27,456 nucleotides of DNA from a virus. Below the pieces are notes generated by a model. That model saw nothing but the letters and a program-made list of their open reading frames with translations. It made no database searches and was not told the origin of the DNA. Position 1 is the stretch's first letter. Every line of letters begins with the position of its first letter. Below, piece by piece: positions 1 through 27,456 of the stretch. The stretch covers positions 1 to 27,456 of IMG/VR virus record IMGVR_UViG_3300032073_006528; one strand, 5' to 3'. Position numbers and translations under genes: made by a program.

Positions 1-399
1 AATAATATAAAAAATATTGTTGATGTGGGGTGTGGAGACTTACAGTGGATATCTACTATTTTTAAAAATAAACCAAGCTTAATGTATACAGGGATTGATT
101 GTGTTGATAGTTTAATTAAAGCTCATCGAAAAAATTATTCGTATTATGCTTTTTTTAACAAAAATATATCTCAAGAAGAACCGTTACTCAAAGGTAAATA
201 TGACTTAGTTATATGCAAAGATGTTTTACAACATAACACTAAGCGACCGGAACTAATAATTAACTCCGTTAACAAAATTAAAGCAAAGGTTAAATTATTA
301 ATTAGTCCGGAATATATAACATGCCCAAAATTATTTAACTACACATGGATTTTAAATTATCAAAGCGACGAACAAAAAAGTATTTACATAAATGAATAA
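1..399 (+). CDS. Class I SAM-dependent methyltransferase, 5' truncated
   Basis: The reading frame is open from base 1, so the true start lies upstream of the window. The visible part begins at the glycine-rich SAM-binding motif I (VDVGCGD, encoded by bases 19-39), followed by an acidic beta-2 end (GIDCVD) and a motif resembling post-I/IV (KYDLVICKDVLQH), as in Rossmann-fold class I methyltransferases. The 'DVLQH' element is common in small-molecule and sugar methyltransferases. The natural substrate cannot be read; position at the head of a glycosyltransferase block suggests methylation of a sugar. Its end overlaps the next gene by 8 bases, so the two are probably translationally coupled. The fold is well supported, the substrate is not. 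Confidence 0.75.
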   Translation, partial: NNIKNIVDVGCGDLQWISTIFKNKPSLMYTGIDCVDSLIKAHRKNYSYYAFFNKNISQEEPLLKGKYDLVICKDVLQHNTKRPELIINSVNKIKAKVKLLISPEYITCPKLFNYTWILNYQSDEQKSIYINE

Positions 400-1165
400 G
401 CGACCTAAAAAAGATCCTACAACATTTGTTTTCGCAACATGCTATATACCAGACGAAAAAACTTTAGTAAATAGGTATTATAAATGGATAGATTATTATT
501 TGAAATATTTTCATACATTGCATTTAATTGACGACGGGTCTCCGATAAAATTTCTTAAAGCGATAAAGCGAAAATATAAAAGAGTAATAATACATACATT
601 TGATACTCATCTAGGGCGCCCAACTCTATACCAAGTGTATGGGTGGTTGCGTAGTTTTAATGAGAGCTTGCGATTAGCAAAAGAATACAACTGTGATAAA
701 ATAATTCATATTGAAAGTGATCTATTTATATTCAACACAGAACTGATAGATTGTATTAAGGATGTAAAAGAAGAATGGCATATTGCGTTTGACATGACTT
801 GGTCAGTACCGGAGTCGTCTTTGCAAGTAATAAATAAAGACCAATTTGACTGGTTTGAGTGGTATACAGAAAATAATTTTGATTTTATAGATTCTAATCC
901 GTCAGGTTTTGAAAACCACGGTAACCTATGGTACAAGCAAGTCGAGTTTCATGTACCTCATACAAACATATTAAAAACATTCCAAGGCGGTCGACATACT
1001 TCTGGAGTTTTTTATTGGTGTGAAGAACTCGAAAAGTGGTCTATGGTCGCATATCAAAAAGATAACTCTTTAGGGATTGGATCAACTCAAGTGTACACTA
1101 AACCACTCGACTATATATCGAACTTTCCGATCGAGCAAAAACTTCATCCAGATCTCGTACACTAG
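392..1165 (+). CDS. Glycosyltransferase-like protein (GT-A type, ESD motif)
   Basis: The 257-residue product has a GT2-like layout: a beta strand ending in IDDGS (residues 46-50) and a later strand IIHIESD (104-110), where the acidic ESD could replace the metal-binding DxD of GT-A enzymes. No membrane segment or signal peptide is visible, so a cytoplasmic nucleotide-sugar-dependent transferase is the natural reading. The ATG overlaps the preceding methyltransferase by 8 bases. The 3' end overlaps the oppositely transcribed GT2-like gene by 68 bases (1098-1165), which is large even for a compact phage genome. Donor and acceptor are unknown. An inactive or non-glycosyl GT-A relative is possible because the canonical DxD is not intact. 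Confidence 0.6.
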   Translation: MNKRPKKDPTTFVFATCYIPDEKTLVNRYYKWIDYYLKYFHTLHLIDDGSPIKFLKAIKRKYKRVIIHTFDTHLGRPTLYQVYGWLRSFNESLRLAKEYNCDKIIHIESDLFIFNTELIDCIKDVKEEWHIAFDMTWSVPESSLQVINKDQFDWFEWYTENNFDFIDSNPSGFENHGNLWYKQVEFHVPHTNILKTFQGGRHTSGVFYWCEELEKWSMVAYQKDNSLGIGSTQVYTKPLDYISNFPIEQKLHPDLVH

Positions 1166-1964
1166 CGATTTGTTCGTTATACTGAGCAAGGTCGTAGTCT
1201 TGCTGATAATTATAATGAAAACCTAGGCTATTATCTTTTGAGTGTTCTTTATTTCTTTTTGCTTTGTCTGTAGTAATGTCAATAAAGTAATCATGACCCA
1301 TAAACCTATACTGTAATAAGAACAATGGAGAAGTATGATACTTAATTGCTCCGTACGGTTCAGCAGAATGACAACCATCATTATAACGTATATCAACTGC
1401 GTTAGGATTAAAAACAGCTAACTTGTCTAAGTTACTAACAGGAAAGCCACGTCTCGTATGATCTATAATATTTGTCGATGGTTCTGGTAAACCATCAGCG
1501 ACCATATCATAACCCTTAACCGGGAAGATGGTTGAGTTAATGGTTTTTGCTTCGTGCAAAACATCTGTCAAACCTCGCGGAGTATAGATATATTCATCTA
1601 TATCGACGATAAACACCCAATCATATTTTTTTTGAACTCTCTTCCAATAATGATTACGAAATAACATTAATAGATCTTCTCGATGTTCAGGAAAGTCTAA
1701 TTGTATTAGATCTATCTCACACTTGTCAAAACTCTGTATAATGTCAATACTGCTATCAGTACTACCAGTATCTATAATAGTAATAATATTACTGAAATCA
1801 GAATAATAATCTAGAAAAAATGGTAAAAGCCGTTCTTCGTTGTAACACAACGTCTGTACTAAAATATTTTCCCGCCTTGGGACCCATTTATCAGTATAAA
1901 AGAATTCGTTATCTTCTTTATATACTTCTACAATTTTGTTGTCTACAATACCTCGTCTCTTCAT
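1098..1964 (-). CDS. GT2-family glycosyltransferase
   Basis: The 288-residue product carries classic GT2 hallmarks: VQTLCYNEE (residues 36-44) at the start of the fold, IIDTGSTD (63-70) as the nucleotide-binding loop, and FIVDIDE (118-124) as the DxD metal/nucleotide site. This resembles the Glyco_tranf_2_4 type, soluble enzymes common in capsule and LPS loci. Residues 1-33 precede the fold and are of unknown role. The ATG at 1964 shares one base with the stop of the upstream GT4 gene (TAATG), so it is the last gene of a three-gene minus-strand block (3329-1098). Family assignment is firm; donor and acceptor are unknown. Confidence 0.8.
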   Translation of the reverse strand: MKRRGIVDNKIVEVYKEDNEFFYTDKWVPRRENILVQTLCYNEERLLPFFLDYYSDFSNIITIIDTGSTDSSIDIIQSFDKCEIDLIQLDFPEHREDLLMLFRNHYWKRVQKKYDWVFIVDIDEYIYTPRGLTDVLHEAKTINSTIFPVKGYDMVADGLPEPSTNIIDHTRRGFPVSNLDKLAVFNPNAVDIRYNDGCHSAEPYGAIKYHTSPLFLLQYRFMGHDYFIDITTDKAKRNKEHSKDNSLGFHYNYQQDYDLAQYNEQIASVRDLDEVFARSESSIYSRVV

Positions 1965-2923
1965 TATATGTTAGTTAGTTCTTTATATAGTTTTTTAGAG
2001 TTTTGTTCATTTATGTGTTTAAAAAACGTTTTAACTTTTTCAGGTTTATGATTCTCTAAATGCTTTTTGTAATTTACAATTGCGTCATTTAGTTGCTCGT
2101 AGTCTACTACCCAACCTATGTGATGTGGCCAGTACGACTCTTTGCGCTCATCTAAATGTAGAAACGGATAATCGGAATGATGAGTATGAAATATACAATC
2201 TAAAAACACAATTAATTCCGGGTCTATCCATTCAACAAATACCGGTAGTTTGGTAGCATAAATTAATGCGCCAGTTGACATCCCTTCATATAAGTAATGG
2301 CCCCAGCCTTCACAAATACTAGGACATAAATGTATACTGTGATCGTTGAAATGTAGTTTAATTTCTTCATCAGAAATATACTCTTGTATGAAATTAACGT
2401 TGGAGGTTGGGGCAAGATCAGTTCTTTGACTCTGTAGTAAAGTTAGCTCTAAATTATTATGCTTAAAACACTTTAATACATCTTCGGTATTTTTTTGATA
2501 GCTCTTACCACCTACATGAAGAAATGTTTTAGTTGGTTTAATGCTAGGTAGGTCTTTATCTATTGTACAGAATCCCGTAGTAACAATATTATTGTTGTAA
2601 GGGGATAATAAATGTTTTGCTAAAGTAGACTTAGTAAGGATTTTATCAAAATATTTGAGAAGTGGTAATTTTTCTCGTGATAACCATTCTTCATTAGCAA
2701 TTAAAACATTTATTTTGTTTCTTTCAATCCATGGTATATCAAAATCTTGTATAAAAATTCCAATATCATAATTTGCAAATGTTGGTTGATTATTTTCTAA
2801 ACCAAACTCTAGATATACAATATCAATCTCATAATCCTCATACAATAAATCTTGCACAAGATTGACATCTGTTATAAGACCAACCCCGGTATTAGAAGAA
2901 TAGATGCATGCGGTTTTTTTCAC
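1964..2923 (-). CDS. GT4-type (GT-B fold) glycosyltransferase
   Basis: The 319-residue product shows the C-terminal donor-binding half of a GT-B enzyme: FLHVGGKSYQKN (residues 134-145) opening the second Rossmann domain and CEGWGHYLYEGMSTG (204-218), matching the E-x7-E signature of retaining GT4 enzymes (E205/E213). The N-terminal half is short. The start is GTG at 2923; an in-frame TGA lies immediately upstream and the nearby ATG at 2927 is out of frame, so GTG is the only start that retains the whole N-terminal beta strand (KKTACIYSS). It lies 4 bases after the stop of the preceding gene and overlaps the next by one base. The family is clear, the substrate unknown. Confidence 0.8.
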   Translation of the reverse strand: MKKTACIYSSNTGVGLITDVNLVQDLLYEDYEIDIVYLEFGLENNQPTFANYDIGIFIQDFDIPWIERNKINVLIANEEWLSREKLPLLKYFDKILTKSTLAKHLLSPYNNNIVTTGFCTIDKDLPSIKPTKTFLHVGGKSYQKNTEDVLKCFKHNNLELTLLQSQRTDLAPTSNVNFIQEYISDEEIKLHFNDHSIHLCPSICEGWGHYLYEGMSTGALIYATKLPVFVEWIDPELIVFLDCIFHTHHSDYPFLHLDERKESYWPHHIGWVVDYEQLNDAIVNYKKHLENHKPEKVKTFFKHINEQNSKKLYKELTNI

Positions 2924-2927
2924 TCAT

Positions 2928-3329
2928 CTATCGAAGTAAATTTTCTTTATAACCAAGCATTTGCCATTGATCAGTATCTGGTTCCCAGTATACAACAATA
3001 CCAATCGGTAGCTCAGCAGTATCCACAAACTCATCATCAACAATACCTTTTTTCATCTTAGACGATTCAACAAGAAAGACCTTTTCTTTAAAATACACAG
3101 GTCTAGTCTTTCTTTTGTATTTGGTTTCGTATGCGCTCTTGTCTGCGGCTTTAGTCCAGTCCCACGTTAACGGATTCCAGAATATAGTTAAGTTCTCTTT
3201 TACTTTTGCTTGGATGGTCTTAGTACCTAAAAAAGTAATCTCTTCAACATCCTTCTGATTAGGCTTATATTGTACACCATTGAAGAAGATCTCTTTGATC
3301 TCAGGTTTAGCGGCTTGTATACTTGGCAT
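2928..3329 (-). CDS. Conserved-looking protein of unknown function
   Basis: I do not recognise this protein. I choose the ATG at 3329 (MPSIQAAKPEI), giving 133 residues; the longer frame to 3368 would cross the divergent promoter region and the start of the oppositely transcribed radical SAM gene. The product is soluble, rich in Lys, Glu and aromatic residues, with motifs TIFWNPLTWDW and GIVVYWEPDTDQWQMLGY suggesting a small all-beta domain. The C-terminal 'KGIVDDEFVDTAEL' is faintly like the N-terminus of the GT2 gene two genes downstream ('RRGIVDNKIVEV'), which may be chance. It is the first gene of the 3329-1098 minus-strand block and presumably shares its role in glycan work. Confidence 0.6.
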   Translation of the reverse strand: MPSIQAAKPEIKEIFFNGVQYKPNQKDVEEITFLGTKTIQAKVKENLTIFWNPLTWDWTKAADKSAYETKYKRKTRPVYFKEKVFLVESSKMKKGIVDDEFVDTAELPIGIVVYWEPDTDQWQMLGYKENLLR

Positions 3330-3334
3330 AACTC

Positions 3335-3348
3335 TATAATTAATTATA
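3335..3348. promoter_or_regulatory. Perfect 14-base palindrome with back-to-back TATAAT, divergent promoter candidate
   Basis: TATAATTAATTATA is its own reverse complement and holds a TATAAT on each strand, between the minus-strand gene starting at 3329 and the plus-strand gene starting at 3350. It could serve as a pair of -10 elements or as a binding site. On the plus strand only 9 bases separate TATAAT from the ATG. No good -35 is visible on either side, so a late-type or activator-dependent promoter is as likely as a sigma70 promoter. Confidence 0.4.
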
Positions 3349-3349
3349 C

Positions 3350-4408
3350 ATGGATAAAGAACTATCAACTAAGTTTTGCGAACATCCTTGGACCTTTCTA
3401 GAAATACAAGAAAAGGGGTTATATAACTGTTGTCCGCGATGGGTAAATCATAACCGTATAGGAGATTTAACTCCAGATTTAGATTTCTACGAAGAATGGA
3501 ATAGTAAAAGAAGTAAAGCATTCCGACGCTCTATACTTGACGGTTCGTTTAGTATGTGTAATTCAGAAGAATGTCCTAAAATACAAAACGGCACTCTACC
3601 GACAAGGCAAGATGTGCTAGATGGTAAGTATGGAGATCAAATGAAATTTATTTTGGAGTTTGAAATGGACGTCGCACAACCTCCTAACACAATTAATCTA
3701 TGCTACGATAAATCTTGCAACTTAAAATGCCCTAGTTGTCGAAAAAACCTAATACAATATGGAGAAAAAAACGAACCAGACAAATATAAACAAACTTTAA
3801 TGATTAATAAGAGGTTGTTGAGAATGATTCACAGCAAACCTCATAAAGTAGAACTTAATATTACGGGGTCAGGAGACCCGTTTGGTTCTCCTTCGTTTTT
3901 TGATCTAATGAGAAAAATAGATCTTAAAAAGAACCCTGAAATAAGCATATGCTTACAAACAAACGGTGTTCTATTTGACGAGAAACGTTGGGATCGTTTA
4001 AAAAACATACATAAAATCACAGAACATATTAGCGCTATAATAAGTTTAGACGGTGGTATGAAAGATCATTATGATAAAGTAAGAGTAGGGGGTGATTGGA
4101 ATAAATTAATGAGAAATCTACACTTCATACAACAGCTCGGTCTAAAAAGAGTCCGATTAGATATGTGTGTACAAAAAAACAATTATAAAAGTATACCAGA
4201 GTTTATTCAAATAGCTCAAGCACATGATTTTGAATCATATACATCAAGAATTTTTAACTGGGGAACGTTTGATGACAAGAATTATAACTTTCACAACATT
4301 TTTGACTCTAAACACCCTGAGCATGTTGAGTTTTTGAAGGTACTTAACCAAGATTACCATTGGCACAAGCATGACTGGGGTAATTTGACAGATTTTATGA
4401 CTGATTAA
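3350..4408 (+). CDS. Radical SAM protein with N-terminal SPASM-like cysteine domain
   Basis: The 352-residue product has the 4Fe-4S/SAM signature C-x3-C-x2-C at C123, C127 and C130 (CNLKCPSC), followed by a glycine-rich NITGSGDPFGSP (170-181) at the SAM-amine-binding position and ICLQTNG-type beta strands of the TIM barrel. Before the barrel lies a cysteine-rich segment (C10, C27, C28, C70, C75) with the text of a SPASM/twitch domain: C-x-HPW, then CCPRW, RIGDL, EEWNS, FR and a final C-x4-C. That domain normally sits after the barrel. It probably binds an auxiliary cluster. The substrate is unknown; neighbours suggest sugar, lipid-linked or peptide chemistry. The stop overlaps the next ATG by one base (TAATG). 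Confidence 0.8.
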   Translation: MDKELSTKFCEHPWTFLEIQEKGLYNCCPRWVNHNRIGDLTPDLDFYEEWNSKRSKAFRRSILDGSFSMCNSEECPKIQNGTLPTRQDVLDGKYGDQMKFILEFEMDVAQPPNTINLCYDKSCNLKCPSCRKNLIQYGEKNEPDKYKQTLMINKRLLRMIHSKPHKVELNITGSGDPFGSPSFFDLMRKIDLKKNPEISICLQTNGVLFDEKRWDRLKNIHKITEHISAIISLDGGMKDHYDKVRVGGDWNKLMRNLHFIQQLGLKRVRLDMCVQKNNYKSIPEFIQIAQAHDFESYTSRIFNWGTFDDKNYNFHNIFDSKHPEHVEFLKVLNQDYHWHKHDWGNLTDFMTD

Positions 4409-5535
4409 TGAAACTAGCAGTACTATTATACGGACAACCCAGATTCTGGGACTTAAGTTACGAAAGTATCCTACAAGAAACAACTTTCGAAGGTTGTACT
4501 ACCGATTACTACTTTCATTTTTGGGATAGAGTAGCATACGGTCATCTAGACCACGAATCTGGTTATAATTTAACAGACGAAATAAAAGAAAATATCGTCT
4601 CTACATATAAACCTAAAAAATACAAATTTACTAACTATGAAATTTTAGAGGAAGTAGAAAAAACAATTTTTGACATAGTTGAACCGTATAAAGAAAAGCT
4701 CAAATTCTTTTACAACGAAAAAACTAAAGCTATGCAAGAGCTCAATCTGGCGAAAACAGTTTTTGAAGTATGCGAGCCACGGCATTTAAGATATTATCTA
4801 GGACAATTTGTATCTTTACAAGAAGGTGCACAATTAATTAATGAAGAATATGATTATATTTTTAGAGTTAGAACTGATATGATGTTTGTAACTCCTGACA
4901 TGTACGATGAACCAAGATTTTATAAAACAGATAAGCAAATGTTTTATAATCGTCTATTTAAAGGAGAAAAAGGGGTGTTTTGCAAATACGGAGACTTGCA
5001 AATATGGCAAGGAGCGAAAGATCCAAATGGAGATAGATCAGATCAACAACCAGAAAAAAGAAAAGTGTATGATTCATTTACTAATTTGAATGAAGAATTA
5101 TACGCTAAAAAAAGAGATGGTAAATGTGATTTATACAAACCTAAAAAACAGTATTTACATATGAAAGACTGGCATCTTGTAGGTAGCGGTCCTGAAATGT
5201 TACTTAGTATAAAAAATTATATTAATACTATTATTCACATGGTCGAAAAATCAAAACACTTTCTTAAAAGAGATAAAATTGATATAAACTGGGCAGCAGG
5301 GGAAATTGTATGTGGGGAAGTGTTAGGATTAAATAAAATAAACGCAGCAGAATTAGGTCATGACCTATTAGATAGAATGACCATACCTAATAGAATGTTA
5401 AAAATCGCAAATAAAGACACAAAGCAATGTATTTTAGATAGACCTCACGTTAGAGTATTAGCGGATTCTGATTTATCTTTAAAAGAACAATATAAAAAAA
5501 TTGTAAATATTTCACTCAATAAGAAGCATCTTTAA
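4408..5535 (+). CDS. Putative glycosyltransferase, GQPRF/HFWD/RTD family, copy 1
   Basis: The 375-residue protein is one of four related proteins in this window sharing a common order of motifs: an N-terminal strand with G-x-PR (GQPRF, residues 9-13), an HFWD box (37-40), a 'YKPK' beta-strand element (67-70) and a central strand ending in RxRTD (RVRTD, 153-157) that resembles a GT-A metal site. Copy 3 (9589-10692) has the first two motifs at the same residue numbers. It has no signal peptide or membrane helix. It is coupled to the radical SAM gene (one-base overlap), and its last 24 bases overlap the convergent P-loop gene. I infer glycosyltransferase function from context and the RTD motif; the fold is not proven. 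Confidence 0.6.
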   Translation: MKLAVLLYGQPRFWDLSYESILQETTFEGCTTDYYFHFWDRVAYGHLDHESGYNLTDEIKENIVSTYKPKKYKFTNYEILEEVEKTIFDIVEPYKEKLKFFYNEKTKAMQELNLAKTVFEVCEPRHLRYYLGQFVSLQEGAQLINEEYDYIFRVRTDMMFVTPDMYDEPRFYKTDKQMFYNRLFKGEKGVFCKYGDLQIWQGAKDPNGDRSDQQPEKRKVYDSFTNLNEELYAKKRDGKCDLYKPKKQYLHMKDWHLVGSGPEMLLSIKNYINTIIHMVEKSKHFLKRDKIDINWAAGEIVCGEVLGLNKINAAELGHDLLDRMTIPNRMLKIANKDTKQCILDRPHVRVLADSDLSLKEQYKKIVNISLNKKHL

Positions 5536-5997
5536 AAAATCTGCTTCATCTAAGATTGGAAACTCATCTCTATTGTCGACAAGTATATATGGAATATCAT
5601 ATTTTTTAAGATTTTTTATCCACGTAGTATATTTGTTGTAAAAGTTACTTGTAGTAATGAGGGATTTGTCTCCACCTCGCGTTTTAACTCTTTCTTGCCA
5701 TATATTGTATGGTGCTCCTAAAAGAATTGCTATTTTTTTAATAACATACTGATTTGAATACCAATCAGTAGGCCAATATTGTGGGTTACTTGTTGTAACT
5801 AAGTTATGATGATGTAAGTGTGGTTTAGTCCAGACAGAAATAGGGACATTTTTAAACTCTTTAGAATTAGGACCATAATGATCGAAAAATCCATGCTTTT
5901 TACAAAAGTGAGTTTTACCTATACATGTTGGTCCACATATTAATACCCACGGAGCATCTGGGTGATATATATTACCTGTAGCTTGAGGTATTTCCAT
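5512..5997 (-). CDS. P-loop NTPase/kinase-like protein
   Basis: The 161-residue product has an N-terminal Walker A motif, VLICGPTCIGKTH (residues 18-30), after a 17-residue lead. The small size and a later 'NIWQERVKTRGG' segment (charged lid-like stretch) fit a small-molecule or nucleotide kinase of the P-loop kinase superfamily. No clear Walker B aspartate pair is visible. It is transcribed alone, divergent from the carbamoyltransferase gene and convergent with (24-base overlap) the copy-1 glycosyltransferase gene. A role in phosphorylating a sugar or nucleoside precursor is possible but is inference from neighbours only. Confidence 0.6.
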   Translation of the reverse strand: MEIPQATGNIYHPDAPWVLICGPTCIGKTHFCKKHGFFDHYGPNSKEFKNVPISVWTKPHLHHHNLVTTSNPQYWPTDWYSNQYVIKKIAILLGAPYNIWQERVKTRGGDKSLITTSNFYNKYTTWIKNLKKYDIPYILVDNRDEFPILDEADFLKMLLIE

Positions 5998-6014
5998 AAC
6001 TTAATAAGTAACTT

Positions 6015-6039
6015 TAAATATCAATCTTAATAATATTTA
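6015..6039. repeat. Inverted repeat in divergent intergenic region
   Basis: TAAATAT (6015-6021) and ATATTTA (6033-6039) form 7-base arms around an 11-base loop, between the minus-strand P-loop gene (start 5997) and the plus-strand carbamoyltransferase gene (start 6043). Each arm presents a TAAATA reading outward, reminiscent of a T4-type late -10 (TATAAATA) on each strand. In such A+T-rich DNA this can arise by chance. Confidence 0.25.
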
Positions 6040-6042
6040 TGT

Positions 6043-7839
6043 ATGAATAGTTTGAAAGAAGAAGAATTATTAACTATATACACTATAGGTCATGATCCAA
6101 ATGTAACATTCGTTAATAAAAATAATGAAATAACAACATTAGAGTTAGATAGATGGGCTAATACAAAGTATAATAGAACTCCTACTGTAGTGTACTCAGA
6201 CGAGTTATTATATAGCGAGTTCGGTTTATATAATTTTATAAAGTTTGCTAGCGAAGAGTGTAAAGATAAAAATAACATAAAAAAGATTGTAGTTGCTACG
6301 AAAGCAGAAAAGGTTTGTTTTGTAAACAATGAAATAAGACAAGATTTACATTTAAAACGAAAATATAGTGAAGCTGATAATGTAAAACAAACATATTGCC
6401 CCGTAAAGATAGAAAAATATAATTCCTTTTTAAAAGAGATATTCCCTAACGCAAAAGTTTTTTATAAAGTAGATCATCATTACGCTCATGCAGCAAGTAG
6501 CTATTACCAAGCACCAGAAGAATTTGAAAAATGCTTAATATTTTCATACGACGGAGCGGGAGATACCTTATTAAGCAGTAGAAAAGAGTGTACCACAGTA
6601 AAAGAATTAAAAAAATTAAGTAATACATCATATAACACAGGTTTTCTCTTTTGTGCAAATAGTTTTAAAAATAAATTTGGTATAAAATACATAAAAACGT
6701 TTAGGCCACAACGATTCGGTGGGCTGTATACTTTGTTTAGTACTGTGTTACGAATTAAATTCCCAGATGGACGAGCTAGACCAGTAGCAAAAAAGAGATT
6801 AGCGGGGCCTGGTAAGTTTATGGGGTATACTGCGTACGGGGAAAGAGTACGAGACTTAATAGATACATATAAAGACTGGTGGCAAAAAAAGATGAACGGA
6901 GTTCCTATAAAAGAAAAATGGGAAAATACAAACCCTGGTGGTATAAAAGATACTATATCTAAATACAAACCTGAAGAAGCCCCTAATGTAGCGGCTAGTG
7001 CGCAAGCTGCTTTTGAAGAAATAGTAGAAGAGTTAATATTTCCTGTAGTAAAAAAGAAAAAATTACCACTTATTATTACAGGTGGTTGTGCTCTCAACGT
7101 ATTAGTTAATCAAAGATTAGCTGAGAAAATGAAATCAGAGTTAGATCTAGATCTATTCGTAAATTACAATCCAAGCGATACAGGATTAAGTCAGGGTATG
7201 TTCTTTTTAGAGTTTCCAAAGCATAGAGAGCCATTAACATACAATGGAATTCGAATGATTGATAGTCTAGAGCCATATATAAAAAAATACAACATTATCA
7301 ACAAATCTAATATAAAAGATGTAGTCAAAGAAATAAAATTAGGTAAAATTATAGGCTGTGCTCACGAAAATTCAGAATTAGGGCCACGTGCATTAGGTAA
7401 TAGGAGTATAATATGCAAACCAGACCCTGAAATGAAAGATATACTTAACGCAAAAATAAAATTTAGAGAATGGTTTCGACCGTTTGGACCGGTTTGTAGA
7501 GTAGAAGATAAGGACAAATATTTTGATAATGTGTTTGAGAGTCCTTATATGAGTTTTGCACCTACTGTAAAGCCAGAATACAGAGAAAAGCTTAAATCTA
7601 TAACACACATAGACGGGACAGCGAGACTACAAACTGTAACTCGTAACCAAAATTCCTTTTTTTACGATGTACTGTGTGAAATGGAAGAAATAGGTATGAT
7701 ACCTGTATTACTAAATACTTCTTTTAACATAAAAGGTAAACCTATCTTAACAAGATACTCATCAGCATTCGAAGCTTTAGAAACAACTGAATTAGATTGT
7801 TTATTTTTAGATAGAAAATACCTTATACATAAAATTTAA
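6043..7839 (+). CDS. NodU/CmcH-family O-carbamoyltransferase
   Basis: The 598-residue protein is a full-length member of the family that transfers a carbamoyl group from carbamoyl phosphate (via carbamoyl-AMP) to a hydroxyl, usually of a sugar or antibiotic. Visible landmarks are HHYAHAASSYY (145-155), SYDGAGD (168-174), GPGKFMGYTAYG (255-266) and TGGCALN (346-352) of the Kae1-like metal/ATP domain, then SELGPRALGNRSI (444-456), WFRPFGP (477-483) and LLNTSFN (556-562) of the C-terminal Sua5/YrdC-related part. All diagnostic motifs are intact, so it is probably active. It leads a three-gene plus-strand block with two glycosyltransferase-like genes, which points to carbamoylation of a sugar. 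Confidence 0.93.
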   Translation: MNSLKEEELLTIYTIGHDPNVTFVNKNNEITTLELDRWANTKYNRTPTVVYSDELLYSEFGLYNFIKFASEECKDKNNIKKIVVATKAEKVCFVNNEIRQDLHLKRKYSEADNVKQTYCPVKIEKYNSFLKEIFPNAKVFYKVDHHYAHAASSYYQAPEEFEKCLIFSYDGAGDTLLSSRKECTTVKELKKLSNTSYNTGFLFCANSFKNKFGIKYIKTFRPQRFGGLYTLFSTVLRIKFPDGRARPVAKKRLAGPGKFMGYTAYGERVRDLIDTYKDWWQKKMNGVPIKEKWENTNPGGIKDTISKYKPEEAPNVAASAQAAFEEIVEELIFPVVKKKKLPLIITGGCALNVLVNQRLAEKMKSELDLDLFVNYNPSDTGLSQGMFFLEFPKHREPLTYNGIRMIDSLEPYIKKYNIINKSNIKDVVKEIKLGKIIGCAHENSELGPRALGNRSIICKPDPEMKDILNAKIKFREWFRPFGPVCRVEDKDKYFDNVFESPYMSFAPTVKPEYREKLKSITHIDGTARLQTVTRNQNSFFYDVLCEMEEIGMIPVLLNTSFNIKGKPILTRYSSAFEALETTELDCLFLDRKYLIHKI

Positions 7840-7842
7840 CAA

Positions 7843-8604
7843 ATGAAAAAAGCAATATTTTATACGGTATGTAGTTACCCGGAAGAAAGTAAGCAAGTAT
7901 TGGATAATGTGCTCCCTATAGTTAAGGGCATGGCTAAATGGGCGGAATATAAAGGAGTAGATTTTAAGTGTTTTACTGAAATACCGGATGAAGTAGAGGA
8001 TTTGTTTCAACAAGTACAAAATAAGTGGAATCTACCGTGGGATAATAAAATAAAAAAACATGCTAGAAAATCATGGCTTACAAAATTTGAAGCCTTTCAT
8101 CACTTTTACAAAAGCGACTACGATCAAATGTTGTTTTTAGATTGTGATATGCACCCAAGGAATCCAAAAATAAATAAACTATCATTTGATTATACTAATC
8201 TGTTTAGTTGTGGTATAAAACCTAGTAATGTAAAGGTAAGAGAAAAAATAAGACCAGGGCGGCCTGTAGAATATATAACAAGCGCTTCATGTCAACCAAT
8301 AACAATAACAGAGAAATTATTAAACAGAAAAATTAGTAAAAGAGCGACCGCTCAAACAATGTACGTAACAAAAGATTTTCGGCACAACATATCAGATACT
8401 TTTAGCTATCAAAACGTATTAGACGCGTGTTTTTTAGATTGGAGATGTATAAGAGAAGAAACATTTATGACGTACATACTAAACAAACTAGATATAATTG
8501 ATGAAGTACAAAAAATGCCTTTTCGACTGAATTGTAGAGAAATACTTCGTCCAGAAAAAGTTCATTTCGTATACGAAAACTCTTGGGAGAATATTATAGT
8601 ATAA
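7843..8604 (+). CDS. Glycosyltransferase-like protein with DxD motif
   Basis: The 253-residue product has MLFLDCDMHPRNP (residues 96-108), a typical GT-A strand ending in DCD (100-102), as in GT8-like enzymes where DxD binds the metal and nucleotide-sugar. The upstream KSWLTKFEAF (77-86) matches the conserved lysine-rich helix before the DxD strand in these families. It starts 3 bases after the carbamoyltransferase stop and ends 4 bases before the next gene, so all three are co-transcribed. The acceptor may be the sugar modified by the neighbouring carbamoyltransferase; this is inference. Confidence 0.65.
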   Translation: MKKAIFYTVCSYPEESKQVLDNVLPIVKGMAKWAEYKGVDFKCFTEIPDEVEDLFQQVQNKWNLPWDNKIKKHARKSWLTKFEAFHHFYKSDYDQMLFLDCDMHPRNPKINKLSFDYTNLFSCGIKPSNVKVREKIRPGRPVEYITSASCQPITITEKLLNRKISKRATAQTMYVTKDFRHNISDTFSYQNVLDACFLDWRCIREETFMTYILNKLDIIDEVQKMPFRLNCREILRPEKVHFVYENSWENIIV

Positions 8605-8608
8605 AAAT

Positions 8609-9580
8609 ATGAGTGATAAACTACGCATTGCTGTATGTTATAGTGGAGAACCTAGGTACGCTGAAAGATGCATAAGAGGTTTACAAAATTTGTTACAAAT
8701 ACCTGATATAGAAATAGATGTGTTTTATCATCTTTGGGATAATATAACGAAAAGACAACAACGACTCCGCGAAGAACCAGTATTAGAGAATATAGACAAA
8801 AATTATATTCAAGACAAATTAAAACCAACCGCTGGTGTAATTGAATCTAAAGATAGTATAGAGCCTAGCGCAGAAAAGCTATATACAAGAGCTCATGAAT
8901 TAATAGAAATTAATAAAATTAAAGTAAAAAACAATAAATTAAGTACCGGCAAACTAAGCTTAGTTGAAATGTTACAAGATAAAGATATTTTCTTTAATCA
9001 AATCAAATATACTAACTATCCGTGGTACTCTCAACTGTATAGCTTAGGTAAAGCTCAAGAAATTAGAAAAAAATATCAACAAAAGCACAACATAACTTAC
9101 GATTTTATTATTAGATCTAGAACAGACGTAGAATTATTATGTAAAGATGGTTGTAATAAATTAAAAGAGTCTATTAATCACTGGAATAAGGACAAACACG
9201 GACCTCATAACACGATATATTTTCCGTCAATGTATATAAAAAATAGTAAACGTAACATACAGCAAATTAATAATGGAGAACCGTTTGAATTACCAATACA
9301 TGTGGAATATTGTCATTTTATTGGTCAACAAAAAATAATCGACGAGTTGTTTGACGGGTATCAGCAGGAAATAATGGAATATGTTATACAACCAAAAAAT
9401 AACACAGGGTTATTTCAACCAACATCCCACACTCTCTTTCCATGGTTAATTCTTAAAAAATTAGAATGTAGATTAAGTGTTGGTACACCTAGTATAAGGC
9501 ACAAACTCTTACAAATGTCTAATTTAGAACATAATTTTTATCCTGACGGTCATATTAGAAAAAAACCAAAAGAGAAATAA
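8609..9580 (+). CDS. Putative glycosyltransferase, GQPRF/HFWD/RTD family, copy 2
   Basis: The 323-residue product belongs with copies 1, 3 and 4: GEPRY (residues 13-17), HLWD (41-44) and RSRTD (169-173) occur in the same order, with 'PWYSQLYSLGKAQEI' (138-152) matching the 'YS...S...' helix of copy 4. It is cytoplasmic by composition. It closes the plus-strand block begun by the carbamoyltransferase and ends at a symmetrical hairpin shared with the convergent copy 3. Function is inferred as glycosyl transfer; I cannot name a family. Confidence 0.6.
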   Translation: MSDKLRIAVCYSGEPRYAERCIRGLQNLLQIPDIEIDVFYHLWDNITKRQQRLREEPVLENIDKNYIQDKLKPTAGVIESKDSIEPSAEKLYTRAHELIEINKIKVKNNKLSTGKLSLVEMLQDKDIFFNQIKYTNYPWYSQLYSLGKAQEIRKKYQQKHNITYDFIIRSRTDVELLCKDGCNKLKESINHWNKDKHGPHNTIYFPSMYIKNSKRNIQQINNGEPFELPIHVEYCHFIGQQKIIDELFDGYQQEIMEYVIQPKNNTGLFQPTSHTLFPWLILKKLECRLSVGTPSIRHKLLQMSNLEHNFYPDGHIRKKPKEK

Positions 9581-9600
9581 TAAAGCTTCTACTTTATTAT
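9577..9600. terminator. Bidirectional terminator-like hairpin between convergent genes
   Basis: ATAATAAAG (9577-9585) and CTTTATTAT (9592-9600) are perfect 9-base arms around a 6-base loop. The hairpin sits exactly where the plus-strand copy 2 gene stops (TAA 9578-9580) and the minus-strand copy 3 gene stops (TAG 9589-9591). The stem is A+T-rich with one G-C pair, so it is weak by bacterial standards. Confidence 0.4.
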
Positions 9601-10692
9601 GTTATTGTTCATAGCGAATTCATTACATTGTTCGTTTGCTTTATCTTTACTTTTATTATTAAACCGCTTTATTATGGAAAACCTAATAAAATTTGTGTTA
9701 GTTTGATTGGGGGTAGCGAGAATCTTTTCATCTAAAACTACATCTTTTTTTATTTGCTCCTTATTTAGTAATCGTATATCTCTCCGCTTGTATACTCTCT
9801 CTGCTTGTAAGTTGTAATTGAGTAAAAACTGACCTTGTAACGAGTGATCAGATTGAGATATAAAAAATCTTTTTTTGCTGTTGTTTCTAATGTCTTTTGA
9901 TACTGTAAGAAAATAATTTTCAAACCAATTATTATACATAACATCTGCGCCTTGTCTATTAGCAATTAAAAACCAATCATTAAACGCTAGTCTTATATTA
10001 TAATCGTCTACGTAAGGTAACCAAGCATCAACATCCGAGTGGATTTGGTATTTATTATTATAAAATTTATGAAATGTTTGATTATGGCCAGTTGCGTTTG
10101 GTATATTATTGATCTTTTTAGATAAATCTAAATAACGCAACGCGCCACATAGTATAGAAGGACTATCCCCTTCAAAATTAAAATAATAACGCTGTTTTGT
10201 GTCAAAATATTCCTCTTCTGAGGAATAACATTCCGGTGCTTTATATACAATGTCAGTTCTCGCTTTAATAATTATATCATATTCAAAATTATGAGATTGT
10301 TCATACCCTTTTATTAATTGATAGCATTTTTTCATACTCCAATGCTGACCGAATTTGTAATATAGTGGTAGAATATCGTGACTTTTAAAAGGTATTGGTC
10401 TGTTATGTAAAGAGCCAAAATAATTAACATACTGACAAAACTCATCTAACCCTGAATCAATATAATTTTCAACTAGTATATCTTTTGCATTAGGAAAACT
10501 ATCATGGAAGGTGTCTTCTACCCAGGATTTATCAACAGGTTCTTCCTCTCCACAAGGCACATAACCAAGATTATCCCAAAAGTGAGCGAAATAGTCTACA
10601 GTATGACCCGGTAAATCGAACTCTTCTTTTATTAGCTCTTTAGTTATATCTAAAAATCTAGGTTGTCCGAAAAATAATACCGCGATTCTCAT
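9589..10692 (-). CDS. Putative glycosyltransferase, GQPRF/HFWD/RTD family, copy 3
   Basis: I choose the ATG at 10692 (MRIAVLFFGQPRF), giving 367 residues, because the family's N-terminal strand begins there and the longer frame overlaps the upstream kinase-like gene. GQPRF (9-13), HFWD (37-40) and KARTD (143-147) align with copy 1, with the first two at identical positions. The stretch between these boxes differs, so this is an old duplication rather than a recent one. It is the last gene of the 12620-9589 minus-strand block, 4 bases after the kinase-like gene. A glycosyl-transfer role is inferred. Confidence 0.6.
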   Translation of the reverse strand: MRIAVLFFGQPRFLDITKELIKEEFDLPGHTVDYFAHFWDNLGYVPCGEEEPVDKSWVEDTFHDSFPNAKDILVENYIDSGLDEFCQYVNYFGSLHNRPIPFKSHDILPLYYKFGQHWSMKKCYQLIKGYEQSHNFEYDIIIKARTDIVYKAPECYSSEEEYFDTKQRYYFNFEGDSPSILCGALRYLDLSKKINNIPNATGHNQTFHKFYNNKYQIHSDVDAWLPYVDDYNIRLAFNDWFLIANRQGADVMYNNWFENYFLTVSKDIRNNSKKRFFISQSDHSLQGQFLLNYNLQAERVYKRRDIRLLNKEQIKKDVVLDEKILATPNQTNTNFIRFSIIKRFNNKSKDKANEQCNEFAMNNNIIK

Positions 10693-10696
10693 ACTA

Positions 10697-11266
10697 TTAT
10701 ATAGTAAACATTCGAGTAATACTCCACGGCTTACCTTTCCACTCCCTCTTTTCACTAGTATTGCTTAAAGTATTAAATATATCAAATGATTTAGGTTTTA
10801 AATAATAAGAATCATAAAAAGGTTTACTCCACTTATACCCTTTCTTTGCAAATTGATTTATATGAGGGTAATTTTCACAATCCATAACAAAAGCGACTTC
10901 AAAATCTATTAAAAAAACAACGTTGTTACTATAACAAATGTTTGCTGGATGTATATCTTTGTATAGAATATTGTTTTCTTTAAGGTTCAAAAATATATTA
11001 GATAGTTGTTCGACTAAATCTAATGGAGGGTACTCTTTATGAGAAAATGTATCTAATGATTCACCACAATACTCCATTGTAAAGGAGCATCTCTCATTAT
11101 TAATATTTAAAATAGATGGGAACGGGTATTTATTACTAAATTTTTTAGTAAAATTATCTTTTAATAGGTTTAAACAAAATATTTCATTATTAAAAAACAC
11201 CCGTCTTTCCTCAGGGTATGTTTTTGTAACAATATTATTTTTTATATGAACTACAGTTTTACTCAT
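10697..11266 (-). CDS. Small protein-kinase-fold protein (LPS/sugar-kinase-like)
   Basis: The ATG at 11266 forms an ATGA overlap with the upstream gene's TGA, giving 189 residues; a TTG two codons earlier is less likely. The catalytic centre of the protein-kinase fold is visible: KDIHPANI (103-110) supplies the catalytic Asp (D104) and the Asn (N109), and LIDFE (119-123) is the DFG-equivalent metal-binding segment (D121). An NNE near residues 26-28 may supply the alpha-C glutamate. The HPAN form resembles lipopolysaccharide, Kdo and aminoglycoside kinases more than Ser/Thr kinases. The C-lobe is very short. Its position among sugar genes suggests it phosphorylates a glycan; a regulatory kinase cannot be excluded. 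Confidence 0.65.
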   Translation of the reverse strand: MSKTVVHIKNNIVTKTYPEERRVFFNNEIFCLNLLKDNFTKKFSNKYPFPSILNINNERCSFTMEYCGESLDTFSHKEYPPLDLVEQLSNIFLNLKENNILYKDIHPANICYSNNVVFLIDFEVAFVMDCENYPHINQFAKKGYKWSKPFYDSYYLKPKSFDIFNTLSNTSEKREWKGKPWSITRMFTI

Positions 11267-11979
11267 AACCAATACGGGTAATAATATAATCCTGTTTTTT
11301 CAAAATTCGGATCTAGTTCCCACGGTCTGGGGTGACCATGGAACATAATTATATCATAATCATCAGGTTCTTTATTAATATTGTCTGGAAGTCTATTTAT
11401 CTTGTTTGTTTTTCCGTGCATAGGTCCCCACGTGAGCTTGTGAATATCACCTTTATAAGAACCAATAGATAATACTTGTTGGAAATAAGGTATACGATTT
11501 ACCCCAAACCTTTTTCTATATTTTTTATCATTTAATACTGCTGTAACAAAATTCTGATCCCCTCTCCACATACTTTTTTCGCTAGTATTCTTTGAGAAAT
11601 ATTCTTCGTATAAAAAGGACATATCTTCCTTCCAATACATAATACTAGTATTATATACATTAGAAGCAAAACAATCTTTCGCGCATAAAAATTCAGAATT
11701 TAAAAATTTTTTAACATCAATAGACTTTTTTATGATCATATCTAAATCAAAATATAAACACGGTCCGGTTATTTTGAATAGTTCAATCTTTGACCACCAG
11801 GTAGGTAAGTTGTCTGTGAGAGGTATAATATTACACTCATCATGGGTCATATCAGATAAACAATAAAAATCAAAACCCGGTAAATATCTTTCACACATTT
11901 TCTTAAGATTTAAAACATGAGAAAAATTAAAGTTATTTTTTTTATATGACTTTAAAACACATAATATTTTCATTTTCAT
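11263..11979 (-). CDS. Glycosyltransferase-like protein with DLD motif
   Basis: The 238-residue product has WWSKIELF (residues 61-68) followed by CLYFDLDMII (74-83), the GT-A pattern in which DLD binds the metal and nucleotide-sugar; FHGHPRPWEL near residue 215 is a typical C-terminal element of such proteins. This soluble family occurs widely in phage and bacterial polysaccharide loci. It is joined by ATGA overlaps on both sides (to the CMP-sugar synthetase gene upstream and the kinase-like gene downstream), so translation of the whole block is coupled. The donor may be the CMP-sugar made by the upstream gene, an inference from adjacency. Confidence 0.7.
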   Translation of the reverse strand: MKMKILCVLKSYKKNNFNFSHVLNLKKMCERYLPGFDFYCLSDMTHDECNIIPLTDNLPTWWSKIELFKITGPCLYFDLDMIIKKSIDVKKFLNSEFLCAKDCFASNVYNTSIMYWKEDMSFLYEEYFSKNTSEKSMWRGDQNFVTAVLNDKKYRKRFGVNRIPYFQQVLSIGSYKGDIHKLTWGPMHGKTNKINRLPDNINKEPDDYDIIMFHGHPRPWELDPNFEKTGLYYYPYWL

Positions 11980-12620
11980 AATAAATTACTAGCGTGAATA
12001 AAATCTTCTTGGGTATCTAAATCAATACACTCTTTTCTGTCCCTTATAATATAGAAGTATGGAGTAGCACCTACCCTACATCTATACCGGTCGTAGGCCC
12101 GTTTAGATATACCGTATAACCCTGTTGTCTCTTTAATAACCGGTGTAGCATCTTGCGATCTAGGGAGAATATTAGGTTGATAATTTACAGGTTGATCTTT
12201 ATGCCAAAACCACCCAAATTCTTCTGTAGCTGTAAGTATAGAATCATGTTTTGAACTATGAGTTAACTTATCTACACAATCTCTAATAGTCTCAGGCTTT
12301 AAGAACGGGGCTGTAGCGTACAATTGAAAGTAAAAATCATAATGCCCTATAAAATCTATATCATGATGAAAGACGTCATTACCATTTGCTGTATCTAATG
12401 TAAGTTCTGGTTTACGTTTGATACATATAATCTGGTTTTTAGTACAATAACTATTAATCTCAGGACTATCAGTGTCTACATATATATCATCAAAGCATTC
12501 TGCTTGAATACAGTGATCAATTATATATTCATATAGAGGTTTATCTCCTAAAAGTCGAAAGTTTTTATTTTTAACTCTCGTAGAATTGCTCTTTATAGGA
12601 ATTGTTGCGGCAACTCTCAT
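11976..12620 (-). CDS. CMP-sugar (acylneuraminate-type) cytidylyltransferase
   Basis: The 214-residue protein matches the NeuA/KdsB superfamily: IPIKSNSTRVKNKNFRLL (residues 7-24) is a variant of the CTP-binding loop 'IPARxGSKxIxxKN', PLYEYIID (28-35) follows as usual, and QLYATAPFLKPETI (99-112) corresponds to the conserved 'LQPTSPLR' strand. These enzymes activate nonulosonic acids or Kdo by joining them to CMP. The missing 'RGGS' makes it a divergent member, so the sugar is uncertain. It heads the 12620-9589 block. UDP-GlcNAc 2-epimerase, GNAT and DegT genes elsewhere in the window would fit a sialic-, legionaminic- or pseudaminic-like pathway, but no NeuB-type synthase is present here. 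Confidence 0.8.
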   Translation of the reverse strand: MRVAATIPIKSNSTRVKNKNFRLLGDKPLYEYIIDHCIQAECFDDIYVDTDSPEINSYCTKNQIICIKRKPELTLDTANGNDVFHHDIDFIGHYDFYFQLYATAPFLKPETIRDCVDKLTHSSKHDSILTATEEFGWFWHKDQPVNYQPNILPRSQDATPVIKETTGLYGISKRAYDRYRCRVGATPYFYIIRDRKECIDLDTQEDFIHASNLL

Positions 12621-12622
12621 TA

Positions 12623-12658
12623 ATGTTTATTTATCTATTATTTTATGTAAATAAACAT
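12623..12658. promoter_or_regulatory. Inverted repeat giving symmetrical TAAATA promoter candidates
   Basis: ATGTTTATTTA (12623-12633) and TAAATAAACAT (12648-12658) are perfect 11-base inverted arms around a 14-base loop, filling the 40-base gap between the divergent CMP-sugar synthetase and GT61-like genes. Each gene is thus preceded by the same text, TAAATAAACAT then two bases then ATG, with TAAATA exactly 7 bases from the start codon. TAAATA resembles the 3' part of the T4 late promoter TATAAATA, which needs no -35. A regulator-binding site is an alternative. Confidence 0.45.
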
Positions 12659-12660
12659 AT

Positions 12661-13611
12661 ATGTCGGGCCCGAACGAAATTTCAGAAATATACCATAATA
12701 TATGTATCGGTGTAAAGGCCGGGCAATTAATTTTTTCTTCAATAAACGAAGATAATCGACGAGTAAGTAATACAGATTTTAAAAATACCTTTTTTCCTGA
12801 TGGTACATTTTACGAAGTAGATAAAATGGTACTTATCCATAATCCATGGACTCAGAATTTTCAGCATTTTTTGGATGAAACGATACCACTATGTATTGAG
12901 TCTAAAGACGAACCTGAGGTGTATGTAACTGTATGGCCGAGTTTCGGAGATGATATAATAAATTTCTTAAAAATAAATAATATCAAAAAAATAGAGGAAA
13001 ATACATGCTTTCGTATTAAAAAATTAATACGAAAAAAAATTAGATATGTTGATTTTAGATTAAATGAAGAGTGTAATGTAAACAAGCCTTTAGGGTTTGT
13101 AAGAAAAAAAGTCACCCAATACCTACAAAACAATAACAGAAAAATCCTATTCATAAAAAGAGATGTAAAAAAACGATCTTGTGAGAATATTAATCAATTA
13201 ATTGATAATCTTGAGATTAAATTTAATATTGATGTAATTGAGAATTTTTCGAGTTTAACTATAAAAGAAAAAATAATAATTTTAAGTTACTATGATACTA
13301 TTATTAGTATGTACGGCGCGACAAGCGCAAATGTATTATTTAAAAATAGCGGAAAATGGATAATTTTAAGTAATCCGTGGAGTGTAAATGATACGTTTAT
13401 AAAAAATTTAAACCCAGATCTTGAAATACATAATATAGATAATATATCAAAATATTTAGACTCAAATAGCATACATACTCGCTCAGGAGAAGTTACTGAA
13501 GATAAAGAATTTGTTATTGATATAGATCGATGTCTTAGTCAAATTAATCAGATATTAAATCAACCACCAACACCACCTGTATCGAAAGCTAAAGAAAAAT
13601 TATCTACATAA
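12661..13611 (+). CDS. GT61-like glycosyltransferase
   Basis: The 316-residue product carries signatures of the GT61/DUF563 family (capsular polysaccharide and EOGT-like enzymes): QNFQHFLDETIP (residues 65-76), corresponding to the usual 'NYYHWLLDxLPR' box, KILFIKRD (161-168), the conserved beta strand before the second domain, and SMYGATSANVLFKNSG (216-231), the 'GAHGAGLTNLLFxxPG' box. The His of the last box is replaced by Tyr/Gly text. It is a single-gene plus-strand unit whose 3' end overlaps the HAD/nucleotidyltransferase gene by 52 bases. The Pro-rich C-terminus (QPPTPPVSK) probably lies outside the fold. Confidence 0.72.
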   Translation: MSGPNEISEIYHNICIGVKAGQLIFSSINEDNRRVSNTDFKNTFFPDGTFYEVDKMVLIHNPWTQNFQHFLDETIPLCIESKDEPEVYVTVWPSFGDDIINFLKINNIKKIEENTCFRIKKLIRKKIRYVDFRLNEECNVNKPLGFVRKKVTQYLQNNNRKILFIKRDVKKRSCENINQLIDNLEIKFNIDVIENFSSLTIKEKIIILSYYDTIISMYGATSANVLFKNSGKWIILSNPWSVNDTFIKNLNPDLEIHNIDNISKYLDSNSIHTRSGEVTEDKEFVIDIDRCLSQINQILNQPPTPPVSKAKEKLST

Positions 13612-14969
13612 TATTTTAAATCCTCAGGAGTTCCTAAACCCCACATTCGAGGAACATCAAATACTTTTATATTTTTTCCATCTTCTATAGCTTCATTAAA
13701 TACAGGACATACATAAAACTCATTATTTGTTCTAATATTTCTTTCAATCATTTGCTCTGCATACTTTACATAATCAGAACCTTTAGACCAATAATATATA
13801 CCGACAGTGGCGGTGTCTGAAATAGGGTTTTTCTCTGCAACTTCTGTAACGAATCCATTATCACCTAACTTAGCGTAACTCCATTTAGGGTGAGTTGATT
13901 TAAAAGTAAGTATACCACCATCAACATTATCTCCTACCATCGAATACATAAACTCATTACTATCCCATTCAACAAATTGATCAGAATTTGCCATAATTAA
14001 CGGCTTATTATTGTTAATATATTCTTTTGCTAATAAAGTAGTACATGCAGCTCCTTCAGTAATACCTTCAACCTGTACAATTGTACAGTTTGGTGCTATA
14101 TTTTCAAGTACAGTTTGTAAGTGATATTGTTCATAGTGAGATTTTTGTACAATAAAAACATAATTAGCTTCAATGTTTATATTATCTACAACTGTTTGTA
14201 TCATTGGTTTACCATTAACATCAATTAATGGTTTAGGAAAAGTGTAGCCCGCCTTTTCAAACCGTGAACCAGCACCCGCCATTGGAATTAATACGTTCAT
14301 ATCTCCACCTCTCCATTTTGGTTTAATCTCTTCCATAGTTTTATCTGTGTTTTTTATAAAATTAACAATATAATCAAATGTAACTTCCTCTGGTCCAGTT
14401 ACAGGACATAGATGTGATCCACTTCTTATTGCTCCTTTTCTACCTGTATGAGAATCTTCGATAATAACTGTTTCATCAGGATTAGTCTTTGTATGTATCA
14501 TGCATCTCATGTACATCTCTGCGTTAGGCTTTGCGAGAAATACATCTTCATTAGCTAGTACATAATCACAATACTTAAGTACACCAACCTTATCAAGAGA
14601 TGTTAATACAGTTTGCCGTATAGCATTAGAAGCAATAGAAATTTTTAATCCATTGTCTTTTAAAAAGGTAAATAACTGCTGTAGTTGTAAATTTTCTGGT
14701 ATAGATTGAAGACGTTCTCTTGTAAATTTTTGTTTTAAACTCCAAATCTCATCATACTTTTCAACCGGTAACTGTTTTACCTCTGTTAATAACTTAAGTT
14801 TTGTAGTTGTTGTTTTACCATCATAAGAGGATAGATGTTCTTCTCTTGAAATTACATATGATTCATTAATTGAACGAAGCGCATCATTAAGAGCATAATA
14901 ATGTAAGTCTCTACTATCTATTAAGACTCCGTCTAAATCAAAAATGACGTGTTTTATATAATTCAACAT
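13560..14969 (-). CDS. HAD-phosphatase / sugar nucleotidyltransferase fusion
   Basis: The 469-residue protein has two domains. Residues 1 to about 210 form a HAD hydrolase of the beta-phosphoglucomutase type: FDLDGVLIDS (10-19, nucleophile D11 and acid/base D13), SNA (114-116), K147 and ED (171-172). Residues about 224-469 form a sugar-phosphate nucleotidyltransferase: NVLIPMAGAGSRF (225-237), FPKPLIDVNGKPMI (244-257) and MANSDQ (326-331). Together they could trim or interconvert a sugar phosphate and activate it as an NDP-sugar. A strong internal ribosome-binding site precedes Met224, so the second domain may also be made alone. It is the last gene of the 12-gene operon; its start overlaps the GDPD-like gene by 32 bases. 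Confidence 0.85.
   Translation of the reverse strand: MLNYIKHVIFDLDGVLIDSRDLHYYALNDALRSINESYVISREEHLSSYDGKTTTTKLKLLTEVKQLPVEKYDEIWSLKQKFTRERLQSIPENLQLQQLFTFLKDNGLKISIASNAIRQTVLTSLDKVGVLKYCDYVLANEDVFLAKPNAEMYMRCMIHTKTNPDETVIIEDSHTGRKGAIRSGSHLCPVTGPEEVTFDYIVNFIKNTDKTMEEIKPKWRGGDMNVLIPMAGAGSRFEKAGYTFPKPLIDVNGKPMIQTVVDNINIEANYVFIVQKSHYEQYHLQTVLENIAPNCTIVQVEGITEGAACTTLLAKEYINNNKPLIMANSDQFVEWDSNEFMYSMVGDNVDGGILTFKSTHPKWSYAKLGDNGFVTEVAEKNPISDTATVGIYYWSKGSDYVKYAEQMIERNIRTNNEFYVCPVFNEAIEDGKNIKVFDVPRMWGLGTPEDLKYYVDNFSLAFDTGGVGG
14298..14314 (-). promoter_or_regulatory. Internal ribosome-binding site and start within the HAD/NTase fusion
   Basis: On the minus strand GGAGAGG (14314-14308) lies 7 bases before an in-frame ATG (14300-14298), which is codon 224 of the fusion and the first residue of the nucleotidyltransferase domain. 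Such a near-perfect Shine-Dalgarno sequence is rare in this window, where most genes rely on ATGA coupling. It suggests either a second, shorter product or the relic start of a once separate gene. Confidence 0.5.
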
Positions 14970-15375
14970 AGTCTGTACATACCCCTATACAATTATAATT
15001 AGGGGGGTTTTTGGAATTATCTACAATAACACAATTATCAGAAGCATATTTACCGGGGTATGTCCAAATAAAATTCTTTGATGTAAGTGTATATTGATCT
15101 GTCTCGTGCCAAAAGCAATGTATTTTATCATTCTTTAACATTTGCTGTAAAGCATCTAGGTTCTTTGCATGGCACCACAGTTTAGGGTGTGTTAAAGTAT
15201 ATTCTTTTGTTTTAATTTTTGGTTCATCATGGCCTAAAAAATATTCTCCATCAATATACCACACATCGATCTCACAACCATAACCTAAATCTAAAACTTT
15301 TTGTATTTGTAGTGGTTTATTTTCAAGCTTAGCATTTGGTCCTGTTAAATTACCTCTATGGGAAATTAAATGCAT
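14938..15375 (-). CDS. Short GDPD-like (glycerophosphodiester phosphodiesterase-fold) protein
   Basis: The 145-residue protein begins with LISHRGN (residues 3-9), then CEIDVW (34-39) and FLGHD (46-50), which match the HRG, E-x-D and GHD/H catalytic boxes of the GDPD family, in the right order and spacing. GDPD enzymes are usually about 230-250 residues, so roughly the C-terminal 40% of the TIM barrel is missing or reduced. The text 'CFWHETDQYTLTSKNFIWTYPGK' is seen in short GDPD-like proteins of polysaccharide loci. It might act on a phosphodiester-linked glycan. The start shares one base with the preceding stop, and the end overlaps the HAD/NTase start by 32 bases. Confidence 0.65.
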   Translation of the reverse strand: MHLISHRGNLTGPNAKLENKPLQIQKVLDLGYGCEIDVWYIDGEYFLGHDEPKIKTKEYTLTHPKLWCHAKNLDALQQMLKNDKIHCFWHETDQYTLTSKNFIWTYPGKYASDNCVIVDNSKNPPNYNCIGVCTDYVELYKTRHF

Positions 15376-16040
15376 TATAATTCTAAAATACTATTTAACT
15401 CTTGTTGATATTCCTCAAAATTCCAGTTACCCTTTACTACCGCAGTAGCCACATAAGGGTAAACTACGCTATCATAATGATGAATACCTCTTTTCTTGTC
15501 TTGTGGATTATAACAACAAAAAGATTGTAGTTCTTTTATTTTTGAACAATTAGTCTCAAAGGACCAAATAGTATCCCCAGATATTTTTTCAAAAATTTTC
15601 TTTAATCTTCCTGCTTTAATAATTGTAGGTTGTATAGTAAAAGAATATTGTTTAGGGTTTCTATATAAGAAAGGGTGGTGTGTACTTTTTTCTAAATTAT
15701 CCCCTACACGACACAGTTTAATTGCATGTATCTGGTTTCTACTAACCAGACTACTAAATTCTTCTAAAGTTCTATGATCTGGTTTGTCATATAAAAACAT
15801 ATCTTCATGTTGAAACATTACTACATCATTTGGATCAAGAGATTGAAGACATGAGGAAATTCTTTTTCTATAAATTAGATTATCATCGTATTCTACAACA
15901 GTATAATCATCTCTATCAAATGCTTTTTTATTATCAACAAAGCAAATCTTTTCATATTCTTGTAAATAGCGATCAGTTTGTTTATGCCATGGTTTCCAAA
16001 CCCAATCTACGTCACTATGGGTGTATAAAAGTATTTTCAT
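15375..16040 (-). CDS. Putative glycosyltransferase with HEDMFLYD motif
   Basis: I choose the ATG at 16040 (MKILLYTHSDVDWVW), giving 221 residues, in preference to a TTG three codons upstream; the ATG begins one base after the previous gene's stop. The central VVMFQHEDMFLYD (residues 73-85) places an acidic ED where GT-A enzymes have DxD. The C-terminal VVKGNWNFEEYQQEL resembles the 'KGKWN' ends of several phage and bacterial sugar-transfer proteins. I do not recognise a named family. It lies between the copy-4 GT-like gene and the GDPD-like gene inside the large operon and is presumably part of the same glycan pathway. Confidence 0.55.
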   Translation of the reverse strand: MKILLYTHSDVDWVWKPWHKQTDRYLQEYEKICFVDNKKAFDRDDYTVVEYDDNLIYRKRISSCLQSLDPNDVVMFQHEDMFLYDKPDHRTLEEFSSLVSRNQIHAIKLCRVGDNLEKSTHHPFLYRNPKQYSFTIQPTIIKAGRLKKIFEKISGDTIWSFETNCSKIKELQSFCCYNPQDKKRGIHHYDSVVYPYVATAVVKGNWNFEEYQQELNSILEL

Positions 16041-16041
16041 A

Positions 16042-16764
16042 TTATTCAAAAATAGTGTCTAGCAAAAGTTTCTTATCCCATAAATTATGCTTAATAAAAA
16101 ATTGCTTATATAATTTAACAGCATTAGGTAAATCGTTAATATCCTTTAAGGATCGAGCATAATCCCCATTAATATTAAAACTATCTTCTAATGTAAATTT
16201 ATATAAATCTCTTAGTTTAGACATATTATCTTGATTAGAGTAAAACCACATATCAGCTGGACCATCTATATCTATATATTGCCAGTTAGCCATGTATAAC
16301 TTTGTCATATCTAATTCTGGTTTAAAAGAGATACATTGTACAGGGTGTGGGTTTTGTGCGTTGTGAGGTCCTGACGTATTTCTATTAATTCTACCTAAAT
16401 CAAACCTAGCTTTTATTATAATATCATATGTACCACCCGCGCATGCTAATTTTATAGACTCTGAGACAGAATAAAAATGAGATAATATTGTTTCTGGTGT
16501 TCTAGGCGGGTTAGGGATAAAATTTAAATGTTTCGCTTGTGGATAAAAGTCAATCTGATCTTCAAAAATACAATTTTTCGGTTTATATAAATTACAAATT
16601 TCATCTTCTTGTTGTACGTCCCAACTATGTATAAAGATGTCTGGTTCAACTCTAGAAAAAATTCTATTATTTATGTGATCATAACCATCAACTCCCTTCG
16701 ACGTATTATCAGTCAAAGAGTTAAACTTACCATGAAGACATAACGCTACTTTTAATTTAGACAT
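16042..16764 (-). CDS. Putative glycosyltransferase, GQPRF/HFWD/RTD family, copy 4 (short)
   Basis: The 240-residue product is the shortest and most divergent of the four family members: the G-x-PR box is reduced to HGKF (residues 11-14), HSWD (46-49) is kept, 'YKPK' (60-63) follows, and KARFD (118-122) replaces RTD. The helix LSHFYSVSESIKLA (94-107) matches the equivalent region of copy 2. It overlaps the aminotransferase gene by 13 bases and is one base from the next gene. A sugar-transfer role is inferred from the motif order and the operon. Confidence 0.58.
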   Translation of the reverse strand: MSKLKVALCLHGKFNSLTDNTSKGVDGYDHINNRIFSRVEPDIFIHSWDVQQEDEICNLYKPKNCIFEDQIDFYPQAKHLNFIPNPPRTPETILSHFYSVSESIKLACAGGTYDIIIKARFDLGRINRNTSGPHNAQNPHPVQCISFKPELDMTKLYMANWQYIDIDGPADMWFYSNQDNMSKLRDLYKFTLEDSFNINGDYARSLKDINDLPNAVKLYKQFFIKHNLWDKKLLLDTIFE

Positions 16765-17378
16765 TTATATTTTTTAAATACCGGGAACTCAGTTAAGTCC
16801 TTATAACCACCCCGTTCACCTAAATCCTCTCTATGAACTGGATAATTTTGCATTAAAGCTAGTCCGTGAGATGCTTGCTGTGGAGTCATATACATATTCC
16901 ACCCAAGCATATCAATATTATCGTCTTTATAAAATTTTTCACTACGACCTTCATATCTTGCTCGTTTAAACCATTCGACTGACTCTGTATTATCTGTTAA
17001 AATCATTCCTCCTTTACCAATAGGTAGGGTCTTTTTTATATGAAAAGATAAACACATAAAACTATCTGGTATATACATATTAGATGTTAGTCGTTTGGCA
17101 GAATCCCATAAAGGATACGGCTTAAGTTGATACATACCAGACCAATGATTAGTTTCTGTTGTTTTATCAAATACGACTTCCGCGCCTGAGTGAATAATAC
17201 TCATAGGTACTGATAAATAAGTACGCGACGGTATAGTAACCTCTGTTACATTTAAATACTTGCAGCATAAAAACAACGCGTTAGTACAACTATCTACAGA
17301 AATAGCATACGGCGCACCAGTATATTCAGCTATACATTTTTCAAAATCTTTAACTACTGTATACGGGTTAGCTTTCAT
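16752..17378 (-). CDS. Short DegT/DnrJ/EryC1/StrS-family aminotransferase
   Basis: The 208-residue product has the PLP-binding features of sugar aminotransferases: VDSCTNALFL (residues 28-37; usual 'SGTxAL'), WDSAKR (91-96; D92 contacts the PLP ring nitrogen) and SFHIKKTLPIGKGGMI (111-126), in which K116 is at the position of the internal-aldimine lysine; the usual GEGG is GKGG. Family members are normally 370-400 residues, so about half the protein, mainly the C-terminal domain, is absent, although the reading frame is clean. It may be a functional minimal enzyme, a PLP-binding remnant or part of a complex. It is coupled to the GNAT gene by an ATGA overlap, a pairing typical of N-acylated amino sugar synthesis. 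Confidence 0.75.
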   Translation of the reverse strand: MKANPYTVVKDFEKCIAEYTGAPYAISVDSCTNALFLCCKYLNVTEVTIPSRTYLSVPMSIIHSGAEVVFDKTTETNHWSGMYQLKPYPLWDSAKRLTSNMYIPDSFMCLSFHIKKTLPIGKGGMILTDNTESVEWFKRARYEGRSEKFYKDDNIDMLGWNMYMTPQQASHGLALMQNYPVHREDLGERGGYKDLTEFPVFKKYKCLN

Positions 17379-17770
17379 CTTTTAAACATGTAAAAATCTC
17401 TATTATTAGAAGATATTTCTTTCCAATTGCAAGCTAGGAACATTTTTCGGCTATATAAGTTATCTTTTTTAACCTTACCAATAGTATTTTCTGTAACAGG
17501 AAACTCTTGTAACATCCATTTACCTAAACCATTATTTTTAAATTGTTCTTTAACGGCAAATCTAATATCATTATCAACTATACCTATAAATCCGGCAGGG
17601 GTGTTATTAACTAAACATATTTTATAATTATTACCATGTTTAAGCATATATTGGTTTTGTTGTTCTGGGGTAATATTAACTCGTTCAACAAAACCAATAT
17701 TTTTGTTCCTTAAAACACGGACAAAATCCCAATACTGTTGTGTACAATTAACTAATTTCTTATTTACCAT
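17375..17770 (-). CDS. GNAT-family N-acetyltransferase
   Basis: The ATG at 17770 gives 131 residues; a TTG two codons upstream is less likely. The core of the GNAT fold is seen in AGFIGIVDNDIRFAVKEQF (59-77) followed by the acetyl-CoA pyrophosphate loop NNGLGK (79-84), a variant of Q/RxxGxG/A, and a C-terminal MFLACNWKEI segment like beta-6/alpha-4. The protein is short but complete for the fold. Directly upstream of a DegT aminotransferase gene (ATGA overlap), it probably acetylates the amino group that enzyme would install, as in PseH- or WecD-like steps; this is inference from context. It overlaps the preceding gene by 7 bases. Confidence 0.75.
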   Translation of the reverse strand: MVNKKLVNCTQQYWDFVRVLRNKNIGFVERVNITPEQQNQYMLKHGNNYKICLVNNTPAGFIGIVDNDIRFAVKEQFKNNGLGKWMLQEFPVTENTIGKVKKDNLYSRKMFLACNWKEISSNNRDFYMFKR

Positions 17771-18591
17771 ATACAAACTCTCTCCCCTATAGTATTTTTA
17801 TTATTAAACCAATAATTGGTTAAATAATCTCTACTATATTTCCAACCCTCCATTCCTTTCATATAAGGATTAAGAGAAGAACCAATGTCTAAATAAATGT
17901 TATTTTTATTTGTTTTATAACATGCATGAGTAGCGACGTTTGATAAAGAGGCAGCAGAGAATAAAAATAATGAATTATTAATATTATTTTTTTGTATATA
18001 CTCTGGTAATACATTAATAAGATCAATATTATTAACCATGCAATTAGTACCTACTCTAAATTCTTGTTGAATGTTATTATAAAACGGTAAATCCTTTAAA
18101 TCTGCAATTTCATTAACTATAATATAAACATCAAAATTAGAAAATAAAGGTACTACGTTTTCTATATAAAATTTATAGTTAGAATTTAAAAATAAGTTTG
18201 ACCATGTTAAGTTTTGATATATTCCTCGAATAGCATTTTGTTGTTTTTCTTTTGTTTTAAATAAAGCCCCGAACTGCCAGAGGTAATCTTCGCGAGTATT
18301 ACAGCACCTACAATTTATACCCTTATAAAATGAACTATCATCGTAAAGAAAAGCATCTATTAATAATTTTCTAAAATCTTTATGTTCTTCTGGTAAAAAC
18401 TCTTTTTGTTCCTCCTTAGTATATATACCATGACCTTTAATCGCACCAGTAACATAAAAATCCTTTCCTAATATAACTTCTTTATTTTGTAAAACAAACA
18501 ATTCTCCGTCTGAAAATCTTGTAAAAGCAAAATTAGTTTTATTAACTAATAGTTCTCTAAATTTTTTTATTTCATCTGCAAAGGTTTTCAT
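17764..18591 (-). CDS. GT-D-like (DUF1792-like) putative glycosyltransferase
   Basis: The 275-residue protein has FAFTRFSDGE near the N-terminus (residues 21-30), close to the R-x-GDGE signature of DUF1792/GT-D glycosyltransferases, where the acidic DGE binds metal. Near the C-terminus FSAASLSNVATHACY (211-225) and YLDIGSSLNPY (233-243) match the 'G...K.LA..L......DIG..LD' region of the same family. A cysteine cluster (CRCC, 94-97) is unusual. GT-D is a rare fold, so this assignment rests on two motifs only. It is joined to the metallo-beta-lactamase-fold gene by an ATGA overlap. Confidence 0.58.
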   Translation of the reverse strand: MKTFADEIKKFRELLVNKTNFAFTRFSDGELFVLQNKEVILGKDFYVTGAIKGHGIYTKEEQKEFLPEEHKDFRKLLIDAFLYDDSSFYKGINCRCCNTREDYLWQFGALFKTKEKQQNAIRGIYQNLTWSNLFLNSNYKFYIENVVPLFSNFDVYIIVNEIADLKDLPFYNNIQQEFRVGTNCMVNNIDLINVLPEYIQKNNINNSLFLFSAASLSNVATHACYKTNKNNIYLDIGSSLNPYMKGMEGWKYSRDYLTNYWFNNKNTIGERVCIW

Positions 18592-19799
18592 CTTTTATAT
18601 AATTGATCTCTAAAAATTAAAATATTATTCCAAATTTGTTCATTTACTTTCTCAAAACAACCTGTAATGTTTAAAGTATCAGCACCCCACGGGGTTTTTA
18701 AAAATGAAATAAACTCTTCACTTGAAGTAATACCTGCTATTTCATGTTTTTTTGGTATATAAGAGTCTGAAATTTTTAAAATTTCATTTTTAAAATCTAA
18801 ATAGGCACTAATGAATGGGGTGTTTTGTTTTCTTGGATGATCATAAAATACAAAATAACCACTCGGTTTATAATTACTAGGTATTTGAGATAAAATTTGT
18901 TTATTTTCAGTAAACATATACTGAGCCGCGGCTTGTATATCCTCTATTGAATATTTTTTAGGTATTGAATCTATAACTCTTTCCTTTGCGTATACGTTAT
19001 CCCATTTATCAACATTATTATTAGTCGTATCTATACTATCATTATAAAATAATATTTGTATGTCTTTATCTCTTTCTAATAAATGAGATGGTTTTACAAC
19101 ATAGTCATTTAAATAAGAATTATAATACTTGCAAAAATAACAAAAAGAAGCAAACGGTATTGACACTTTAGGTTTAAATTTTGATTTATAATATTCAAAC
19201 CGCTCAATATGAAAATTATGTCCTTTGTTTGTTAAATCTTTTTTATTAGATTTATTAGCGTAGTAACCTGCTAAACTAAACTGCATCCACCAATAATCAA
19301 TATTAGGGAACATAACATTTAAATCAGCAGCTTCTAAATCAGTTAAATATGCATCATTTTGATTAAGTAAAACTTTATCGTTTAATTCAAACACTACAGC
19401 AGCATCATGACCAGTTGGAAAGGTACAAAGAGATAAATTATTATTAATAAATGTCTTTACTTTAGATTGTAAGTAAGAAAAATTAAAGCCAAGTTTTTTG
19501 AGAGCAGTTTGAACATTATCGTTATTCCTATACGGTAAATATATAGTAATATCATTATCTGGTAAGTACTCTTTAATTTGTTTTAGCGTTCCCCAATGTA
19601 AATGATCTGGGTGTTCGTGACTAATAACAATTTTACTTAACTTTTCTATACCTTCAATTTCACTAATTTTAGTATCTCTGAGCAAAGACCATGAGTTATT
19701 AAATATTCGACCACTATACCACGGGTCCATTAATAATAAGTCATTGTCCCATTCAATTGAAAACGAAGCATGATTTATAAATTTTATTTTACAATTCAT
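18588..19799 (-). CDS. Metallo-beta-lactamase-fold hydrolase, UlaG/CMAH-like
   Basis: The 403-residue protein starts with INHASFSIEW (residues 8-17) and LLLMDPWYSG (21-30), then HEHPDH (61-66, the HxHxDH metal motif), TGHDA (129-133, third-site His) and NQNDA (146-150, bridging Asp). This full metal set shows an MBL-fold enzyme. The 'HASFxIEW...LLxDPWYSG' opening and the length resemble UlaG-type lactonases and the catalytic part of CMP-N-acetylneuraminate hydroxylase-like proteins, without a Rieske domain. In a locus with a NeuC/WecB-like epimerase and a CMP-sugar synthetase, action on a CMP- or UDP-sugar is a reasonable inference. The start overlaps the epimerase gene by 11 bases. Confidence 0.78.
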   Translation of the reverse strand: MNCKIKFINHASFSIEWDNDLLLMDPWYSGRIFNNSWSLLRDTKISEIEGIEKLSKIVISHEHPDHLHWGTLKQIKEYLPDNDITIYLPYRNNDNVQTALKKLGFNFSYLQSKVKTFINNNLSLCTFPTGHDAAVVFELNDKVLLNQNDAYLTDLEAADLNVMFPNIDYWWMQFSLAGYYANKSNKKDLTNKGHNFHIERFEYYKSKFKPKVSIPFASFCYFCKYYNSYLNDYVVKPSHLLERDKDIQILFYNDSIDTTNNNVDKWDNVYAKERVIDSIPKKYSIEDIQAAAQYMFTENKQILSQIPSNYKPSGYFVFYDHPRKQNTPFISAYLDFKNEILKISDSYIPKKHEIAGITSSEEFISFLKTPWGADTLNITGCFEKVNEQIWNNILIFRDQLYKR

Positions 19800-20793
19800 T
19801 TAGTAATATATCGCACATTTTTTGACTAGAATTACCGTCTCCATACGGACAAGTCCCCATACAAGTAGGGTCGTTATTAATTATATCAACTAAATCTTTT
19901 AAATCAACCGGTTTTTTACACATATGTAAGTGACCGGTAAATATACCTTCTGGTCTTTCGGTTGTCTTACGACATACAATAACTTTTTTATTAAAAAAAG
20001 ATCCTTCTTCTTGAAGACCACCACTATCTGTAATAATAAACTTTGACTTAGTTATCATATCTATCATTACATCATAGCTAACTGGTTCAATACAATGTAC
20101 ATCAGTTAATATATCAATATGTTTTTTAACGTTAGGGTTTGAATGTACAGGTAGAACAAACTTTAAATTAGAGTGTTGCTTAGCTACCTTATTTAATTCT
20201 GTAAACCACTTGTCAATAATTGAGTGGTTTTCTCTTCTATGTAAAGTAACAACAACAGTATTACCATACTCACATTTGTTTTTGGGTTTTTTTAAATTAT
20301 CTAATACTGTATTACCAACTGTAAATATTTTGCCTAAAACATTTTCGTTTTTTAAATTTTGCGCACTTTCCTCTGTTGGACAAAAGTTAATATCTGCAAT
20401 TCTAGATATCATTTGTCTATATGCTTCCTCGGGGTAAGGGTTTTGTAAGTCATTCGACCGTAAACCAGCTTCTAAGTGTATTGTTTTTATGTTATTGTTA
20501 AAAGCTGCAAGAGTAACAGCATATGCGGACGCTGTATCTCCTTGAGTAAGGATGTAGTCCCAGTTAGACCACGGCAAGTCTGCATCTAATATACTTGCAA
20601 TAATATTGCTAAGTCTATTGTTGTTACTATTATTAATAGTTATCTCCCATTCGAAATGATGAGATGTAAGAAGATCAGTATGTTGACCTGTAAATAGACA
20701 ATCATACTCAATATTATTTTGTTGAAAAGCTGTAATAAGTGGTTTAATTTTTATCCACTCAGGTCTCGTACCAAAGCTTAATAATATTTTCAT
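19789..20793 (-). CDS. wecB: UDP-N-acetylglucosamine 2-epimerase
   Basis: The 334-residue product (ATG at 20793; an upstream TTG is disregarded) has the complete family signature: FGTRPEWIK (residues 7-15), TQGDT (83-87), HLEAGLRS (106-113), PEEAYRQ (121-127), LHRREN (184-189), TDSGGLQEEG (255-264) and ERPEG (279-283). It should interconvert UDP-GlcNAc and UDP-ManNAc (WecB) or hydrolyse to ManNAc (NeuC type); the motifs do not distinguish these. It supplies a precursor for ManNAc-containing or nonulosonic-acid glycans. It is slightly short of the usual 370 or so residues. Its start lies at the end of a duplicated gene-end remnant (20790-20836) that provides an ATGA-type junction. Confidence 0.9.
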   Translation of the reverse strand: MKILLSFGTRPEWIKIKPLITAFQQNNIEYDCLFTGQHTDLLTSHHFEWEITINNSNNNRLSNIIASILDADLPWSNWDYILTQGDTASAYAVTLAAFNNNIKTIHLEAGLRSNDLQNPYPEEAYRQMISRIADINFCPTEESAQNLKNENVLGKIFTVGNTVLDNLKKPKNKCEYGNTVVVTLHRRENHSIIDKWFTELNKVAKQHSNLKFVLPVHSNPNVKKHIDILTDVHCIEPVSYDVMIDMITKSKFIITDSGGLQEEGSFFNKKVIVCRKTTERPEGIFTGHLHMCKKPVDLKDLVDIINNDPTCMGTCPYGDGNSSQKMCDILLNEL

Positions 20794-20836
20794 GCTTCTC
20801 AAAAATTATATCCTTTTTCTACTAATTCATTAAAAT
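20790..20836 (-). pseudogene. Remnant of a GT2 gene 3' end (47-base duplicate)
   Basis: This stretch matches 21471-21517 without gaps at 42 of 47 bases. In the other copy it encodes the last residues of the GT2 gene (FNELVEKKYKFLEA and stop); here the same frame reads FNELVEKGYNF, then a TGA, then EA and stop. The remnant keeps the ATGA junction, which now precedes wecB exactly as the intact copy precedes the methyltransferase gene. It fits a scar left when a gene was inserted into, or lost from, an older GT2-wecB junction. Confidence 0.75.
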
Positions 20837-20838
20837 TC

Positions 20839-21474
20839 TCATTTAATATAACCGTGTATACCTTTGTTAAGAGATGTATATTGTGATCCGTGAGATGACA
20901 GATCAGGTCCGTGAAAATCTAAATCCCAGTTACTTAATTGATCAATCCACCATTGCTTTGTTCTACAATTATGAAGAGGTTTATTTATATGGATAGTTTC
21001 AGACCAAAACTCTTGAAAACTTAATATGCTGTTGTTAAAGTTTTCATTTATCCACTTGAGGGTAGGGATGATATATTTATCATCTAAGTGAATAAACACA
21101 GAGCAGGTATTTATAAATACATTTTTAGTAGGAAAATTAATAACCTCAAACGCGTCTTCTGAATAACCGTGTACCCATTTAATTTTTTTTCCTTTATATA
21201 ATTCTCGACATAAATCTATAGCTTTTTTTGATGGTTCAATACCATAAACTTCATCGAAATATTCTTTTAGTTTATTACACATCCAACCACCACCACTACC
21301 TATATCAATTGCTGTGTTTCTAATATCCGGGTATTTTTCTAATAATGTTTTAACTTTTAACTCTTCGTTATTAAATGCCTCTTCCTCGTGTTGTTTATTA
21401 TGATCTATCCAAAAGTCTAAACTATGTTTTAAATACATAGTATTATCATGATCTGTTTTACTTATATTCTTCAT
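20839..21474 (-). CDS. Class I SAM-dependent methyltransferase
   Basis: The 211-residue protein has motif I AIDIGSGGGW (residues 55-64), an acidic motif II end GIEPS (78-82) and a post-motif region VFINTCSVFIHLDD, the standard SAM-binding Rossmann arrangement. The substrate is unknown; its place between a GT2 gene and the epimerase gene suggests O- or N-methylation of a sugar. The start is joined to the GT2 stop by ATGA (21471-21474). Its stop (20839-20841) runs directly into the GT2-end remnant, so this gene may be a recently inserted cassette. It shows little similarity by eye to the truncated methyltransferase at 1-399. Confidence 0.82.
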   Translation of the reverse strand: MKNISKTDHDNTMYLKHSLDFWIDHNKQHEEEAFNNEELKVKTLLEKYPDIRNTAIDIGSGGGWMCNKLKEYFDEVYGIEPSKKAIDLCRELYKGKKIKWVHGYSEDAFEVINFPTKNVFINTCSVFIHLDDKYIIPTLKWINENFNNSILSFQEFWSETIHINKPLHNCRTKQWWIDQLSNWDLDFHGPDLSSHGSQYTSLNKGIHGYIK

Positions 21475-22211
21475 GCTTCTAAAAACTTATATTTCTTTTC
21501 TACTAATTCATTAAAATATTTTTGCATTTGATTTAATCCTGTTGAGGTATGAGATATAGCTGCTGAGTCAGTACCTACCTTCCAACCTATTTTGTGATCA
21601 CTACCCCATAATCTAGTATTATTAGCTGGATGAGGGGGTACATATGTCCCTAAATTCATAAACTTTTGTAATGTATAACTAAAGTGCATATCTTCCCCAG
21701 CTATAGTATAATTATCTTTAGGTAGCTCCCTCAAATAAGCAGTAAGATACTCCTTTTTAAAGAACCAGTTATGACCTACTAAATCTACTTGTGTTACTTT
21801 GTCATTAGGAGCTGTCCATCCTACATCATAATGGTCTCTATAATTATTTTTATCTCTAAACACTACCCCTCTCGAACCATATAATCCATCTTTTTTTGTA
21901 ATATGATTCATACAATTCTCCAACCACATATCTCCAGGAAACGTATCATCATCTATAACACAAATATACTCTGTTGTACAATTTAAAGCATAAAAAAAAC
22001 GAGACCAAACACCTAAGTTTTTATTACAACGAGCAATAGTAGCATGTTTTTCAATAGAGGGATGTATTGTTTGATCAACATCTGCGCTATTTACCCATAT
22101 AAAAATGTCTTTTGGTTTAATGGTTTGTTTAACAATATTATTCCATTGTGCGTTTAATAAATTTAAACGTTTATATCCGTTAAATATAACTGTAATATTT
22201 TCTTTAGACAT
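21471..22211 (-). CDS. GT2-like glycosyltransferase with DDD motif
   Basis: The 246-residue product has ITVIFNGYKRL (residues 6-16) at the first strand, CVIDDDTFPG (84-93) with the DDD metal site, and AGEDMHFSY (171-179), where the ED pair matches the GT2 catalytic-base region. The layout also recalls GT64-like (exostosin C-terminal) enzymes. It has no membrane segment. The C-terminal residues are encoded by the sequence duplicated at 20790-20836. It overlaps the upstream GT4 gene by 8 bases and the methyltransferase gene by 4 bases. Family placement is good; substrate is unknown. Confidence 0.78.
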   Translation of the reverse strand: MSKENITVIFNGYKRLNLLNAQWNNIVKQTIKPKDIFIWVNSADVDQTIHPSIEKHATIARCNKNLGVWSRFFYALNCTTEYICVIDDDTFPGDMWLENCMNHITKKDGLYGSRGVVFRDKNNYRDHYDVGWTAPNDKVTQVDLVGHNWFFKKEYLTAYLRELPKDNYTIAGEDMHFSYTLQKFMNLGTYVPPHPANNTRLWGSDHKIGWKVGTDSAAISHTSTGLNQMQKYFNELVEKKYKFLEA

Positions 22212-23037
22212 TTAAAAATTGTTTTGCGACAGCGTGTTTGTCAAATTTATCTAAATTTTCCTCCGTATGCCAGTAAACCTTTTTAATCTTCCCGGTTTTA
22301 TTTACATCGAACTGTAATACTTTTTTTCCAGCTAATAAACCTTCTATAGAGGTGCGACCTAAAAATATACCAGAAACAATATCACATTCCTTATAAAATC
22401 TCTCTACATTCCAAACCGGGTCTTGAGTAGCGAAATTAGGATGAACAGTACTATAGTCGTTTCTTCCTACATGTAATACTTTAAATTTTTGTTTCTCAGA
22501 TAAATCTAATAGATAATTTAATGGCTGATATCGAAGATAATCTAAACTACCGGGAAATAAAACTACCTTTGACTTATTACTTTTCTTTTTTCGACAAGTA
22601 TTAGGGTTAAATCTAGTAAAATCAAATGGATTATATATTAGTTTAATAGGTTTGTTATCAACAAATGTTTTTATATAGTTAACAATAGATGGTCTTATAC
22701 CTACATACAAATCAATCTTGCTATCTACAACCGGTTCCTCTAGTTCAAGTACTTCTGAATGTATGACGTTAATTATTTTATTAGCGTTTACTGTCTTAAT
22801 GTAATCCCAAATTACCTTACCGTGAGAAAATATAAGTAGGTCATACCTTTCTGTTTCAATCGTAGTTTTATCTGGAAACGATATATCAGTAGTTTTATTT
22901 TGTAATGGTTCCCCACAAAAAGGGGAGAATATAGATACATCATGCCCAGCTTCTTTTAAAGCAGAACTCAGTTCGTAAAAATAAAGCTCCGAGCCTGTAT
23001 ACTCTCTATAAGAAAGGCATGCTAACAAAATTCTCAT
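22204..23037 (-). CDS. GT4-type (GT-B fold) glycosyltransferase
   Basis: The 277-residue protein opens with ILLACLSY and YTGSELYFYEL (residues 13-23), the N-terminal GT-B element 'GG.E.....LA..L...GH.V', continues with GHDVSIFSP (31-39), starts the second domain at VVLFPGSLDYLR (158-169) and ends with GRTSIEGLLAGKK (227-239), the donor-site glutamate region. It is shorter than typical GT4 enzymes (350-400), with trimmed loops but both Rossmann halves represented. It is the first gene of the 12-gene minus-strand operon and is preceded by a promoter with only 6 bases between -10 and ATG. Confidence 0.78.
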   Translation of the reverse strand: MRILLACLSYREYTGSELYFYELSSALKEAGHDVSIFSPFCGEPLQNKTTDISFPDKTTIETERYDLLIFSHGKVIWDYIKTVNANKIINVIHSEVLELEEPVVDSKIDLYVGIRPSIVNYIKTFVDNKPIKLIYNPFDFTRFNPNTCRKKKSNKSKVVLFPGSLDYLRYQPLNYLLDLSEKQKFKVLHVGRNDYSTVHPNFATQDPVWNVERFYKECDIVSGIFLGRTSIEGLLAGKKVLQFDVNKTGKIKKVYWHTEENLDKFDKHAVAKQFLNV

Positions 23038-23043
23038 CTTAAT

Positions 23044-23071
23044 ATTTTAGTAGTATAATACGAAAAATCAA
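23044..23071 (-). promoter_or_regulatory. Sigma70-like promoter of the 12-gene glycan operon
   Basis: On the minus strand TTGATT (23071-23066), a 16-base spacer and TAAAAT (23049-23044) lie exactly 6 bases before the ATG at 23037. The same layout is found before queD and folE2. Initiation about 7 bases after the -10 would start the mRNA at or next to the ATG, giving a leaderless transcript. Confidence 0.6.
23054..23059 (+). promoter_or_regulatory. Possible -10 element for phoH
   Basis: A perfect TATAAT lies 26 bases before the first phoH ATG. No convincing -35 is present at 16-18 bases upstream (TTCTCA at best). It overlaps the spacer of the divergent operon promoter, so the two promoters could interfere. 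Confidence 0.35.
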
Positions 23072-23085
23072 ATAAGTATTAATGT

Positions 23086-23877
23086 ATGGCAAGAAAAGGA
23101 AGGGTAACACCTATGTCGAAGACTCAACAAGCTGGATCTAAGAAGATATCTAAAAAAACTAAAATTAACGATGCAGAAATTACCGAGAGTATAGAAAAAA
23201 ATACCTTTTTAAATTTCAATATAAATCAAAAATACACTCTTACTGAAGCTCATGATAATTTTTTAGAATTATGTTTTAAAGAGGCATGTAAAATGTGTAT
23301 GATCGACGGACCTGCGGGTTCAGCAAAAACATACCTCGGTGTGTTTGTGGCTTTACAGCTATTACGTACTCAAAAAATAGAAGAAATTGTATACATACGT
23401 AGTGTTGTAGAATCAGCGTCTAAGAGTATGGGTTCACTTCCTGGAGAGGTAGAGGAGAAGTTTCTTCCGTGGAGTCTACCTCTTTTAGAAAAGCTTAATG
23501 AACTACTAGATAAACCAACTATAAACAACTTAATGTCAGGTGGGTATATTAAGTGTGTACCAGTAAATTATACAAGAGGTCTAACATTTAAAAACTGTTG
23601 TGTTATTATTGATGAATCTCAGAATCTTACAAGAGAAGAATTAACTACAATTCTTACTAGATTTGGTGAAAAATCAAAATATATTGTAGTTGGAGATACT
23701 CAGCAAAGTGATATTGGTAATAAATCCGGTTTTAAGGCTATATTTAACGCCTTTGATTCTGCAGAATCCACGGAGCATGGTCTTCATACATTTAAGTTTA
23801 CTGAGCTAGAGATTGTACGATCCGAAATACTTAAGTTTATTGTTAAAGTACTTGAAAAATTAAAGATGAAACGTTAA
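23086..23877 (+). CDS. phoH: PhoH-family P-loop ATPase
   Basis: The 263-residue protein has Walker A GPAGSAKT (residues 75-82), a conserved YIRSVVES / GSLPGEVEEK region (103-124), Walker B VIIDESQN (173-180) and sensor-like VVGDTQQSD (201-209), the standard order for PhoH. Residues 1-40 are a basic, probably flexible tail. phoH is a frequent gene of marine phages, especially T4-like ones; its function in infection remains unclear, though RNA-related helicase/ATPase roles are discussed. A second ATG at 23113 (MSKTQQ) follows a purine-rich AAGGAAGGG and could be the real start, shortening the protein by nine residues. Its last 18 bases overlap the convergent 63-residue gene. Confidence 0.93.
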   Translation: MARKGRVTPMSKTQQAGSKKISKKTKINDAEITESIEKNTFLNFNINQKYTLTEAHDNFLELCFKEACKMCMIDGPAGSAKTYLGVFVALQLLRTQKIEEIVYIRSVVESASKSMGSLPGEVEEKFLPWSLPLLEKLNELLDKPTINNLMSGGYIKCVPVNYTRGLTFKNCCVIIDESQNLTREELTTILTRFGEKSKYIVVGDTQQSDIGNKSGFKAIFNAFDSAESTEHGLHTFKFTELEIVRSEILKFIVKVLEKLKMKR

Positions 23878-24051
23878 AGCTTTTCTCATTCTTTCAAGAA
23901 GAGTTCGTCTGTTCTGCCCGTTTTCAACTAAACGGGAGTACTCTGTTTTAAATGCTTCAAGAAATTCTGGTGATAACTCTAACTTACGCGGATAAAAGGA
24001 CCGGACCTTTTTAATCATGTATTTTTCGCAGATCTTATCATACTCATTCAT
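23860..24051 (-). CDS. Small basic protein of unknown function
   Basis: A 63-residue product with many Lys, Arg and Glu residues and predicted helices (SPEFLEAFKTEYSRLVENGQ). I do not recognise it. The ATG at 24051 immediately precedes, on the other side, the stop of the NadR-like kinase gene at 24052, so it is a tail gene of the queD operon. Its 3' end overlaps phoH by 18 bases. The tight packing makes it probably real, and the size and charge suit a nucleic-acid- or protein-binding accessory factor, which is speculation. Confidence 0.55.
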   Translation of the reverse strand: MNEYDKICEKYMIKKVRSFYPRKLELSPEFLEAFKTEYSRLVENGQNRRTLLERMRKALTFHL

Positions 24052-24804
24052 TTAAGTATTTAATCGATCATTTAGCTTTTTGTGCTTTTCAACCTCTTTT
24101 TTGATTACAGAATGTTCTTCAGGGTCAACGTCTTTCCACGCGTCCTCAAGCTTTTTAATTTGTTCGAACATATTTTCGTCTATAATGTTACCTGGAGACA
24201 TAGCGTCTCCTTCAGCATCAATATATAGCTTTAATATTTCTATCCGGTCTCTTCTAGAGCCAAAAACTTCGATAATAGGAGGTTTATCATCAACTATAAA
24301 TAAATTAGTTTTTGGATTTTCCTCGTGATCTCGATGAACGGCTTTGAATATGTTATCTATTTCTTCTATTACTTCAGCAGATGTGTCTCTAACACCATCT
24401 TCAACTATATCTATAGGAGCAACCTTTGTTATAGGTACAAAAAATATAATATCTAAGTCTCTAAAACTCTCTCTAACTAGAGGTATACAACTACTAACAA
24501 ACTCTTCGTCAATATCATTATCAGGTTGCTCACACGCCCACATACTGTAAACTAGATTATCTAATGGACATCTATCAAAAATAACATTATCACCGGTCCG
24601 GTGTTTTTGTTGTTCTTCAATCTGAAAGTCTAAGATTTTACGTTGAGTTTCTTTATTTGTTTTCGAAGAATGCTCGAGATTATTTTCCGCAATAATATCT
24701 CTATAAGTTTTTTCTGGAGTACTGTAACTAGGCCATTGATCTAAAAAATCTTTAACTAAAGTCGATTTACCCTGACAAGCTGTACCGCTGATTGCAATCC
24801 TCAT
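24052..24804 (-). CDS. NadR/AAA_28-like P-loop kinase
   Basis: The 250-residue protein begins with the P-loop IAISGTACQGKST (residues 3-15), followed by PEKTYRDII (30-38) and VIFDRCPLDNLVYSMW (74-89). The 'DR-x-P-x-D' box is the substrate and metal site typical of AAA_28, NadR ribosylnicotinamide kinase and deoxynucleoside-kinase-like proteins. The C-terminal 70 residues are charged, probably helical, and absent from a minimal kinase. The gene follows an HldE-type nucleotidyltransferase gene by 4 bases; in NadR and related enzymes a kinase and a nucleotidyltransferase of that superfamily are joined in one chain, so a two-protein functional pair is conceivable. Related proteins are common in T4-like marine phages. 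The substrate is unknown. Confidence 0.78.
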   Translation of the reverse strand: MRIAISGTACQGKSTLVKDFLDQWPSYSTPEKTYRDIIAENNLEHSSKTNKETQRKILDFQIEEQQKHRTGDNVIFDRCPLDNLVYSMWACEQPDNDIDEEFVSSCIPLVRESFRDLDIIFFVPITKVAPIDIVEDGVRDTSAEVIEEIDNIFKAVHRDHEENPKTNLFIVDDKPPIIEVFGSRRDRIEILKLYIDAEGDAMSPGNIIDENMFEQIKKLEDAWKDVDPEEHSVIKKEVEKHKKLNDRLNT

Positions 24805-24808
24805 AATT

Positions 24809-25228
24809 TTATTTATCTACTAATTGTAGTTTTTCAATAATTTGAGATGTAGTAAGACTATCATATTTTTTGAGAATTTTTATCTCTTTACAATAGCTGA
24901 GTATAGTTTCTTTTTCACATTCCGGTAGGGTACTCCAAGTATAATCCCCACCTTTGACATATACATCTGGTCGGACTTTTTCTAAGAAACTGCGACAATC
25001 AATACTATCAAATATAATAACCTGATCTACACTCTCTAATGCGAGAAGAACCTCAGCTCGATTTTGTTCGGTATTATATGGTCTATCATCTCCTTTAAGT
25101 TGTCTAATACTTTTATCAGAGTTTAACCCAACAATAAGCTTATCTCCTAATGAGCGAGCTTCATTTAAATATTGAACATGACCAGCATGTAAAATATCGA
25201 AACAACCGTTTGTAGCAACTACTCTCAT
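24809..25228 (-). CDS. HldE/RfaE2-type cytidylyltransferase-fold nucleotidyltransferase
   Basis: I start the gene at ATG 25228 (ATGA overlap with queE), giving 139 residues. TNGCFDILHAGH (residues 6-17) is the HxGH signature of the cytidylyltransferase superfamily, GLNSDKSI (34-41) and KGDDRP (45-50) are diagnostic for the nucleotidyltransferase domain of HldE/RfaE (ADP-heptose synthesis), and LTTSQII near residue 126 matches the 'STTxII' end with its nucleotide-contacting Ser/Thr. No heptokinase domain is attached. It may attach a nucleotide to a sugar or alditol phosphate, perhaps feeding the neighbouring glycan locus, or work with the NadR-like kinase next to it. Confidence 0.85.
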   Translation of the reverse strand: MRVVATNGCFDILHAGHVQYLNEARSLGDKLIVGLNSDKSIRQLKGDDRPYNTEQNRAEVLLALESVDQVIIFDSIDCRSFLEKVRPDVYVKGGDYTWSTLPECEKETILSYCKEIKILKKYDSLTTSQIIEKLQLVDK

Positions 25229-25986
25229 ACCTTTAATGCCATGTCCCATACAAGTAAGTGTAACCTAGGACTAAAATTAAAGTAATGTTTTTTAGCTAAT
25301 TCTGCGACCATAGGAGCTTTTTCAATATGTTCCGACCGACTACCTGCACAAGGCATTAACCACACCCTACCAGTAGGAATATCAAACTTCTCTACGTATT
25401 TTTCTAATACTTCTTCTAAATCTGACTCTTTATCTATAACAAACTTAAAACCAGAACCTTGAGCTGCATGCCATTGTAGTACTTCTGGTTTATATCTTCG
25501 ATCCTCTGGGTCTCCGTTATTACTAAGCTTCGGAGAAGTAGTAAATGTAGCCCCTACCCTTACCCACTCCTTATCAGGCATAATCGTTGCGTTTGTCTCA
25601 AAGTCAATCCTAGGTACCCAGCCCCACTCTACTTCCAGGTGAGATAAAAATCTAAGAAGAGCAGGTTGTTGAACTAACGGCTCTCCACCAGTAATCTTCC
25701 ATATAGCACCATTATATAAGTGGTCTTTGAAACCTTCTTGCTCGAAGTGTTGTAATAAATCAGCATTAGTGATCTTATTTTTTACCCTCCAAGAAATAAA
25801 ACTATCACAACCATGTGGTGAATCAGCTGAAGCAAATCCTTGGCATGTAAGATTACACATAGATAATCTCATAAATACCGACGGGTATCCTACAAACTCA
25901 CCTTCTCCCTCTACTGTATAGAATACCTTATCGTCAGATAGAAGCATCGTCTTTTCACTTAAGTCTTCTTTATAAAGTGTTGTCAT
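25225..25986 (-). CDS. queE: 7-carboxy-7-deazaguanine synthase (radical SAM)
   Basis: The 253-residue enzyme converts 6-carboxytetrahydropterin to 7-carboxy-7-deazaguanine. YTVEGEGEFVGYPSVFMRL (residues 23-41) is the QueE N-terminal signature, and KITGGEP (97-103) the SAM-binding GGE loop; the C-terminal PRLHLLVWD matches the QueE end. The cluster cysteines are C44, C48 and C60: the first two keep C-x3-C, but eleven rather than two residues precede the third, and the following Asp is kept. QueE proteins are known for altered cluster loops, so this is a variant, not a broken gene. It is coupled to the nucleotidyltransferase gene by ATGA and overlaps the 49-residue gene upstream by 17 bases. 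Confidence 0.92.
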   Translation of the reverse strand: MTTLYKEDLSEKTMLLSDDKVFYTVEGEGEFVGYPSVFMRLSMCNLTCQGFASADSPHGCDSFISWRVKNKITNADLLQHFEQEGFKDHLYNGAIWKITGGEPLVQQPALLRFLSHLEVEWGWVPRIDFETNATIMPDKEWVRVGATFTTSPKLSNNGDPEDRRYKPEVLQWHAAQGSGFKFVIDKESDLEEVLEKYVEKFDIPTGRVWLMPCAGSRSEHIEKAPMVAELAKKHYFNFSPRLHLLVWDMALKV

Positions 25987-26119
25987 TTAAATATAAGTCT
26001 TTGATGTCTCTTGTTTCTGGTTTAACCTCTTTCTTGCTAGGCTTACTCCAATCAATATTATCCCAGTTATCGATAATTTTGCTAGTATTTTCTTTTCGGC
26101 GCTTACTTCCTTTTCCCAT
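25970..26119 (-). CDS. 49-residue phage-type protein (MGKGSKRR...)
   Basis: Reading the minus strand from ATG 26119 to TAA 25972-25970 gives 49 residues beginning MGKGSKRRKENTSKIIDNWDNIDW. The start is preceded by AGAGGT with 9 bases spacing, formed by the last codons of queD, and the gene fills what would otherwise be the only sizeable gap of the operon. A 'MGKGSK(P/R)R ... NWD.I.W' opening is one I recall from many small phage proteins of unknown function. The strongly basic N-terminus and Trp-rich centre suggest a binding peptide. It overlaps the queE start by 17 bases. Confidence 0.68.
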   Translation of the reverse strand: MGKGSKRRKENTSKIIDNWDNIDWSKPSKKEVKPETRDIKDLYLNDNTL

Positions 26120-26124
26120 AATAA

Positions 26125-26613
26125 TTAACCTCTATTAATTTTTGCGTTTTCATTACTAGCCCATGACATGACGTTATATTTGCTTTCATAAATAGCTGAA
26201 TTCTTTTCATGTTCAAAAACTTCTACTTTAGAACAAAAACACCTCTTATTAGTAAGACTTTTAACATGGTTGTCTGCTAATTTGAAGCAATGTTCTGCGA
26301 ATTTTTCAATACCAACCCCCCCATGCATAACACGTAGATCAACAATACCTTCATCATGTAGTTTTCGAAAAGATTCTAGCGCTGGATCATTATCAGCAAT
26401 AACAGTCGTATGATCAAAATGTTCTTCTAATTTCTTCTTAAGATCTTTTAGACCTCCGAAATCTACAACCCAATTATTCTCATCTAATTCATTAGCACCA
26501 AACCAAAACTTACCGACTAAACGATATCCGTGCACGAACCGACAATGCGATGTTGCTTGAGGTTGACGAAATGCGCAACTTCCAAGCTCAATTATCTTAG
26601 TACTACTAAACAT
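26125..26613 (-). CDS. queD: 6-carboxy-5,6,7,8-tetrahydropterin synthase (QueD/PTPS family)
   Basis: The 162-residue enzyme makes 6-carboxytetrahydropterin from dihydroneopterin triphosphate. SHCRFVHGY (residues 22-30) provides the catalytic Cys (C24) and a zinc His (H28); VVDFGGLKDLKKKL (49-62) and FDHTT (66-70, D67/H68) are the usual second and third boxes, and EHEKNSA (134-140) has the pterin-binding Glu. The canonical HGH is HGY, so the third zinc ligand is changed; related proteins with 'FRQ...HCRFxHGY' exist, so the enzyme is probably a known subtype. It is the first gene of the que operon, with a promoter only 6 bases before its ATG. Confidence 0.92.
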   Translation of the reverse strand: MFSSTKIIELGSCAFRQPQATSHCRFVHGYRLVGKFWFGANELDENNWVVDFGGLKDLKKKLEEHFDHTTVIADNDPALESFRKLHDEGIVDLRVMHGGVGIEKFAEHCFKLADNHVKSLTNKRCFCSKVEVFEHEKNSAIYESKYNVMSWASNENAKINRG

Positions 26614-26619
26614 ACGACT

Positions 26620-26647
26620 ATTATAGTGATTTCCTAACCGAAATCAA
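26620..26647 (-). promoter_or_regulatory. Sigma70-like promoter of queD operon
   Basis: On the minus strand TTGATT (26647-26642), a 16-base spacer and a perfect TATAAT (26625-26620) lie exactly 6 bases before the queD ATG at 26613. It is back-to-back with the folE2 promoter; the two -35 elements are separated by only 3 bases. A leaderless mRNA is predicted. Confidence 0.7.
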
Positions 26648-26650
26648 GTG

Positions 26651-26678
26651 TTGAACTTAAAGAAATATTTCGTATAAT
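26651..26678 (+). promoter_or_regulatory. Sigma70-like promoter of folE2
   Basis: TTGAAC (26651-26656), a 16-base spacer and a perfect TATAAT (26673-26678) lie exactly 6 bases before the folE2 ATG at 26685. No Shine-Dalgarno sequence fits between, so a leaderless transcript is predicted, as for queD. Confidence 0.7.
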
Positions 26679-26684
26679 AGACAC

Positions 26685-27456
26685 ATGGATAACAAGTATG
26701 AATGGTTAGGTGAAGATGATGAGCTAACTGGAGAAAAGGATGAGATCGCGAAAGAGGTAATGGGAGATGAATTCAGTAAAGGTTATTTTCCTCCTATTCG
26801 GATATACGATAATAAAGTTACGGCTGATAAGAAGTATATTTCTTCTTTACCAGATCTACAAAATGGACCTTCTAGTTTAATTCAAGGCGCGGCTGTACCT
26901 ATTCAACAAGTCGGTATACATAACTTTAAGTTACCTCTTAATTATAAAAAGAGAGACGGATCTACTATAGAACTAGAAACAAGTGTAACTGGTAGTGTTA
27001 GTCTAGAGGCTCATAAAAAGGGTATTAATATGTCCAGGATTATGAGAAGTTTTTATGATCATAAAGATGAGGTTTTTAGTATTAGTAAAATTAAAGATGT
27101 TTTAGAGACATATAAGAATAATCTCAAATGCTTTGATTCTCGTATTATGTTAAAAATCTCTTATCCTATTAAGCAAAAAAGCTTACGTAGCGGCCTAGAA
27201 GGATATCAATATTATGATATAGTCTTCGAAGGAGATTTAACTAAAGACGGAGTATTTAAAAAATACATACACTTCGATTTTGTTTACTCTTCAGCATGCC
27301 CTTGTAGTTTCGAACTAAGTGAGCATGCCGAAAAATACCGCAATAGAGCAACAGTACCTCATAGTCAGAGAAGTGTCGCTCGAGTTAGTGTTAAGTTTGA
27401 TGAAATGCTGTGGGTTGAAGATCTGCAGGAACTATGCTTAGAAGCTCTTCAAACTG
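26685..27456 (+). CDS. folE2: GTP cyclohydrolase IB (FolE2), 3' truncated by window end
   Basis: The frame is open from ATG 26685 to the window end (257 residues visible). Motifs fit FolE2/GCYH-IB, the metal-flexible alternative to FolE: LPDLQN (residues 55-60), VPIQQVGI (71-78), GINMSR (113-118; usual 'KGxHMSR'), SSACPCS (202-208; catalytic Cys region) and VPHSQRS (224-230; usual 'HNQRS'). The enzyme makes dihydroneopterin triphosphate from GTP, the substrate of QueD, encoded divergently next to it, so the two genes start the preQ0/7-deazaguanine pathway. Residues 1-45 are an acidic extension before the conserved core. Remaining C-terminal residues should lie just beyond the window. Confidence 0.9.
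   Translation, partial: MDNKYEWLGEDDELTGEKDEIAKEVMGDEFSKGYFPPIRIYDNKVTADKKYISSLPDLQNGPSSLIQGAAVPIQQVGIHNFKLPLNYKKRDGSTIELETSVTGSVSLEAHKKGINMSRIMRSFYDHKDEVFSISKIKDVLETYKNNLKCFDSRIMLKISYPIKQKSLRSGLEGYQYYDIVFEGDLTKDGVFKKYIHFDFVYSSACPCSFELSEHAEKYRNRATVPHSQRSVARVSVKFDEMLWVEDLQELCLEALQT

Follow-up and report, generated by a model that had tools for sequence, protein, structure and literature searches.

A duplicated glycosyltransferase gene tail as the probable footprint of a one-gene acquisition in a viral sugar-gene operon

Why should the end of a glycosyltransferase gene recur, one gene further downstream, directly in front of wecB? The question is raised by an operon on the minus strand of the window, by which we mean the entire 27,456-nt stretch of DNA, from a marine virus of bacteria, analysed here. 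The genes follow one another as a GT4-like gene (23037-22204), a GT2-family glycosyltransferase gene (22211-21471), a SAM-dependent methyltransferase gene (MT, 21474-20839), wecB (20793-19789) and an MBL-fold gene (19799-18588). GT2 is intact (246 aa; PF00535, E=3.4e-9), as is MT (211 aa; PF08241, E=2.9e-7), the substrate of which, judged from the neighbouring genes only, is probably a sugar or a sugar precursor. The wecB gene encodes a UDP-GlcNAc 2-epimerase of 334 aa (PF02350, E=9e-71).

The repeat pair and the relatives of the locus

As the preliminary description had reported, positions 20790-20836 and 21471-21517 match without gaps at 42 of 47 positions. Nowhere else in the window do two 47-mers reach 35 matches, and the best pair in eight Markov-1 simulated windows of the same first-order composition attained at most 32-33 of 47. 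A third 'copy' returned by a repeat finder at 19067 matches at only 30 of 47 positions and was discarded as noise. Copy 1 (21471-21517, minus strand) encodes the real C-terminus of GT2 (...YFNELVEKKYKFLEA), with its TGA stop overlapping the MT start as ATGA. Copy 2 (20790-20836, minus strand), hereafter the scar, falls in the interval from the MT stop (20839-20841) to the wecB ATG (20793), and its GT2 reading frame is closed early by a TGA (FNELVEKGYNF*). Thus, the distinction drawn earlier between a true gene end and a broken remnant is borne out. The accompanying claim that both copies end at an ATGA junction applies fully to copy 1, where the overlap with MT is real, whereas the early TGA makes the terminal ATGA of the scar only vestigial.

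Scans of viral contigs yielded two close relatives of the locus. The first (IMGVR_UViG_3300025151_008033; L002/L039, hereafter L002) has the order phoH, GT4, GT2 (91%), wecB (87%) and MBL-fold gene (80%). Its GT2 (4761-5501) overlaps wecB (5498-6502) as ATGA and MT is absent, making this an empty site. The second (IMGVR_UViG_3300010883_019738; L037/L003, hereafter L037) has the order phoH, GT4, GT2 (88%), MT (87%) and a different wecB (59%), which we call wecB'; it carries ATGA overlaps at both MT junctions and no scar. The preliminary description had proposed the insertion of an MT cassette and had suggested looking for relatives with GT2 followed directly by wecB or with a GT2-MT-GT2-wecB arrangement. 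The existence of both an empty site and an MT-bearing GT2-MT-wecB' locus agrees with this proposal, and the former order is that of L002; the latter was not found among the contigs compared. Direct succession of GT2 and wecB occurs in about 20 other contigs, and among the contigs compared only L037 and the window have MT between the two genes.

Other rearrangements are apparent at related loci. MT is 87% identical at the amino acid level to that of L037 and 62% to that of another contig, L038, in which the MT relative precedes GT2 and wecB rather than lying between them (L038:6001-8341), indicating that the MT family has occupied at least two positions. In L057 the order is GT2-MBL-wecB, and together these gene orders indicate that the neighbourhood has been shuffled gene by gene. 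The MBL-fold gene itself is another single gene shuffled at this locus: in the window (18588-19799) and in L002 it lies 3' of wecB, a place where L037 lacks it, and in L057 (4823-5998) it separates GT2 from wecB. A second module boundary is seen around 18587, where the nucleotide similarity between the window and L002 breaks off sharply where the MBL-fold gene ends (the blastn match ends at 18587); the gene beyond is only 32% identical to L002.

Among 50,697 phage records, a nucleotide search gave no match to the window and a protein search no match to GT2, and MT found only matches of 33-34%, in P-SSM2-type phages and one marine single-cell virus. A profile search with MT returned L037 and L038 only from viral contigs and no confirmed relative from bacterial and archaeal genomes. 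Pattern scans of viral contigs for a second scarred genome returned only the two known relatives. Self-comparison of the fetched loci, judged from coordinates, gave no comparable gene-tail duplication, the matches being tandem arrays, paralogues or weak AT-rich matches.

A composite junction between MT and wecB

The two relatives account for different sides of the junction behind MT. Past the MT codons the window reads AAATGAGAATTTTAATGAATTAGTAGAAAAAGG. The L037 counterpart is AAATGAGAGTTTTAATAGGAATAGG, in which ATGAGAGTTTTAATAGG marks the overlap of the MT stop with the wecB' start, and GT2 of L002 ends in AAATATTTTAATGAATTAGTAGAAAAAGG. Bases 1-32 of an 81-base query across the seam (20860-20780) match the L037 MT end and wecB' start at 94%, while bases 25-81 match the L002 GT2 end and wecB start at 95%. 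The two half-matches share 8 nt, ATTTTAAT (20836-20829, minus strand), a microhomology that defines the right seam. L037 has a G for the first A of this octamer, leaving 7 nt (TTTTAAT) strictly in common with L037; at the local base composition, a randomly placed junction would show a match of at least 7 nt with a probability of about 9e-4. The seam thereby joins the wecB' start to the GT2 tail, sequences that are non-homologous apart from this short match.

Outside the microhomology, only 2-3 nt past the MT stop are diagnostic of wecB'. The sequence behind the MT stop has the character of a wecB start (MRVLI in L037, a relic MRIL in the window), and the GT2 starts in the relatives (MSKE, MITV, MEGIT and MKKKV) are all unlike MRIL. 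Given this dissimilarity and the match of the seam to the L037 wecB' start, this sequence appears to stem from the start of a displaced wecB' and not from a second GT2. The relic (ATGAGAATTTTAAT; 20829-20842, minus strand), which the preliminary description had overlooked, overlaps the MT stop as ATGA and also the start of the scar. The fusion also created a predicted six-codon minicistron, MRILMN* (20822-20842, minus strand), that still overlaps the MT stop and may act as a ribosome relay to wecB.

The scar matches the GT2 end of L002 at 45 of 47 positions and that of L037 at 36, the corresponding values for copy 1 being 44 and 38. It carries two private changes absent from both parents. The by-eye idea that through these changes wecB gained GAG as a ribosome-binding site or TATAAT as a -10 box was not counted: the window genes have no clear ribosome-binding motif with which to compare the GAG, and a promoter scan found no promoter at the candidate TATAAT.

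At the left junction, the GT2 3' end and the sequence ATGAAGA fit L002, and MT from ATGAA onwards fits L037. One candidate for the left seam is the ATGAA common to both coupling sites; the other is a homologous crossover at a more upstream point in GT2. The earlier view that the translational coupling site itself was the recombination seam is therefore plausible on the left. It does not describe the right seam: the 8-nt microhomology lies slightly beyond the MT/wecB' ATGA and meets the GT2 sequence 47 nt before the end of GT2's own ATGA.

Direction of the exchange

The scar probably records the acquisition of a single gene through illegitimate recombination, the partners being two related phages. 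The recipient would have resembled L002, with an ATGA overlap between GT2 and wecB, and the donor would have been an L037-like phage with the arrangement GT2-MT-wecB', the donor-type context that L037 documents, in which the MT stop overlaps the wecB' start. MT would have been copied or joined in from its start codon, the left seam probably lying at the shared ATGAA, and the transfer would have run past the MT stop into the first 14 nt of wecB'. There, ATTTTAAT, common to the wecB' start and the GT2 tail, would have allowed re-entry 47 nt before the GT2 end, a join that the composite junction documents. Since this re-entry lies upstream of the exit point, the GT2 stop, the GT2 tail would have been duplicated. 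The duplicated tail would have become a spacer before the resident wecB and acquired its two private changes, including the one that produced a stop. As to the molecular route, including the enzyme system and the path of the strands, we infer that the likely event was a template switch or, in the course of recombination-dependent replication, the annealing of a free 3' end. The wecB start, which overlaps GT2 by ATGA in L002, now lies 45 nt past the MT stop. Both neighbours stayed intact, so the price of the added gene would have been a 45-nt spacer in place of the earlier translational coupling of wecB.

This order of events rests on parsimony and on a comparison set of one empty-site and one donor-type relative close enough to be informative. 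The backbone argues for an L002-like recipient. The phoH of the window is 91% identical to L002 versus 66-67% on the L037 side, and wecB is 87% versus 59% identical, its first 120 bp reaching 98% with L002. The MBL-fold gene is 80% identical to L002 and absent after wecB' in L037, and the GT2 3' end likewise sides with L002. Once MT and one repeat copy are removed, the window aligns with L002 over 819 bases without a gap. Within this region, the tract that leads from the 3' end of GT2 through the scar and into wecB matches L002 at 379 of 412 positions (92%) versus about 83% elsewhere (p 8e-8, a value that assumes independent sites and a tract whose limits were picked by eye). This low-divergence tract spans both sides of MT, so that MT breaks up sequence that L002 has in one piece.

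It is possible that the direction was the opposite, although we consider this unlikely. In that case the ancestor of the window already had GT2-MT-wecB', and an L002-like segment comprising the GT2 tail, wecB and the MBL-fold gene replaced wecB' through a crossover at ATTTTAAT, making MT the resident and wecB the newcomer. Such a replacement requires just one illegitimate junction and predicts exactly the observed seam, and the middle of GT2 is indeed L037-like (21860-22100, minus strand; 97% versus 88% amino acid identity; p about 0.001 and 0.00015 in a 3SEQ-like shuffle). However, phoH and the GT2 3' end, both upstream of MT, are L002-like too, and the low-divergence tract upstream of MT would call for a second exchange. 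The continuity of this tract with L002 leads us to prefer insertion of MT into an L002-like recipient, without amounting to proof. The L037-like patch, which sits ahead of the L002-like 3' end, indicates that the locus has exchanged DNA more than once.

Quite improbable, in our view, is that the scarred arrangement is the older one and that L002 lost MT by recombination between the 47-bp direct repeats. Direct repeats at a distance of 681 bp lend themselves to deletion, and their loop-out would yield exactly the clean GT2-wecB junction of L002. However, GT2-wecB without MT is the common order in the contigs noted above, and L002 agrees with copy 2 at the three left differing sites and with copy 1 at the two right ones, the reverse of what a simple loop-out of the present copies would leave, a weak argument as the changes may be later.

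It is very improbable that the sequence is an artefact of assembly or amplification, a chimera of two phages present in the same metagenome. The window comes from just one virus record, nothing nearly identical to it occurs in the searched collections, and its seam does join two relatives, but the private changes of the scar occur in neither parent, the flanking genes are all intact, and k-mer assemblers need more than 8 bp of overlap to make a join. The collapse of a tandem GT2 paralogue (GT2-MT-GT2'-wecB to GT2-MT-remnant-wecB), which the preliminary description had offered as an alternative, is just as hard to credit: L038 shows that MT followed by GT2 exists, but its GT2 is merely 44% identical while the scar is nearly that of L002, and the MRIL start matches the L037 MT/wecB' junction.

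Relation to known systems and neighbouring observations

The one-gene acquisition proposed here is ordinary phage mosaicism in unusually legible form and not a new kind of element; gene exchange of such kind is already known in viruses of bacteria. In the promoter-stem-loop (PeSL) cassettes of T4-type phages, short repeats also lie at gene junctions beside shuffled genes, but the repeat of the window is the tail of a coding gene. A PeSL-type regulatory cassette was rejected, since the seam has no terminator-like stem-loop and its promoter-like sites are not above those of shuffles. The direct repeats flanking the insert resemble the target-site duplication of a transposon, but foreign wecB' sequence stands at one end of the insert only. 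Insertion of a transposon or homing endonuclease is likewise not supported: the insert consists of MT alone, with no transposase or homing endonuclease gene.

A closer parallel is the illegitimate, microhomology-driven recombination described in mosaic tailed phages, those related to T4 included (PMC2993671, PMC2327257), and set against homeologous exchange in one of these accounts (PMC2327257). There, as here, related phage genomes are joined non-homologously with no signatures of mobile elements. Unlike those cases, the window has both parental junctions, with the right seam resolved to an 8-nt overlap, and keeps the duplicated gene tail and the relic of the displaced neighbour. Phage mosaicism is usually visible only as abrupt module changes; with empty site, donor-type context and product all in hand, the gain of a single gene can be read within 8 bases, together with its likely polarity and its by-product, the duplicated tail. 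This provides a searchable signature, namely a short copy of the 3' end of gene A directly before gene C in A-B-C operons. A bolder and rather improbable extension is that ATGA plus the next codons at overlapping junctions are recurrent microhomology ports by which single whole genes move with precision between the surface-sugar operons of marine phages. If so, short duplicated gene tails would be a readable record of gene movement; with no second example among the loci compared, a general mechanism is not yet shown.

Pelagimyophages, in the portion of their description available to us, have a variable host-recognition region with many glycosyltransferase genes (PMC7029224), and the window shares with these marine phages a variable, gene-dense array encoding enzymes for surface sugars. 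That portion concerns gene content and not seams, and the window may differ from pelagimyophages in host and phage group.

Sugar-gene operons of two marine viral contigs that carry relatives of the locus, L043 and L044, contain a CRISPR-like array about 0.9-2.6 kb upstream of GT2-wecB, beside a TnpB/Cas12f-like protein (L044:1188-2676 and 2909-4411; L043:77-1300 and 1669-3171). The arrays comprise 19-23 copies of a 36-nt repeat, GTTTCGCACTGG...GAGGACTGCAACAC, separated by unique spacers of about 30 nt. The middle of the repeat alternates between variants such as GTACAT, GTGAAG and GTACTA, an unusual mixture. The 500-aa protein following the array is matched by PADLOC models Cas12u4 (E 3e-52) and Cas12f (E 1e-48) and by the Pfam families OrfB_IS605 and Cas12f1-like_TNB. 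In the window itself, a single ORF (13560-14969) fuses a HAD-type hydrolase domain (PF13419) to a nucleotidyltransferase domain (PF00483); the two domains could catalyse adjacent steps in the activation of nucleotide sugars.
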